DNA of 64,000 nucleotides. Source: an uncultured Verrucomicrobiales bacterium (GTDB lineage Bacteria; Verrucomicrobiota; Verrucomicrobiia; Verrucomicrobiales; Akkermansiaceae). The stretch spans positions 1-64,000 of the forward strand of contig CALGZA010000062.1 of NCBI GenBank assembly GCA_937934595.1, written 5' to 3'. The translations under genes were made by a program, and so were the position numbers. Of the stretch, positions 1 to 64,000 are shown one piece after another (position 1 is the first letter of the stretch; every line of letters starts with the position of its first letter). The notes under the pieces were generated by a model, which was not told the origin of the DNA, did not search any database, and saw nothing but the letters and a program-made list of their open reading frames with translations.

Positions 1-138
1 CCAGTCAACTTGAGCACTCTTAGAACCCTCTACTTTGACCTCGGCCTTACCAGACTCTGTCTGCGCAAAACCCGAATTAACTGAACCTAACAAAAGGCTA
101 GATATAAATACAATACGTTTAATTAATTTAATGTTCAT
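1..138 (-). CDS. Secreted protein, N-terminal part only
   Basis: The gene runs off the left edge; 46 codons are visible from an ATG at 138. The start MNIKLIKRIVFISSLLLGSV followed by NSGFAQ is a clear Sec signal peptide: two lysines and an arginine, a hydrophobic core, and a likely cleavage after GFA. The first mature residues (TESGKAEVKVEGSKSAQVDW) are polar and give no family. Function unknown. The ORF is open to the edge. Confidence 0.7.
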   Translation of the reverse strand, partial: MNIKLIKRIVFISSLLLGSVNSGFAQTESGKAEVKVEGSKSAQVDW

Positions 139-297
139 AGTCCAACCAACATACAGAAAATTACAAAAAACGGTGTAAAGAGATCGTAAATTCCTCCACA
201 CCCCAGAAAAAACCTATCTATTCCATCCCGCAAATCACCCAGATAACAACTACAAAAACACCTATTTCTTATCTTCAAACAACTAAAATAAAAAAGC

Positions 298-330
298 AAA
301 AGCCGATCGCCACCAGCGATCGGCTTTTTT
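298..330. terminator. Bidirectional intrinsic terminator
   Basis: A perfect 10-bp stem (301-310 with 316-325) around loop CACCA is flanked by AAA on the left and a T run (325-330) on the right. It can therefore terminate in both directions. It lies 26 bp past the stop of the small - strand HTH gene, which it most likely serves. Confidence 0.85.
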
Positions 331-355
331 ACTTTTACTTCACTTCCTTAGCTGC

Positions 356-511
356 CTATGCGGCTGTGAACAAGTGCTTCAGATGATCAGATAACGTAAC
401 CTCCAAATCTGATATTCCTACTGCGCACCAATTGGAGACAGCATTACGTTGCACTCCAAAAATAGAAGCTAATTCAGCGGGGCTTAGTATACTGGTATCT
501 ATTAATTCCAT
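356..511 (-). CDS. Tiny helix-turn-helix protein, 51 aa
   Basis: The ORF runs from ATG at 511 to TAG at 356, 51 residues. Residues 10-32 (SPAELASIFGV, then QRNAVSNWCAVGI) fit a helix-turn-helix: a short helix AELASIFG, a turn at V, and a recognition helix RNAVSNW. The rest is a short tail with no recognised domain. A strong terminator follows 26 bp downstream, which supports an independent transcript. It could be a stand-alone DNA-binding protein, or a remnant of a larger excisionase, terminase-small-subunit or MerR-like protein. HTH seen by eye; the role is not known. Confidence 0.55.
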   Translation of the reverse strand: MELIDTSILSPAELASIFGVQRNAVSNWCAVGISDLEVTLSDHLKHLFTAA

Positions 512-636
512 AACTTAGGTAAGCAGTTTGCATAACTCTTGATTACCATAGCAATAAATCCTTGTCCTAGCCCCAGCCACTCTAAATACGAAAAAATAAC
601 TAGCTATCTCACCTAAGAAAAGAGTAAGACTCCCAC

Positions 637-2418
637 ATGCAAACCAACCAAAAAATCGCACTCTTACGTTCCGAAATGGCCTCAGCCGGCATCGACGCCT
701 TCATCGTCTCAAACGCTGACCCACACCACAATGAATATGTCGCAGATCGCTGGTGCTGCCGTGAATGGCTATCTGGCATGAAAGGATCCGCAGGCACCGT
801 CCTAGTAACCGCAGACTGGTGCGGACTCTGGACAGATAGCAGATACTATGAAATCGCTCTAGACGCCCTAGAAGGATCAGAAATAGAACTCATCCGCGCC
901 AGCGACATCGGTGTCCCAACCATCGACTCCTGGATCAAATCAAACCTAAAAACCAGCCAAACCATCGGCTTCAACGGAGCTGACACAGACCTCAAACAAG
1001 CCAGAGATTGGATCAAAAAATTCGACCAAGCAAACCTCAAAACACGCTCAGACCTAGACCTCATAGACATCATCTGGAAAGACAGACCAGCCGCACCAAA
1101 AGGTGAACTTTTCATCGTAGATGACAGCTACGCTGGACAAACCATAGAATCTAAAATCTCCACTGTCCGCCAAGAAATGAAAAGCGCTGGAGTCGAAGCC
1201 TACCTACTCGGCCGCACTGACGAATCATGCTGGCTATTAAACTTCCGTGGCACAGACATCACAGCTGCCCCCACACCATACTGCTTCACACTCGTCACCC
1301 AAGATAACGTCAACTTCTACATAGATGCCGCCAAACTAACACCACAAGCCAAATCAAAATTCGAAGCCGCCGGCGTCACCATCAAAGATTACAACGCTGT
1401 CAAAACTGAACTCGAGCAACTAAACGCATCCACTCGTATACTCATATCTCCTAACCACATCAGCTACCAACTCGCAGAAGCAGTCAAACACTGCATGCAA
1501 ATCGAATCTCGTCTCATCGTCACCGACCTCAAAGCAGTCAAAAATGAAACCGAGGTAAAACACCTCAAACAAGCCCTCATCGAAGACGCCGCTGCCATCG
1601 TGAAATTCTACACCTGGCTATACACCAGCCTCCGTAATGGCGACCCCGTCACAGAACTCTCCGCCAGCCACAAACTAGAAGCCTGCCGCGCAGAATTTGA
1701 AGGATACCGCCACGTCAGCTTTGACTCCATTATGGGATACGGACCAGACGGCGCACTCAACCACTACTGCGTAGACGAAGAATCAGACAAACCCGTCCTC
1801 CTAGAAAACATCTTCCTCATCGACTCAGGCGGAAACTTCACCCATGGAACCACAGACACCACCCGCACCATACCCATGGGAACCCCCACCCAACAACAAA
1901 AAGAAGACTACACCGTTGTCCTACACAGCATGCTAGACCTCCTACTCCTAGAATTCGCAGAAGACACCACGGGCGCTCAGCTAGACGGCATCTGCCGCCA
2001 AGCTCTCTGGAGACACGGCAGAAACTTTAAACACGGAACAGGCCACGGCGTCGGATTCGGACTCGAAGTCCACGAAGGCCCACAAAATATCTCAGGAACC
2101 AGCACAGAAAAAATGAAACTCGGCATGATCAGCACCATCGAACCAGGCTGCTATCGCTCCGGTGAACACGGAATCCGTATCGAAAACATGGTCCACACCG
2201 TCATCAGCCGCGAAAACGAATTTGGCAAATTCTTCAAATTCGAAAACCTCACCTTCTGCCCCATCAATACAGACCTCATCGAACCATCCATCCTCCCCAA
2301 AAACCAAATCGAATGGCTAAACAACTACCACCAAGAAATAATAAACAAACTATCACCCTACCTCAACAAAGAAGAACAAGCATGGCTCACACACGAGTGC
2401 AGACCCATCAACCAATAA
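637..2418 (+). CDS. pepP: Xaa-Pro aminopeptidase (M24B, aminopeptidase P)
   Basis: This cytosolic metallopeptidase removes an N-terminal residue that precedes proline. It is 593 aa, the long three-domain form also found in eukaryotes (XPNPEP1-like): two creatinase-N-like domains (about 5-130 and 160-320), the pita-bread catalytic domain (about 325-540) and the M24 C-terminal extension (545-593, with NQIEWLNNYHQ). The five metal ligands are all present: D396 (LIDSGG), D407 (TTDTTRT), H470 (GTGHGVGF), E502 (TIEPGC) and E516 (RIENM). The gene stands alone on + and is followed by a hairpin at 2437. The start ATG follows an AAGAG-like stretch about 15 bp upstream, so spacing is poor for a ribosome binding site. 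The symbol is used for the family; close orthology to E. coli PepP is not implied. Confidence 0.93.
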   Translation: MQTNQKIALLRSEMASAGIDAFIVSNADPHHNEYVADRWCCREWLSGMKGSAGTVLVTADWCGLWTDSRYYEIALDALEGSEIELIRASDIGVPTIDSWIKSNLKTSQTIGFNGADTDLKQARDWIKKFDQANLKTRSDLDLIDIIWKDRPAAPKGELFIVDDSYAGQTIESKISTVRQEMKSAGVEAYLLGRTDESCWLLNFRGTDITAAPTPYCFTLVTQDNVNFYIDAAKLTPQAKSKFEAAGVTIKDYNAVKTELEQLNASTRILISPNHISYQLAEAVKHCMQIESRLIVTDLKAVKNETEVKHLKQALIEDAAAIVKFYTWLYTSLRNGDPVTELSASHKLEACRAEFEGYRHVSFDSIMGYGPDGALNHYCVDEESDKPVLLENIFLIDSGGNFTHGTTDTTRTIPMGTPTQQQKEDYTVVLHSMLDLLLLEFAEDTTGAQLDGICRQALWRHGRNFKHGTGHGVGFGLEVHEGPQNISGTSTEKMKLGMISTIEPGCYRSGEHGIRIENMVHTVISRENEFGKFFKFENLTFCPINTDLIEPSILPKNQIEWLNNYHQEIINKLSPYLNKEEQAWLTHECRPINQ

Positions 2419-2436
2419 TAACATTCTAAATCCATA

Positions 2437-2469
2437 AATCTGGGGCTTCAGCGCCCAAAGCCCCAGATT
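2437..2469 (+). terminator. Hairpin after aminopeptidase P gene
   Basis: A perfect 12-bp inverted repeat (2437-2448 with 2458-2469) has a 9-nt loop and a GC-rich core (TGGGGC/GCCCCA). It starts 18 bp after the pepP stop. No T run follows on either strand, so it is either a weak terminator or an mRNA 3'-end stabiliser. Confidence 0.5.
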
Positions 2470-2742
2470 CCACTCCCACTCCATCAGCCTCCTACTCTAT
2501 TCAATTAAAAATTGACATCACTCCCACGCTCCATATTCTTCTATAAGTGCAGAGTATCCCAACAAGAATCCTATTCTTAAACGCCTCTTTCATAGAGTTG
2601 CGCCCCTTCCTCTGCGCCTACGTCCGCCTTGCAGGCATTCTCTAAAGCTCCCCTTGCAGAGCTTATCCATCCAGATGAAATATCAACATCTACCGAGACC
2701 CATTTCTCAAATTCACTAACCATTTATTGTAAACAAAATATC
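2470..2742 (+). other. Leader region of the aromatic operon
   Basis: Together with the hairpin at 2437-2469 this fills the gap between pepP and the HPPD gene. An open frame extends upstream of the HPPD ATG to a TTG at 2629, but those residues do not resemble HPPD, so I treat this as untranslated leader. It contains the candidate promoter at 2512. No riboswitch was recognised. Confidence 0.5.
2512..2539 (+). promoter_or_regulatory. Candidate sigma70-type promoter for Phe/Tyr operon
   Basis: A perfect TTGACA at 2512-2517 is followed 16 bp later by TATTCT (2534-2539, 4 of 6 matches to TATAAT). It lies about 200 bp upstream of the HPPD ATG and just after the pepP hairpin, the expected place for the operon promoter. 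By-eye match only. Confidence 0.35.
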
Positions 2743-3867
2743 ATGAACGATTCATTAACAACATCATCATCTTCAACCATCAACGACAACCCACTCGGAG
2801 TCAAAGGATTTGACCACATCGAATTCATCGTAGACGATGCAGACGCTTGGCGTGATTACTACGTCAACCGCTTCGGCATGACTCTCCGCGCATACGGAAA
2901 TGCATCAACAGGTCTAGACGGAAGAAAAGCCTACCTAGTCGGACAAGGTCGTATCAACTTCCTCATCGCCCAAGCAGAAGGATCAGGACCCATGTTCGAT
3001 GAATACAAAGCACACTTTGACAAACACGGAAACGGAGTCAAAGACGTTGCATTCCTAGTGGAGGACGCTCTAGCCGCTCTAACAGAAGCCGTAAAACGCG
3101 GCGCCACAAACATCTGCGAGCCACGCATCGACAAAGAAAACGGCTACATCTCAACAGTCATCGCCGCCTACGGAGACACAGTCCATTCATTCGTTCAGCG
3201 AGATGACCGCGCCAGCGTCTACCTCCCTGGACTCATCCTAACAGAAGAATCCAAGCACGAGACAGACATCAACTTCGCCATGATTGACCACGTCGTCGCA
3301 AACGTCGAAGTCATGGACGAATGGGTAAATTTCTACGAAAACATCTTCGGATTCGAACCAACACGACACTTCGATATCAACACCGGAAAATCCGCTCTCA
3401 TGTCAAAAGTCATGGGCTCCACCTCAGGCTACATCAAAATGCCCATCAATGAACCATCATCAGGTAACTCACAAATCCAAGAATACCTAGATGAATACAA
3501 CGGCCCAGGTGTCCAGCACATCGCACTCCTCACCAAAGACATCGTCAAAACCATCGAAGCCATGCGCTCAACAGGTATGGACTTCCTAGACATCAATGAC
3601 TCATACTATGACGAAACATTCAAAAAAAGAATGGGAAACATCGACGAAAACATTGAAGACCTTCACCGTAACAACATCCTAGCAGACAAAGATGAAGGTG
3701 AATCTGGCTACCTACTTCAAATCTTTACCAAATGCATCTTTGAAAGACCCACCGTCTTTCACGAAGTCATCCAGCGCAAAGGCGGTGCAAAAGGCTTCGG
3801 CGAAGGAAACTTTAAAGCTCTATTTGAATCCATCGAAAGAGAACAAGCCCGCAGAGGAACTCTCTAA
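2743..3867 (+). CDS. hppD: 4-hydroxyphenylpyruvate dioxygenase
   Basis: The enzyme converts 4-hydroxyphenylpyruvate to homogentisate with Fe(II) and O2, the second committed step of tyrosine breakdown. It is 374 aa, the usual length, with two vicinal-oxygen-chelate halves (about 25-165 and 178-350). The three iron ligands are visible: H183 (IDHVVAN), H259 (GVQHIAL) and E341 (FHEVIQ). The C-terminus carries the family's GGAKGFGEGNFKALFESIE. I chose ATG 2743 because the family homology begins near residue 17 after it; the upstream TTG at 2629 would add 38 unrelated residues. It is the first gene of the operon, 66 bp before homogentisate dioxygenase. Confidence 0.95.
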   Translation: MNDSLTTSSSSTINDNPLGVKGFDHIEFIVDDADAWRDYYVNRFGMTLRAYGNASTGLDGRKAYLVGQGRINFLIAQAEGSGPMFDEYKAHFDKHGNGVKDVAFLVEDALAALTEAVKRGATNICEPRIDKENGYISTVIAAYGDTVHSFVQRDDRASVYLPGLILTEESKHETDINFAMIDHVVANVEVMDEWVNFYENIFGFEPTRHFDINTGKSALMSKVMGSTSGYIKMPINEPSSGNSQIQEYLDEYNGPGVQHIALLTKDIVKTIEAMRSTGMDFLDINDSYYDETFKKRMGNIDENIEDLHRNNILADKDEGESGYLLQIFTKCIFERPTVFHEVIQRKGGAKGFGEGNFKALFESIEREQARRGTL

Positions 3868-3933
3868 CAAAAATAATAATCACCCTCCCACATCACCTTA
3901 ATCACACAGAGAAGAACAACCCATCAATCGCAA

Positions 3934-5097
3934 ATGCCACACTACAGATCACTAGGTCAGATCCCACCTAAACGTCACACTCAGTTCCGTAAACCAAACG
4001 GAGAACTGCACTCAGAAGAAGTATTCGGCACAAACGGATTTTCAGGAACCTCATCCATACTATACCACCTCCACCCACCTACTATCGTAGTAAAACAAGA
4101 AGAACCAACCTGCGTCACCCCAAAGATAGCCATAGAAAAAAACCTCAAATGCATCAACCTCGCAGGATTCGACGTCCCACCAACAGATGACTTCCTAGAA
4201 TCCCGTAAAACAGTTTTTGTAAACAACGACCTACACATCGGTCTCGCCGCCCCCAAGCAGTCCATGAAAGACTACTTCTTTAAAAATGCAGATGCAGATG
4301 AAATGCTCTTCATACACGTCGGATCCGGAACTCTACATACCTGCTACGGTAAAGTCACATTCAGCTACGGTGACTACCTCATCATCCCACGAGGAACCAT
4401 CTATAAAATCGAATTCAATGACGAGAACAACAGAATGTTCTACGCAGAATCATTCTCACCCATCGTCAGCCCTAAACGCTACCGGAACAACTTCGGTCAA
4501 CTTCTAGAACACTCCCCATACTGTGAACGAGACTACCGTGGACCCACTAACCTAGAAACCTTCGATGAACATGGCGAATTCAAAGTCCTCATCAAAAAAC
4601 AAGGAATGATCCACCCCTTCACATACGGCACTCACCCCTTTGATGTAGTTGGCTGGGATGGTTACAACTACCCATACGCCATCTCTATACACGACTTTGA
4701 ACCCATAACAGGCCGCATTCACCAGCCACCACCAGTCCACCAACAATTCGAAGGCAATGGCTTCGTTGTCTGCTCGTTCTGCCCACGTAAATTCGACTAC
4801 CACCCACTCTCCATACCAGCACCATATAACCACTCAAACATCGACTCAGATGAAATCATCTACTACGTAGACGGTGACTTCATGTCACGGAACAACATAG
4901 ACAAAGGTGCTATCACGCTCCACCCAGGAGGCATCCCGCACGGCCCACACCCAGGAGCTGCAGAACGCAGTATTGGAAAAGAAGGCACTGAAGAACTAGC
5001 CGTCATGATAGACCCATTCAGCCCCATGATGCTTACAGAAGAAGCCCTCAAAATCGAAAAACCTGGATACAACCAGTCATGGCATGATCACGGATAA
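3934..5097 (+). CDS. hmgA: Homogentisate 1,2-dioxygenase
   Basis: The enzyme opens the homogentisate ring to maleylacetoacetate with non-haem iron. It is 387 aa, shorter than the roughly 440-residue human/Pseudomonas type. It has the cupin fold and the typical start (MPHYRSLGQIPPKRHTQFRK). Likely iron ligands are in YNHSNIDSDEIIYYV and in HPGGIPHGPHPG. It follows HPPD by 66 bp and precedes phenylalanine hydroxylase by 44 bp, so co-transcription is likely. No clear ribosome binding site precedes the ATG. Confidence 0.93.
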   Translation: MPHYRSLGQIPPKRHTQFRKPNGELHSEEVFGTNGFSGTSSILYHLHPPTIVVKQEEPTCVTPKIAIEKNLKCINLAGFDVPPTDDFLESRKTVFVNNDLHIGLAAPKQSMKDYFFKNADADEMLFIHVGSGTLHTCYGKVTFSYGDYLIIPRGTIYKIEFNDENNRMFYAESFSPIVSPKRYRNNFGQLLEHSPYCERDYRGPTNLETFDEHGEFKVLIKKQGMIHPFTYGTHPFDVVGWDGYNYPYAISIHDFEPITGRIHQPPPVHQQFEGNGFVVCSFCPRKFDYHPLSIPAPYNHSNIDSDEIIYYVDGDFMSRNNIDKGAITLHPGGIPHGPHPGAAERSIGKEGTEELAVMIDPFSPMMLTEEALKIEKPGYNQSWHDHG

Positions 5098-5141
5098 CCC
5101 TACTACTAAATGGCCTAATAAATCTAAAGAACTCTAACAAA

Positions 5142-5933
5142 ATGAAAAAAGCACCCAGCAAATACACCTCAAAGGAGCTAGACGAAAACGGCAATATCAG
5201 CTGGACGCCCACAGAGTCCGCCACATGGAAACTACTCTACAACATGCAAATGGAACGCCTACCAGGCCAAGCCTGTGAGGCCTACCTAAACGGACTCAAG
5301 CTCCTCAACATGCATGAAGACGAAATCCCTCAAATCCCAGAACTCACTAAACGCCTCAAGGCCATTACGGGCTGGAGCGTCGAGCCCGTCCCCTGCCTCA
5401 TCCCTTTTTCCAAGTTCTTCAATCTGCTCGCTAACAAAAAATTCCCCTGCGCCACATTCATGCGCACCCCAGAAGACCTCACCTACATCACAGAACCAGA
5501 CATGTTCCACGAGGCATTCGGACACCTCCCCATGCTAACTAACCCACACTTCGCCGCTTTCACAGAACGCTACGGAAAACTCGGCCTAGCAGCCTCTCCA
5601 AAAGAACGTATCTTCCTAGCCAGACTCTACTGGTTCACAGCTGAGTTCGGACTCATGAAAGACCCAGAATCTGGTAAATGGAAATATTACGGCGCAGGTA
5701 TCATGTCATCACCAGGTGAAGCAGATAACTGCCTCAGTAATAATTCAGTCCGCAAAAACCTAAACATACTAGAAGCCATGCGAACTCCATACAGAATCGA
5801 TATCGTGCAACCCATTTACTTCTTCATCGAACACTTTAAAAACCTAGAAAACTTTGACGAACAAGAAATCCTCGAGTCCATGAAAAAAGCTATAGAACTT
5901 GGACTTTTCGAACCCACATACGAACCTGCCTAA
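5142..5933 (+). CDS. phhA: Phenylalanine 4-hydroxylase
   Basis: This tetrahydropterin-dependent monooxygenase turns phenylalanine into tyrosine, feeding the pathway encoded around it. It is 263 aa, the bacterial catalytic-domain-only form without the regulatory ACT domain. Iron ligands are H123 and H128 ([11 protein letters not shown]) and E168 (WFTAEFGL). The pterin recycling partner phhB follows 19 bp downstream, a common pairing. The gene lies inside the operon after hmgA. Confidence 0.95.
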
Positions 5934-5952
5934 CCATTCAAAAAATAAATTT

Positions 5953-6291
5953 ATGCCTGAAAAATTATCCGAAATGAAATGTGAAGCCTGCCAAGCAGGT
6001 GCCCCAAAAGTTACCCAAGAAGATCTCCCCAAACTAAAAGCCATCGTCCCTGAATGGCAAGTCATAGACCGTAAAGGAATCCTCCAACTAGAACGCGTAT
6101 TCAAATTCAAAAACTTCAAACTCGCCCTAGCATTCACCAACAAACTCGCCAACCTCGCCGAAGAAGAATTCCACCACCCAGGAATACTTCTAGAATGGGG
6201 AAAAGTCACTGTCACTTGGTGGTCTCACTCCATCAAAGGCCTCCACCTTAACGACTTCATCATGGCATCAAAAACAGACACCATAGACTAA
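5953..6291 (+). CDS. phhB: Pterin-4a-carbinolamine dehydratase
   Basis: The enzyme dehydrates the 4a-hydroxy-tetrahydropterin released by phenylalanine hydroxylase so the cofactor can be recycled. It is 112 aa from ATG 5953; the frame is open upstream into phhA but those residues are not family-like. The signature [20 protein letters not shown] holds the paired active-site histidines and the conserved W. A short N-terminal segment with two cysteines (KCEACQAG) precedes the core and is common in bacterial members. It lies immediately after phhA. Confidence 0.93.
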
Positions 6292-6329
6292 TTCATCCAG
6301 AACCAAAAACTAACAATATTTCACAGCTC

Positions 6330-7481
6330 ATGTACATTCGGTCAGCAAAACGCACACCCATCGGAGCCCTCAGCGGCTCACTCTCATCTATACCCGCACC
6401 AAAACTAGCTGCATCATCCATCACCGCCACACTATCAGAGTCTAACACCCCCGCCAGCGAAGTAGACGAATGCTACATAGGTAATGTCCTCAGTGCAGGC
6501 ATAGGACAAGCCCCAGCAAGACAAGCAGCACTTGCAGCCGGCATCCCAGAATCCACTCCATGCACAACCATCAGCAAAGTCTGCGGAAGCGGCATGCAAG
6601 CCATCATCTCAGCTGCTCGCGCCATCAAATCAGGTGAAATAAAAACAGCTGTCGTTGGCGGCATGGAAAACATGAGCCAGGTCCCACACCTTCTGCCAAC
6701 CATGCGCAATGGCGTCAAACTTGGAAACTCAGAAATAATAGACTCCATGATACACGATGGACTATGGGACCCCTATAATGACCAACACATGGGAATGTGT
6801 GGTGAAGAATGCGCCACTAACTACCAATTCAGCCGCAAAGACCAAGACGACTTCGCCATCACAAGTTACCAGCGCGCACAAGCAGCTATTAGTAACGGTG
6901 ACTTCAAATCAGAAATTGCACCAGTCACACACAACACCAGAAAAGGAACAGTCACCATCGATACAGACGAATCACCAGCCCAAGTCAACTTCGACAAACT
7001 GCCAACACTCCGATCTGTATTCAAAAAAGACGGAACCATCACCGCTGCCAACGCCTCATCCATCAATGACGGTGCAGCCGCTCTAGTTATTTCATCAGAA
7101 CCCAGTAACAACGACCTAGGTAAAATCGTCGGCTGGTCCACTCATGCCAGAGAACCCATTAACTTCACCACCGCACCCATTGGAGCCATCCAGACTCTCT
7201 TAGATAAAACAGGCTGGTCAGCAGATTCCATAGACCTCTGGGAAATCAATGAAGCATTCGCCGTCGTCCCTCTCGCTGTAATCAAAGACCTCAAGCTTGA
7301 CCCAAACAAAGTCAATATCAACGGAGGTGCAATCGCTCTCGGACACCCCATTGGAGCCAGCGGCGCCAGAATCGTTGTCACCCTCGCTCACGCCATGAAA
7401 CATCACCAAGCCAAACGCGGCATTGCCGCCATCTGCATCGGTGGAGGTGAAGCACTCGCCATCGGCATCGAGCGAGACTAA
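6330..7481 (+). CDS. Acetyl-CoA C-acetyltransferase (thiolase)
   Basis: This thiolase is likely to split acetoacetyl-CoA into two acetyl-CoA, the last step for the acetoacetate made by fumarylacetoacetase. It is 383 aa, of usual length. Catalytic residues are C85 (KVCGSGMQA), H339 (LGHPIGASGAR) and C369 (AICIGGG). It starts 38 bp after phhB and ends 13 bp before the acyl-CoA ligase gene. The context makes degradation more likely than polymer synthesis, but a broader beta-ketothiolase role cannot be excluded. Confidence 0.92.
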   Translation: MYIRSAKRTPIGALSGSLSSIPAPKLAASSITATLSESNTPASEVDECYIGNVLSAGIGQAPARQAALAAGIPESTPCTTISKVCGSGMQAIISAARAIKSGEIKTAVVGGMENMSQVPHLLPTMRNGVKLGNSEIIDSMIHDGLWDPYNDQHMGMCGEECATNYQFSRKDQDDFAITSYQRAQAAISNGDFKSEIAPVTHNTRKGTVTIDTDESPAQVNFDKLPTLRSVFKKDGTITAANASSINDGAAALVISSEPSNNDLGKIVGWSTHAREPINFTTAPIGAIQTLLDKTGWSADSIDLWEINEAFAVVPLAVIKDLKLDPNKVNINGGAIALGHPIGASGARIVVTLAHAMKHHQAKRGIAAICIGGGEALAIGIERD

Positions 7482-7494
7482 GTTAATCACTCAC

Positions 7495-9411
7495 ATGGAA
7501 AACATCATCTGGCATCCAACAGAACACGCATGGACTGAGCATTCTCATATTGCCAATTTCATGCGTGATCAAGGCTTCGAAATAGACCAATTTCCAGCTC
7601 TGCACAAAAAATCAATCACAGACCTAGAATGGTTCTGGAACGCAGCCATAGATGACATGGGCCTAGAATGGTCTACTCCATACTCTAAAGTAATAGACCG
7701 CTCATCAGGATTCCCCTACACCAAATGGTTTACTAACGGCCAGATCAACATCACTCATAACTGCATTGATCGCCACGTCCTCAATGGAAACGGAAACGAT
7801 ACAGCACTCATACACGAGCCAGACTCCGGCTGCCAAGACGCCCGCCATGTCAGCTACACTGAGCTTAAAAACCTTGTTGACCAATGCGCAGGAGCTCTAA
7901 AGCACACAGGCATTAAAGAAGGTGAATCCGTTGGCCTCTACGCCCCCATGTCCGTTGAAACAGTCGCAGTCATGTTTGCCTGCTTCAAGCTCGGACTTCG
8001 CTTCGTCCCCATATTCTGCGGCTTCGGAGAACATGCCATCATTGACAGACTAGAAAGCTGTGGCGCTCGCATCCTATTTGCCAACAAAAAACTCCAACGC
8101 AGAGGAAAATCAATCCACACTTCAGACACAGTAGAAAAAGCTCTAAATCATCTGCCCAATCTAAAACAAACCATCTACCTAGACACCCAAGAATGGCAAA
8201 AATTCATCACTCAGTCCACTCCCCTAACAGAATCTAACAACCACACAGAAGCAGAAACACCTTGCATGGTGATCTACACCAGCGGAACCACAGGAAAACC
8301 AAAAGGCACCATCCACACCCACGCTGGAGTTCTCGCCACAGTGGGCAAAGAACTACGCTACGCATTCGATGTTCATCCCGGAGAACCCTTTTTCTGGGTC
8401 ACAGATATTGGCTGGATGATGGGCCCCTGGGAGCTCATCGGTTGCCTTCTCTACCGTGCACCCGTAGTCATGCTAAACGGCGCTCCAAACCACCCACACC
8501 CAGACAGAATCTGGGAAATAGTCGAAAAAAACAAAGTAATAACCCTAGGCATCTCCCCCACAGCGATTCGCCTATGCATGAGCCAAAAAGAATCCAAAGG
8601 CCCCAAAGCTTACGACGTATCAAATTTAAAAATCATGGGCTCAACTGGCGAAGCTTGGGACTCAGATTCATACCAATGGGCATTTGAACAAATAGGAAAA
8701 ACCAACGTCCCCATCATGAACATTTCTGGAGGCACAGAAATCATGGGCTGCCACCTCCAGCCATACCCAGTCATGCCCATAAAACCGCTAACCCTCGGCA
8801 TGGGAGCCCTAGGAATGGACGTGCAAGTATTTAACGAGGACGGCCTATCTGTAAAAGAAGAAGTCGGTCATCTCGTCTGTTGCCAACCAGCTCCCTCAAT
8901 GACTAAAAGCTTCCTAGGAGACAACCAACGCTACCTCGACACCTACTTCCAAAAATTCGGAAACCAAATCTGGTACCATGGTGACTGGGCTAGCATAGAC
9001 TCCGATGGCTACTGGTTCCTCCACGGCCGCACTGACGACACCATTAAAGTCGCAGGAAAACGCATCGGCCCAGCAGAAGTCGAAAACGCTCTGATCTCAC
9101 ACCCCGCCGTCTCACAGGCAGCCGTCATCGGAATCCCTGATCCCATAAAAGGCCAAACACTTGTCTGTTTCACAGTGTGCACATCAAACATAGATGAAGA
9201 AACACTCAGAAATTATGTGGCGGACCGCATGGGTAAACCACTCAAACCTAAACACGTTTACATCATCCCCGAACTCCCTAAAACCCGCTCAGGAAAAATC
9301 GTCCGCTCTACTATTCAAAAAATCTACCTAGGTGAAAACCCAGGAGACCTCAGCAGTATCGAGAACCCAGATAGCCTCACCAACATACAAAAACTCACCA
9401 ATCAAACCTAG
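7495..9411 (+). CDS. Acyl-CoA synthetase, probable acetoacetyl-CoA ligase
   Basis: This is a 638-aa AMP-forming ligase of the acetyl-CoA synthetase superfamily. The N-terminal cap domain (WHPTEHAWTEHSHIANFM) is followed by the ATP-binding loop YTSGTTGKPKG (from Y261), the GRTDDTIKVAGKRIGPAEVE hinge region and the catalytic lysine K601 (TRSGKIVRS). The start ATG at 7495 is 13 bp after the thiolase stop. Lying between thiolase and fumarylacetoacetase genes, its natural substrate is inferred to be acetoacetate. From sequence alone acetate or propionate are possible; the protein looks closer to Acs-like ligases than to classical AacS. Confidence 0.85.
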   Translation: MENIIWHPTEHAWTEHSHIANFMRDQGFEIDQFPALHKKSITDLEWFWNAAIDDMGLEWSTPYSKVIDRSSGFPYTKWFTNGQINITHNCIDRHVLNGNGNDTALIHEPDSGCQDARHVSYTELKNLVDQCAGALKHTGIKEGESVGLYAPMSVETVAVMFACFKLGLRFVPIFCGFGEHAIIDRLESCGARILFANKKLQRRGKSIHTSDTVEKALNHLPNLKQTIYLDTQEWQKFITQSTPLTESNNHTEAETPCMVIYTSGTTGKPKGTIHTHAGVLATVGKELRYAFDVHPGEPFFWVTDIGWMMGPWELIGCLLYRAPVVMLNGAPNHPHPDRIWEIVEKNKVITLGISPTAIRLCMSQKESKGPKAYDVSNLKIMGSTGEAWDSDSYQWAFEQIGKTNVPIMNISGGTEIMGCHLQPYPVMPIKPLTLGMGALGMDVQVFNEDGLSVKEEVGHLVCCQPAPSMTKSFLGDNQRYLDTYFQKFGNQIWYHGDWASIDSDGYWFLHGRTDDTIKVAGKRIGPAEVENALISHPAVSQAAVIGIPDPIKGQTLVCFTVCTSNIDEETLRNYVADRMGKPLKPKHVYIIPELPKTRSGKIVRSTIQKIYLGENPGDLSSIENPDSLTNIQKLTNQT

Positions 9412-9416
9412 AAAAC

Positions 9417-10256
9417 ATGCTCAAAAGTTTCCAAGCCTTTCACCATTCCATCATAGACTACGCCGGCCTATTCCCTCCAGCATCTCTTAATTTAGAACAA
9501 GCAGTCTCTGACTACCTAAACTACCTATCTCATGAAGATCAATGGATGCTCGGAGCCTTCATTCTCCCCGCTAATAAAATCTCCGCACTATCTAACCTAT
9601 TGAAATCAATACCCACCTCCAACCCCATCCCCATCTCACTCATCTCCTCAGACCTAGAAAAAGACATCCATGAATTTCACAAATTCGCCAGTGATACTGA
9701 CCATGAAATCCATCTCAGCTCCATCGAAATAAAAGAAGAACACTTCAAACTTCACCCCAGCAAGAACATCACCTACATCGAACCCACAGACCTAAATAAC
9801 CTAACAGACATCCTAAATATCGCACAAGTCAACAACCTCGGCATCAAACTACGCTGCGGCGGAGTCAAACCATCCATGATACCAAGCTCACTAACAGTTG
9901 CCAGTGTCATTGAAAACTGCACAAGCCGTGCCATACCAATGAAGTTCACAGCCGGTCTTCATCACCCATTCCGCCATCACTCAGACGCACACAGCACCAT
10001 GCTACACGGCTTCATCAATATTTTCGCCGCCACTATCCTCAGCAGAAAACAGCAACTCAACCAAAGTCAGATCAACGAAATACTAGAAGATCAATGCTCA
10101 AAATCATTCATCTTCAACGAACACGGCCTGACATGGAACAACCTTAATATCTCAACCGAAGACATTGAAAACCTCCGCCAGACTCAAGCACACTCATACG
10201 GGTCATGCAGCTTCACAGAACCACGCCAAGACCTAACAGATCTAGGCTGGATGTAA
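9417..10256 (+). CDS. Conserved protein of unknown function in the Phe/Tyr operon
   Basis: 279 aa, no signal peptide or membrane segment, so probably cytosolic. I do not recognise a named domain. Distinct motifs are [10 protein letters not shown] near residue 15, IKLRCGG near 145, and [14 protein letters not shown] followed by [14 protein letters not shown] near 180-210. Alternating strand/helix segments ([38 protein letters not shown]) suggest a TIM-barrel-like fold with a histidine-rich site. It sits 5 bp after the ligase and 25 bp before fumarylacetoacetase, so it is surely co-transcribed. Maleylacetoacetate isomerase is otherwise missing from the operon, and this protein is the positional candidate. 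It shows no GST-like features, so that role is only an inference. Confidence 0.85.
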
Positions 10257-10281
10257 CTTAAATAATCACAAACAAAATATC

Positions 10282-11511
10282 ATGCCATCATCATTTATAC
10301 CTACGACAGAAACATCAGACTTCCCCATCCAGAACCTTCCATACGGTGTTTTTAAAACCAGTTCATCCACACACATAGGCGTCGCCATCGGAGAACATAT
10401 CCTCAGCCTAACAGAACTAGACAAAAAAGGACTACTAACAGAATCAGGAAAACCCATAGGCTGCTTCTCTTCAGCCACACTCAATAACTTCATGGAAGAA
10501 GGCCCAGCTATCTGGAAACAAGTCCGTAACCGTGTCACAAACTTACTAGACTCAGAAAACCCTCAGCTCCGTGATGACAACAACCTACGGAGCAACGTCT
10601 TCTTCAACCAAGACAAAGTCAACATGCTACTCCCCGTTAACATCGGTGACTACACAGACTTCTACGCATCTCGCGAACACGCCACTAACGTAGGCACGAT
10701 GTTTCGAGATCCTGATAACGCTCTACTACCAAACTGGATGCACCTTCCCGTTGGCTATCACGGCAGATCCAGCTCCATAGTAGTCGACGGCACACCCATC
10801 CGCCGCCCTATGGGACAAACCAAAGCTGATGATTCAGACACACCAACATTCGGCCCCTGCAGACTGCTCGACTTCGAACTAGAAATGGGATTATTCCTCG
10901 GCCAAGGAAACAAACTAGGCACCAGAATCCCTATCAATGAAGCCAAAGAAAAACTCTTCGGTATGGTCATCCTTAACGACTGGAGCGCACGCGATATCCA
11001 AAAATGGGAATACATACCACTCGGACCATTCCTTGCCAAAAACTTCGCCAGCACCATATCCCCATGGGTCGTACCCATGGACGCCCTCGAACCATTTCTA
11101 ACAGAAGCACCAAAACAAGAAAAAGAAGTCCTAGAATACCTTAATCACGACAGACAAACCTATGACATCAAACTCGAGGTAACACTGAACAACCACACCA
11201 TCGCTCGGTCAAACTTCAAATACCTCTACTGGACTCCAGAACAATTCGTTGCTCACCACAGCGTTACAGGCTGCAACATAAACCCAGGAGACCTAATGGG
11301 CTCAGGCACCATCAGTGGCCCCACACCAGACAGCTACGGCAGTATGTTAGAACTCTGCTGGAAAGGAACCAAACCCTTAACGCTGCCTGATGGAACAGAA
11401 CGCAAATTCCTCCAAGATGGAGACGTCGTTAACATGCACGCCTTCTGCCAAGGTGATGGCTTCCGCATTGGCTTTGGAAACTGCTCTGCTGAAATATTAC
11501 CAGCATGCTAA
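10282..11511 (+). CDS. fahA: Fumarylacetoacetase
   Basis: The enzyme hydrolyses fumarylacetoacetate to fumarate and acetoacetate, completing tyrosine breakdown. It is 409 aa and carries both the SH3-like N-terminal domain (about 15-115) and the FAH catalytic domain. Likely metal ligands lie in [16 protein letters not shown], in LLDFELEMG and in [20 protein letters not shown] holds the conserved lysine. It is the last gene of the operon. It converges with the - strand yggS gene only 9 bp away, with no room for a separate terminator between the stops. Confidence 0.95.
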
Positions 11512-11520
11512 CTCATAACA

Positions 11521-12198
11521 CTATCGAGAACCAAAAATACTAGTCCCCACCCTAACATAAGTCGCACCCTCCTGGATCGCTGTCTCAAAGTCACCACTCA
11601 TCCCCATACTCAAATGAGGCAGCGAGACATCATATTCCTTCTCTAACAAATCCCTTAATTGCGCAACCTTTCTAAACCAAACCCTCGCATCCTCAGACTC
11701 AATAACAGCCGGAGGAATACACATAAGCCCCACAATATTAACGTGACTCAAATCTAACAAATCACCAAAACTTAACCTCAGCTCCTCCACATTAAAACCA
11801 CCCTTACTTACCTCCTCACCTATATTAACTTGAAGTAAAACAGAGGGCTTCAAACCCATATCAGCCGCCACATTATTCGTATACCTCGCCAGCTTTAAAG
11901 AATCTATACTGTGGATCACATGAAAAAGCCCTAATACCTTTCGCACCTTATTTCGCTGTAATCCTCCTATATAATGCCATTCCAGCTCATCAGATAAAAC
12001 AGGTATTTTATCCTGCCCCTCCTGTAACTTATTCTCTCCAAAAACAAGCTGCCCAGCATCTACCGCCTGCTGCACATCCTCCGCCGTCTTAGTCTTACTA
12101 ACAGCAATAAGCACCACCTCACTCTCACTCCTACCAGCCTTTTCACAAGCTGCAGAAATACGATTCAAAATCCCACGTAACCGAACATCAATACTCAT
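11521..12198 (-). CDS. yggS: PLP homeostasis protein, YggS family
   Basis: A small PLP-binding protein that buffers cellular pyridoxal phosphate and amino/keto acid pools. It is 225 aa and forms a single alanine-racemase-like TIM barrel. The PLP lysine is K35 (LIAVSKTK). Other signatures are FGENKLQEG, WHYIGGLQRNKV and LSMGMSGDFETAIQEGATYVR (in two adjacent parts). It is 4 bp downstream of hemB on the same strand, so the two are probably one transcript. Confidence 0.93.
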   Translation of the reverse strand: MSIDVRLRGILNRISAACEKAGRSESEVVLIAVSKTKTAEDVQQAVDAGQLVFGENKLQEGQDKIPVLSDELEWHYIGGLQRNKVRKVLGLFHVIHSIDSLKLARYTNNVAADMGLKPSVLLQVNIGEEVSKGGFNVEELRLSFGDLLDLSHVNIVGLMCIPPAVIESEDARVWFRKVAQLRDLLEKEYDVSLPHLSMGMSGDFETAIQEGATYVRVGTSIFGSR

Positions 12199-12202
12199 AA
12201 TT

Positions 12203-13171
12203 TCATCCTCTCAACCAATTCGCTACTTCCTTAGCATAATAACTCAATATAACATCAGCTCCGGCTCTCTTTATCGCCGTCAAGCTCTCCATAACTATTG
12301 CCTTCTCATCAAGCCACCCCGCTGCCGAGGCACTCTTTATCATAAGATACTCCCCACTCACCTGATAAGCAGCCACAGGCAAAGTCGTCGCCTCCTTCAC
12401 CTTCACAATCAAATCTAAATACGCCCCAGCAGGCTTCACCATAACCATGTCAGCACCCTCCTCTTCATCTAATATAGTCTCCCTAACAGACTCACGAATA
12501 TTCGCATAGTCCATCTGATAGGTCTTCTTATCACCAGCCTTAGGTGCAGAATCCAAAGCCCCACGGAATGGCCCATAATATGCAGATGCAAACTTCACAG
12601 TATAAGACAAAATACTAACATCCACATATCCAGCCTCATCCAGCCCATCACGTATCGCACCCACCCTTCCATCCATCATGTCACTAGGTGATACGATATC
12701 AGCTCCAGCCTTAGCATGACAGAGCGCCTGCTTCACCAAAACTGCAACAGACTCATCATTCAAAATCTCACCATCCACAACCAATCCGTCATGACCATCA
12801 GAATTATAAGGATCAAGCGCCACATCAGTAACTACTACCAACTCAGGCAATGCCTCCTTAAGCGCCTTAATTACCCTAGGTATCAACCCATCATCATTCC
12901 AACACTCATCAGCCGTCTCACTCTTCAAAGCATCATCCACTGCAGGAAATATAACCACTGCTGGCACCCCCAGAGAATACGCTTCACCCGCCTCCTTAAC
13001 CAAACCCTCAATAGACCAACGCTTACATCCAGGCATAGCCTCAATAGGATCATCAGTTTCACCCTCATGAACAAATAAAGGGTATATAAAATCACTAGCA
13101 CTAAGAGCTGTTTCTCTTACTAAATTCCTAACCCCCGCTGACTTCCTATTTCGCCTTGGTCTCTGATGCAT
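12203..13171 (-). CDS. hemB: Delta-aminolevulinic acid dehydratase (porphobilinogen synthase)
   Basis: The enzyme condenses two 5-aminolevulinate molecules to porphobilinogen in haem synthesis; the window encodes several c-type cytochromes that need haem. It is 322 aa. The active-site lysines are in SYTVKFASAYYGPFRGA and MVKPAGAYLDLI. The segment that carries three zinc cysteines in zinc-type enzymes reads VVTDVALDPYNSDGHDG, with Asp/Ala instead, so this is the Mg-type, cysteine-free form. The start ATG lies 140 bp from the divergent permease gene. Confidence 0.95.
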   Translation of the reverse strand: MHQRPRRNRKSAGVRNLVRETALSASDFIYPLFVHEGETDDPIEAMPGCKRWSIEGLVKEAGEAYSLGVPAVVIFPAVDDALKSETADECWNDDGLIPRVIKALKEALPELVVVTDVALDPYNSDGHDGLVVDGEILNDESVAVLVKQALCHAKAGADIVSPSDMMDGRVGAIRDGLDEAGYVDVSILSYTVKFASAYYGPFRGALDSAPKAGDKKTYQMDYANIRESVRETILDEEEGADMVMVKPAGAYLDLIVKVKEATTLPVAAYQVSGEYLMIKSASAAGWLDEKAIVMESLTAIKRAGADVILSYYAKEVANWLRG

Positions 13172-13311
13172 GCACCATATCTAAATTGAAGTTCCAAATA
13201 TGTATAGCATTTTATACCTCATGAAGAACTCGCATATTTCCCAACACAGGCACCCTTAAGCTTGCCCTATGCAACACTCAATGAGATAGTAACCTGAATC
13301 CCATACATATT

Positions 13312-14256
13312 ATGCCCGACCACATCATAGCAGTCCTCTCAGCCACAGCCCCCGTATTCCTCATACTCATATTAGGTGTATGCTTACGCAAAACAAATAC
13401 CATCGAAAGCTCGGTAGATTCAGGCATAGCAAAGCTCTTCCTAAACCTCCTCCTCCCCTGCTTCATCATGCACAACATCCTAGGCAGCCAAGTAGCATCA
13501 GACCTACCTAAAGCTGCCACACTCACGGCAATCGGTGCTGGCGTAATCGGCATATCCATCATGATCACCTACGCCCTATCAAGCCTCCTAGGAATGAGTG
13601 AGGGCACAGGACGGCGCTCATTCACCGTCGCCACAGCCCTGCAGAACTACGGCTTCATGCCCATCCCCCTGCTCATGTCACTCTATGCAGACACTGAACT
13701 TCTCGCCACCATGTTCCTGTTCAATCTCGGCGTAGAATTAGCCATCTTCAGCATAGGAATCATGATCTTCACTGGCAAACTCTCATTCAAACCAAAAGAC
13801 ATACTCAAAGCTCCAGTTGTAGCAGTGCTCCTAGGTATACTTCTCAATGTCACCAACCTAAACACCAGCATCCCCACCGCCTTGCTAACGAGCATCGACT
13901 GGATAGGCCAAACCGCCATCCCCCTCTCTCTCATCGCAATAGGAATGACCATCGGAGAACTCATGCCTGAAACCAAATACAGCATCAAAGTCAGCTGCTC
14001 AGCCATCATCATCCGACTCATCATCCTCCCCACACTCATCATCGCCACAGCCTATTTCTTAATTCCAGACCCTAGCATTCGTAAAATACTCCTAGTCCAG
14101 TCCGCCATGCCAGCAGCCCTATTCCCCATTGTTCTAGCCAGACACTACGGAGGAAAACCATCCATCGTTGCTGAAGTCGCCATAAGCACCAGCATCATGA
14201 GCTTCCTCACCATGCCTCTAGTCATCGTACTGGGAAGCCAACTACTCGGCGTCTAA
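13312..14256 (+). CDS. AEC family transporter (auxin efflux carrier-like)
   Basis: An inner-membrane permease of 314 aa, almost entirely hydrophobic, with about ten predicted membrane helices arranged as two five-helix halves. The first helix APVFLILILGVCLRKTN and the conserved TALQNYGFMPIPLLMSLY and QSAMPAALFPIVLARHYGG are typical of the AEC family. Substrates of bacterial members are mostly organic acids such as malate, or amino acids; none can be assigned here. The gene is alone on +, divergent from hemB and convergent with cysS. Confidence 0.85.
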   Translation: MPDHIIAVLSATAPVFLILILGVCLRKTNTIESSVDSGIAKLFLNLLLPCFIMHNILGSQVASDLPKAATLTAIGAGVIGISIMITYALSSLLGMSEGTGRRSFTVATALQNYGFMPIPLLMSLYADTELLATMFLFNLGVELAIFSIGIMIFTGKLSFKPKDILKAPVVAVLLGILLNVTNLNTSIPTALLTSIDWIGQTAIPLSLIAIGMTIGELMPETKYSIKVSCSAIIIRLIILPTLIIATAYFLIPDPSIRKILLVQSAMPAALFPIVLARHYGGKPSIVAEVAISTSIMSFLTMPLVIVLGSQLLGV

Positions 14257-14290
14257 TACCGTTTTACTACATCTAGTGGCCTTTAATTCA

Positions 14291-15703
14291 CTAAACAGAC
14301 TCATGCAAACTCCAACCATCACTCCCATCTTTAACCTCCCAGCCCAGTGACTTCAGCTCATCTCTAAGCTCGTCACTCTTGGCCCATTCTTTATCTAACC
14401 TAGCTTGCCATCGTTGCTCAGCCATTACCCGAATCTCCTCCGGAACTTCCACCTCTAACTCCTCCTCAACTACCGGAAGAACAATCCCCATAGCCTGCAG
14501 CATAAAATGCAACCCCCGCCACTGCACCAGCGCATCATCAGCATTCTGAGCACGCTTCAAAGCCCCAAACATAGCACCAATCGCCCGCTGCGTATTCATA
14601 TCTTCATTCAATCCTAACCAAGCCTCTTCAAAAAGCCCCTTATCTTCCAAACCAATTAGCTCCTCATACACAGGAGCCTCATCCACCCCAGCTTTCTCAG
14701 CCAGAATACGCTCAGCCTTAAGTATCTTCCCCAGAGCCTCACGCGCCGCATGCAAACCATCTATCGTAAAATTCATCTGCTTTCGATAATGCGCTCCGAT
14801 CAAAGCATACCGAACCTCAGTCGCCGTGTGACCCTTCTCAAGTAAATCCTCAAGCCTATAAAAATTCCCCTTACTCTTAGCCATCTTAGAGCCATCCACC
14901 AGAAGATGAGTCACATGAAACCAATGCGCCGCAAAATCACCTTCAGTCGAACACTTACTCTGCGCTATCTCATTCTCATGATGAGGAAACACCAGATCCT
15001 CACCACCAGAGTGAAGATCAAAGCTCTCCCCCAAATGCTCCAGTATCATCGCTGAACACTCAATGTGCCAACCAGGACGCCCCTCACCCCACGGACTCTG
15101 CCAGAAATTATCCCCATCCTCATCTCGCCTACCCTTCCACAGCACAAAATCAGCCACACTATCCTTCTCATACTCATCCGCATTATTCGCCCTAGCATTT
15201 TGTGTAATCCCCAGATCCAACTCACGCTTATCCAAATGAGAAAGCGCACCATACTCCGGATACGAGGAAATCTTAAAATAAACAGATCCATCATCAGCTG
15301 CATAAGCATGCCCCCTCTTGATCAGCTCCTCTATCATCACTATCTGCTGCGGAATATGCTCCACAGCTCCAGGCTCAACATCCGGCTCAAGGCAGTTCAA
15401 TGCAGCACAATCAACATGAAACTTCTCAGTCCATATCCTTGTAAACTCATCAAGACTCTGCCCCACAGCCTGTGAGTCCCGAATCGTCTTATCATCCACA
15501 TCCGTTATATTCCTCACGTGCTTCGTCCTCATCCCGCCCAGCTCCAAACTACGACGAAAGACATCCTGAACCACGAAAGTCCGAAAATTCCCAATATGCG
15601 CAGGCCCATAAACCGTAGGTCCACAGCAATAAAACCTAAAAGTATCTTGATCAATAGGCTTCAGCTCTTGAATCTCTCTAGTTAGGGTATCATAAAGGCG
15701 CAT
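14291..15703 (-). CDS. cysS: Cysteinyl-tRNA synthetase
   Basis: This class I synthetase charges tRNA-Cys. It is 470 aa. The HIGH motif is in GPTVYGPAHIGNFRTF, preceded by the zinc cysteine (CCGPTVYG), and the KMSKS loop reads KMAKSKGN. Other zinc ligands lie in WHIECSAM and PHHENEIAQS. The C-terminal DALR-like helical region and a short tail (LGWEVKDGSDGWSL) end the protein. It is the first readable gene of its strand block; rnhC starts 36 bp further on the + coordinate scale, so it precedes cysS in transcription. Confidence 0.96.
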   Translation of the reverse strand: MRLYDTLTREIQELKPIDQDTFRFYCCGPTVYGPAHIGNFRTFVVQDVFRRSLELGGMRTKHVRNITDVDDKTIRDSQAVGQSLDEFTRIWTEKFHVDCAALNCLEPDVEPGAVEHIPQQIVMIEELIKRGHAYAADDGSVYFKISSYPEYGALSHLDKRELDLGITQNARANNADEYEKDSVADFVLWKGRRDEDGDNFWQSPWGEGRPGWHIECSAMILEHLGESFDLHSGGEDLVFPHHENEIAQSKCSTEGDFAAHWFHVTHLLVDGSKMAKSKGNFYRLEDLLEKGHTATEVRYALIGAHYRKQMNFTIDGLHAAREALGKILKAERILAEKAGVDEAPVYEELIGLEDKGLFEEAWLGLNEDMNTQRAIGAMFGALKRAQNADDALVQWRGLHFMLQAMGIVLPVVEEELEVEVPEEIRVMAEQRWQARLDKEWAKSDELRDELKSLGWEVKDGSDGWSLHESV

Positions 15704-15739
15704 AAGCTCTATCTAAACACAATCGCCGAGAATTCAACC

Positions 15740-16663
15740 CTAAATCAGCCCTGCCGTTTTGAAATGCATCTTCGCCACTTTCGTCAACATAGCCTCCCCA
15801 TGCATCGTCTTCATCTCCCTTGCCGCCAATACAACATTCTCACCCGCACCCAATGGTAACTCCACACCTCCCGCCTCACCCGCTCGCTCTATCCAGCTTA
15901 CAAAAGCCTCCCTCGCCAAAATAGACGCAGCCGCCACCGCCACATCACTCTCACCCTTCGTCCGCTGATTCAGCTCAATATGCTGCGCTGAAGCCTCCCT
16001 ACTAAGCATCCCCTCCAGCAGCTCCTTCCTAGCAAACTGATCGCTCAACGCACTCGGACAACTCGGAACCTTCTCCGCCAAGCTCCCTATCACACGTGCA
16101 TGCCCCCACGCTAATAACCGATTCAAATTCCCAAACTTCACATAAAGGCCATTATAAGTCTCCGGCTTCAGAGAAATCACCTCCCAGCGCACACCCTTCA
16201 CACCCCTCACTATATCAGCCAACTTCTTAATCCTAGCAGCACTCGATATCCTCTTACTATCCATGATCCCCTTTTCCAAAAGCTCACGAGAAATCTCCCT
16301 ATCCACATAAACCCCTGCTATAACCAAAGGCCCAAAAAAATCTCCCTTCCCACTCTCATCAACTCCAAAATGCGGCTCAAACATCTCAGGCATCAACACC
16401 TCCTCATTCCCTAACCGCGCCTCACCAATAATCTCTGGCTCCAATACAAACCTAACAAAATCCTCAGTCCCCTTCCCTTGAACCAAGACCTTAGGACCCT
16501 TCTCATAAACAGTCACATTCACCACCCCAGAAGAATCCTTCTTCTTAGCATGCCAAATCGCCCACTGCTTCTCTCCAAACTCAAACCCACGCTCCTCACA
16601 AATCCCCCTTAACTTAGGAATATCCCCCACCTTAATCTCCGCAGTATACGTATTCTTACCCAT
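15740..16663 (-). CDS. rnhC: Ribonuclease HIII
   Basis: The enzyme cleaves the RNA strand of RNA-DNA hybrids, removing R-loops and Okazaki primers. It is 307 aa. The N-terminal TBP-like substrate-binding domain (about 1-80) sets HIII apart from HII. The catalytic domain opens with FGVDESGKGDFFGP, giving D102 and E103, then IMDSKRISSAARIKKLAD and KGESDVAVAAASILARE. It is 3 bp from the class IV aminotransferase gene upstream, so it is in the same - strand operon. Confidence 0.94.
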   Translation of the reverse strand: MGKNTYTAEIKVGDIPKLRGICEERGFEFGEKQWAIWHAKKKDSSGVVNVTVYEKGPKVLVQGKGTEDFVRFVLEPEIIGEARLGNEEVLMPEMFEPHFGVDESGKGDFFGPLVIAGVYVDREISRELLEKGIMDSKRISSAARIKKLADIVRGVKGVRWEVISLKPETYNGLYVKFGNLNRLLAWGHARVIGSLAEKVPSCPSALSDQFARKELLEGMLSREASAQHIELNQRTKGESDVAVAAASILAREAFVSWIERAGEAGGVELPLGAGENVVLAAREMKTMHGEAMLTKVAKMHFKTAGLI

Positions 16664-16666
16664 AAC

Positions 16667-17458
16667 TCATCCTAAATACTCTTCCCTTATCTTCAAAGTC
16701 ATAACCCCAGGAACAACCTCAAACTCCAAATCCCCAATACATGATACAGCTTGCACACCTATCAACGTATTCGTCAGAAAAACCTCATCAGCATCTAACA
16801 AAAACGCCAGCGAAACCAACCCCTCATGAACAATGACACCTATCCTACGTGCAGCCTCCATCACCAACTCCCGTGTCACACCCGGCAAACAACCACTCCC
16901 CAAATCAGGCGTATACAAAACTCCACCCTTCACAACAAATACATTCGCCGTCGCACACTCAGCCACATCCCCCTCAGAATTTAAAAATACAACCTCGTCA
17001 AAACCTGCCTCCCGTCCCGCACTCAATGCCATTACATTCTCAGCATAAGACCCACACTTCACACCCACCAATGGACTGCGCTCATTCCTCACATAATCAC
17101 TCAACATCACACTACAAACCTCCCCCCTAACAGGCGCCTCCTCAGCCTCTATCAAATAAAAATCACAAATCACCGTCACCCTAACCTTCACTCTCCCCTC
17201 ATCCAGCCCATTAGCCAATAACAAATCCCCTACACGCTCTAACAAATCCCCATCCCTCAATCCCTCCCCCTCGCGGATACCCATCCTATCAACTCCCGCC
17301 CACAACCTATCCATATGCAATCCCCAACCCCTCACCTCACCATCAACTGCTAACATAGTCTCAAAAACACTCAAACCAAGCTGAACATCCTTATTCCCTA
17401 ATGAAACCAACGCAGCACCCTCAGCCACCAACTCCCCATTAAATATAACCTTTCTCAT
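16667..17458 (-). CDS. Class IV aminotransferase / aminodeoxychorismate lyase-like
   Basis: A 263-aa fold-type IV PLP enzyme. The PLP lysine is in VGVKCGSYAENVMALSAG, and FDEVVFLNSEGDVAECATAN plus LPGVTRELVMEAA are typical of the superfamily. It could be 4-amino-4-deoxychorismate lyase (folate branch), branched-chain aminotransferase or D-amino-acid transaminase. Its short length and GLSVFETMLAVDG near the start favour the lyase. Neighbours (rnhC 3 bp downstream, dus 12 bp upstream) give no pathway clue. Confidence 0.8.
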   Translation of the reverse strand: MRKVIFNGELVAEGAALVSLGNKDVQLGLSVFETMLAVDGEVRGWGLHMDRLWAGVDRMGIREGEGLRDGDLLERVGDLLLANGLDEGRVKVRVTVICDFYLIEAEEAPVRGEVCSVMLSDYVRNERSPLVGVKCGSYAENVMALSAGREAGFDEVVFLNSEGDVAECATANVFVVKGGVLYTPDLGSGCLPGVTRELVMEAARRIGVIVHEGLVSLAFLLDADEVFLTNTLIGVQAVSCIGDLEFEVVPGVMTLKIREEYLG

Positions 17459-17470
17459 AGCCTCTATAAC

Positions 17471-18532
17471 CTAATCTAACAAATCACTAAATCCACAAAA
17501 TAACTTAGACCGCTCCGGCGGCAAATCCGCCAACAACGCATCACTATCCATAAACGCATCACATACCCCAAAAAACTCCGCCTCAGTCCGCACCCTCCTT
17601 ATCCTCTGCTCAAACTCAGCATCTATCCCCTGGGCTATATAAATCATATACTTCTTCATCTTATTCACATAATTCTGCTCATGATACACCGCCCACTCCT
17701 TCGCCAACTCATCAAATAACATCTGCACATAACCCCTCAGATCACGCCGCGTAGGAACCATCACCTCATCCCCAGCATAACTCTGCCTCAACTGCTCAAA
17801 TATCCACGGACTCCGTATCGCCCCCCTCCCTATCATCAGCCCCGCAGCTCCCGTCTTCTCATGATACGCTCGCCCAGTCGCCACATTCACCACATTCCCA
17901 TTCGCTATCACAGGACATGCCATCCGCTCCACCGCCATCTTAACATACTCATCCCTAACCGGCGTCTGATACTTATCCCGCACAGTCCTCCCATGGATAG
18001 CCAAAGCATCTATCTCATGCTTCGCAAACACATCCAAAATAGCCTCAAACTCCCCAGCATCCTCATACCCTATCCGCGTCTTCACCGTAAACTCCTTACC
18101 CCTAGCACTACAAACCTCACGTAAAACCCCCAATATCTTATCAACATGAGATAAATTCCTCAACAACCCACCTCCAGCATCCTTCCTACAAACCGTAGGC
18201 GAAGGACAACCCAGATTAATATCCATCCCAGCTATCTCATAATCCAACAAAAACTTCGCAGTCCTCACCAAACTACCAATATCAACACCTATCATCTGAG
18301 CAAATACAGGCTTACCCGTCTCATTACCCGTAATCGATCGCAATATCTTCTTCTCAGGACTACTATCCCTATGAACCCTAAAATACTCAGTGATAAAATA
18401 ATCAGGCCCACCACCATACGCACTCATCACCCTCATAAAAGCCAAGTCCGTTACATCCTGCATCGGGGCCAACGCCATTACAGGCCTCCCATCGAACTCC
18501 TTACCAAGACTCTCAAACATATAAACAATCAA
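17471..18532 (-). CDS. dus: tRNA-dihydrouridine synthase
   Basis: This FMN enzyme reduces specific uridines in tRNA. It is 353 aa. FMN-binding and substrate segments are MALAPMQDVTDLAFMRVM, MDINLGCPSPTVCRKDAGGG (with the likely catalytic Cys in TVCRK), FTVKTRIGYED, ALAIHGRTVRDKY and GLMIGRGAIRSPWIF. The modified position (16, 17 or 20) cannot be told. An internal ATG five codons in (18520) is an equally good start. It is the first gene of the dus-aminotransferase-rnhC-cysS run. Confidence 0.92.
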   Translation of the reverse strand: MIVYMFESLGKEFDGRPVMALAPMQDVTDLAFMRVMSAYGGGPDYFITEYFRVHRDSSPEKKILRSITGNETGKPVFAQMIGVDIGSLVRTAKFLLDYEIAGMDINLGCPSPTVCRKDAGGGLLRNLSHVDKILGVLREVCSARGKEFTVKTRIGYEDAGEFEAILDVFAKHEIDALAIHGRTVRDKYQTPVRDEYVKMAVERMACPVIANGNVVNVATGRAYHEKTGAAGLMIGRGAIRSPWIFEQLRQSYAGDEVMVPTRRDLRGYVQMLFDELAKEWAVYHEQNYVNKMKKYMIYIAQGIDAEFEQRIRRVRTEAEFFGVCDAFMDSDALLADLPPERSKLFCGFSDLLD

Positions 18533-18717
18533 CTAAACCAAAACCCGAAAGAACAGCAAAAAAAGAAATCTCCACCACACACAACATTCATAAACAGCAA
18601 CTCCAATCAACTAAAACATCCTCATAACCACTACAAACCCACTACAAAATACAAACATAAACAATTGATGATTCAGAACTAAATGCTAACATACAACCAA
18701 CAATCCAAGCGTCTCAT

Positions 18718-20148
18718 ATGCTCAAACTCAAACTCATAGCCCTCCCCAGCCACCTCATCACACTTACTATCATCATTCTCCCATCCTGCATATGGATGAA
18801 ACCGGTAGACGAACGCATATCAGAAGCCAGAAACCAAGTTGCCGATAAATACATCAAACAAATTCGACTTCACCAAGAAGGCGGATCAAGAGGCAAACTA
18901 AACATCACATGGCAGCAAGGTCTCGAAAAAATGTACCTCTCTAATCCAGATCTCATCAGAGCAGACCACAGAATCCTAGATGCTCAATACCAACAAAAAC
19001 AAGTCTGGAGAAACATGATCCCAGGACTAACCGTAGGAGTCAGTAACTCCACCCTCATAAAAAATGTAGATGACATCCTCTCTAACTCTAGCTTCAGAAT
19101 CAACAGCTTCATATCACTTGGTAACCTCCTCAAACTACCCACCACCATCTACACCAATAAACTAACCTACATCGGATCCGCACTCCAGGCAGAAAACACC
19201 ATGCGCCAGCAAGTTATCGCACTATACAGACTCTTCCAAGAACAACGCCTCCACAGAATAGAAAAAAAAGCACTCGACCTAGAAGCACAACTCATAAAAT
19301 CCATCTCAAACACCGACGACTCAGAAATCGTCGAAATGAAACTCAAACACAAAAACGCATACGAAAAATGGGAAGAAAACATCGCAAAATGGAAAATAAA
19401 AGTAGGTGACTTCTTCATGGCTGGATACGAAGACATCTACCTCAACCCAAAAAACATCCCAGACATCATATACAATCCAGACTCCCTAGACTTCTCAGAC
19501 ACAAACCGCTGGGGACTACTTCAGCTCAACCTACTAGCACTCGAAACCATTGCAGACGACGGCCGCATCCTCAACACCTACCTCAGATACCTTCCCACCG
19601 CCAACCTATCCGTCACAGCACCTCCACTATACAGCAACACATCCGGCCAAAGCTTTGACCCAGCTAACACCAGACTCAACCCCTCACTCAACTGGAGCCT
19701 AGACACCAGAGGATACATCGGCAAACAACTAGACAGAATCAAACGAGAAGAACCACTCAAGCAATGGAGAAAAGACAAAAGAACCAGAGAAGAAGTCAAA
19801 AAACTCTTTGACGGAAAAAGACTACTCATCGAAAGCAGAAAAGAGCGCAATAAACTCAAAGCAGCCATGGAAGTCTACAAAACCGCTGTCAGATCAGGAC
19901 TCGTCAAAGACCCAGAAAAAGCAGTCCAAACCATGCGCAAACTTAAAGAAAAAGAAGTCCGCCTCATGGCCAAAGAAATAGAAATCTCATCCGCATTCTG
20001 GCTCATAGACGAGAACCGCTGGCGTCCCATCACTAAACGCTGGCTTCAAACCCGTAAACAAAGAACCGCTAACAGAAAACAACACGCAGCCAGCAAAAAA
20101 CTCAAATTCAGCACACAACTTAAAAAATGGGTAGGTAAAAAAGAATAA
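18718..20148 (+). CDS. TolC-like outer membrane efflux lipoprotein
   Basis: 476 aa with a hydrophobic start ending in the lipobox IILPSC, so it is lipid-anchored like CusC/OprM. The mature part is dominated by long charged helices (ITWQQGLEKMYLSNPDLIRA, EKWEENIAKWKIKVG) separated by strand-rich stretches (LRYLPTANLSVTAPPLYS). This fits the TolC barrel plus helical tunnel. The C-terminal 130 residues are very lysine/arginine-rich. It heads a set with an adaptor, an ATPase and a permease, so it is probably the outer-membrane exit of that exporter. The family call rests on layout and context as much as on motifs. Confidence 0.7.
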   Translation: MLKLKLIALPSHLITLTIIILPSCIWMKPVDERISEARNQVADKYIKQIRLHQEGGSRGKLNITWQQGLEKMYLSNPDLIRADHRILDAQYQQKQVWRNMIPGLTVGVSNSTLIKNVDDILSNSSFRINSFISLGNLLKLPTTIYTNKLTYIGSALQAENTMRQQVIALYRLFQEQRLHRIEKKALDLEAQLIKSISNTDDSEIVEMKLKHKNAYEKWEENIAKWKIKVGDFFMAGYEDIYLNPKNIPDIIYNPDSLDFSDTNRWGLLQLNLLALETIADDGRILNTYLRYLPTANLSVTAPPLYSNTSGQSFDPANTRLNPSLNWSLDTRGYIGKQLDRIKREEPLKQWRKDKRTREEVKKLFDGKRLLIESRKERNKLKAAMEVYKTAVRSGLVKDPEKAVQTMRKLKEKEVRLMAKEIEISSAFWLIDENRWRPITKRWLQTRKQRTANRKQHAASKKLKFSTQLKKWVGKKE

Positions 20149-20155
20149 TCACACC

Positions 20156-20335
20156 TCACTCAAAACCCAGCATCCTCACCACATGCTCTATAATCACTCT
20201 GAGCACCAGCGTTCCATAAATAACAAAAAACCAAAGAACTCCTAAAACAACCAATCCGAAGAAGCCTCTGCTATAAACAGCAACAGACAATTCAAAGAAG
20301 CTGAAGAAACTATAAACAATATAGCAAACAACCAT
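20156..20335 (-). CDS. Small membrane protein, DUF4282-like
   Basis: A 59-aa ORF (ATG at 20335, TGA at 20156) that ends 8 bp from the TolC-like gene stop, convergent with it. Its sequence MVVCYIVYSFFSFFELSVAV then GFFGLVVLGVLWFFVIYGTL then VLRVIIEHVVRMLGFE is strongly hydrophobic with two likely membrane segments. The tail resembles the end of DUF4282 proteins (aromatic/leucine helix, then R-x-x-x-E). A stop codon immediately precedes the ATG, so it may be complete or a truncated copy. - strand frames here are G/T-rich and tend to look hydrophobic, so caution is needed. Confidence 0.4.
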   Translation of the reverse strand: MVVCYIVYSFFSFFELSVAVYSRGFFGLVVLGVLWFFVIYGTLVLRVIIEHVVRMLGFE

Positions 20336-20586
20336 CTATATTCATTGAAAAAAGCCTATAGCCCGTATGAATAATTCTCCCAGATTACTCACACCTCCAC
20401 GTAGATCAACACCAGAGAATCGCGACCACCAATACCTCCCCAAACCAACAAACCCTTGAAAATTATCCCATCAAGTGTCACAATATCAACGCATCCCAAA
20501 CAAGCACCAAACAAACAACCCGCGTCGTAACACCACCCAAGCTACCACTGAGCATCAACAACTTACCAGCCAACCCTAAAAAACAA
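20336..20586. other. Non-coding gap before adaptor gene
   Basis: With the small ORF at 20156-20335 this fills the 438-bp gap between the TolC-like and adaptor genes. I see no convincing ORF, hairpin or promoter here. A - strand frame covering 20478-20753 overlaps the adaptor's signal peptide and is taken as a shadow. Confidence 0.5.
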
Positions 20587-21777
20587 ATGAAAAGAAACAC
20601 AATCATTCTCATTTCATCGACCATACTCCCACTAAGCCTCAGCCAATGTGATAAACAAGCACCACCCCTCGCTCCAGTAATCTCAGACCCTAAACCCATC
20701 ACATGGGACTGGAACAAATACGCCCTAGCAAGTGAAATGCACCTCAGCTCCATCCCTGTTAATATCCAGCCTAAAGAAAGCTACAACATGCAGAGCGAAG
20801 GCGCAGGCATCCTTACATTCAGTGTCGACAAAAAAAATACCTCCGTCAAAAAAAACCAACTCATCGCAAGAATGGACGTCGAAAACATCGGCGAACAACA
20901 AACCAGACTAAACATCGAAATAGAAAAAACAAAAATCTCTACACTCAAACAAGACAGCCTCGAAATCCCAGAAAAAAAACGTCAAGCTAAAGAAGACCTA
21001 CAAGAAGCAAGAAGGAAAGTGAAAATCCTTAAACTCATGCTCGAAAACCCAGCCACTAAAGAATACTCCATAGAATTATTCGGAGGACAAATCGGTGACA
21101 TCGACCAAAAAGCACTCGCCGAAGCACAAGAAAAACTAAGCCTCGCTGAAAAAAAATTCGCTTTCGCTAAAACTTTTGAAGAAAAAATCATCCAAGGCGA
21201 TCGAATAATCCAAGAAATGGAAACCAAAAAAAACAAACGAAACCTCCAACAAGCAAAAGACCGCTCACTATACAAAGCACCATTCGATGGTGAACTAAGA
21301 CTAGAAGTCAACTTCATCGAAGGACAAAAAGAATACACTGTCGCCCCAAGAGAAATCATCGCCACACTCAATAACTACGACGAAATACACGCTCACCTCA
21401 AAGTAGCTAACTCATCATGGATCAGCCTAGAACCTAAAAGGTTATACATACAGCTAAACGACAAAAATAACACCCTATTAGAATTCCACGACGACCGTAT
21501 AGAAAGAGACAAAAGAACCCAACGAGAAGAACGTAAATACATATTCTCAGTCCCCCTTAAAGACAACAATCAACTAAAACGCCTCACAGGAACCGAAATA
21601 AAATCAACCCTCATCTACAGACTACCAGAACAATGCTACATCATCCCTAAATACGACATCTCACTCTACGCACTCGGCAAGACAGACTCACTAGACTGGC
21701 ATAACGTAGTAAAAACACTCTGGCCAAACGCAAAACTACACGGAGTAGGTCACAAGCACCTCGCCATCAAATACTAA
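20587..21777 (+). CDS. Periplasmic adaptor (HlyD/MacA-like) lipoprotein
   Basis: 396 aa. The signal peptide ends in the lipobox LSLSQC, giving an inner-membrane lipoprotein. A biotinyl-like half-motif (YNMQSEGAGILTFSVD, with KKNQLIARMD) is followed by a long coiled-coil (about 105-220, rich in E, K, Q). The second half-motif is KAPFDGELRLEVNFIEGQKE, and beta-rich adaptor domains follow. This is the membrane fusion protein layout. It overlaps nothing and ends 1 bp before the ATPase start, so coupling is tight. It should link the permease to the TolC-like channel. Confidence 0.82.
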   Translation: MKRNTIILISSTILPLSLSQCDKQAPPLAPVISDPKPITWDWNKYALASEMHLSSIPVNIQPKESYNMQSEGAGILTFSVDKKNTSVKKNQLIARMDVENIGEQQTRLNIEIEKTKISTLKQDSLEIPEKKRQAKEDLQEARRKVKILKLMLENPATKEYSIELFGGQIGDIDQKALAEAQEKLSLAEKKFAFAKTFEEKIIQGDRIIQEMETKKNKRNLQQAKDRSLYKAPFDGELRLEVNFIEGQKEYTVAPREIIATLNNYDEIHAHLKVANSSWISLEPKRLYIQLNDKNNTLLEFHDDRIERDKRTQREERKYIFSVPLKDNNQLKRLTGTEIKSTLIYRLPEQCYIIPKYDISLYALGKTDSLDWHNVVKTLWPNAKLHGVGHKHLAIKY

Positions 21778-21778
21778 C

Positions 21779-22450
21779 ATGCTATCATGCTCTAACATCT
21801 ACTACCGCTACGCCAGAAGAAACCCCTGGATACTAGAAGACTTCTCTCACGAGTTCTCACCCGGAATCCACCTCATCAAAGGTTTCTCAGGATGCGGAAA
21901 ATCCACCCTCCTCAGAGTCATCGGCGGATACCTCAAGCAACAAAAAGGTAAAATAAACATCCAAGGATACCGCTCTAACAACACCAAATTCAAAAGAAAA
22001 GACCTAGGATTCGTATTCCAACAACTCAACCTCCTCCCCCTCGCCTCCATCAAAAGGAACCTAAACCTCGCTGCAGCTCTCGCAGGCATCCCTAACAAAC
22101 AAAGATCCGCAAACATCAACAAATACCTCACTCTACTCGGACTCGCTGAATTTAAAAAAAGATTACCTAAATCAATGTCTGGCGGACAACAACAACGCGC
22201 CAGCATCGCACGCGCACTCATCAAAGAACCAAAAATCCTCCTCCTAGACGAACCCACATCTGGACTAGACGACCTCAACACAGAAGTCATCATCAACGTC
22301 CTCAAAGAATTCATCAGCGATGGCAACCGAACTGTCATCATCTGCACACACGACTCAAGACTTGATAAAGTAGCACATGATATCCTGGATTTTAACCGCT
22401 TCCTACCTATGGAAGGACACCTGGAAGCGCTGGCTGGAACAGCCGGGTAG
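21779..22450 (+). CDS. ABC transporter ATPase, MacB/LolD-like
   Basis: 223 aa, one nucleotide-binding domain. Walker A is GFSGCGKST, the Q-loop is in LGFVFQQLNLLPLAS, the signature is MSGGQQQRASIARAL, Walker B is ILLLDEPTSGLD and the switch is VIICTHDSRL. This is the LolD/MacB class that partners FtsX-type permeases. It starts 1 bp after the adaptor stop and its end overlaps the permease start by 74 bp. Confidence 0.92.
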   Translation: MLSCSNIYYRYARRNPWILEDFSHEFSPGIHLIKGFSGCGKSTLLRVIGGYLKQQKGKINIQGYRSNNTKFKRKDLGFVFQQLNLLPLASIKRNLNLAAALAGIPNKQRSANINKYLTLLGLAEFKKRLPKSMSGGQQQRASIARALIKEPKILLLDEPTSGLDDLNTEVIINVLKEFISDGNRTVIICTHDSRLDKVAHDILDFNRFLPMEGHLEALAGTAG

Positions 22451-23504
22451 CATCCTAGCAAGATCGGTAGTCACCATCATCATGGTCTGCCTATCCATAC
22501 TCCTGCTCGTCGGATTCCGCATGCAGATAGAACGGCTACGTACAGAAATATCCAGCTTCGGACTAGACAACCTACTCGTCATAGAAACCATCACACCACA
22601 AGACATCTCAGCAGGCATGTCCTCAGACAGATTCCGTAGCCTCCGTAAACACGGACAACTCTTCACCGCCAGAAAAATGCTCGCCTACGCCAAAGGCAGC
22701 AATGGCAAAAACGCCGCAGTCATCGGCTACTCAGACGCAGACATCAGAGGACTACTCCCATACCTCAAATTCGGCCACTCCACCTTCGTCCTATCTAACA
22801 AAATACCCCAAGGCATCGCCATCGACTACAACATAGGCAACACTAGCGTCACCGCAGTCTCTCTAAAACCAGAAGAAAAACTCCTCCAACTCATCCAGAC
22901 AGACACCCTATTCATACCTCTAGAAAGACTAGCAGATATAGAAAAACGCGGCTACTCCATGATCTACTACCTACAGAAAAACCCCAAATCACCAAACATA
23001 GAAAACATCATCAGCGCTATCCAACGAGTCTCCAGAGCAGACGGCAACGGAAAAATAGACATCAAAAGCGCCGCAGCCATCAAGAAAAAACTAGACCGCC
23101 TAGAAGCACAACAAAGCTCCATGAAACTCTGGCTCGCCATCATACTCGGCAGCGCACTCTCACTCATCTACGGCGTCCTCTCCATACTCGAATTCCGCCA
23201 AAGCATGTACATCGCCGCACTACTAAAAAGCTTCGGTGTCTCAAGCATCCTACTAGGTCTCAGATCCATTCTAGAAAACCTCCTCATCGTGAACGCTGTA
23301 ACCATCGGCATCATCTACACACTCTCAAAATATCACGGCACCATCTTCGCAGCACTCAAAGTAAAAACAGGCGCAGACATTCACTCACTCTACTGGGGCC
23401 CAGAAACCATCTGGACCATCGCCGCCGCTAACATCGGCGTCCTCATCAGCTCCATCCCCGTATTCCTAGCCCTCAGAAAACAAGTCGGTAACATTCTAGA
23501 CTAA
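22377..23504 (+). CDS. ABC transporter permease, FtsX/MacB type
   Basis: 375 aa. One N-terminal membrane helix (ARSVVTIIMVCLSILLLVGF) is followed by a periplasmic domain of about 190 residues (40-245) and three C-terminal helices (LWLAIILGSALSLIYGVLSI; LENLLIVNAVTIGIIYTL; WTIAAANIGVLISSIPVFLA). This is the four-helix MacB/LolE layout. The chosen ATG overlaps the ATPase gene by 74 bp, longer than usual. There is no later in-frame ATG before the first helix, so the overlap looks real. Cargo unknown: lipoproteins, peptides or small toxins are options. Confidence 0.88.
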   Translation: MISWILTASYLWKDTWKRWLEQPGSILARSVVTIIMVCLSILLLVGFRMQIERLRTEISSFGLDNLLVIETITPQDISAGMSSDRFRSLRKHGQLFTARKMLAYAKGSNGKNAAVIGYSDADIRGLLPYLKFGHSTFVLSNKIPQGIAIDYNIGNTSVTAVSLKPEEKLLQLIQTDTLFIPLERLADIEKRGYSMIYYLQKNPKSPNIENIISAIQRVSRADGNGKIDIKSAAAIKKKLDRLEAQQSSMKLWLAIILGSALSLIYGVLSILEFRQSMYIAALLKSFGVSSILLGLRSILENLLIVNAVTIGIIYTLSKYHGTIFAALKVKTGADIHSLYWGPETIWTIAAANIGVLISSIPVFLALRKQVGNILD

Positions 23505-23523
23505 AAACCCATAACACAAGAAA

Positions 23524-24789
23524 ATGAAAACCAAAATCAAACTAATCACCACAGCATTAGCTCTCAGCATCATTACAAATACATCCCATGCCCTACCAGC
23601 TACATACGCCAAAAAATCCAATAAAAGAGTCCCCATAATCAAAAAATCCAGCTCACTACCCATACACACCCCTTGGAACCTCAAAAAACTCAGCAAACCA
23701 CCAAAATACAAATGGACCGAAGGAACCGAAGTCAAATCACTCCTCTACACAGGAGAAAAATACAAAGGTAAACCCACCAGCGTCTTCGCCTACTACGCCA
23801 CACCAGGAACCCTTGCCGGAGACCCATCAAAAGATAAAAACCTACCAGCCATAGTCCTCGTCCACGGAGGCGGCGGTAAAGCATTCGAGCCCTGGGCCAA
23901 ACTCTGGGCATCCAGAGGATACGCAGCCATCGCCATGGACCTCAGCGGCCACGGATTCAAAAAACGCCGACTCACAGACGGCGGACCAAGACAAAGAGAC
24001 AAAGACAAATTCGCAACCGGAATCGACACCAAAGACACCTGGACCTACCACGCCGTCGCAAACGTCATCCTCGCCCACTCACTCATCTCAAGCTTCCCAG
24101 AAGTCGACAGCAAAAACACCGCACTCACTGGTATAAGCTGGGGCGGATACCTCACCTGCATCGTCGCCGGACTTGATAACCGCTTCAAAGCCGCCGCCCC
24201 CATCTACGGCTGCGGATTCCTCCACGAAAACAGCTACTGGACCAAAGCCATCGCCAACCTACCCGCCAAAGAAAACAAAAAATGGATCAAATTCTGGGAC
24301 CCATCAACCTACGTTGGAAGCGCCACCATGCCCATGCTATTCGCCAACGGAGGAACAGACTTCGCATACCCACCAGACAGCTTCGCTAAAACATACAACC
24401 TCGTCAGATCCACCAAAAACCTCCACTTCGTCCCAGACTTCAGACACGGTCACTTCTTCGATAAACCAAAATCCCTAGAAATCTTCATCAACCACCACCT
24501 AAAAGCAGGAACCAACCTAGCGGACATAGAAAAAATCACACAGAAAAACGGCAAACTCACCGCCTCTGTGAAAACCACCACAGAACTTACAGCAGCAGCA
24601 CTCCACTACTCCACAGAAAACCTAAAAGGAGACAGCAGAAAACGCAAATGGATCACCATAGACGGAACCATCAAAAATAACACCATCACCACTGACCTAC
24701 CACCTAAAAACGCCACAGTCTACTTCCTAACAACCACAGACAACCGCCAAACCACAGTCACCAGCGACCTCGTCTTCCCAAGTAAATAA
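23524..24789 (+). CDS. Secreted alpha/beta hydrolase (acetyl xylan esterase/DLH-like)
   Basis: 421 aa with a signal peptide (MKTKIKLITTALALSIITNT, then SHALPA). The oxyanion segment is VLVHGGGGKAFEPWAKLWAS, the nucleophile serine lies in LTGISWGGYLTC, the acid is probably in FANGGTDFAYPP and the histidine in FRHGHFFDKP. The family acts on ester or peptide bonds of polysaccharide decorations or small esters; the actual substrate is unknown. A C-terminal beta-rich part (about 345-420) follows the catalytic domain. It starts 19 bp after the exporter permease gene but need not be functionally tied to it. Confidence 0.83.
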   Translation: MKTKIKLITTALALSIITNTSHALPATYAKKSNKRVPIIKKSSSLPIHTPWNLKKLSKPPKYKWTEGTEVKSLLYTGEKYKGKPTSVFAYYATPGTLAGDPSKDKNLPAIVLVHGGGGKAFEPWAKLWASRGYAAIAMDLSGHGFKKRRLTDGGPRQRDKDKFATGIDTKDTWTYHAVANVILAHSLISSFPEVDSKNTALTGISWGGYLTCIVAGLDNRFKAAAPIYGCGFLHENSYWTKAIANLPAKENKKWIKFWDPSTYVGSATMPMLFANGGTDFAYPPDSFAKTYNLVRSTKNLHFVPDFRHGHFFDKPKSLEIFINHHLKAGTNLADIEKITQKNGKLTASVKTTTELTAAALHYSTENLKGDSRKRKWITIDGTIKNNTITTDLPPKNATVYFLTTTDNRQTTVTSDLVFPSK

Positions 24790-24989
24790 AATCAGATAAA
24801 ACCCACCAAACAGCCAGACCCTATTCGCCATCCTAGATCACAAAGTCAACTACTTTGAACGCAGTCAAATGTCAGCCCTAATAGAGCTTGAAGCCTGGAA
24901 AGATAACAATGAAGCCTAACAAAACAAACACACTACCTCCCACTCCCACACCACACTAACCCAAAAAAACACCGTCCCCCGTCCCACCT

Positions 24990-26627
24990 CTACCGCCCCC
25001 CTTTCTCCTTCCTCTCCTTTCTCTCCTCAAGCAGCTTTATCAAAACAACAGAAGGAATAGCATAAGTCCGGCTCCGACTCGCTCGTGATAGATTCACTCC
25101 CACACACCTACCCTCCATATCATACACACCCCCTCCACACTCCTCAGGCAATATAGGCACATCGTGCTGAAAAACCATAGCAAACCCCGAGGTCTTCTTT
25201 GAAACCACTCCAAGATAAGGCTTCATATCCGGCACCCTTAAAAAAGGATCTTTCCTCACCCTCTCATCCAACACCACGCTAAATCTCATCTTCTCCCCAT
25301 CCCTAATAACACTTAAACCAACCTTCTCTTCCTTTGACTTCCCCCGCAAAACACCTAAAAAAATCAACAAATGATCCGCCTTTTTTCCATCAATACTAAC
25401 TACATGATCACCCGTCTGTAAACCAGCTCTCGCTGCAGGACCTTCCTTACCTACTAGAGATAACAATATGGCCTCTTTCGCCGTTCTCGTGCGTGAACCG
25501 AAATACCCTACTTTCTCCAGCGATCTCGACTCCACACCCACCACACCCAAACCTCGCAGAACCCCATCACCACCAAGCGATGTCACCAAGCGCCCTAATG
25601 GAAGCCTCTTAGAATAAAAATCAACCGGCTTTATTGCGCACCCCTTAGCATCAAAACTAAGCACAGCCAAATCATACCTAGGAAACCGTTTAATAACCTT
25701 CGCCTCTCTAACCTCGTTACCCACTCTGACCTTCGCTTTAGAACCTGCAATCGCGCTCCCACTCGTTAATACCTTGCCCCCATGTGTTAACACTACCCCA
25801 CTAGCCAACCTCTTCCCCTCCAATGAAAGAACCTCTACCTCACCACTCCTAACCCTCTCTATAAGTGGATTTAAAACTCTTGCTAAACTAGCTTTCTCCC
25901 TCTGAATCAAACTCATATTTGCCCCCGCAAAGGAAGGAATCTCACCACCCTTACCCAAAGCACCCCTCAGGGCCTCAAGACCATCTCCACCCCCAGAAAG
26001 CCTTACCCAATTCCTTAAAAAATACTCCACAGGCAAATGGATATTCCTATCCAAACCAAGTCCCCTTCGCAAATGGATACCCACAACCTCCCCAGCTAAA
26101 TTAAACAACGGCCCGCCTGAATCACCCATCCCCATAGCTGCATCAGTTCGCAAATCACCCCTTTTTGCAAGCAACCTGCCCAACCTAACAGGAGCCTTTC
26201 TAGCAGGATCATAACCACCAGTATTCCCCATCCCTATAACCCAATCAAACCTCCCCATAAGCTCACTCCTACCTACTTTCGCAAACGCATAATCACCCCC
26301 ACCTTGAACCTTCAGAATAGCAGCATCACGCCGCTTATCCATCCCCAATATGCTCGCCATCCTTCGGCTACCATCCGCAAATATCACTATAACACCATCC
26401 TTCATCGGCTCCACAACATGCTCAGCTGTCAAAATAAATCCATCACTACTAACAACCACACCACTTCCATAACCGGCCCCCCCCTTCTGCAGCAATGACA
26501 CCGTTGCCTGCTGAAGCTCAGGCGCCATAGCCTCTATAACTCCCGGACTACCCACCAGCTTCTCTATGCTCTCTCCATAAGCATAAGCCATACTCGCCAA
26601 CATCCACAATATACAATAAACTCTCAT
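24990..26627 (-). CDS. HtrA-like serine protease with degenerate second protease domain
   Basis: 545 aa with a signal peptide (MRVYCILWMLASMAYA). The first trypsin-like domain has an intact triad: H70 (LTAEHVV), D101 (RRDAAILK) and S170 (GMGDSGGP). A second trypsin-like region starts near 265 (LASGVVLTHGGKVLTSGSAI) and keeps Asp (PRYDLAVLS). It has Ser in place of the His, and its end reads PEECGGGVYD where GDSGGPL would be expected, so it is probably inactive. A PDZ domain (ARAGLQTGDHVVSIDGKKAD, about 395-455) lies between its halves. Likely role: periplasmic protein quality control. The gene is alone on -. Confidence 0.85.
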   Translation of the reverse strand: MRVYCILWMLASMAYAYGESIEKLVGSPGVIEAMAPELQQATVSLLQKGGAGYGSGVVVSSDGFILTAEHVVEPMKDGVIVIFADGSRRMASILGMDKRRDAAILKVQGGGDYAFAKVGRSELMGRFDWVIGMGNTGGYDPARKAPVRLGRLLAKRGDLRTDAAMGMGDSGGPLFNLAGEVVGIHLRRGLGLDRNIHLPVEYFLRNWVRLSGGGDGLEALRGALGKGGEIPSFAGANMSLIQREKASLARVLNPLIERVRSGEVEVLSLEGKRLASGVVLTHGGKVLTSGSAIAGSKAKVRVGNEVREAKVIKRFPRYDLAVLSFDAKGCAIKPVDFYSKRLPLGRLVTSLGGDGVLRGLGVVGVESRSLEKVGYFGSRTRTAKEAILLSLVGKEGPAARAGLQTGDHVVSIDGKKADHLLIFLGVLRGKSKEEKVGLSVIRDGEKMRFSVVLDERVRKDPFLRVPDMKPYLGVVSKKTSGFAMVFQHDVPILPEECGGGVYDMEGRCVGVNLSRASRSRTYAIPSVVLIKLLEERKERKEKGGR

Positions 26628-26946
26628 CTCGCAGAAACCCTATGATAACGTAAGCACCACAGTCAACGTTACTTCTCACCAACAAACAAACCACAAACAA
26701 AAACACCATAACCATCACGGAAGAAAAGCATCCCATAGATCATTAAAAGAAGCTATTAGTTGATAGTTAGTCATGCAGAAGCGTGACTTTGACAAATAGA
26801 TACCAACTATCAACCATCAATAAAAATTAACTTAAGAGACGCATTAGCTCAAGTATCAACGCAAGCAAACATCACTCCAATAATTTGCACAGCAAAAACA
26901 CACACAACCACAGCCCATCAATCTAATCCCACGTAAACATTCAAAT
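26628..26946. other. Intergenic region with structured element
   Basis: This 319-bp gap lies between the protease start and the end of the lipoyl-protein gene, both on -. It must hold the protease promoter. The centre carries nested inverted repeats (26759-26814). No convincing ORF: a - strand frame at 26548-26736 overlaps the protease signal peptide in another frame and looks like a shadow. Confidence 0.5.
26759..26814. repeat. Nested inverted repeats
   Basis: An outer perfect 10-bp inverted repeat (26759-26768 GTTGATAGTT with 26805-26814 AACTATCAAC) encloses an inner 7-bp stem (26770-26776 GTCATGC with 26781-26787 GCGTGAC, one G-T pair) with an AGAA loop. It could be a terminator-like RNA fold at the end of the lipoyl operon, an operator for the protease gene, or a dispersed intergenic repeat. 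Confidence 0.5.
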
Positions 26947-27369
26947 TTATAGCTTATACAATACAAATTCAACCACATACAGAACTCCTAAAATCATAAG
27001 TAAATACTTTAAAAAACTCAACACACAATCCACTAAACCAAAATCACCTCCACCCACCTCACCTAACATCTCCACATCTCCAGAGCCACAAGTATCATCA
27101 CCTCTCACTCCAACTTCGAGCTCACCCTCTGACCCATCATGCTCTATCGAGCCAACAACCCCACCAATCTCAACCATCTCCCCAGCTTCAAGATCTATAC
27201 GCAAATATCCACTATACTCAGCCTCCATATCTTGCGCTACCTTATCTGTCTCTATCGTAAGAATCAACTCTCCACGTTTTACTAAAGTCAAATCCTCAAC
27301 ATGCCACCTAGCTAACCTACAACTCTTAACTAATTCACCAGCAGAGGGTATCACTATATTTGAGCGCAT
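26947..27369 (-). CDS. Stand-alone lipoyl-domain protein with C-terminal membrane anchor
   Basis: 140 aa. Residues 1-80 form a lipoyl/biotinyl domain with the modification motif ETDKVAQDMEA (K43), close to the ETDKV motif of 2-oxoacid dehydrogenase E2 proteins. A glycine/acid-rich linker (82-110) leads to one C-terminal membrane segment (VDCVLSFLKYLLMILGVLYV) ending in VLYKL. No catalytic or PSBD domain is present, so it is not a truncated E2 of the usual kind. It lies 10 bp downstream of a DUF4190-like gene. An E1/E2 operon lies 2-5 kb away on the same strand. Role unknown: perhaps a tethered swinging arm. Confidence 0.75.
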   Translation of the reverse strand: MRSNIVIPSAGELVKSCRLARWHVEDLTLVKRGELILTIETDKVAQDMEAEYSGYLRIDLEAGEMVEIGGVVGSIEHDGSEGELEVGVRGDDTCGSGDVEMLGEVGGGDFGLVDCVLSFLKYLLMILGVLYVVEFVLYKL

Positions 27370-27379
27370 TATATAGATC

Positions 27380-27727
27380 TTACACTCCCCTTAAAAGCCT
27401 CTCAACAAAAAAAATAGCCAATACAATACTACCAAGTATTCCTACAATTAAACCAAAAATAGCACGACCCAGTCCCCGCTTCGGCTTTTCGCTACGCTTA
27501 CTCTTTTTGATTTCAAGAATCGCAATAATAGATACTATCAAAGCGAGCGGTGCAGGGATAACCACAAGACCAAAAAGCCCCAAGTAGCCAGCAGCAATAG
27601 CCCACCCAGAACGACCTACTGGGAGCAAAAAGCGCATCCCTGCATCATCCCCCATAGACTTAGGTCCCTGCGGTGAAACAACTTGATTATTTTGGTTAGA
27701 TTCCGGTGATTGATAAGGATTATTCAT
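27380..27727 (-). CDS. DUF4190-like small membrane protein
   Basis: 115 aa. A polar start with NNPYQSPESNQNN is followed by two membrane helices (AAGYLGLFGLVVIPAPLALI and AIFGLIVGILGSIVLAIFFV) joined by a basic loop (EIKKSKRSEKPKRGLGRA). The NPYQSP start and two-helix layout with a GLGRAIFGLIVG second helix are typical of the DUF4190 group; a similar protein lies at 60476. Function unknown. It is probably co-transcribed with the lipoyl-domain gene 10 bp downstream. Confidence 0.72.
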   Translation of the reverse strand: MNNPYQSPESNQNNQVVSPQGPKSMGDDAGMRFLLPVGRSGWAIAAGYLGLFGLVVIPAPLALIVSIIAILEIKKSKRSEKPKRGLGRAIFGLIVGILGSIVLAIFFVERLLRGV

Positions 27728-27845
27728 AAATTTAAATTAAGGTCGGAAACCCAGCAGTAAACAAATCTACATTAATCAATAACAATAAAAACTTAAAAAA
27801 ACACCAGCTCAATAGTTCCTAACCTAAATACAATCAAAGACAAAC

Positions 27846-29522
27846 CTACTCAGCCTTCTCTTTCATATCCTTCGTCTTCAATATAGCCTCAGCCATCTGC
27901 TGTGTCTGCTCTATATTATGCTGTGGATGCGGAGGCATTGGCTGATCTCCCCAAACTCCATGTCCACCACTTATAATCTTCCGCGCCAAATACTCCGCAG
28001 CATCCTTCCTCGCACTATACTTCTTAGCCACTTCAAAATAACTCGGCCCAATAGACTTCTTATTACTCATATGACACGCAAGACACGATGACTCAGATAT
28101 CATCTTCGTCCCAGGCGCCCCAGCTGGCAAACCTGCTATCCTCGGGTCCAGCTTCTTAGTATCTATCGCCACCGCCTTCTTCGAATATCTAATACGCTTC
28201 AATGTCCCGTTCTTATTATCATACCAACCAGAACCATACTCAAGAACGTAAAGATCTCCATCCGGACTAAACTCTATATCAAAAGGATGAGCAAAACGAT
28301 GCTTCTTGAAAATCGGCTCCTCCCAGAGCTTATTCCCCTTATCGTCTAACTTAATGATCATAAATCTCCCATTATTCCAATCGTAAGTGAACATCGATGA
28401 ATCCATACTCTCAGGAAACGCATTCTTAGACTTCGAAAAAGCAGAAGAATAATACACCGGCCCCACACAAGTACATGAATGCCTCATCGTCTTAAAAGCC
28501 GGCTGTGCTGGAGGCAGCTGCTCCAAACCAGTATTATTTACAGAAAAATTCATCGGCTTCAGCGGATCAAACACCTTACCTAACGCCTTAGTCTTAAAAT
28601 CATAATCCGCATATGCCTCATTTGCACCAGAAAAATAAGGCCATCCATAATTACCAGCTTTCTTAGCCTGGTTAATCTCATCATAACCACTCGGCCCACG
28701 CTCAGTCTTCTTAGAAGCATCCGGACCCACCTGAGCCCAATACAAAATATTCAACTTAGAATCCACAGTGAATCGATACGGATTCCTGCACCCCATCACA
28801 TAAATCTCAGGCTTAGTCTTAGCCATCCCCTTAGGAAATAAATTACCCTCAGGTATTTCATATCCACCATCATCAGTAGGCTTTATCCTAATTATCTTCC
28901 CCCTCAAATCATTCGTATTCGCAGATGTCCTCTGTGCATCAGCAAACTTCCTCCCCTCTCTCTCATCAATAGGTGCAAACCCATTCGAAACAAAAGGATT
29001 CGTATTATCTCCAGTAGCCAAATAAAGCAACCCATCAGGCCCAAACTCCACAGAACCACCCTCGTGACATATACTATTTCCCCTATCACGCGGAATCTTA
29101 AGCATCACCTTCTCATCCTTTAAGCCACTCCCATCAAACGTAAAGCGCACCAACTGGCTGTGACTCATCCCAGCAGGTGAGTAATAAACATAAAGCCATT
29201 GATTCTTTGTAAAATCAGGATGGAGAGCTATTCCTAACAAACCCGTCTCATTATCAAACTTACGCGTCTTATCCCTCACAGCCACATCCAGCGCAGCCAC
29301 CTGAACCGTCTTCTTAGACACAGGATCATAAAGCTTAATCCTCCCCGTCCGCTCAATCATAAAAACCTTACCATCTCCCGTAACAGCAAGCTCCATCGTA
29401 TCCATTAACCCACTCACAAGAGTTTCAACTTGAAAATTCTCATCAGCAGGCAACCCATGCTCGGATCCAAACAAACTACATCCAAGTAACAAACTAAGCA
29501 GTGAAATTTTTAAACGCATCAT
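27846..29522 (-). CDS. Soluble sugar dehydrogenase-like propeller fused to cytochrome c
   Basis: 558 aa, exported (MRLKISLLSLLLGCSLFGSE; LLLGCS may even be a lipobox). Residues about 30-430 form a glucose/sorbosone dehydrogenase-type beta-propeller (GDGKVFMIERTGRIKLYDP, LLGIALHPDF, LLYLATGDNTNPF, GCRNPYRFTVD, NYGWPYFSG). A C-terminal c-type haem domain has SSCLACHMSNKKSIGPSY and the distal methionine probably in DQPMPPHP. It is likely to oxidise a sugar or alcohol in the periplasm, with PQQ as possible cofactor, and pass electrons to its own haem. Such fusions are abundant in Verrucomicrobia and Planctomycetes. It is 21 bp downstream of the E2 gene. Confidence 0.86.
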   Translation of the reverse strand: MMRLKISLLSLLLGCSLFGSEHGLPADENFQVETLVSGLMDTMELAVTGDGKVFMIERTGRIKLYDPVSKKTVQVAALDVAVRDKTRKFDNETGLLGIALHPDFTKNQWLYVYYSPAGMSHSQLVRFTFDGSGLKDEKVMLKIPRDRGNSICHEGGSVEFGPDGLLYLATGDNTNPFVSNGFAPIDEREGRKFADAQRTSANTNDLRGKIIRIKPTDDGGYEIPEGNLFPKGMAKTKPEIYVMGCRNPYRFTVDSKLNILYWAQVGPDASKKTERGPSGYDEINQAKKAGNYGWPYFSGANEAYADYDFKTKALGKVFDPLKPMNFSVNNTGLEQLPPAQPAFKTMRHSCTCVGPVYYSSAFSKSKNAFPESMDSSMFTYDWNNGRFMIIKLDDKGNKLWEEPIFKKHRFAHPFDIEFSPDGDLYVLEYGSGWYDNKNGTLKRIRYSKKAVAIDTKKLDPRIAGLPAGAPGTKMISESSCLACHMSNKKSIGPSYFEVAKKYSARKDAAEYLARKIISGGHGVWGDQPMPPHPQHNIEQTQQMAEAILKTKDMKEKAE

Positions 29523-29543
29523 AAATAGTATCCTACATAAACA

Positions 29544-30782
29544 TTAAAGTGACTCAGGATTACCCAATAGCTCAGCCACACGGCTCAATAACCTACCAGC
29601 ATCCCCACCATCAATAACCCGATGATCAAAAGTCAGCGCTAATTCAGCCTCAGTAGCTGGAACAAAAGCATTAACCTGATCACTCCACACAGGACGCTTC
29701 ACCCCAGCACTTATACCAAGAATCAAAGTCTCATTTGGTAACGGAATCGGAGTACCCCATGTTAAACCAAATGTCCCAAAATTAGTCACAGTAGCTATCC
29801 CTCCCTTCAGAGACCCCTCTGGTAATCGCCTATTCCTAGCCTGATCCACTAACTCAGAATACTCAGAGTTCAACTCACTCACAGTCTTCGTATCCACCTC
29901 CCGTATCACAGGCACCATCACACCATTATCCACCTGAACTGCACAGCCAATATCAAAACTCTTAGGATGAACAATCTTCTCTCCTATCAAATAACCTGCT
30001 GATGACGGCGACTCAGATAAAGCAATAGCAAACGCCCTCAAAACATACAACGTAAGACCAGGCTTCGGATTCTGAACACGTCGATGATCCAGCAACTTAT
30101 CCATAACAAGTGGATGCCCAACCGTAGCCAAAGGCCTAGTCGTAGACCTCCTCATCGCATCAGCAACAGCCAACCTCATTGGAGAAGCCGCTGAAGCCGG
30201 CCAATCAGTAATATACTCCAAGAAACCCTCTAAATCTTCTACTGTAACCCTACCTCCACCACCACTACCAGGAATCGCAGATATATCCGCTGCACGTAAT
30301 CCCAACTCATTCATCCTTGCTCGCATCCTAGGAGAAATATAATGCGCCCCAGACTTACCAGCCGGAACAGGTAAACCCTGAACCGTAGGAGATACATCCT
30401 TAGGCTCAAAATACCCTCCATCCTCAGTCTTAAAATGTAAATTAGCCTCTTCATCATCTCCCCCAGCCTTCTCCTGCGTCTCCACAGCCTCACTAACGCC
30501 CTCACGAACCGTAGATACACCTGTCCTCTCTATCTCTTCCTCAGTAGCCTCAACCGTTCCCAAAACACTACCAACTGCATAACTCACACCCTCCTCAGCT
30601 AGAATCTCTTTCAGAACCCCTCCACACAATGTAGTGACCCCCATAGTAGCCTTGTTAGTCTCTACTTCTATAATTTCCTGATCCACTTCCACTACATCTC
30701 CTACAGAGACATTGAAGCGAATAATAGTGGCCTCAGCGATAGATTCACCGAGTTGCGGCATGACGATTGGTATTCTTGGCAT
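29544..30782 (-). CDS. 2-oxoacid dehydrogenase E2 (dihydrolipoyl acyltransferase)
   Basis: 412 aa. It has one lipoyl domain (1-80) with the lipoyl lysine K44 in EVETNKATMG, then a flexible acidic linker. The peripheral subunit-binding domain (YISPRMRARMNELGLRAADI, about 145-190) follows, then the catalytic domain with NFGTFGLTWGTPIP and the active-site DHRVIDGGDAG. The common D in ETDKA is N here. The substrate may be pyruvate or branched-chain 2-oxoacids. It follows the E1 beta and alpha genes on the same strand; no E3 gene is in the window. Confidence 0.9.
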   Translation of the reverse strand: MPRIPIVMPQLGESIAEATIIRFNVSVGDVVEVDQEIIEVETNKATMGVTTLCGGVLKEILAEEGVSYAVGSVLGTVEATEEEIERTGVSTVREGVSEAVETQEKAGGDDEEANLHFKTEDGGYFEPKDVSPTVQGLPVPAGKSGAHYISPRMRARMNELGLRAADISAIPGSGGGGRVTVEDLEGFLEYITDWPASAASPMRLAVADAMRRSTTRPLATVGHPLVMDKLLDHRRVQNPKPGLTLYVLRAFAIALSESPSSAGYLIGEKIVHPKSFDIGCAVQVDNGVMVPVIREVDTKTVSELNSEYSELVDQARNRRLPEGSLKGGIATVTNFGTFGLTWGTPIPLPNETLILGISAGVKRPVWSDQVNAFVPATEAELALTFDHRVIDGGDAGRLLSRVAELLGNPESL

Positions 30783-30824
30783 GATCTTTAAAACGTATTA
30801 AATTTGAAAAAAATTACTTATAAA

Positions 30825-31796
30825 CTAGTAAGCTAAAAGCTCCTTAAGTGCGTGACAAATAGATTCTGGAGTCGGCCTATGCGCCGCCCACAATTTAGGG
30901 TGATAAGGTATCGGTGAATCCTTCGCATTCAATCGCATCGGCGGCGCATCAAGCAAATGAAAACCCTCCTTCATTACCCTCGAAACAATCTCAGCAGTTA
31001 CGCCACCCCACGGGAAAGACTCCCCCACAGCTAGAAGCCTTCCAGTCCGCGCAACTGATGCCACAACCGTATCTGTATCCAATGGCTTTACAGATCGTAA
31101 ATCCACTACCTCTATCTCCCAGCCTTCACTCTGTAACATCTCAGCCGCTCGCACAGCCTCATGCACCATCGCACTATACGTCACAACAGTAGCATGCTTA
31201 CCAGGCCGAGTTACCCTAGCCTTACCTATCGGCAACCTAAGACCATCACCCTCATAATCATCACTCTTCAGCCAACGATATAAAAGCTTATGCTCACAAT
31301 AAATCACAGGATCATCCATCGCCACACCCTCAAGCAGCATATGATACGCATCCGATACAGTCGCTGGCGTCAAAACCACACATCCAGGGTAATGACTATA
31401 AATTGCCTCTATACTCTGACTGTGAAACGGCCCAGAACCAGGAGTTCCTCCTGATGGCATCCTCACTGTAATCGGCACAGGAACGCCAGTCCTATAATAA
31501 TGAGTCGCCGCATTATTCACTATCTGGTTAAAACCCACAGATGAAAAATCAGCAAACTGCATCTCAATAATCGGCCGCATCCCCTCAATAGCTGCTCCTA
31601 TTGCCATACCTATCATCGCATCCTCACTAATAGGTGCATCCATGACGCGCTCAGGCCACTTATCCTGTAAACCCTTAGTCGCCTTAAAAGCACCACCAAA
31701 TGCACCAATATCCTGCCCATAAATGAACACGCTCTCATCTGACTCTAACGCCTTATACTGCGCATCCTTGATGGCATCTATGTATGTTACTGACAT
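30825..31796 (-). CDS. 2-oxoacid dehydrogenase E1 beta subunit
   Basis: 323 aa, usual length. It carries the transketolase pyrimidine-binding domain (DESVFIYGQDIGAFGGAFKA, ISEDAMIGMAIGAAIEGMRP, MQFADFSSVGFNQIVNNAAT) and the C-terminal transketolase domain (ATVVTYSAMVHEAVRAAEML, DLRSVKPLDTDTV, AVGESFPWGG). It pairs with E1 alpha 29 bp upstream and E2 42 bp downstream. It decarboxylates pyruvate or a branched-chain 2-oxoacid with TPP. Confidence 0.93.
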   Translation of the reverse strand: MSVTYIDAIKDAQYKALESDESVFIYGQDIGAFGGAFKATKGLQDKWPERVMDAPISEDAMIGMAIGAAIEGMRPIIEMQFADFSSVGFNQIVNNAATHYYRTGVPVPITVRMPSGGTPGSGPFHSQSIEAIYSHYPGCVVLTPATVSDAYHMLLEGVAMDDPVIYCEHKLLYRWLKSDDYEGDGLRLPIGKARVTRPGKHATVVTYSAMVHEAVRAAEMLQSEGWEIEVVDLRSVKPLDTDTVVASVARTGRLLAVGESFPWGGVTAEIVSRVMKEGFHLLDAPPMRLNAKDSPIPYHPKLWAAHRPTPESICHALKELLAY

Positions 31797-31825
31797 ATAA
31801 AAAAATTAAATTAAAACTATAAATA

Positions 31826-32815
31826 CTACCAATTACGAAAACTACCCCGAGACAATGAACTCCAATCCTCACGATAAGGATCCGGAGCATCCTCCTTCTG
31901 TGCCTTCGTCACAGCCGCCTGAACCTCACGCTTAGCCTCATTCTCCCACTCAGCTAACTCATCCTCACTCAACCAACCACGCTCAAACAACTGAGCCTTA
32001 CCCACCTCAATACAATCTCGCCCATAATGACTAGTCCGTATCTCCTCAGGAATATAAGAACCATCATCATGCTCGCCATGACCACCTAATCGCAGTAACT
32101 TCGCTACCACCATCTGCGGCCCCTCACCCCTCCTCGCAGCATCCACAGCACCACCTATTACACTTGCACAAGCCAAAGTATCCGTACCATCTACAGAATG
32201 ACCCACAAGACCATAACCTTTAGCCCTATCTATCAAATCATCACAGGCATACTGCTTACTACTCGGCGTCGAATAAGCAAACTGATTATCAGCCACCACC
32301 ACTACCACAGGCAGCTTCTCCACAGCCACATAATTCAAACCCTCATGAAATGAACCAGTAGATGTCGCTCCATCACCAATACAAGTCGCACCAACACAAC
32401 CATCCATCCTACCCTGAATCTGCCTAGCCTTAAGCATCCCACCTAACACTGACAAAGAAGTCCCCAAGTGACTAATCATCGCTATCAAACCCTCCTTCGG
32501 TCGACCACGGTGAATATTACCATCCCGCCCCCTCATAGGACCCTTCACAGACCCCAGATAAGTCCTCGTCGCATCAAGCATATCCTCACCAAAAGCAGTC
32601 CTCCCAGCCTGGTCTCTTATCAATGGCGCAAAAATATCCTTACCCATCTCTAAACGCCCTCCTATTGAAGCACTCACTGCCTCCTGCCCCTTCCCCAGAT
32701 AAACTCCACCCACAATCTGGCCAGCCTTATACAGAGAGCTAAACTTAGCCTCTAATAAACGAGCTGTAACCATGGCTCGGTAAACTTTACGCGCGTGTTC
32801 TTTTGTAAGATCCAT
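31826..32815 (-). CDS. 2-oxoacid dehydrogenase E1 alpha subunit
   Basis: 329 aa. The TPP/Mg motif runs from CIGDGATSTGSFHEGLNYVA to VVVVADNQFAYSTP, the GDG-to-N pattern. The phosphorylation-loop region reads FRNW-less and short at the end, as in many bacterial forms. It is the first gene of an E1alpha-E1beta-E2 operon, with a 225-bp gap to the divergent nucleotidyltransferase gene that should contain its promoter. Whether the complex is pyruvate or branched-chain type is not decided by sequence. Confidence 0.92.
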   Translation of the reverse strand: MDLTKEHARKVYRAMVTARLLEAKFSSLYKAGQIVGGVYLGKGQEAVSASIGGRLEMGKDIFAPLIRDQAGRTAFGEDMLDATRTYLGSVKGPMRGRDGNIHRGRPKEGLIAMISHLGTSLSVLGGMLKARQIQGRMDGCVGATCIGDGATSTGSFHEGLNYVAVEKLPVVVVVADNQFAYSTPSSKQYACDDLIDRAKGYGLVGHSVDGTDTLACASVIGGAVDAARRGEGPQMVVAKLLRLGGHGEHDDGSYIPEEIRTSHYGRDCIEVGKAQLFERGWLSEDELAEWENEAKREVQAAVTKAQKEDAPDPYREDWSSLSRGSFRNW

Positions 32816-33040
32816 TGTTTCGATTGATGTCAGACTAAAACTAATTATTTAATCAAAATGTTGAGTTAACTTCAGAGCGAATCTACAACTAAAATTCCTG
32901 CTTAAGCAAACATTTTCCGAAACTATAAATACACCACTTCATACAAAAAACATTCCATTGCAAATTTTTTGTTGCACTACAAACACATCTTGAAGCATAA
33001 CAACAACCTAATTATTTCAAACTTCCTTAATAATCCTTCT

Positions 33041-33967
33041 ATGAAACCAACACTTCTAGTTCTCGCCGCAGGCATGGGTAGCCGTTACGGTGGCCTTAAA
33101 CAAATGGACCCAATGGGACCAAACGGCGAAACCGTACTCGATTATTCCGTCTATGACGCCATCCGTGCCGGCTTCACTCGAGTTGTCTTCATCATCAGAG
33201 AAGAATTTGCATCTGACTTCAAAACAAAAATGGGAGACAAATTCGCAGACAAAATAGAAGTCCATTACTGCTACCAAGACCTAAACGACCTACCTAATAA
33301 CTTCACACTCCCAAATGGAAGAACCAAACCATGGGGAACCTCACACGCCATCCTCGCAGCCAGACACATTATCGACTCCCACTTCGCAGTCATCAATGCT
33401 GACGACTTCTACGGCAGAGACTCATTCAAGCAAATCATCTCATACTTCAAAAAAAACGAGAACAACACCAGCGATACAGACAAATACTGCATGGTTGGAT
33501 ACAAACTCAAAAACACACTCTCCGAATTCGGTGACGTAAACCGCGGCATCTGCAAAGAAAATAACAACCTCCTCATCACCGTAGAAGAACACACTCAAAT
33601 CTTAATCGAAAAAGACGGCATTTGCCGCGGCCAAAACCTCGCCGGCAATAGAGTTGAACTCTCACCCACCGCCATCGCATCCATGAACTTCTGGGGCTTC
33701 TCCGGAACACTAATGGGACACCTCGAAGAACACTTCACAGAATTTCTCAAAAATCACGGCACTGAACTCACCTCAGAATGCTACATCCCCACCGTCGTAG
33801 ACAACCTCCTCACAAATGGCAAAGCTGAATGTAACATACTAGAAACCACCAGCTCATGGTTCGGAGTCACCTACCCGCAAGACAAAGAAGCCTGCGTAAA
33901 AAGCATCAAGACCCTCGTAGAGTCTGAGGAATACCCATCAGACCTCTGGAACTGCGCCCACACCTAA
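33041..33967 (+). CDS. Sugar-phosphate nucleotidyltransferase
   Basis: 308 aa from ATG 33041 (the frame is open 72 bp further up, without family features). The nucleotide-binding start is LLVLAAGMGSRYGGLKQMDP, with later KPWGTSHAILAARHII and VINADDFYGRDSF. This is the GT-A nucleotidyltransferase fold that makes NDP-sugars from sugar 1-phosphates. No hexapeptide-repeat acetyltransferase domain follows. The sugar is unknown. It lies alone on +, near manC (36.8 kb), so the cell makes several activated sugars for its envelope. Confidence 0.82.
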   Translation: MKPTLLVLAAGMGSRYGGLKQMDPMGPNGETVLDYSVYDAIRAGFTRVVFIIREEFASDFKTKMGDKFADKIEVHYCYQDLNDLPNNFTLPNGRTKPWGTSHAILAARHIIDSHFAVINADDFYGRDSFKQIISYFKKNENNTSDTDKYCMVGYKLKNTLSEFGDVNRGICKENNNLLITVEEHTQILIEKDGICRGQNLAGNRVELSPTAIASMNFWGFSGTLMGHLEEHFTEFLKNHGTELTSECYIPTVVDNLLTNGKAECNILETTSSWFGVTYPQDKEACVKSIKTLVESEEYPSDLWNCAHT

Positions 33968-34086
33968 AAAACAATAACCCTACACCTCCTCCTCTAAGCC
34001 ACTCTATAAGTATCTCCATACCGCAGTTCTTTCTGCCGCTCTGCTACGCACCAAGATACCCTTCAGTAATAAACTAGAGGTATACA

Positions 34087-35382
34087 CTAGCTATACTCAG
34101 CATAAATACTACTCACCTCATCAGCTATAATAGCCAAACCAGCCTCAACCTTATCAGCAGGCATCGTATAAGTAACACGGATACACTCATCTGCATGCTT
34201 CCAGTCAGCACCCTCATCCAAACCAAAGAAAAAATGGTGACCAGACACAACCAACACACCCCTGTCCTTCAACCTAACATAAAGCTCCTGTGAACTAATA
34301 GGCAACCCCTCAAACCATAGCCACAAAAACAACGCACCCTCACTCACATGATAACGATAAGGTAAATCAGCAGAAAAATACTCCGCCACCCAGCCCTGAG
34401 CATCCAATGACTTCTGCTTATAATAAGGCTTCACTATATCATTACTAATACGCAAAATCTCACCAGACTCAACCAACGGACACATCAATGCCTGACCAAT
34501 ATTATTATTCGCCAAACCAATAATAGCACTCATCGAAGAAACCGCAGCAGCCACCTCCTCGCTCGCCACCACAATACCCGTCCGTGTTCCAGGCAACCCA
34601 ATCTTAGATAAACTCAACGTCAAAATAACCTGCTCATCCCACAAAGGATTTGCTTCCGCAAAAAAGATATTAGGAAACGGCGCACCATAAGCATTATCAA
34701 TAATTAAAGGAATATCATGCTCCTTAGCCATATCTGCCAACCTCTCCATCTCACCATCAGTCAATACATTACCCGTTGGATTCGTTGGCCTAGATACACA
34801 TATAGCAGCTATCTCATCAGTGATCTCTATCGCATCAAAATCTACCCTATACTTAAACTGATGATCCCCTATACGCTCAATAATCGGCCTATACCCAACA
34901 AAAAAATCCTCCCCCACAGACTGATTTGCATACCCTATATACTCAGGAACTATCGGCAATAAAACCTTCTTCCTCACACCATCCTCACCCGGCATACGCC
35001 CAGCCAATGCATTAAACAAAAAGAAAAATGCCGTCTGACCACCACTAGTAATAGCTATATTCTTCTCCGTAACCTCCCACCCAAAATGCTCCCTAAGCAT
35101 CTGCGCAGTCGCCCTCAAAAAAGCAGGTGACCCGCAAGGTGGATCATAATTCCCTAAAACAGCCTCCATACTACCCTGCCCATTCACAGGAACAGACATT
35201 ATCTCCTCCATACGCTTTCGCCATATCTCATCAACCTCAGGAATATGCGCAGGCTGTCCACCTCCCAGCATAATGATATCATCACCACCCTCAGCAAGAG
35301 CATTTCCCAGATCGCTCATCAACTGCTCGATACCGCTCCCCTTACAAAGCCTCTCACCAAATTTTGAAAATTCTACATTCAT
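34087..35382 (-). CDS. avtA: Valine-pyruvate aminotransferase-like (AvtA family)
   Basis: 431 aa, a fold-type I PLP aminotransferase. The start MNVEFSKFGERLCKGSGIEQ and IIMLGGGQPAHIPEVDEIW are typical of AvtA. The PLP lysine is in LTLSLSKIGLPGTRTGIV; other contacts are AITSGGQTAFFFLF and CVSRPTNPTGNVLTDGEM. Known members move amino groups between valine or other hydrophobic amino acids and pyruvate. The aromatic operon lacks its own tyrosine aminotransferase; this is one of two aminotransferases in the window, but nothing in its position links it to tyrosine. Confidence 0.85.
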   Translation of the reverse strand: MNVEFSKFGERLCKGSGIEQLMSDLGNALAEGGDDIIMLGGGQPAHIPEVDEIWRKRMEEIMSVPVNGQGSMEAVLGNYDPPCGSPAFLRATAQMLREHFGWEVTEKNIAITSGGQTAFFFLFNALAGRMPGEDGVRKKVLLPIVPEYIGYANQSVGEDFFVGYRPIIERIGDHQFKYRVDFDAIEITDEIAAICVSRPTNPTGNVLTDGEMERLADMAKEHDIPLIIDNAYGAPFPNIFFAEANPLWDEQVILTLSLSKIGLPGTRTGIVVASEEVAAAVSSMSAIIGLANNNIGQALMCPLVESGEILRISNDIVKPYYKQKSLDAQGWVAEYFSADLPYRYHVSEGALFLWLWFEGLPISSQELYVRLKDRGVLVVSGHHFFFGLDEGADWKHADECIRVTYTMPADKVEAGLAIIADEVSSIYAEYS

Positions 35383-35563
35383 CTTTTACTATATAATAAA
35401 GCCGAAAACATACCCACCTAGCCTCCTTAAGCAATAGCAAATATAACCAAAAACAACTATTTGCAAAAACAACATCCACTCGCACCACCAACAAAAAAAG
35501 CCCCAGATAATCAATACAATCGACCACCCAAAGCTCTAATACAAATGCACAAATAAAACTTAT

Positions 35564-36304
35564 CTACTGAGGTAAGCCAGGATTTGACGGCTCAGGCGCT
35601 GGAACATCAGGCAAAGTCGGTATAAGAGGCTCCAAATCAGGAACATCAAGAGACGGCACCTTAGGAACTTCAGGTATCACCGGCACAGGCGCACTAATAC
35701 TTGGCACAGGCTCAGAAACAACCGGATCCAAATCACCAGCACTTATACCAGGAACAATAGGCTCTGGCGCCACATCAGGAACTATCGGAGCCTCATTTGA
35801 CTTCACCTTAGTTACTCCACCATCATTCTTACTCCACTTCTTCTTAACACCACTAGGGGCAGGCGCCACAGAATTAGAATCAGTTAATACACCCTTAGTT
35901 ACCACCATCACACTAGATACATAACCAGTCACACCATCACCAGTCACCACCTTAATAAAATCCTTCTGCCCACCTATAACACGCAAAGTAGTCCCTAACT
36001 TTAGCACCTTCTTGTAACGGTCACCAGATTTAGGCACCTTAGAAAATAAAGCAGTATTCGGTATTACTACCTCCACTATATCACCATAGCTAAACCCATG
36101 GTCATTAGAATTCACCACAGCCCCAGTTTGAGAATTTACAGAATTACCACTCGCCCTAGACTTACTACCCACCCTATCTAAAGGATTATAACCAGTCGCA
36201 CTAATAGGCTGATTAAATCTCTCCACCACACCACAACTCCCAAGCACAAAAACCGCACCAGCACTTAACAACGGAAGCAAAGTAAAATCTCTCAAAATGT
36301 TCAT
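35564..36304 (-). CDS. SH3-domain lipoprotein with proline-rich tail
   Basis: 246 aa from ATG 36304, chosen because it gives a compact signal peptide (MNILRDFTLLPLLSAGAVFV) ending in the lipobox LGSC; the frame opens 12 codons further up. Residues about 75-140 look like a bacterial SH3 domain (TALFSKVPKSGDRYKKVLKL, LRVIGGQKDFIKV, GVTGYVSSVMVV). The last 90 residues are rich in P, V, S and acids (VPDVAPEPIVPG, PVPVIPEVPKVPSLDVPDL), likely an extended spacer across the periplasm. Such proteins often bind peptidoglycan. It stands 31 bp beyond no other gene; its own transcript is likely. Confidence 0.7.
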   Translation of the reverse strand: MNILRDFTLLPLLSAGAVFVLGSCGVVERFNQPISATGYNPLDRVGSKSRASGNSVNSQTGAVVNSNDHGFSYGDIVEVVIPNTALFSKVPKSGDRYKKVLKLGTTLRVIGGQKDFIKVVTGDGVTGYVSSVMVVTKGVLTDSNSVAPAPSGVKKKWSKNDGGVTKVKSNEAPIVPDVAPEPIVPGISAGDLDPVVSEPVPSISAPVPVIPEVPKVPSLDVPDLEPLIPTLPDVPAPEPSNPGLPQ

Positions 36305-36416
36305 ACCCGCACTTATGGTACAAAAACTTCTAATCGTCAAAGAATTTCCATGTAATAAATTAAAATATAATCTACCACATCATCAACCACTCCTAACCAC
36401 TCAACCCACTAAAAAA

Positions 36417-36749
36417 TTAGCCAATATACATACCATCCTGAACATCCTCATGAACATAACTAGTAGCAGCCTTATCATCTAAACCACCAGCCTTACGAAT
36501 CCCATCCAACGTGCGCCTACTCCCCCTCGCAGTCTGTGGACCAGCTACCTTATTACGCACCACACCCACAACCGTAGGCGTCACCGCTAACATCCCAAGA
36601 CAAGCCAAAGAAAAAGCAACCGGCCTCCTAGCACCACGATGCATCATATCCCCCAGCATTACGCCAGCAGCTATACCCAGCACAGTAGGCGCTGCAGCAG
36701 ACGTTTTAGCTCTCCAGTTCTTCCGTATCTCAGCATCTGAATATTTCAT
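36417..36749 (-). CDS. Small hydrophobic protein of unknown function
   Basis: 110 aa from ATG 36749 (MKYSDAEIRKNWRAKTSAAA); two ATGs lie 6 and 13 codons upstream. Two weakly hydrophobic segments (PTVLGIAAGVMLGDMM and FSLACLGMLAVTPTVVGVV) are separated by HRGARRP, so it may be a two-helix membrane protein. The tail is polar (TLDGIRKAGGLDDKAATSYV). I do not recognise the family. The 112 bp to the SH3 lipoprotein start contain no visible signal. Confidence 0.5.
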   Translation of the reverse strand: MKYSDAEIRKNWRAKTSAAAPTVLGIAAGVMLGDMMHRGARRPVAFSLACLGMLAVTPTVVGVVRNKVAGPQTARGSRRTLDGIRKAGGLDDKAATSYVHEDVQDGMYIG

Positions 36750-36842
36750 GCAATAAGTAAAACTCATTTTTATAAATAAAAAAACCAAATTCTTTATCTT
36801 TTATTACTTTTACTAACTCCCATTCACGTACATCGTCACAAC

Positions 36843-37913
36843 ATGACAAATACCTACGCACTCATCCTCGCTGGCGGCAGCGGAACCCGCTTCTGGCCAC
36901 TCTCCAGAAACGCAAAACCAAAACAACTACTCAACCTCTTCAGCGACAAAACGCTTCTCAACCAAACCATCGACCGCCTAACAGGACTCATCCCTAAAGA
37001 AAACATCCTCATACTCACAAACAAACTCCAAGAACAAGCAGTCAGAGAAGTTGCATCAGACCTCCCACCAGAAAACATCTTCGCAGAACCCGCCAAGCGA
37101 GACACAGCACCAGCCGTCGCACTCGGCGCAGGACTCATCGCAGCCAGAGACCCTAACGCTACCATGGTCGTCCTCCCAGCTGACCAACTCATCCAAGACA
37201 TCCCCGCATTCCACAGCGTAATGGCAGACGCCATCCATACCGCAGCTAACTCAGACGCCCTCGTCACCATCGGCATCAAACCCACTTGGCCATGCCCATC
37301 ATTCGGATACATCGAACGCGGAAACAAAGCCAATATCAATAACACATCACTCACTCACCAACCACACGACGTCGTAAAATTCCGCGAAAAACCAAACCCA
37401 CAACTCGCTGAACAATTCCTACGCAAAGGAAACTTCGCCTGGAACGCAGGAATGTTCATCTGGTCCATACCCACAGTCGTAAACGAACTCAAACAACACG
37501 CACCACAACTCGCAGAATTCGTCTCAGAAATACAAACCTCCTCAGACACACAAGCCACAGTAAACAACTCATTCCCAAACCTAGACGCCATCTCAATCGA
37601 CTACGCTCTCATGGAAAACGCCACCCGCGTCCTCAACATCGAAGCAACATTCGACTGGGACGACGTCGGATCATGGATCTCAGTCTCAAAATACCTCGAC
37701 AACGTAAACCAAAACAACACCAACTCACCACTCGTTGAAGTAGAAAGCAAAAACAACATCATCTTCACAAAATCAAAAAAAACACAAGTAGCTCTCCTCG
37801 GAGTCGATGACCTCATCGTCGTCCAAACCGATGACGCCATCCTAATAGCTAACCGGCACCAAGCCGATGACATCAAAAAACTCATCAACAAACTCCCAGA
37901 AGAACTCCACTAA
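36843..37913 (+). CDS. manC: Mannose-1-phosphate guanylyltransferase
   Basis: The enzyme makes GDP-mannose from mannose 1-phosphate and GTP for polysaccharide synthesis. It is 356 aa, the single-domain form without the isomerase domain of bifunctional ManC/AlgA. The signature AGGSGTRFWPLSRNAKPKQ is near residue 10, followed by EPAKRDTAPAVALGAGLIAA, VVLPADQLI, FREKPN and the FxWNxGMF motif (FAWNAGMFIWSIP). It ends 12 bp before rsmB and may share its transcript. Confidence 0.93.
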   Translation: MTNTYALILAGGSGTRFWPLSRNAKPKQLLNLFSDKTLLNQTIDRLTGLIPKENILILTNKLQEQAVREVASDLPPENIFAEPAKRDTAPAVALGAGLIAARDPNATMVVLPADQLIQDIPAFHSVMADAIHTAANSDALVTIGIKPTWPCPSFGYIERGNKANINNTSLTHQPHDVVKFREKPNPQLAEQFLRKGNFAWNAGMFIWSIPTVVNELKQHAPQLAEFVSEIQTSSDTQATVNNSFPNLDAISIDYALMENATRVLNIEATFDWDDVGSWISVSKYLDNVNQNNTNSPLVEVESKNNIIFTKSKKTQVALLGVDDLIVVQTDDAILIANRHQADDIKKLINKLPEELH

Positions 37914-37925
37914 AACAAATCACCC

Positions 37926-39167
37926 ATGGCCATCAACACCAGAACCCACGCAGTAGACATCCTCGATTACTGGCAAAAAGGCAAACACTACGCAGACAGC
38001 CTTATCAACAGATGGCAACGTGAAGAAGAACTATCACCAGAAGACAGAAACCTCCTAAACGCACTCGTAATTGGAGTCATCAGAAACCAAAGCCTACTAG
38101 ACCACATCATCTCCAAACTACGAGATGGAAAAATAGACACAGAGCTCAGAAACATCCTCAGAGTAGGTATATTCCAAATCCTATTCATGGGCATCGCTGA
38201 CCACGCAGCAGTCAACGAAACCGTCGAAGGCGCCCGCAAAGGACTCCGCGGCCTCATCAACGCTGTCCTCCGCCGCACACTCAGAGAAAAAGAAAACCTC
38301 CTCCAAGAAATCTCCACACTCCCACCACAAATCCAATACTCACACCCAAAATGGCTCTTCCAGCGATGGCAAGAAACATTCCCACCACAAGAACTCACAG
38401 ACCTCCTCATATGGAACCAAACCCCATCCAAACTCACATTCAGAATCAACCCACTCGTCCCAGAAGCACAACAAATCGTCAGTAACTCACCAAACGTAAG
38501 CCCTCTAGAAAACCACCCAGAGTTCTACCACTCAGAAAAACGCCCTAAACAAGAATGGATTGACCAAGGATACATATACATCCAAGACCCAGCAACCCAA
38601 CACGCTGTCAAAATGCTAGACCCAAAACCCGGAGAAACCATCCTCGATGCATGCGCAGCACCCGGCGGAAAATCCACTCAAATCGCCGCCGCCATGAATA
38701 ACTCAGGCACACTCACATGCACAGACTCCAACCCCAAACGCATCCCACGTCTCGCAGAAAACCTCAGTAACCTCAACGTAAAAATAGCCGAAACAGAAAT
38801 CTTCGACTGGACCGAATCACCCCCACAAAAATGGCATCAACACTTCGATGCCATACTCCTAGACGTCCCCTGCTCAAACACAGGTGTCCTCCGTAAACGC
38901 ATCGACGCACGCTGGCGTCTCACCCCAGAAAACTTCACCCAGCTAAAAGAACTCCAGCTCAGCATCCTAAACAACGCTCTCTCCTGCCTCAAACCCACCG
39001 GCAGAATCATCTACTCCACCTGCTCCATAGACCCAGAAGAAAACACCCTCCTCATCCAAGAATTCCTGAAACAAAACCCAAACCTAAAACTCATCACCCA
39101 ACAACAAATCACCCCCCCACAACACCAAACAGACGGCGCCTACGCCGCCATCATCACCAAAAAATAA
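37926..39167 (+). CDS. rsmB: 16S rRNA m5C methyltransferase, RsmB/Sun family
   Basis: 413 aa. The N-terminal NusB-like RNA-binding domain (about 1-135, LSPEDRNLLNALVIGVIRNQ) is followed by the SAM-dependent catalytic domain. The SAM motif is LDACAAPGGKSTQIAAAM. The two cysteines of the RNA m5C methyltransferase mechanism are in LLDVPCSNTGVLRKR and IIYSTCSIDPEEN. E. coli RsmB methylates C967 of 16S rRNA. It starts 12 bp after manC and converges with the - strand gene at 39230. Confidence 0.93.
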   Translation: MAINTRTHAVDILDYWQKGKHYADSLINRWQREEELSPEDRNLLNALVIGVIRNQSLLDHIISKLRDGKIDTELRNILRVGIFQILFMGIADHAAVNETVEGARKGLRGLINAVLRRTLREKENLLQEISTLPPQIQYSHPKWLFQRWQETFPPQELTDLLIWNQTPSKLTFRINPLVPEAQQIVSNSPNVSPLENHPEFYHSEKRPKQEWIDQGYIYIQDPATQHAVKMLDPKPGETILDACAAPGGKSTQIAAAMNNSGTLTCTDSNPKRIPRLAENLSNLNVKIAETEIFDWTESPPQKWHQHFDAILLDVPCSNTGVLRKRIDARWRLTPENFTQLKELQLSILNNALSCLKPTGRIIYSTCSIDPEENTLLIQEFLKQNPNLKLITQQQITPPQHQTDGAYAAIITKK

Positions 39168-39197
39168 AAAAGGAATACCGTATAAAAAACAGTATCC
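39161..39197 (-). terminator. Candidate intrinsic terminator of the pilin-like operon
   Basis: Read on -, a 6-bp stem with one bulged base (39192-39197 with 39172-39178) is followed by a T tract (complement of AAAATAAAAAA at 39161-39171). It lies about 30 bp past the stop of the 39230 gene. On + there is no T run. The stem is short, so this is tentative. Confidence 0.4.
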
Positions 39198-39229
39198 CCT
39201 TAAAAAATCACAATTTAACCTATTGCTAA

Positions 39230-39898
39230 CTAGCTAGTTTTGTAATCCGCTATAGCATGATAAGTATATCGATTAGTATTTGGCCTCCTGTAAAAAAATA
39301 TGAAATTTCTTTTCTTTTTGTTTATAAGCCATTTCGTTTCAGAAATACGCTTCCAGCCTTCCTTCAAATTAATAGAAAAAGCGATATGAAATGATCTATT
39401 ACCATTATTACCTTTCTTAATAACCAAGTCCTTATGCTTGTTTGGCGATATAATTAAATTCTTTTGCCCAACAGAAAGTTTGAGTTTAGTATTTGTCAAA
39501 TTGAACATTCTACGCGTGCCATAAGGAAAACCCCTAGCTGAATTATCAAAAGAAAGCACCTTATAACTCAATACACCTTCCTGTCTTGTAGGGACCAGCA
39601 AAAGTAATAAATCTTTAACATTAGCTGGAGCCGTGAAGTTGAACGGTGTCCCTCCTCCAAAAGCTAGTTTCATAACTCGAGGTCCCTTATACTTCAAAGT
39701 ACTCGAAAAGGAGTCCGGGTAAAACTCTATGCTATCAAAATCATCTTCAGACTTATATACCATAAGTGTATCCAAATCATTCACTAGCTTTACACAAGCC
39801 ACAGTGATATTGACTTTAATTTTCTTCTTATCCTCTTGAGCTCTTGATAATAGGCTTAAGAACATACTTACTAGTAGTATTGTTATTGTTGTTTTCAT
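39230..39898 (-). CDS. Secreted protein of unknown function, partner of pilin-like gene
   Basis: 222 aa from ATG 39898, chosen because it opens a clean signal peptide (MKTTITILLVSMFLSLLSRA, then Q). The frame extends 19 codons upstream into the preceding gene. The mature part has alternating polar/hydrophobic segments typical of beta-sandwich proteins (VMKLAFGGGTPFNFTAPANV, RMFNLTNTKLKLSVGQ). I recognise no catalytic motif. It follows the giant pilin-like gene by 1 bp, so the two must be co-expressed. Like that gene it has less C/G skew and more A/T than its surroundings. Confidence 0.7.
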   Translation of the reverse strand: MKTTITILLVSMFLSLLSRAQEDKKKIKVNITVACVKLVNDLDTLMVYKSEDDFDSIEFYPDSFSSTLKYKGPRVMKLAFGGGTPFNFTAPANVKDLLLLLVPTRQEGVLSYKVLSFDNSARGFPYGTRRMFNLTNTKLKLSVGQKNLIISPNKHKDLVIKKGNNGNRSFHIAFSINLKEGWKRISETKWLINKKKRNFIFFYRRPNTNRYTYHAIADYKTS

Positions 39899-39899
39899 G

Positions 39900-42800
39900 T
39901 TAAACTTCATCAGGGTTAAGCCAACGGAATGAAACAACCTTAAATTTACGTCCATATTTACGGTTTAGTTCATTTTTTAAAGCTGATGGCTGCAAATTAG
40001 ACTCTTCATCCGCAACTAAATAATCATGTTGTCTTTGTACGACAGCCTCACACCAAGCTTTGGCTTGAATACCACCTTTAGCATCCTTAGACTCACCATA
40101 CGTTCTTATTACGAAAGTATCACCTCGCACGGTCAAGATAGACCCCAGAGCCTGCATTAAATCACCTTGACTTAAGAACCCAGAGGCGCCTTTTTCTCTT
40201 GGTCCCGCCACAGCATCAGGATTTGGAAAACCAATATTATTAATATCAGCCATTTTTTGATCATTCCCCTTAAATAAGCTAGCATTAATGTCCGTGCTAT
40301 CTATGGCCGTTTGTAAGCTTCCGCTGAGGGATAGATTAAAATTCTGTGATGCGCTTTGAGTAAAACTATCATCCTCATTACTCGATGATAACCTCCGATT
40401 CACAAAATCAGCCATGGAAAAAAAGGGGCCTCTAATTTTAACTTGCTCCACAATATTCTCTGCTAATTTATCAACGTGAGTATCATTCAAAGCCCTAAAA
40501 CCAGTCCAAAGATCATACTTACTAGAAGAAGAATCGGCTGATTTGTTTCCGCTACTCGCAGCAACCAATGAAAACCTAGAAAATGGGGCTCTATTCTCAT
40601 CATCTTTATCAACAGCATCCTTTAAATCAATAACACCTGAACCAACAGAAACAATAGGAAATGGCTGCCCTCGTAGTGATTTAAGAATTGTTTTCCATGC
40701 ATCTAAAGATGTAGAATTCACATTAAACCCACCATCGATAACCGTATGTGCAGCGGTCTCCTTATAACCAGCATTCACATCCTCAAGCTTAGGCGCTAAA
40801 TCTTTCGCTAATTCTTCACTTGCGAGTAAGACCCTCGGATTTGGTAGCTTTCGCTTATTTTCTTTCACCTCTTTAAGAGCATTAAAAATCCCCATACCTT
40901 CCAAATTCCCACTAGTTATACCAGAATGAAACCATCCGTCATACAGCTTATGATTTAACAAATAGCTATGATCATAAAAATTCTTAGCTATTGTCTTGTA
41001 ATGTAAACTTTCGTCAGTGTGCTGATCTCTAGAAATAAGGGGGTGAGCATATGAATTCCCTATAACTTGATTCATTGCAGGGTGAAGAGTAGTACTGTTT
41101 GGCTCTGTCTTTTTCACAAAAGCATCCCAGTTATAAACACCATAAACATCAGTGTTCATAAGAATATTAAAATTACGGTAAGCTGCTATACTCATCGGCG
41201 GGAATAATGGAATTTCCTTGGATATAACATGAGTTCTCCCTTCAGCAGCCTCGTAGTGAGAGCCATAAAAACCGTGGTTTGTTCCTGCGACATCAATTAA
41301 TGCTGAATCATAGTCTGTAACAACCCTTAACTCATTAGTCCAAAAACTGTTAGAATCAATCTTAGGAAGATTACTTAAAAATTCACCCGCGTCAGCTCTA
41401 GCAATTTGGGTAGTGAACGCGCTTACTGCTGATCCATGAGATGGCGAAGTGAACAAAGCCGGTAAAGTCTTGGATTTTTTCTCACCTGATTCACCGGGTA
41501 ACACAAAATCATTTACATCTCCAGCAGTTCTGGCTCTTAGATCAACAACACATAAAGGTATTTTATTACCAGCTCTCAGAAAAGACGTATCAATACCTTT
41601 GCGCTCAATAGGCTTATCTCCCCAGAATCTCTTCAGGAATCGTTCACTCATGAAACGCATCCTAAGATGTTGGAATGTTTTGTAAGCTTCGACACTTAAC
41701 CCAGGGCCTTGCCCAAGCCTCTCATAAGTCATACGCGTCAGTATATTGTATCCATAACGCCCTTCTGAACGGTCATTAGTTTGCAAATAGGAACTCCTCG
41801 TTGGAAAAATTTTAAAGTCTAACCTAGACTCATTCTTGTCTAGACCAAATCCAACTCTACCTATTCCCCCATTATCAATAAGGCCACCTGCAGTGTTTAA
41901 GCCTGGTGAAGCATTCAAGAACGGTCCGTCACCACCCGCATCTCCAAATTCTCTTGGCTTTCTTCCTCCATCACTAAAGACCTTCACCTCACCAGGTTTT
42001 AAAATTAGATCAGCATTTTTATTAAATGTCATATTAGTAGCTACTGATCCAAATCTAGGACTAAAGAGCTCTCTAGGAGTAAAGAATGAGTTCTTGAACT
42101 CATCATTTTTAGTATTTTCGTCCTTCATCTCAAATCGTATAGACTGCATATAATTTCTTATATTAAGGTTCCCAACTGCCGATGGTAAGCGTAGCTCCAC
42201 ATTATAAGGATTCCACAGAGTTGCAATTGGATCTATAATTAATCCATAAGATTTCGATTTATCTATATATCCCACTGAATACAAAGTCTGCAACCTAACT
42301 AACACAGGAAGTGGTGCCTCACACTTCAGCTTTCTTAGTGTACGCCATGTGCTCGCATCAAAACTTATGTACGGGGTTTTGCCGTCCCACTGAACCAACT
42401 CGCTGAGCCGATGATAGTCTGCAACCCTTTTCCACGTAACGGGACGGAAAAGTCCATTCGCCACTGCATTGTTAGCACTATTGCCGAGTTCTTCTGTAAC
42501 ATCATACAAAGCCTTACCCTTCTGCTCCATATCTCCTAAAACTGACTCTTTGCCAGATACCATATCATTGGGCAACACATTCGAAGCAAATGCTCGGCTC
42601 AAATCACCCTTTAACCCTCCATCCATAACATTTACAGGTAAGCTTAAGCTTGAGGTGGTAAAATGATGGAACGCTTGAGTATTTTTAACAGCTTTAGGAA
42701 GTAGAGAAAGTGTGTCTCTAGATACCAATTTAGAAAACTGATTCGAAGTCACCCCACCATCTCCTGAATCAAACCAAGACAGCGCACCTGAGCCCTTAGG

Positions 42801-43496
42801 ATTGGGAGATGGTGCAGCACTCATAGCACTATAGTAATCAATGAGTTCATCACCTGCTTCATTATATACAGCTTCAGGATTAATTTTAGCCTTCAAAGAC
42901 TCATCCCCAGCCCACCAAGCAAACCCTCCTCCTTCAAGGTCTATAACCTCAGCATTAATATTGTTGAGATCAGAACCCAATGTGCCAACACCAAGAAGAT
43001 TAACTGTCCTGGCCGAGCCATTACTTGATTTAGCAAAATCCAGAACATTACGCTGGCTAGAATTACCCATAGAGATCAGCCATCGCTTGAATTTAGATGA
43101 AATCCTATCTTCATAACCTTTTTCTGGCTTCAGACTATTATCAGACTCCCACACACCAACCAGATTAGGATTAGTTACCCCGTCTATTTCATCTGAACTT
43201 ACATTAGTATCTAAAATACTAGCATTCGCCGTAACCCGCTGATCAGGACCAGCATACTCCTGTAACTCAGCTATAGCTAATTGCAGAGCTAGTCGAGCAT
43301 TTAACTGAGCCCTATCGTAATGAGAAAAAGCTCGTGTACTTTTACTCTCCACTCCAGACAATGAGAGCATTGAAACAGCAAAAAGTATCAACAGAGAAGA
43401 AATCATAACCACAGAAATCAGAGCAAACCCCTTATCATTTCTACTCTCAAACCATCTGAAACTTAACTTATTCTTATATCTGGAAGTGATCATCAT
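39900..43496 (-). CDS. Giant prepilin-like protein, Verru_Chthon cassette protein A-like
   Basis: 1198 aa. Residues 20-50 hold a type IV pilin/GspK-like start: basic tail, then DKGFALISVVMISSLLILFA, with G-F as the likely prepilin peptidase site. Position +5 is not Glu, as in GspK/PilX minor pilins. The very large remainder is N/S/T-rich and without recognised enzymatic motifs. Internal stretches such as DGPFLNASPGLNTAGGLIDN may be surface loops. Size, start and taxon fit the Verru_Chthon cassette protein A family (known in Verrucomicrobia; function unclear). The usual cassette partners B, C and D are not adjacent. Base composition differs from the surroundings, a sign of transfer. Confidence 0.72.
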   Translation of the reverse strand: MMITSRYKNKLSFRWFESRNDKGFALISVVMISSLLILFAVSMLSLSGVESKSTRAFSHYDRAQLNARLALQLAIAELQEYAGPDQRVTANASILDTNVSSDEIDGVTNPNLVGVWESDNSLKPEKGYEDRISSKFKRWLISMGNSSQRNVLDFAKSSNGSARTVNLLGVGTLGSDLNNINAEVIDLEGGGFAWWAGDESLKAKINPEAVYNEAGDELIDYYSAMSAAPSPNPKGSGALSWFDSGDGGVTSNQFSKLVSRDTLSLLPKAVKNTQAFHHFTTSSLSLPVNVMDGGLKGDLSRAFASNVLPNDMVSGKESVLGDMEQKGKALYDVTEELGNSANNAVANGLFRPVTWKRVADYHRLSELVQWDGKTPYISFDASTWRTLRKLKCEAPLPVLVRLQTLYSVGYIDKSKSYGLIIDPIATLWNPYNVELRLPSAVGNLNIRNYMQSIRFEMKDENTKNDEFKNSFFTPRELFSPRFGSVATNMTFNKNADLILKPGEVKVFSDGGRKPREFGDAGGDGPFLNASPGLNTAGGLIDNGGIGRVGFGLDKNESRLDFKIFPTRSSYLQTNDRSEGRYGYNILTRMTYERLGQGPGLSVEAYKTFQHLRMRFMSERFLKRFWGDKPIERKGIDTSFLRAGNKIPLCVVDLRARTAGDVNDFVLPGESGEKKSKTLPALFTSPSHGSAVSAFTTQIARADAGEFLSNLPKIDSNSFWTNELRVVTDYDSALIDVAGTNHGFYGSHYEAAEGRTHVISKEIPLFPPMSIAAYRNFNILMNTDVYGVYNWDAFVKKTEPNSTTLHPAMNQVIGNSYAHPLISRDQHTDESLHYKTIAKNFYDHSYLLNHKLYDGWFHSGITSGNLEGMGIFNALKEVKENKRKLPNPRVLLASEELAKDLAPKLEDVNAGYKETAAHTVIDGGFNVNSTSLDAWKTILKSLRGQPFPIVSVGSGVIDLKDAVDKDDENRAPFSRFSLVAASSGNKSADSSSSKYDLWTGFRALNDTHVDKLAENIVEQVKIRGPFFSMADFVNRRLSSSNEDDSFTQSASQNFNLSLSGSLQTAIDSTDINASLFKGNDQKMADINNIGFPNPDAVAGPREKGASGFLSQGDLMQALGSILTVRGDTFVIRTYGESKDAKGGIQAKAWCEAVVQRQHDYLVADEESNLQPSALKNELNRKYGRKFKVVSFRWLNPDEV

Positions 43497-43597
43497 AAAT
43501 ATTTAATATTGGTTTAAAGTAACAGCCAGATTCATAGTTATATCCTACTATCTGACCTACTTCTCTTACTACAGAAGAAACTTGCTTCTTACAAAAT

Positions 43598-43627
43598 AAT
43601 TTACATTGCGCATAAATACATTGTCAA
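43598..43627 (-). promoter_or_regulatory. Candidate promoter of the pilin-like gene
   Basis: Read on -, a perfect TTGACA (complement of 43622-43627) is followed 18 bp later by TAAATT (complement of 43598-43603). It lies about 100 bp upstream of the 43496 start. By-eye match. Confidence 0.4.
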
Positions 43628-43637
43628 TACAATGTAT
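43616..43637. promoter_or_regulatory. Palindrome over the -35 box, candidate operator
   Basis: A perfect 9-bp inverted repeat ATACATTGT-CAAT-ACAATGTAT overlaps the -35 hexamer of the candidate promoter at 43598-43627. Position and symmetry fit a repressor site for the pilin-like operon. The regulator is unknown. Confidence 0.4.
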
Positions 43638-43677
43638 GACATTCATGCAAATGCAACAAAAAAGTGCACAAAAAAAA

Positions 43678-44076
43678 TTAACTCCTCCTAACCCCTCGCC
43701 ATGGTTCCCTATCAGAAACATCCACCGCCAACGCAGCTACAGACGACTTATTCCCAAAAATAGCAAGTAACCGAGCATCACCCTCTCCCACATTAAACGA
43801 TGCATGCACCACCCCCGCAGGCACATAGATAACATCCCCCTCCCCACAAACACGCTTCTCTTCGCCCACCCACTGCTCCACCTCTCCCTCCAGAACATAG
43901 AGAAACTCCTCCCTATCCTCGTGATAATGAAAACCATGCCCCTCACCAACAGCAAAAGTCGCACGCACCAAAATCACATCTTTAGCAGGCACACTATGCT
44001 CACCAAGTGACGAAAAAAACTCATTCCGGCACCCAGCGTCACCATCAACATCAATATCAGCCTCACTAATAAACAT
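43678..44076 (-). CDS. Cupin-domain protein
   Basis: 132 aa, a single cupin. Motif 1 is GHGFHYHEDREEFLYVLEGE (two histidines and a glutamate as probable metal ligands) and motif 2 is VIYVPAGVVHASFNVG. No signal peptide. Small cupins of this type act as isomerases, dioxygenases or binding proteins, and the reaction cannot be read from sequence. It follows the TIM-barrel gene by 20 bp, so the pair probably act on the same compound. Confidence 0.8.
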   Translation of the reverse strand: MFISEADIDVDGDAGCRNEFFSSLGEHSVPAKDVILVRATFAVGEGHGFHYHEDREEFLYVLEGEVEQWVGEEKRVCGEGDVIYVPAGVVHASFNVGEGDARLLAIFGNKSSVAALAVDVSDREPWRGVRRS

Positions 44077-44096
44077 AAGCCCTAAAATCCCACCAC

Positions 44097-44957
44097 CTAA
44101 TTCAGAGGTATCCTCTTAAACTCACGCGTCAAACTCGTCAACGACTCCTCCACCCCCATACGCTCCAAACTAGAAGCACCCACAAACCCTACACAATCAG
44201 TCTCCCTATTAATATGCGCCGCATCCTCAGGCGTATTGATCGGCCCACCATGCGACAAGAAAATAATATCCTTACGCACAGAACTCGCCGCATCTATAAT
44301 AGACCGTATCTGCTTCACTGAATCATCCATCGTAATAACCGCACCAGTTACCCCTATAGAACCACCTACCGTAGTACCACAATGCGCAATAATCGAATCA
44401 GCACCCGCCTTAGCCATCTCCACAGCCTGCTCAGGAGTCGTTACATAAACAGTCGAAAACAAATCCATCCTTCGCGCCAAAGCTATCATCTCATACTCCT
44501 TCTTCACACTCATACCCGTCTCCTCCAGAACCTGACCAAAATGACCATCCACTAGCGTATGCGTCGGAAAATTATTCACACCAGAAAAACCCATATCCTT
44601 AATCTTCCCTAACCAATGCCACATCCGCCTCCTAGGATCAGTAGCATGAACTCCAGCAATAACAGGAACCTCCTCAACCACAGGCAATACCTCAAACTCA
44701 CCAATCTCCATCGCCACTGCATTCGCATCTCCATACGCCATCAACCCAGCAGTCGAACCATGACCAGCCATCCTAAAACGCCCAGAATTATAAATAATAA
44801 TCATATCCGCACCACCCTTCTCAATAAACTTCGCACTGATCCCAGTACCTGCACCAGCAGCAATAATAGACTCATTATTCTTAAGCGTCTCATGAAGTCG
44901 ATCTATCACTTCCTGTCTCGTATAGGGATTCCCCTTTCCTGTCCATGGATTCGGCAT
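44097..44957 (-). CDS. TIM-barrel protein, PEP hydrolase-like family
   Basis: 286 aa from ATG 44957 (MPNPWTGKGNPYTRQEVIDR); the frame extends nine codons further without family likeness. Motifs are AAGAGTGISAKFIEKGGAD, IIIYNSGRFRMAGHGSTAGL, PVIAGVHATDP, GFSGVNNFPT, IIAHCGTTVGGSIG and IFLSHGGPINTPEDA. This fits the family named for phosphoenolpyruvate hydrolase-like TIM barrels, also found as the C-terminal half of plant Tm-1. Biochemical role unsettled. It heads an operon with the cupin gene and is divergent from an AraC-type regulator. Confidence 0.8.
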   Translation of the reverse strand: MPNPWTGKGNPYTRQEVIDRLHETLKNNESIIAAGAGTGISAKFIEKGGADMIIIYNSGRFRMAGHGSTAGLMAYGDANAVAMEIGEFEVLPVVEEVPVIAGVHATDPRRRMWHWLGKIKDMGFSGVNNFPTHTLVDGHFGQVLEETGMSVKKEYEMIALARRMDLFSTVYVTTPEQAVEMAKAGADSIIAHCGTTVGGSIGVTGAVITMDDSVKQIRSIIDAASSVRKDIIFLSHGGPINTPEDAAHINRETDCVGFVGASSLERMGVEESLTSLTREFKRIPLN

Positions 44958-45109
44958 ACAATATCTAACCACCAAACCGCACAACTATACCAGAGAGAAA
45001 ACCAACCACAAAAACACATACACTCACAAAAAAAACACATCTCCCCACATCAAAAACCTCTATTGTATTGTCTAATCCAACATTTTAAGCCAAATTACCC
45101 AAGCCACCC

Positions 45110-45988
45110 ATGAACCAAAACCCAAACAAACAACAAGACATACATGTATTCGGTGACCAAACCACCACCCGTATCACCCATTCAGGAAAACAAGACCACC
45201 GCCAATGGCTCAATGACAGCCAAACATGCCCAGTCCTCTCACAGTTCCAAATCCACCACCTCGGTGAAATCACCGCAAAAAAACCATACAAAATCATCAG
45301 AAATGAACAAGACGGAGCATTCTTCCTCTCTACTATATCAGGCACAGGCCAAGTCCTAATCAACGGCAAATGGACCAACTGCTCAGCAAACCAAGCTGTC
45401 ATTCTACCTCCAGGTCACCTCAATGCAATTAAAACTAACTCCTCAGAACCTTGGAAATTTCAATACGTAAGATACCACCAAAAACAAGGCCAAACACCCT
45501 TCATCAGATGCCAAGAACCCGTCATCGCTGACTTCTGTGCCACCGCATTCTCACACATGATGAACGGATTCCTACATGAAGTAGACTCCCACAACCGCAC
45601 CAAATACACCTGGCAGTGGCTCAAGCTCATCCAACTCAACATCACAGACTTCTGCCTACCATGGCTAATCGATGACAGACTCTGGAAGCTCTGGGAAGAA
45701 ATTAGCCAAAAACTCAACGCACCCTGGACACTCGAAGAAATCGCTAAAAAAGCCTACCTCAGCAGCGAACACCTCAGAAGACTTACCACTCAAACCTACG
45801 GCAGAACACCCATGAAACAACTCAACTGGCTCCGTATGCAACGCGCCGCAGAACTACTCATCTGCACCAATGACAAAATAGAAATAATTGGCATGCTATG
45901 CGGCTACAAAAACGTCAACACATTCACCACCACATTCAAAAAATGCCACAAGCTCACACCCTCAGACTACAGAGGCAAACTCACCTAA
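45110..45988 (+). CDS. AraC family transcriptional regulator
   Basis: 292 aa. A cupin-like sensory N-terminal domain (about 60-150, GQVLINGKWTNCSANQAVIL) is followed by the two-helix-turn-helix AraC DNA-binding domain (WTLEEIAKKAYLSSEHLRRL, then IIGMLCGYKNVNTFTTTFKK). It lies head to head with the TIM-barrel/cupin operon with a 150-bp shared region, so it most likely controls that operon in response to its substrate. The effector is unknown. Confidence 0.88.
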   Translation: MNQNPNKQQDIHVFGDQTTTRITHSGKQDHRQWLNDSQTCPVLSQFQIHHLGEITAKKPYKIIRNEQDGAFFLSTISGTGQVLINGKWTNCSANQAVILPPGHLNAIKTNSSEPWKFQYVRYHQKQGQTPFIRCQEPVIADFCATAFSHMMNGFLHEVDSHNRTKYTWQWLKLIQLNITDFCLPWLIDDRLWKLWEEISQKLNAPWTLEEIAKKAYLSSEHLRRLTTQTYGRTPMKQLNWLRMQRAAELLICTNDKIEIIGMLCGYKNVNTFTTTFKKCHKLTPSDYRGKLT

Positions 45989-46012
45989 AACATCCCACCA
46001 CCACTATACCCC

Positions 46013-48907
46013 CTACTTCTCACTCAAAATATCCTCCTCAGTAAAGGGCTCCTTCCTCTCCTTATACTTCTCCCTCACCTCCTTCACCAGATCCACCTTA
46101 ATGTCACCCAGCTGTTCCTGAAACGCATTCCTCACATAGTTCAGCACATCCGCCACCTCACCATCACCCAAACTAGCGTGAGCAGGCATCACCCCCTTAT
46201 ACTCCTTACCAGAAACTGTCACAGGACCAGTCAGACCATGCGTCACCACCATAACCGCATGCTTAGGATTCCTCGCCAGCCAGTCAGAACCAGAAAGCGG
46301 AGGAAAAACTCCAGGGGAACCAGCACCATCCGGCTGATGGCAAGCCACGCACGTCTTCTTGTAGATCGCCTTGCCACGCATCGCACTCACTGACAAAGGC
46401 TTCCTTTTCACTACCACCTTCGCTTCCTTCTTCTCCGCATGATTCAAAATAGCTATATCCATCACATGACTAAGGTAACCATCACCTGCTAACCGCTCCG
46501 CCAATAAAACACGCTTCTCGCGCAGCGTCGCCAAAATCTCAGCATCCCGCGGAACATCACACACCAGCAACAAAACAGCCAACTGCTCATCCACACCATA
46601 ACCCTCAAGCCATCTTAACCACTTAATCGCATTCTCAGCCGTAGGATCAGAATTATAAATAACACTCGCACTCGCAGCGCCACCACTCAGATCACCCATA
46701 TCCACACCCAACTGACCCAGTGCATAATGAGCATGCCGCCTCGCATCAGCACTCACACCACTTCCAGATAACAACTTCTTAAGCCCAGCCACACTACCCT
46801 CACCACCTTTAACCAACAAATATTGAGCCTGCTGACGCCAAAACAAATTATCATTCCCCAGTGCCGCTAACTGCTCATCCACACTACCCAACTTCGGAAA
46901 AGCCTTCACCTCAGCACCACGAGGAATAATCCTATATATCCTCCCATGCAACCTATCCCTATGCTTCGTAATATAAGCATTCCCCTTACCCCTATCCTGA
47001 CCTTTAGCATACACATTATGCTGCACCACAGAATTATACCAGTCCGCCACATACACCGCACCATCAGGCCCCACCTCAGCTGCCACCGGCGCAGACCAAG
47101 CATCAGCTGAAGCATAGATATTCTGCTCAGTATTCGTCGTCTTAAACCCAGCTCCATCACGCCTCACCGTAGCTGCAGAAACCAACTTACCAGTAGGAGA
47201 ACAAATAAACACCCGCCTATTCCACCACTCACTACCAAACAACCTAGCAGTATAAAAACTATGCCCCGCTGCTGCCGTAAAACGCTCCTTCTGATCAACC
47301 TGTAAATAATCAAACGTTAAAGGATAAATGAAATTCTTTCTATCCGCACGCGGAGTCCTCTCACCCTTCACACCAGCATCACGATAATGCCTCAACGCCA
47401 TCCCCACATAAAAAGAAGCATTATTATTAGCCGTAGAACCCATCAGCCTACCCTCCTCATTAAACCCAAGACCCCACGTATTGTTAGTCGTAGACTGAAC
47501 CACCTCAAATGCAGACCCATCCCTCTTAAAACGGAACACACCCTGCTTTAAACGCACCACCTCACCACCAAGATCCACCTTCACTCCAGAATAACCCACC
47601 GTAGCATATATCCACCCATCAAAACCAAGACGCAAATTAGAAACAGTCGCATGCGTATCACTCAAGCTAATCCCCCCGAAAATCCTAAACCGCTTATCAG
47701 AAACACCATCTCCATCACTATCAGATAGAAACACCATCTCACCATTATCAGTAGTAATACAACCCCCATCAATGGCCAAAACACTTGTCGCTATCGTCAA
47801 CCCATCCGCAAAAACCGTAACCTTATCAGCCTTACCATCTCCATCCGTATCCTCCAGAATCTTAACCTTATCCTGCCCAGGACTATTCATCACAAAACTA
47901 TTCGGATAATCATTCGCCTCCACAACCCACATCCTTCCCCTATCATCCCAGCTCATCGCTATCGGATTCACAACCATCGGCTCACTCGCAAATAACTGTA
48001 ACTCCATACCAGCAGGAACCTGCACCAACTTCATCGAATCCTCAACTGACAACGCCTTCTGAAACTGAGAATGAGGAATCTTACGGTCCAGCGGCTTACC
48101 CCACCCCTTACCCGGCAAAATATTCACCTCAGATGTATAATACTCCAATTTCGGCAAATCCAAATTCTTTACCAAAGCAGCCTTCTCATTCAACGTCCAC
48201 ATCAAACCCCTATAAACCAAATCCTGATACTCCGCCAAGCTCCAACACCGGTCATCATGTCCACTCGCCGTATAAAAAACCCTCCCCTTACCATTCGTCC
48301 TCACCCACGTCCAAGGCTCATCCTCCCTCTTCTGTAACACCACCCTATCCTCATTATGCTTCTTATGAACATACGTCTCATCCCAACACTCAAAACCAGG
48401 AAAACCCTTCATCACAGGATGATCCGGCTCCACTATCTTAGTTCGGAACACACCCTTACCATGTGACTTAAACTGAGCACCCACCAACTTTATATAAGGC
48501 TCAGAATTCCTAAAACACCCACAAGCAGAATGTAAAAACACACAAGCACCACCACCACTAGAATAATCTAACAAAGCCGTCTCCTGATCCTTCGTGATCA
48601 CATTATGATTACCATAAATCATCAGCGCATCATACTTCGCCAAATTCTCCTTAGTCAGCGCCGTCGGCTCATTTGCATACGTATAATTGATACCCTTCAC
48701 ACCATGAGCTCGCCGAATCGTCCTAAAACGCTCCAATGGCCTATGTGACCCATTCCTACTCCCTAAAAACAACACCTCAATACGCCGCGCCGCCACCTTA
48801 CCTCCAGCCTCAGCATCCTTAACCTCAGTCTCAGCATGAATAAAAACCCCAGTCACGCAAGCCATCAAACAAAGCAATACCGTATAAACCCCTTTAGTAA
48901 ACATCAT
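46013..48907 (-). CDS. ThuA / PVC-type haem-binding dehydrogenase with C-terminal cytochrome c
   Basis: 964 aa, exported (signal peptide in VYTVLLCLMACVTGVFIHAE). Domains in order: ThuA glutamine-amidotransferase-like (about 45-250, FLGSRNGSHRPLERFRTI, VFYTASGHDDRCWS); PVC-type beta-propeller dehydrogenase (about 295-690, MSWDDRGRMWVVEANDYPNS, LEDTDGDGKADKVTVFADGL, WGLGFNEEGRLMGSTANNN); helical repeats (about 700-830); and cytochrome c with CVACHQPDGAGSPGVFPPLS. These multi-domain enzymes are typical of Verrucomicrobia and Planctomycetes and are thought to oxidise sugars in the periplasm. The gene is alone on -. A second ATG directly follows the first. Confidence 0.9.
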   Translation of the reverse strand: MMFTKGVYTVLLCLMACVTGVFIHAETEVKDAEAGGKVAARRIEVLFLGSRNGSHRPLERFRTIRRAHGVKGINYTYANEPTALTKENLAKYDALMIYGNHNVITKDQETALLDYSSGGGACVFLHSACGCFRNSEPYIKLVGAQFKSHGKGVFRTKIVEPDHPVMKGFPGFECWDETYVHKKHNEDRVVLQKREDEPWTWVRTNGKGRVFYTASGHDDRCWSLAEYQDLVYRGLMWTLNEKAALVKNLDLPKLEYYTSEVNILPGKGWGKPLDRKIPHSQFQKALSVEDSMKLVQVPAGMELQLFASEPMVVNPIAMSWDDRGRMWVVEANDYPNSFVMNSPGQDKVKILEDTDGDGKADKVTVFADGLTIATSVLAIDGGCITTDNGEMVFLSDSDGDGVSDKRFRIFGGISLSDTHATVSNLRLGFDGWIYATVGYSGVKVDLGGEVVRLKQGVFRFKRDGSAFEVVQSTTNNTWGLGFNEEGRLMGSTANNNASFYVGMALRHYRDAGVKGERTPRADRKNFIYPLTFDYLQVDQKERFTAAAGHSFYTARLFGSEWWNRRVFICSPTGKLVSAATVRRDGAGFKTTNTEQNIYASADAWSAPVAAEVGPDGAVYVADWYNSVVQHNVYAKGQDRGKGNAYITKHRDRLHGRIYRIIPRGAEVKAFPKLGSVDEQLAALGNDNLFWRQQAQYLLVKGGEGSVAGLKKLLSGSGVSADARRHAHYALGQLGVDMGDLSGGAASASVIYNSDPTAENAIKWLRWLEGYGVDEQLAVLLLVCDVPRDAEILATLREKRVLLAERLAGDGYLSHVMDIAILNHAEKKEAKVVVKRKPLSVSAMRGKAIYKKTCVACHQPDGAGSPGVFPPLSGSDWLARNPKHAVMVVTHGLTGPVTVSGKEYKGVMPAHASLGDGEVADVLNYVRNAFQEQLGDIKVDLVKEVREKYKERKEPFTEEDILSEK

Positions 48908-49098
48908 ACCACCTTATACCCCAGCCACCACCCACCATGACAAGGAAAGGTGGATTAACAAGGAATCAATGTGCATTTCAAAAAAATCACCACCATCCAT
49001 CAGCCACCACTAAAAAAACCACCACAACCCAAATCAAAAATAAAAATTAATTCCCCTCAAGAGTTGTAAAACCAACAATAAAACACCAATATACCCAA

Positions 49099-49920
49099 AT
49101 GATAAGAACCTGCACAGCCCTCATCTACCTAGCCATCATCTCCGTATCAAGCAGTTGCACCAGCACCACAGCCCCCATCACAGTCCCTAACCCTCATGCA
49201 AAAGCTATCAACCAAATCTACATCCAGAAAAACGGCTGCGGCCCATCATCACTCATCAATGCATACCGCTTCGGATCACCAAAATGGAACGCCGCTAACC
49301 AAAAAATCACCGGTGACACAGACAAAAAACAATTCGACTTCCTAGTAAAATACTACGGCCGCATCTTCTCTCGCCACATCCACGCATCACAACGCTGGAA
49401 CCCAAGAACCGGAATAAATAACCTAGACCTAACTGACCTAGCCAATGACTTCCAAACCAAACAAAAACTAAATCTCCCCAAACTAAAACTAACCACACAC
49501 TTCATCAAAACCAAAAAAAGCCACAGTAAACTACTCAAATCCACACACAAACACTTCACCGCATCACTAAAAAAAGGCTTCCCACCCATCATCAGCATCA
49601 AACGATTCGCCCAGAAAGGCTCCGTCTGGAGACAAGTCCACGGACACTTCGTAGTCATCCACCAAATACCAAAAACGCTCCCACCAAATGCTACAGCATT
49701 CGAAGTCAAATACATCGACCCCTGGGGCGGAACCATCAAGTCAGGAACCATTCAAATCCCAAAAAAAGCATTCTTCGCAATAAACGCAGCAGAACATAAA
49801 CCCAAATTCAAAAAATCACCCACCCTCACCATAGACTTCCCCCAGTCCACACTTGGACGACACCTACTCAAAAAACACGAACGCAGCGCCACCATCCTAG
49901 ATGCCAGCATCACCCCATAA
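49099..49920 (+). CDS. Lipoprotein with C39-like cysteine protease domain
   Basis: 273 aa. The signal peptide ends in the lipobox SVSSSC. A papain-like triad can be laid out: C47 in KNGCGPSSLINAYRFG (the C39-type start), a histidine in VHGHFVVIHQIP and an aspartate in YIDPWGG. The C39 fold usually cuts double-glycine leader peptides when fused to ABC exporters. Free lipoproteins like this one are uncharacterised and may cut or bind envelope peptides. It begins a run of five lipoprotein-like envelope genes on +. Confidence 0.7.
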   Translation: MIRTCTALIYLAIISVSSSCTSTTAPITVPNPHAKAINQIYIQKNGCGPSSLINAYRFGSPKWNAANQKITGDTDKKQFDFLVKYYGRIFSRHIHASQRWNPRTGINNLDLTDLANDFQTKQKLNLPKLKLTTHFIKTKKSHSKLLKSTHKHFTASLKKGFPPIISIKRFAQKGSVWRQVHGHFVVIHQIPKTLPPNATAFEVKYIDPWGGTIKSGTIQIPKKAFFAINAAEHKPKFKKSPTLTIDFPQSTLGRHLLKKHERSATILDASITP

Positions 49921-50074
49921 AAACGACCCATTTTTTGTGACTATTTAACAACTCAGATACTCTACAGTAGCAACAAATCAAACAACAACGAAAAAACAAC
50001 ATCAAAACTTGCCCTCCACCGCAGACTAGATTACCAATCTCACACTACCAAACAACAAAAACCAACCACACCAA

Positions 50075-50749
50075 ATGAACAGATTCATATTCAACCCTAA
50101 ACACACCATCCCCCTACTTGCCCTCGCTATCATCGCCACACTCACAAGTTGCGGAACTAACACTGTCGCCACATCAGCCACCCCTAAAATCATCAAACCA
50201 CTCAAAGCAGTCTTCATTAACCCGCACAAATCCGGAACATACGCTCACTTCAAAGCAGAACCAAGCTACCCACAAACATACAGAGTCTACAAAAACCACA
50301 AACTCCTTGCCAATACAAACCCAAGTAACTCAAAAGTCATCATAGACATCAGCGATCAACGCGCATTCCTCATGAACAACGCAACCGTCGCCATGGACTA
50401 CCCCATATCCACCGGAACCGCCAAACACCCCACCCCCACAGGAACATTCCGCATCATGGAAAAAATCAAAGACAAACGATCAAACCTCTACGGAAAAATC
50501 CTCGACAAAAACGGAAAAACCATCAAATCAAACGCTGACTCAAGAAAAGATAAAGCACCAGAAGGTGGTCAATTCCTCGGAGCATCCATGGAACACTGGA
50601 TGAGACTCACTGGCGATGGAATCGGCATGCACAAAGGAAGAGTCCCTCGCTACCCAGCATCCCACGGATGTATCCGCACTCCAGGATCCATCGTCCCCAC
50701 CATCTTCAAAAAAGTCAGAACAGGCACTCAAGTCACCATCAGAAAATAA
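50075..50749 (+). CDS. L,D-transpeptidase (YkuD family) lipoprotein
   Basis: 224 aa. The signal peptide ends in LTSCGTN, a lipobox. The YkuD domain covers about 85-224. Its catalytic motif is RYPASHGCIRTP with nucleophile C199, and HPTPTGTFRIMEKIKDKRSN is the substrate-entry segment. The enzyme would make 3-3 peptidoglycan cross-links or attach a lipoprotein to peptidoglycan. A paralogue follows 66 bp downstream with the same KDKRSN/ADKRSN segment, suggesting a local duplication. Confidence 0.9.
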   Translation: MNRFIFNPKHTIPLLALAIIATLTSCGTNTVATSATPKIIKPLKAVFINPHKSGTYAHFKAEPSYPQTYRVYKNHKLLANTNPSNSKVIIDISDQRAFLMNNATVAMDYPISTGTAKHPTPTGTFRIMEKIKDKRSNLYGKILDKNGKTIKSNADSRKDKAPEGGQFLGASMEHWMRLTGDGIGMHKGRVPRYPASHGCIRTPGSIVPTIFKKVRTGTQVTIRK

Positions 50750-50815
50750 CAAATTTATAAACAAATTAACATACTCCTCCCAACATACACAAAAAAACAA
50801 ACACAAACATATTAA

Positions 50816-51415
50816 ATGAAACTACTAAGATTAATACCCATCGCAGCCATCGCCATACTCGCCAGCTGCGGATCATCAGTCACCAGCTCACTCGCTCCAT
50901 ACGAGAAATTCGTCCAGCGCGAGGACTACAAACAAACCTACGATACATACACCAACGAAGCCGCCCTTAAAACCCTCGACAGATCAAAAACCAAACTCAG
51001 AGTCAGCGTCCCTAACCAAAGACTCCAAGTCATCCAAGACAACACCGTCCTACTAGACACACCATGCACCACAGGCAGAGCAGGTAAAAGAACCCCATTC
51101 GGAACATTCAAACTCTATAACAAAATCGCAGACAAACGATCAAACGTCTACGGAACACTCTACAAAAACGGTGTTCGCGTCTGCGGTGGTCACAGATACG
51201 ACAGATGCAAAGGCGTCTCATATGACAAATACGTAGGCTCACCACTCCCATACTGGCAACGCCTCACAGGTGACGGAATCGGCCTACACGCATCTAACAG
51301 CGTCAAGCGCTACCCAGCATCAGGTGGATGTATCCGCCTCCAGCCAGCATACGCCAGAAGAATCTTCGGGATGACCAAAAGCAAAGGAACTCCCATCACC
51401 ATCACAAACTCATAA
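50816..51415 (+). CDS. L,D-transpeptidase (YkuD family) lipoprotein, paralogue
   Basis: 199 aa. The lipobox is in AIAILASCGSS. The YkuD motif reads RYPASGGCIRLQ with nucleophile C172; the usual SHGC histidine is replaced by glycine (SGGC), unlike the upstream copy. Other family segments are GKRTPFGTFKLYNKIADKRS and RLTGDGIGLHASN. An added pair of cysteines in GVRVCGGHRYDRCKG is absent from the first copy. The H-to-G change leaves the cysteine; the catalytic His in GLH is kept, so activity is plausible. Confidence 0.88.
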   Translation: MKLLRLIPIAAIAILASCGSSVTSSLAPYEKFVQREDYKQTYDTYTNEAALKTLDRSKTKLRVSVPNQRLQVIQDNTVLLDTPCTTGRAGKRTPFGTFKLYNKIADKRSNVYGTLYKNGVRVCGGHRYDRCKGVSYDKYVGSPLPYWQRLTGDGIGLHASNSVKRYPASGGCIRLQPAYARRIFGMTKSKGTPITITNS

Positions 51416-51428
51416 TTATAACATCTAG

Positions 51429-51962
51429 ATGTTAATGAGAAAATTACTCACCATCAGCGCTGCCATGATAGCAGCGCTTTCCTCACTTCTCATCTCCAGC
51501 TGTGCTGGAGGTGGAAGCTCCACCACCTCACTCTCATCAGGTAACCTCGGCCCAGATCCAGATCCAGCCATCAGAAAAGCTCAAATCGCAGCAGAACCAA
51601 AAGGTAACTTCTACTACGGCAGACGATACTTCGTAGACAAAACACGCTTCTGGGGATACCTCCGCAAACCAGGACAATCATGGCAAAAAGCCAAACTCGT
51701 CCTCATGCACGAAGCTAACACAACCGTACCTGACAGAAAACCTGAACAAGGACCCAAAAACGCCAGATACGCATACGACCAAAACTACGAATACCGCATC
51801 TCGGGGAACTACACAGGAACAAAAGGATATGATCCTAACTCAAACTCCATACTACCAGTATTCAGACCCACCAACTTCACCCTCCTCAATAAAAAACCAG
51901 GCTGGCTATTCTCCCCAAATGATTACTACAACCCAAGACGCGTCACCCTAAGGCCTAGATAA
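51429..51962 (+). CDS. Small lipoprotein of unknown function
   Basis: 177 aa (or 175 from the ATG at 51435). The signal peptide ends in the lipobox LLISSCAGG. The mature part begins with a Ser/Gly/Thr linker, then an aromatic-rich region (GNFYYGRRYFVDKTRFWGYL, ARYAYDQNYEYRISGNYTG). I do not recognise a domain. It lies 13 bp after the second L,D-transpeptidase gene and 14 bp before the lipase, so it belongs to this envelope operon. It may be a substrate or partner of the transpeptidases. Confidence 0.75.
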   Translation: MLMRKLLTISAAMIAALSSLLISSCAGGGSSTTSLSSGNLGPDPDPAIRKAQIAAEPKGNFYYGRRYFVDKTRFWGYLRKPGQSWQKAKLVLMHEANTTVPDRKPEQGPKNARYAYDQNYEYRISGNYTGTKGYDPNSNSILPVFRPTNFTLLNKKPGWLFSPNDYYNPRRVTLRPR

Positions 51963-51976
51963 CTGACCACCACAAA

Positions 51977-53470
51977 ATGCTCAGAATACCCATCACCATA
52001 AATCAAATCAAAGTCGCCCTGATCACTCTCTCGGCGGCTTTTTTCATCCCCTCATGCTCACTCACCCCCACCCCTCAAAAACCAAAAAACACCACCCCTC
52101 ACATCCTCAGTAAACCCCTCACCCACTCACTACTTAAAAAATGGACAGCCAACAACTACCAGAACCTACCCAACCACACCATCACACACAAAACACACCA
52201 CCCACTCGCTAAAAAATCCCCATTCACCCTCACCAGCGGCCGCTCCATCAGCCCACTCACCTCACCCACTAAAGGCATCGGACTACCATGCCTCATAAAA
52301 ACCTCAACCCATCCAGAACACAACTTCACCTCCATCACCAAAGACGCATTCCAGAGCAACCTACACCCAGCTAACATCGTCGCCACACAGTCCCGCATCA
52401 ACGGTAAAATCACTACCCACATAGACATCTATGACCCCCGCCACAGCACCCACCACACTCCTCCATACCACCTCCCACTAGCACACCAGCCTAACATCGT
52501 AATAGACCACCTCTATAACCTCCCAGGTAACTCATCACTAAACATCAAAGGCCTCATCAAACCACAAAAATACAGCAACTACCGCGGATTCTACCTCGCA
52601 GAACCATACAATAAAAACAAAATCCCAATAGTCATGATACACGGACTCGCATCCAGCCCAGAAAAATTCATGGACCTATCAGAAGCCATCAACACCTCAC
52701 CAAAACTACGTAAAAAATACCAACTCTGGTACTACTTCTACCCCACTGGAACTCCTTGGATCGCCACCGCCAGCAAATTCAGATCAGCATTCCGTAACCT
52801 CATAAAAACCCTAGACCCCCACAAAAAACACCACAACATCAACAAAACCATCCTCATCGGACACAGCATGGGCGGACTCATCGCCAGAGCATCACTCTCA
52901 CACCCAAAACAAATCCTACACCAAACCTACCTCGGAAACACACCCATCCAATCCATATTCAACAAACACGAGATCAAAAAAATCAACGACTACTTCCACT
53001 ACAAACCACTCACCGAACCCGCCAAAGTCATCTACCTAGCCACTCCTCACAGAGGATCAAAAATCGCAGAAGGCATCATCGGTTGGGCCACCATCAAACT
53101 CATCACCATCCCCACATTCATCCTACAACAAACCGCAGAAGCACTCACACCTAAAATCACCGCCAGAAATAAACTCCCAGAAAAAATCAGAAAACTCCTC
53201 AACAACAGCCAAAGCTCAATAACCCAGCTTCAACCAAAAAACCCCTCACTCATCGCTCTCAACAAAATGCAAATCAGAAAAAAACTCACATCACACTCCA
53301 TCATCGGAGACATCGGACTACCCATCTTCCAGCTAAATACCGACGGCGTAGTATCCTACCACAGCGCCCACAACCCACACAGCAAATCAGAACACATCAT
53401 CCCATCAAACCACGACATCAGCGACCACAAAAAAACCATCCAAACCATCCTCAACATCCTCCATCAATAA
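51977..53470 (+). CDS. Lipase-like alpha/beta hydrolase lipoprotein
   Basis: 497 aa. A hydrophobic start ends in a lipobox (AFFIPSCSLTP). The catalytic core (about 210-470) has the oxyanion segment VMIHGLASSPEKFMDL and the nucleophile elbow LIGHSMGGLIARASL. A probable acid lies near LNTDGVVSYHSAHNP and the histidine in PSNHDISDHKK. The N-terminal 200 residues are uncharacterised. The protein is lysine- and histidine-rich, in line with the strand's A/C bias. It closes the envelope cluster; it may act on outer-membrane lipids or esters. Confidence 0.8.
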   Translation: MLRIPITINQIKVALITLSAAFFIPSCSLTPTPQKPKNTTPHILSKPLTHSLLKKWTANNYQNLPNHTITHKTHHPLAKKSPFTLTSGRSISPLTSPTKGIGLPCLIKTSTHPEHNFTSITKDAFQSNLHPANIVATQSRINGKITTHIDIYDPRHSTHHTPPYHLPLAHQPNIVIDHLYNLPGNSSLNIKGLIKPQKYSNYRGFYLAEPYNKNKIPIVMIHGLASSPEKFMDLSEAINTSPKLRKKYQLWYYFYPTGTPWIATASKFRSAFRNLIKTLDPHKKHHNINKTILIGHSMGGLIARASLSHPKQILHQTYLGNTPIQSIFNKHEIKKINDYFHYKPLTEPAKVIYLATPHRGSKIAEGIIGWATIKLITIPTFILQQTAEALTPKITARNKLPEKIRKLLNNSQSSITQLQPKNPSLIALNKMQIRKKLTSHSIIGDIGLPIFQLNTDGVVSYHSAHNPHSKSEHIIPSNHDISDHKKTIQTILNILHQ

Positions 53471-53765
53471 CAAACTAACAACGACCTCACTCACAGACTT
53501 AACAGCAAAGAGAATAACCATCAGCAAGCAGACACAAAATCACCCCAGTCCATTCTCTAACCACACTGGATACAAATCCACTCATCATCCACCACCCCAA
53601 AATAAACCTTAACCCCAACGCCACTTCAAACCACCAAACCACCTAAGAACCAGTAAAAAAACATGTGACAGAATGTTCACCATCAAAATTTGGCTAATAA
53701 ACAAATAATATGAGAAATAATACCCGTGTTCAAAAAAGAACACCAAAACAAAACACACAACCTAA

Positions 53766-54599
53766 ATGAAACTAAAGACTATTACATCAGCTATCGCAGC
53801 CCTCACAATGGCAGCAACCGCTCAAACTAAAATCGTAATCAAAGGTTCTGACACACTAGGAGCTAAGATGGTTCCTCAGCTCACAGAAGCATACAAAGCA
53901 GCTGGAAACAACATCCAGTTCGAAATCGCAGCTGAAGGTTCATCTTCATGCTTCACTGCTCTTCTTGCAGGTACTGCAGACTTCGGAATGTCATCCAGAG
54001 GCATCAAGTCTAAAGAAAAAGATAAATTCGCCTCCAAAGGCCAAGAAGCAGTAGCTCACATCGCAGGCGTGGACATGATCGCTGTAATAGTAAACGAAGC
54101 AAACGGCGTAAAAGCTCTCACAAAAAAACAAGTCGCTGACATCTTCACAGGAAAAGTCTCCGACTGGTCTCAAATTGGCGGCAAAGCAGGTGCCATCAAA
54201 GCATACACCCGTAACACATCATCAGGAACATATAAAACATTCCAAAAACTCGCCATGAACAAAGTCGACTACGGAAAAAACACCCGCAAAATGGCTGGTA
54301 ACGAGCAAATCGCAGAAGCCGTAGCTGGTGACGTAAACGGTATAGGATACGTAGGACTTGCATACGCTAAGCGCGACGGAATCGCTGCAGCCACTGTGGA
54401 CAACGTTTCTCCAGAGCCTGCTAACAAAACCACATACCCACTCTCACGTAACCTCTACTACTACACCGTTGGCCAACCTAAAGGTGAAGTTCAGAAATTC
54501 ATCAACTGGTCACTCACCTCACCAGTGGCAGCCAAAGTCATCAACAACGTCGGATTCATCGCTCCAGATATCCTAAAGAAATCAGCCTCACTGAAGTAA
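53766..54599 (+). CDS. pstS: Phosphate-binding protein PstS
   Basis: 277 aa with a signal peptide (MKLKTITSAIAALTMAATA). It is the periplasmic receptor of the high-affinity phosphate importer. Phosphate-contact segments are KGSDTLGAKMVPQLTEAY, EGSSSCFTALLAGTADFGMS and TRNTSSGTYKTFQ. The upstream 295-bp stretch (53471-53765) holds no ORF; a TGTGACA motif at 53664 also occurs upstream of pstC. A terminator follows at 54641, so pstS may be expressed above the rest of the operon. Codon use here is less A/C-extreme, as expected for a highly expressed gene. Confidence 0.94.
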   Translation: MKLKTITSAIAALTMAATAQTKIVIKGSDTLGAKMVPQLTEAYKAAGNNIQFEIAAEGSSSCFTALLAGTADFGMSSRGIKSKEKDKFASKGQEAVAHIAGVDMIAVIVNEANGVKALTKKQVADIFTGKVSDWSQIGGKAGAIKAYTRNTSSGTYKTFQKLAMNKVDYGKNTRKMAGNEQIAEAVAGDVNGIGYVGLAYAKRDGIAAATVDNVSPEPANKTTYPLSRNLYYYTVGQPKGEVQKFINWSLTSPVAAKVINNVGFIAPDILKKSASLK

Positions 54600-54640
54600 A
54601 TAAACTCCCATAGAAAACTTATTTAAGTATTCTTAAATTT

Positions 54641-54682
54641 AAAACTCCGTATTTACCAAAAGGAAATGCGGAGTTTTTCTCT
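54641..54682 (+). terminator. Intrinsic terminator after pstS
   Basis: A long hairpin: 54641-54649 pairs with 54669-54677, a G-T pair follows, 54651-54654 pairs with 54664-54667, and CC/GG closes an A-rich loop. It runs into TTTTTCTCTTT. It lies between pstS and pstC, so read-through would be partial, giving excess PstS. The left arm's A run could also serve - transcription. Confidence 0.85.
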
Positions 54683-54811
54683 TTAATTAACTCTAATTAA
54701 TAAAGAAACAGACTTGTGACATTTTTGAAGCTGACATTCTGCCCAGTCTTTCATTATATCCCGCCACAGATGAACAGCCTCCCGCATACCGTCCTACCAG
54801 ACTAGAATAAA

Positions 54812-56764
54812 ATGAAAGATCTCAAACCAAGCAAACCATTTTCTAACGCAACAAGCAGAAAATTTCTAGGTATAACCAAACAAGATTTCATTAAATATTT
54901 CTTCGGAGGAAACGCCACACTCGCAGTCATCATCATCATTGCAATCGTCTGGTTCTTAATTCATAACGCCAGCACATTCTTCCCTCAATACCAGAAAAAA
55001 CTCAATCTTTACCGTATCTCCGGACAAGAAATCCTAGACTTCTACGCAAAAGAAAACAACGCCGTAGCAGAACTCAGCGGCCTCTGCGTTCAAGCCAGAG
55101 AATACGAGATCCAAGACCGCCTTGGCGCACTCTATCGAGTCATCCCCATTTACTCAGAATTTAAGGCCAAATCCTTAAAAAAAATCATCGGTGAAAGAAA
55201 AGAACTAAAACGCGCTAAAACAGCACTCTCCAAAATCAAAATAAAACCATCAGTAACCAACACAGAAATAAAAAACGCGGAAGACTACCTAAATAATTGC
55301 AAAAACTCACTAAAAAAAGCCATCTCTGCCGCCGTTAACAAACTCGATTTCAGCCAAGTAAAGAACAAGTCCTGGCCTACAGATAAAAAATATCTCCAGC
55401 CCATTCGTGACGCAATAGTTGAAAATGTAACCACAGGTAAAAAACCTCAATTCATCTCAGATATCGAAGCTCAAGAAGCCAAGAAAATCGCCGAAATAGA
55501 CGCCCTCCCATTCATACAAGATCTCATAAAGTCAAAAACTGCCTTCAACAAACCTATCCCCGCGATGAATACCTTCGTCGAAGAACTACGTATCATTGCA
55601 GACAAGACAAAGGCACAGGGTAATAAATACAACGATGTCCCAAACACTAAAGCATCACTAGAAAAAGCAATCAGCCTCGCAAAAACAACAGAAATCAAAC
55701 AAGAAAAACAAAAAGAACTCAATAGACTCTACACAATCGAGCCAGATTATAATACATTCATAAAACCCATCTACGCATCCAAAGAATCCTATAAAATCCA
55801 TCACTCTGCACTAAAAGAAGCCATCAAATCAGGTTTCAGCACACTTCCTGACACAAGTAAGTTTCAAGGAAAAGCCGCCAAAGCCTTTATCAAAGATATC
55901 AATGACGCAGATCCAGCTCAAACACTCGCAGAATTAAATGCCAAAGTGGAAACCTGGAAACATGATGAAAAATACAGCATGGGACAAACCGTAAAAGGCT
56001 TTTTCTTCGGAACGGAATGGACCACCAACTCATCATGGCAAGACTTCTACGGAATACTACCCCTCCTCACAGGCTCCGTCGCTGTCGCCATCGTAGCTCT
56101 AATCATAGCAGTCCCATTCTCTGTTGGCGGCGCCATCTATGTGAACCGCTTAGCATCCAAGGCTGAACAAACATTCATCAAGCCATTCATCGAGTTCATC
56201 CAAGCCATCCCATCCATCGTTCTTGCATTCTTCGGTTACGTCGTACTAGGCGCCCTCATCCAAGAATACTCACAATCATGGATGTTCAGCTGGATTCCAG
56301 GATTCCCAGTAGAAGACCAATACACCATCCTCAATGCAGGTCTTCTTCTCGCCCTCATGGCAGTCCCCACCATCTTCACACTCTGCGAAGACGCCCTGAA
56401 CAATGTGCCAAAAGCATACAACGAAGCATCCCTCGCACTAGGAGCCACTAAACTTCAAACCATCCTTAAAGTCATTCTCCCATCTTGCGCATCAGGCGTC
56501 ATCGCCGCCATACTCCTAGGCTTCGGCAGAATCATCGGAGAAACAATGGTAGTCCTCCTCGTCTTAGGCGGAAAAATCTCCATCCCTGATTCCTGGACAG
56601 CATCAGCACACTCCATGACAGGTATTCTCGCCCAAGAAATCGGCGAGGTAAACGAAGGTTCTCTCCACTGGGGGGCCCTATTCATGGTCGCTCTCCTTCT
56701 CTTCTCCATCGCACTCGGTATCAATTACGTCTCACAACGTATCCTCAATAACTACAGCAAATAA
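54812..56764 (+). CDS. pstC: Phosphate ABC permease PstC with large periplasmic insertion
   Basis: 650 aa, about twice the roughly 320 of E. coli PstC. TM1 lies at about 35-52 (ATLAVIIIIAIVWFLI). It is followed by about 350 extra residues (57-405) that are helical, lysine- and alanine-rich and probably periplasmic. The normal permease core then runs to the end: LPLLTGSVAVAIVALIIAVP, the EAA loop EDALNNVPKAYNEASLALGA, and GRIIGETMVVLLVLGG. The core is intact, so transport should work. The insert may sense phosphate or dock PstS. It is followed 30 bp later by pstA. Confidence 0.93.
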   Translation: MKDLKPSKPFSNATSRKFLGITKQDFIKYFFGGNATLAVIIIIAIVWFLIHNASTFFPQYQKKLNLYRISGQEILDFYAKENNAVAELSGLCVQAREYEIQDRLGALYRVIPIYSEFKAKSLKKIIGERKELKRAKTALSKIKIKPSVTNTEIKNAEDYLNNCKNSLKKAISAAVNKLDFSQVKNKSWPTDKKYLQPIRDAIVENVTTGKKPQFISDIEAQEAKKIAEIDALPFIQDLIKSKTAFNKPIPAMNTFVEELRIIADKTKAQGNKYNDVPNTKASLEKAISLAKTTEIKQEKQKELNRLYTIEPDYNTFIKPIYASKESYKIHHSALKEAIKSGFSTLPDTSKFQGKAAKAFIKDINDADPAQTLAELNAKVETWKHDEKYSMGQTVKGFFFGTEWTTNSSWQDFYGILPLLTGSVAVAIVALIIAVPFSVGGAIYVNRLASKAEQTFIKPFIEFIQAIPSIVLAFFGYVVLGALIQEYSQSWMFSWIPGFPVEDQYTILNAGLLLALMAVPTIFTLCEDALNNVPKAYNEASLALGATKLQTILKVILPSCASGVIAAILLGFGRIIGETMVVLLVLGGKISIPDSWTASAHSMTGILAQEIGEVNEGSLHWGALFMVALLLFSIALGINYVSQRILNNYSK

Positions 56765-56794
56765 CTACCAAGCAACCACTCGCTCACCAAACAC

Positions 56795-58903
56795 ATGCCT
56801 CACTCTACAAAAAACCCTTTTGCTAAAAAGCAATCCAGTCTAGAAAAAAAAGAAAAGACACTATTCAGTCTTTTTGCCTTCTGCACCTACTTTATCATTA
56901 TCTGTGCTTCATGCATATTCCTCAACATCATCTGGAACGGAACACCAGTCCTCATGCAAAAAGGACTCTCATTCATCACTCAAAAACCAGAAACACTTGC
57001 CGTCCTCGAAATGGCAAAAAGCGATAAATACCAAGTCCCATCAGAAAACTTCAACAACTTACTCAAATCAAACCCCCAGGAAATCCCCATCAAAAGCCTC
57101 TCAGTTTCAGAAAAACAATTTCAGTTCGTCAGCTTCAAAATCAAACAAGGATCAATAATTGGCGACGGCTACCTTCTAAACATCGAAAAAGATAATCCCG
57201 GAACTCACATAAAATTCACAGAAAGAAAATCCCCCAAACTCCTAGGATTCAATCTAGAAAACGATAAACAATTCACCCTATCAAAAAAAGAACTCAGCTC
57301 TATCCAAAAAAACGACCCACAACTCATCCAATCGGAAATCACAGAAAAAAAACTCAGCCTTAATAACAAAAAAGTCACCATCAAGGCAGGTGAATACCCC
57401 ATTAGCAAAGAAGCTCATGACAGCCTCTTAAAATCAGACCTCATCTTCCAGATGAAACAGTCATTCCCAGATGACGAACCAGACAAAATTAACCTCACCG
57501 TCATCCCTCATGACCAAACCATCACCGTATCATCATCAGTCTTCTACAGCGCCTTTGATGACGAAGACGCCTCATCTCCCCTCCCTACAACATCGATTGA
57601 AAACTCCCCATTCCAGAAAACCATCACCACATTCTCGCTACCTAAAGCTCACTACAAAGTCAGCCCAGAAACTCTCAAAATCCTCAGCAACCACGGCATC
57701 AAGCACCTGCACAACACAGACCTAGGATCCATAGTCATAAACGAAGAAATCAAAGCTTCTCTCACCTTAGACAAAAAAGCATACACCCAACTCATAAAAG
57801 ACAATCCTAACCTCGTAACATCAGACACCAAAGAACATCAAGAATCTCTCTCATACACTAACTTCTCCATAGAAAAAGACTGCGAGGTTCAACTCAACGC
57901 CAGCGACCTAGACATCTTCTCAAAAAACCCCAACTTCAAACCCAGCTCTAAAAAAACACACTCATACTCAGGTGGAGGTATCCTCGGCCCCATTATCGGA
58001 ACCGCATGCTTAGTAATCATCTGCATGGTCATCGCCCTATTCACAGGAATAGCTGCTGCCACCTACCTAAACGAATACGCAAGAAAAGGAACCTTCACCA
58101 AAACCATCAGACTCGCCATGCTAAACCTAGCTGGTGTCCCATCCATCGTCTTCGGACTCTTCGGACTCGGCCTATTCGTCATGCTTGCACCAGTCTTCTC
58201 AAACACTCCAAAAGTTGAATCTAAACTTCACATCCCCATCATCAGCCTAGGAAGCCCTCCAGAGCTCCGCACCATGGAAGCTGAAGGAATAGTCGCTGTC
58301 GACCCAGATCTAAGCACATCCCAAGCTGTTGCCACAGCATCTACTCAAGGCGCTAAAAAATTCCATAACGGATATTACTACATCTCATTCCAAGGCTGGG
58401 GAACATGCATGCTAGCAGGTGGTTTCACCCTAGCCATCATGGTACTCCCCGTCATCATCACATCGTGTGAGGAATCTCTAAAAGCCGTCCCCATGGGATT
58501 CCGTGAAGCATCCATGGCGCTAGGTGCCACCAAATGGCAATCCATTCGCACCGCCGTCCTCCCATACGCATTCTCAGGCATCCTCACAGCTTCTATCCTA
58601 GGCATCACCAGAGTCGCAGGAGAAACAGCACCCATCATGTTCACCGCAGCTGTAGCAGAAAAATCAGACCTCCCATGGCAAGGCATACACTCCTCAGGAT
58701 TCAGTGCATTCATCGACTTCCTACAACAGTCAGTCCAAGCCCTCCCCTACCACATCTTTACCGTAGCAGGCAGAATCCCACAGTCAGAATACACACGCCC
58801 CATGCAATACGGCTCCGTCCTCGTATTCATGATCATCGTCTTACTCCTCTCAGCTGTCTCCATATACCTCCGTAATAAAGTTCGCGGAAAAATCAAATGG
58901 TAA
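56795..58903 (+). CDS. pstA: Phosphate ABC permease PstA with large repeat-containing insertion
   Basis: 702 aa, more than twice the usual roughly 300. TM1 (about 24-48, [20 protein letters not shown]) is followed by about 340 extra periplasmic residues. In these I see about six copies of a short motif, for example [48 protein letters not shown] and [18 protein letters not shown]. The permease core starts near 392 ([20 protein letters not shown]) and has the EAA loop [21 protein letters not shown] second, smaller insert (about 470-525) lies inside the core. The co-occurring insert in PstC suggests the two form one periplasmic assembly. Confidence 0.93.
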
Positions 58904-58952
58904 CAATCATTCAATCACTTCATCATAATATCCACCAAAAAATCACTTCATC

Positions 58953-59708
58953 ATGATCAATATCAACAACGTCTCATTTTCATACGACAAAGGTAAAACC
59001 GAAGTCCTCAAAAACATCTCGCTAGACATCCCAGAGAAAAAAGTAACCTCATTCATCGGTCCATCAGGATGCGGAAAATCCACTCTCCTACGCTGTATCA
59101 ACCGCATGAACGACCTCGTCGAAACCTCCATGATCACAACAGGACAAATCGACGTCATGGGCCAAAACATCAACTCAAAAGAAGTCGACCCCATCGAACT
59201 CAGGAAACACATCGGTATGGTATTCCAAAAATACAACCCATTCCCAAAATCCATTTACGATAACGTCGCATACGGACTTCGTATCCAAGGCATCAAAAAT
59301 AAAAAAACTCTCGATCAAGCAGTAGAAAGAAGCCTTCGTGGAGCCGCCCTCTGGGACGAAGTAAAAGACCGCCTAAAAGATTCAGCACTCGGCCTCTCAG
59401 GTGGCCAACAACAACGCCTCTGCATCGCCAGAGCCATCGCAGTCCAACCCAAAATCATCCTCATGGATGAACCATGCTCAGCTCTAGACCCCATCGCCAC
59501 AGCTAAAGTCGAAGAACTCATCACCGAACTTAGAGAAGAATTCACCATCGTCATCGTAACACACTCCATGCAGCAAGCATCCCGTATATCAGATCACACA
59601 GCATTCTTCTACCTAGGCGAACTCATCGAATACGGCCAGACAGACACCATCTTCCAAAACCCAAGCAAAAAAAGAACAGAAGACTACATCTCTGGAAGGT
59701 TCGGCTAA
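58953..59708 (+). CDS. pstB: Phosphate ABC transporter ATPase PstB
   Basis: 251 aa. Walker A is [13 protein letters not shown], followed by the PstB-typical INRMNDLV; the Q-loop is in [20 protein letters not shown], the signature [17 protein letters not shown] and Walker [17 protein letters not shown]. It ends with the family's [13 protein letters not shown]. It powers phosphate import through PstC/PstA. It follows pstA by 49 bp. Confidence 0.97.
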
Positions 59709-59765
59709 TAAATCATTCAACAAAAAATCAAAAACTACTCATTAATTCATAAGTTCACAAACACA

Positions 59766-60449
59766 ATGCAAATCCAAGGACACATCCTATCAGAGTTTGA
59801 CGAAGCACTAAACACGCTAAAAGCAAATACCATCACCATGGCCACACTAACACAGAAAAATGTTGAAAATGCATTCACTGGACTCACCCAGCGTGACCTC
59901 TCCATCTGTAACCAAGTCATCGCTGATGACGAAGAAGTTGACCAACTAGAAATACAGATAGACAACGACAGCCTCCAAATCATGGCGAAATTTCAGCCAT
60001 TCGCCTCTGACCTCCGCCTTGTCGTCGCATCCATGAAAGTGACCCATAACCTAGAGCGCATCTCAGACCACGCTGTCAGCATCGCCAAACGCTCCCGTAA
60101 AATCATCAAAAGCGAAGACATTGATGAAGTCGCATTAATAGAACCTGCATACCAACAAGCTCTCCTCATGCTTAAAAATGCTATCCTCTGCTACACCGAA
60201 GGCAGCACAGAAAAAGCACTAGAAGTTCTCTCCATGGAAGATGACCTCAACAAGTTCCATAAAATCGCTTCTAAATCATACACCAAAAAACTTGAAGAAC
60301 CATCTGACCACTATAAAATATTCTTAAACCTAGTTTTCATAACACGCTGGATAGAAAGAGTCGGTAACCTCTCCACAAACATTGCTGAAGACGTCATATT
60401 CATGGAATCAGCCCAAGACATTCGCCATGGCGGAGAACTAGAAGAGTAA
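59766..60449 (+). CDS. phoU: Phosphate regulator PhoU
   Basis: 227 aa, the usual all-helical double three-helix bundle. It starts with the family's HILSEFDEALNTLKANTITM and carries DNDSLQIMAKFQPFASDLRL, with later LERISDHAVSIAKRSRKII and ERVGNLSTNIAEDVIFM (metal-binding acidic residues). It links the Pst importer to the PhoR kinase, which is not in the window. It follows pstB by 57 bp. Confidence 0.95.
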   Translation: MQIQGHILSEFDEALNTLKANTITMATLTQKNVENAFTGLTQRDLSICNQVIADDEEVDQLEIQIDNDSLQIMAKFQPFASDLRLVVASMKVTHNLERISDHAVSIAKRSRKIIKSEDIDEVALIEPAYQQALLMLKNAILCYTEGSTEKALEVLSMEDDLNKFHKIASKSYTKKLEEPSDHYKIFLNLVFITRWIERVGNLSTNIAEDVIFMESAQDIRHGGELEE

Positions 60450-60475
60450 TAATTCAACAACATATTCAAACCATC

Positions 60476-60955
60476 ATGGAAACTCCAAATCATAACAACC
60501 AACCACCAAACCCCTACCAGTCACAATCCCAAGACCCACAGCCTTACAATCCTCAACAACCACAGCTCCATCCTCATCGACCCACTTGCGGCCTAGCCAT
60601 AACATCCATGGTCCTCGGTATCTTAGCTTTAGCTCCATGCTACACAGGCATCATATTCGGTGGAATCGGCGTGATTTTTGGCCACATCTCTATGGGCAAG
60701 TTCAAAAAAGACCCTAATCTAGGTGGAAGAGGCATGGCTATTGCGGGACTCGTTACTGGCTACATAGGCATCTTAATTTCAGTATTTTTAATAATTGTGG
60801 CTATTGTAACAACAAATTCTGCTATAAACGCTTCAGGCTCCAGCACATTCAGGGAAGCTATTGAACAAAGCATCAAAGCTCAGCAAGACAAACAAGAAAA
60901 CATCACCTCCCCAGAACCTGATTCCGCAGAACAATCCATACAAACAGAAAATTAA
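60476..60955 (+). CDS. DUF4190 membrane protein
   Basis: 159 aa. A proline/glutamine/asparagine-rich cytoplasmic start (PNPYQSQSQDPQPYNPQQPQ) is followed by two membrane helices (TCGLAITSMVLGILALAPCY, and later GMAIAGLVTGYIGILISVFL) joined by a loop with FGHISMGKFKKDP. This matches the DUF4190 family. Function unknown. It lies 26 bp after phoU and may be read through from the pst operon. Confidence 0.82.
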   Translation: METPNHNNQPPNPYQSQSQDPQPYNPQQPQLHPHRPTCGLAITSMVLGILALAPCYTGIIFGGIGVIFGHISMGKFKKDPNLGGRGMAIAGLVTGYIGILISVFLIIVAIVTTNSAINASGSSTFREAIEQSIKAQQDKQENITSPEPDSAEQSIQTEN

Positions 60956-60988
60956 TCACTCACCCTAATCACTCACCCTAATCATTCA
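60954..60988. repeat. Short tandem repeat
   Basis: Unit AATCACTCACCCT occurs twice in full (60954-60966, 60967-60979), then as partial AATCATTCA. It starts at the stop codon of the DUF4190 gene and lies before the DUF2752 gene. Probably slippage of A/C-rich DNA. Confidence 0.7.
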
Positions 60989-61002
60989 ACCAAGATCCAC
61001 AT

Positions 61003-61380
61003 ATGAACAATCAGAGGGGAAACAAAAAAATGTCTCCCCTCTTTTTTGCACTTGGACCTCCCGCCATCATACTCCTCGTTCTCACCACCAAGCATTTCTT
61101 CCCCACCCTATCATGTCCATACAAAGCAGAATGGAACATAAACTGCCCAGGCTGTGGCGGCACCAGAGCTACATTAAGCCTACTCAGCGGTAACATCTAC
61201 AGAGCATTCTCCCTAAACCCACTCGTAGCCACCGGCGTCATCGTATGCTTCGGATACACCATCTACTCCGTCATATACAGAATCACTAAAAAAAACTACC
61301 ACCAACCTAACATATCCCTCTACCACGGCATCTTCATCATTTGCCTCATCATCGGCTTCGCCATCTACAGAAACCTCTGA
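61003..61380 (+). CDS. DUF2752 membrane protein
   Basis: 125 aa with three likely membrane helices (FFALGPPAIILLVLTTKHFF; LNPLVATGVIVCFGYTIYSV; LYHGIFIICLIIGFAIYR). The diagnostic segment is WNINCPGCGGTRATLSLLSG. The CPGCGGTR cysteine pair looks redox- or metal-active but is of unknown role. It is common in Bacteroidetes and Verrucomicrobia, often near DUF4190-like genes as here. Confidence 0.88.
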   Translation: MNNQRGNKKMSPLFFALGPPAIILLVLTTKHFFPTLSCPYKAEWNINCPGCGGTRATLSLLSGNIYRAFSLNPLVATGVIVCFGYTIYSVIYRITKKNYHQPNISLYHGIFIICLIIGFAIYRNL

Positions 61381-61451
61381 GCCCACTCGCCAGAACCAAA
61401 CCAGCAGTTAATTTTGGTTGCATTCTAGTAACCATGAGGAAAAATATAATC

Positions 61452-62588
61452 ATGAAATATACTTTTCCCATACTTGCACTCGCCTCCTGCATCACCTCAG
61501 CTAAACCAGAAAACATCATCAAAGGACACGTATTCGCCTGGCCCTTCACTCCCACAAAAGAAATGCAGCCCCGCGGAGGATCAACCAAAGGAACCAAGGT
61601 CATCCTTGATAAAAAACCATCTAAAGAATGGTCCGCATTACAGGAAAAATCATTGCCAAAAATTGAAAAAGACCGCCGCGCCATACTCGCCATGGCAGGC
61701 AGCTACCGAGTCAGCTTCGACTTCATCGAAACCATGGGATTCCAACCAGATTACACCCCACCAAAACCCTATTTCTCATGGGGCACAGAACACATCCAAA
61801 TCCTAGAAAACAACCCTAAATCAATCAGCCTCCAGCACACACTCGTCATGTATTTCAAAGCCAAAGACGGAAAAGAAATAGGCCCCATGGTAATGAAACA
61901 CTGGCGCCAAGACTGGGAATACCAAGACACAGAACTACACACATACCAAGGCAACGCAACCTGGGCACACACATCCAAATCCCCAGAACAATCCAAAGGC
62001 AAATGGTCCCAAGCCGTATTCCAAGTAGACGACTCCCCACGCTACGAAGTCCTCGGCTCCTGGACCCACATAGGTAACATGTCCACATGGAAAAGTAACA
62101 CATGCGCTAGACCATTACCTCGCAGAGAATTCTCAGCACGCAAAGACTACAACATTCTCCAAGGAAACCATGAAATCTCCATCACCCCCACCGGATGGGT
62201 ACACATCCAGCAAAACCAAAAAATAGCATCGTCCACTAACAACCAAACCCAAGTCATCGCACAAGAACTTGGAGTCAACCGCTATCAAAGAATCTCATCC
62301 CCCTCGCTCAAAGCTGCAGAAGATACATGGAAGAAAACTTCAGTATACTGGAAAGAAGTCAGAAACGCCTGGAAACAAGTCTACAAAAACAACCAATCAT
62401 TCTCACTCAAACCAAAAGCCGATGGCAAAAAACTCTACCAGCACCACTTCGAATACGCTGCTCAGCTAGAGAAACAAAACACCCCCATCGACCAAGCAAA
62501 AGCCAAAAATCACGCCATAAAAACCATTCAGAAATTCCTCATCTCAGGAAAAAACAAAACAAATGACAACACACCAAACAAATACTAA
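61452..62588 (+). CDS. Secreted protein of unknown function (DUF6607-like)
   Basis: 378 aa from the ATG that opens the signal peptide MKYTFPILALASCITSA; an ATG six codons earlier (61434) is also possible, and the frame stays open to 61341. The mature part has a run of conserved-looking segments: ILAMAGSYRVSFDFIETMGF, PKPYFSWGTEHIQILE, ISLQHTLVMYF, GPMVMKHWRQDWEYQD. It is aromatic- and tryptophan-rich, probably a beta-sandwich. I think it resembles DUF6607 but am not certain. No catalytic motif seen. Confidence 0.65.
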   Translation: MKYTFPILALASCITSAKPENIIKGHVFAWPFTPTKEMQPRGGSTKGTKVILDKKPSKEWSALQEKSLPKIEKDRRAILAMAGSYRVSFDFIETMGFQPDYTPPKPYFSWGTEHIQILENNPKSISLQHTLVMYFKAKDGKEIGPMVMKHWRQDWEYQDTELHTYQGNATWAHTSKSPEQSKGKWSQAVFQVDDSPRYEVLGSWTHIGNMSTWKSNTCARPLPRREFSARKDYNILQGNHEISITPTGWVHIQQNQKIASSTNNQTQVIAQELGVNRYQRISSPSLKAAEDTWKKTSVYWKEVRNAWKQVYKNNQSFSLKPKADGKKLYQHHFEYAAQLEKQNTPIDQAKAKNHAIKTIQKFLISGKNKTNDNTPNKY

Positions 62589-62640
62589 AAAATCTATAAT
62601 CTATAACTAATCCACACCATTTTAAAAAATCCGTTTAGTG

Positions 62641-62668
62641 TTGTCATCCCCATACTTAAACATACTAT
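62641..62668 (+). promoter_or_regulatory. Candidate promoter of tpx
   Basis: TTGTCA (62641-62646, 5 of 6) is separated by 16 bp from TACTAT (62663-62668, 4 of 6). It lies 60 bp before the tpx ATG. By-eye match only. Confidence 0.3.
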
Positions 62669-62728
62669 CCACAAATCCATTCATAAATACTAATAACCCC
62701 ATAACAAACCCAAACTAAAAATAACATC

Positions 62729-63226
62729 ATGGCCCAGATCACATTCAAAGACGAAACCGTAAACACACTAGGTGACCTCCCAGCTGTCGGCACCCAAGCA
62801 CCAGACTTCGCTCTCATCAACACAGACCTTAGCACCCTCACTCTAGCTAACCTTAAAGACATGAAGGTCATCATCAACATCTTCCCCAGTGTCGATACAG
62901 GCGTCTGCGCCACCCAACTTAAAACCTTTTGCCAACGTATCAGTAAACAAGACGACGTCGTCCTCTTATTCGTATCACTCGACCTACCATTCGCTTTCCG
63001 TCGCTTCTGTGCAGCAGAAGGAATCGAAAACGCACTCACCGCATCAGACTTCCGCTCACTCACATTCGCAGAAGACTACGGCGTAGAAATGCAAGACGGA
63101 CCACTCGCAGGTCTCTACGCCCGCGCCACTCTCGTTCTCGATAAAAACCACAAAATAACATACTCCGAGCTAGTCCCAGAAATCACCAAAGAACCAAACT
63201 ACGACGCCGCTCTTGCCGCTCTCTAA
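62729..63226 (+). CDS. tpx: Thiol peroxidase
   Basis: The enzyme reduces hydrogen peroxide and alkyl hydroperoxides with thioredoxin; an atypical 2-Cys peroxiredoxin. It is 165 aa. The peroxidatic cysteine is C60 (PSVDTGVCATQ) and the resolving cysteine C94 (FRRFCAAEG), with the family's SLDLPFAFRRFC and ARATLVLDKNHKITY. The Tpx start TFKDETVNTLGDLPAVGTQA is clear. It is 37 bp before leuA. Confidence 0.95.
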   Translation: MAQITFKDETVNTLGDLPAVGTQAPDFALINTDLSTLTLANLKDMKVIINIFPSVDTGVCATQLKTFCQRISKQDDVVLLFVSLDLPFAFRRFCAAEGIENALTASDFRSLTFAEDYGVEMQDGPLAGLYARATLVLDKNHKITYSELVPEITKEPNYDAALAAL

Positions 63227-63263
63227 CCACAAATAAAATCCACTCCATAAGCCATCAAGCTTA

Positions 63264-64000
63264 ATGAAATCATCTTCCACAAAAAAATACTCACCCACAA
63301 AAGGCATCTCCCTCACTCAGCGAGATTGGCCTAATCAAGTCATCTCCTCACCACCCATCTGGGCCAGCGTTGACCTGCGTGATGGTAACCAGTCACTCCC
63401 AGTGCCTATGAGCATCGAGGAAAAACTCGAGTATTTTGACCTCCTAGTAAGTATCGGCTTCAAACAAATCGAAGTAGGTTTCCCATCCGCATCAGACACA
63501 GAATTCAACTTCCTCCGCAGACTAGTCAAAGAAAAACGCATCCCTAACGATGTAACCATCCAAGTCCTCGTCCAAGCCAGAGAACACCTCATCCATAAAA
63601 CATTCCAAGCCATTGAAGGCACCAAATCAGCCATCATACACCTCTACAACTCAACATCCCCGCTCCAACGTAAAGTCACATTCTCAGACGCCTCAAAAGA
63701 GCAAATCAAACAAATAGCCATCGATGGCACCCTGCTCGTAAAACAACTAACAGCAAATCTACAAGAAACAAATATCACCTTCCAATACTCGCCAGAATCA
63801 TTCTCAGACACAGAAACTGACTACGCACTGGAAGTCTGTGAAGCCGTCATGGATATCTGGCAACCCACAACAGAAAACAAAATCATCCTCAACCTACCAG
63901 CAACCGTCGAATGGAACACACCAAATGTCCACGCAGACCAAATCGAATGGTTCTGCAAAAACATGCAGCACCGTGACAAAGCCATCATCTCACTCCACAC
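63264..64000 (+). CDS. leuA: 2-isopropylmalate synthase, N-terminal part
   Basis: The gene runs off the right edge; 245 codons are visible from ATG 63264. The enzyme condenses 2-oxoisovalerate with acetyl-CoA, the first step of leucine synthesis. The catalytic/metal motif is WASVDLRDGNQSLPVPMSIE, with GFKQIEVGFPSASDTEFNFL, IIHLYNSTSP and FQYSPESFSDTETDYALEVC. The PPIWxSVDLRDGNQ type is the longer LeuA2 (fungal/actinobacterial-like) form, about 550 residues. No attenuator is visible in the 37-bp gap. Confidence 0.95.
   Translation, partial: MKSSSTKKYSPTKGISLTQRDWPNQVISSPPIWASVDLRDGNQSLPVPMSIEEKLEYFDLLVSIGFKQIEVGFPSASDTEFNFLRRLVKEKRIPNDVTIQVLVQAREHLIHKTFQAIEGTKSAIIHLYNSTSPLQRKVTFSDASKEQIKQIAIDGTLLVKQLTANLQETNITFQYSPESFSDTETDYALEVCEAVMDIWQPTTENKIILNLPATVEWNTPNVHADQIEWFCKNMQHRDKAIISLH

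Follow-up and report, generated by a model that had tools for sequence, protein, structure and literature searches.

The window, a stretch of 64,000 nucleotides from a contig of an uncultured Verrucomicrobiales bacterium (CALGZA010000062.1), carries on its forward strand an operon for phenylalanine and tyrosine breakdown. It begins with HppD, a 4-hydroxyphenylpyruvate dioxygenase (2629 to 3867; TIGR01263, 395 bits), followed by HmgA, a homogentisate 1,2-dioxygenase of a short, divergent type with 387 residues (3934 to 5097; PF20510, 54 bits), PhhA, a phenylalanine 4-monooxygenase (5142 to 5933; TIGR01267, 274 bits, cut-off 265), a pterin-4a-carbinolamine dehydratase identified by the Pfam and NCBIfam search (5899 to 6291), and a thiolase (6330 to 7481; TIGR01930, 420 bits). 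An acyl-CoA ligase, probably an acetoacetyl-CoA synthetase (7423 to 9411), lies directly upstream of an unnamed gene, here called X (9417 to 10256), and FahA, a fumarylacetoacetase (10282 to 11511; TIGR01266, 592 bits, cut-off 375), lies directly downstream of it. A previous sequence-only reading of the window had listed the same gene content, to which two qualifications apply. HmgA is divergent, its 59 bits with TIGR01015 falling short of the 510.75 that NCBIfam sets as cut-off, and the ligase is given its acetoacetate role by context, because no best curated model reaches its cut-off. A ligase is also found 3' of fahA in loci of Krumholzibacteriia and Planctomycetota. The short HmgA type is found alongside X and FahA in most of the X-bearing genomes tested, and automatic annotation may overlook it.

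X starts with ATG and encodes 279 residues, exactly as that reading described, with 5 bp separating it from the end of the ligase gene at 9411 and 25 bp from the fahA start at 10282, so that the tight spacing noted there is right as well. Since relatives with up to about 40% identity and invariant alignment columns occur in many phyla, X is not a chance open reading frame. Neither X nor 80 of its relatives match any Pfam or NCBIfam family (E<=0.1), and a sequence search for relatives with solved structures gave none that is credible. A single 16-bit match of X to DUF1617, below the cut-off, is a chance match and was rejected. The public annotation of relatives on plasmids is "hypothetical protein". 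The composition is not unusual. A search of 11 genomes from the host's genus turned up no X, and the other members of the host's family in our phylum sample showed neither X nor FahA. The operon (2629 to 11511) is therefore patchy in the host lineage, which probably reflects gain or repeated loss.

The scan of one genome per species found at least 572 relatives of X, in Bacteria and Archaea. Gene context was counted for those of the matches listed that have 2 kb or more of sequence after X, 77 loci in all, and in 70 of these fahA is the next gene downstream on the same strand, the gap having a median of some 72 bp. In all of the remaining seven, fahA is located elsewhere in the same genome. 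The sequence-only reading had named homologues widespread without homogentisate genes as a finding that would count against its idea, and this is not what is seen. No fahA was found in the assemblies of three further X genomes, all three of which are fragmented. The linkage spans Actinomycetota, Bacillota, Cyanobacteriota, Chloroflexota, Planctomycetota, Acidobacteriota, Verrucomicrobiota, Bacteroidota, and Archaea. Of 38 genomes tested for HmgA, six of them without X, 33 have it. Among 388 Verrucomicrobiota genomes, FahA was found in 14 and X in eight, all eight within the 14 (hypergeometric probability 2.5e-13, kinship being ignored). The trees of X and FahA are correlated, with r=0.77 compared to at most 0.27 in shuffles, a value that shared descent alone also raises.

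The gene orders narrow down the role of X. Marine Group III archaea encode hppD-hmgA-X-fahA as a single block, plasmids of Streptomyces, Rhodococcus, and Pseudonocardia carry hmgA-X-fahA, followed in two Streptomyces by a CoA transferase, and Priestia plasmids have the order hppD-X-fahA-aminotransferase-hmgA. Plasmid-borne X was found in Actinomycetota, Priestia, and one cyanobacterium only. As the compact hmgA-X-fahA(-CoA transferase) operons are otherwise complete, isomerization of maleylacetoacetate is the only step left for X, although context by itself is compatible with any FahA-linked activity, isomerization being one of them.

To our knowledge, the only molecularly identified isomerase for the maleylacetoacetate step is the glutathione enzyme MaiA, a zeta-class glutathione S-transferase (GST) (TIGR01262, EC 5.2.1.2). 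The MaiA family is glutathione dependent, using the thiol of glutathione for the isomerization. X also occurs in lineages that presumably lack glutathione. The operon had been described as having no GST-type isomerase, and this is true for the whole assembly, which is 95.9% complete and has no TIGR01262 match at E<=1, so that such an enzyme elsewhere in the host genome, the other finding named as counting against the idea, is rejected. No MaiA above the cut-off was found in any of 62 genomes, 56 of which bear X, with weak GST-like matches in four. On plasmids of the glutathione-using Pseudomonadota, where X was not found, maiA lies beside fahA in the place of X.

AlphaFold2 predicts an eight-stranded TIM barrel with high confidence both for X of the window (pLDDT 96.4) and for a Paenibacillus relative (pLDDT 96.1). 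The alignments behind the two models overlap, so the models are not independent tests. A Foldseek search alone gave no match under 1e-3, and it was only the realignment to PDB structures that singled out 2-deoxyribose-5-phosphate aldolase (DERA, DeoC), a class I Schiff-base aldolase, as the nearest solved fold to both models. DERA ranks first with a Z score of 13.5 for one model (rmsd 3.6, 209 aligned residues; next family 10.9) and of 17.6 for the other (rmsd 3.3, 233 aligned residues; next family 12.8). The predicted barrel is the wrong fold for the tyrosine transaminase that is also missing from the operon, and Priestia already encodes an aminotransferase next to X, which excludes X as a candidate for that step.

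The conservation pattern is in line with an active site in this barrel. Over 97 sequences of the X family, Asp14, Glu104, Lys144, Arg146, Lys176, Thr178, His182, Asn201, and Cys264 are invariant, and Glu122 is present in all but one. Asp14 (codon at 9456 to 9458) is placed on strand 1, Glu104 (9726 to 9728) on strand 4, the Lys144-x-Arg146 pair (9846 to 9854) on strand 6, and the motif KFTAGLHH (residues 176 to 183; 9942 to 9965) on strand 7 and the following loop, with Lys176, Thr178, and His182 invariant and the rest nearly so. Glu122 is likewise on a barrel strand, and the motif SYGSCS (residues 260 to 265; 10194 to 10211) closes strand 8, with Cys264 directly after the strand. Cys264 is further conserved in all 22 canonical Bacteroidota members. 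The sequence-only reading had drawn attention to a histidine-rich stretch of 13 residues, which corresponds to residues 176 to 188. Its His182 is indeed invariant, but Glu104, Lys144, Arg146, Lys176, Thr178, and Cys264 are equally so. With the spacing seen in K-x-R, K-x-T, and S-x-G-x-C, alternate residues point to the same side of a strand, which is what an active site would be expected to show.

Going by the order of strands in the predicted models, the lysines of X on strands 6 and 7 may correspond to those of DERA, Lys144 to the lysine that forms the Schiff base (Lys167 in Escherichia coli) and Lys176 to the helper lysine Lys201. A profile-profile comparison of X with ten-odd DERA sequences (hhalign) is not significant and its residue register shifts with the settings, so that this mapping rests on strand order in the models. 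None of 81 X members matches the DERA family PF01791 at E<=0.1, while the E. coli DeoC control scores 167 bits. X further differs from DERA in its own invariant motifs, KxRxGG, KxTAGLHH, and SxGSCS, and in having no deo gene context.

We consider X likely to be a glutathione-independent maleylacetoacetate isomerase that is unrelated to the GST-type MaiA. That X replaces the isomerase was the main idea of the earlier reading, and the predicted activity is supported by gene context, the exclusion of MaiA, the fold, and residue conservation, from which we infer the reaction and its mechanism. In the proposed pathway, HmgA opens homogentisate to maleylacetoacetate, the cis form, X would convert the C2=C3 bond from cis to trans, yielding fumarylacetoacetate, and FahA cleaves this product to fumarate and acetoacetate. 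Such a cis-trans change requires the bond between C2 and C3 to become single for a time. Lys144 could form an imine with a keto group of the substrate, serving as an electron sink, with Lys176 lowering the pKa of Lys144. The thiolate of Cys264 would then attack the activated double bond in the manner of glutathione in MaiA, the resulting single bond would rotate, and expulsion of Cys264 would yield the trans product, while Arg146 and other conserved basic residues may hold the two carboxylates. Engineered DERA variants perform Michael additions via an imine, as indicated by the title of PDB entry 7p76, which makes such chemistry plausible on the scaffold of X. More tentatively, X may found a class of isomerases that need no thiol cofactor, built on a class I aldolase-type barrel with a lysine imine as the electron sink and Cys264 in place of glutathione, and used by many organisms without glutathione, including some archaea.

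Several lineages encode FahA but neither X nor MaiA. Six Verrucomicrobiota genomes are of this kind, three of which keep HmgA, which has HppD and thiolase close by. In one of these three (G177), a relic of the X C-terminus, FLCRSFGSCSFLEP, interrupted by stops, is found at positions 7417 to 7590 of locus L133. It reads SFGSCSFLEP and lies directly upstream of an intact fahA, so X has decayed there, with HmgA, HppD, and thiolase retained elsewhere in the genome. Among 80 Bacteroidota genomes with FahA, picked regardless of X, no MaiA was found and 28 have matches to the X family, 22 with intact motifs and six degenerate, leaving 58 of the 80 with neither canonical X nor MaiA. No conserved neighbor that might be a third isomerase was seen beside fahA in 14 Bacteroidota loci without X (L238 to L251). 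The absence of X from several Verrucomicrobiota and most of the sampled Bacteroidota indicates that X is one solution and not a universal one, and that the others either use a third isomerase or can do without the step.

The six low-scoring Bacteroidota matches (L232 to L237; genomes G674, G624, G628, G532, G563, and G612) were dropped as X members, their active-site motifs being gone. This branch keeps Glu104, Lys144, Lys176, Asn201, and Arg254 and has lost Arg146, TAGLHH, and Cys264. It adjoins two HU-like genes and a coproporphyrinogen-oxidase-like gene, and a canonical X is found in the same neighborhood in genome G524 (locus L262, 2809 to 3801). Judged by position, the degenerate forms look orthologous to canonical X, with an active site that has eroded or been put to another use.

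X could instead act on a keto-enol tautomer of maleylacetoacetate or fumarylacetoacetate, on succinylacetoacetate, or on a damaged intermediate, with the isomerization being nonenzymatic or taking place elsewhere. This would easily explain the genomes that have HmgA and FahA with neither isomerase, and it agrees with a gene context that only links X to FahA. We nevertheless regard it as unlikely, as X takes the one place left open in minimal operons whose pathways are otherwise complete and is never seen together with a MaiA above the cut-off, which fits an isomerase better than a repair enzyme.

A still less probable role for X is that of a noncatalytic or semicatalytic partner of FahA, in a complex, as a chaperone, or as a channel, with FahA itself taking maleylacetoacetate. 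The tight pairing of X with fahA and the correlation of their trees would fit such a partner, as would the many Bacteroidota in which FahA is accompanied by neither X nor MaiA. In Bacteroidota, however, X is about 3 kb away from fahA in five genomes and elsewhere in two, and invariant acidic, basic, and thiol residues at the active-site positions of a TIM barrel are unexpected of a structural partner. In addition, FahA of the window is an ordinary relative of mammalian FAH, aligning to its structures over the full length. Direct use of maleylacetoacetate by FahA, the third option of the sequence-only reading, may hold in some genomes, given the three Verrucomicrobiota with HmgA and the 58 Bacteroidota that have neither X nor MaiA, but it would leave unexplained the retention of X next to fahA in so many phyla. 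Although the DERA-like fold and the conserved lysines would suit a lyase or aldolase-type enzyme that cleaves or hydrates maleylacetoacetate in parallel to FahA, this is very improbable, since FahA accompanies X wherever the assemblies permit a check and a parallel lyase would sometimes replace it.

Older studies (1977 and 1985) reportedly described glutathione-independent gentisate and homogentisate pathways in Gram-positive bacteria. An isomerase function for X, our preferred reading, would also fill a gap in the literature on Rhodococcus. Rhodococcus ruber Chol-4 grows on homogentisate with an hmg cluster in which the dioxygenase hmgA and the hydrolase hmgB are described and no isomerase is named (PMC6498646), and a proteomic study of R. 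globerulus on phenylalanine reports HmgA and HmgB (PMC11889516). No description of a gene for a glutathione-independent maleylacetoacetate isomerase was found in the literature searched, which lay mostly outside subscription journals, and an earlier description is possible. The X family is probably an undescribed one, adjacent to fahA in many bacteria and some archaea, that provides the long-missing isomerase of microbes not using the glutathione version. If so, it would supply a step missing from tyrosine and phenylalanine breakdown where organisms lack glutathione, give a name to a family that comprises hundreds of "hypothetical proteins" outside Pfam and NCBIfam, and correct pathway reconstructions, in which many genomes only seem to lack EC 5.2.1.2. 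The Bacteroidota with neither X nor MaiA point to a further unexplained isomerase step.

Three known isomerases offer a comparison. The mycothiol-dependent maleylpyruvate isomerase of the gentisate pathway in Actinomycetota (NagL/GenC, ncgl2918 in Corynebacterium; PMC3937715) is a glutathione-free answer to an analogous cis-trans step, as proposed for X. No match to this family was found for X or 80 relatives in the Pfam and NCBIfam searches (E<=0.1). X also occurs in phyla that we take to be without mycothiol and so probably needs none. Maleate cis-trans isomerase, a member of the Asp/Glu racemase superfamily, carries out a cofactor-free cis-trans isomerization by means of an enzyme cysteine, and it differs from X in fold and substrate. 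MaiA shares with X the proposed reaction and the position in the pathway, whereas the folds differ, MaiA having the GST fold (a MaiA control yields the GST domains) and X being modeled as an eight-stranded TIM barrel, with no GST or TIGR01262 match for X or its 80 relatives (Pfam and NCBIfam, E<=0.1). If X is the isomerase, a textbook reaction would have two chemical solutions that are unrelated to each other.
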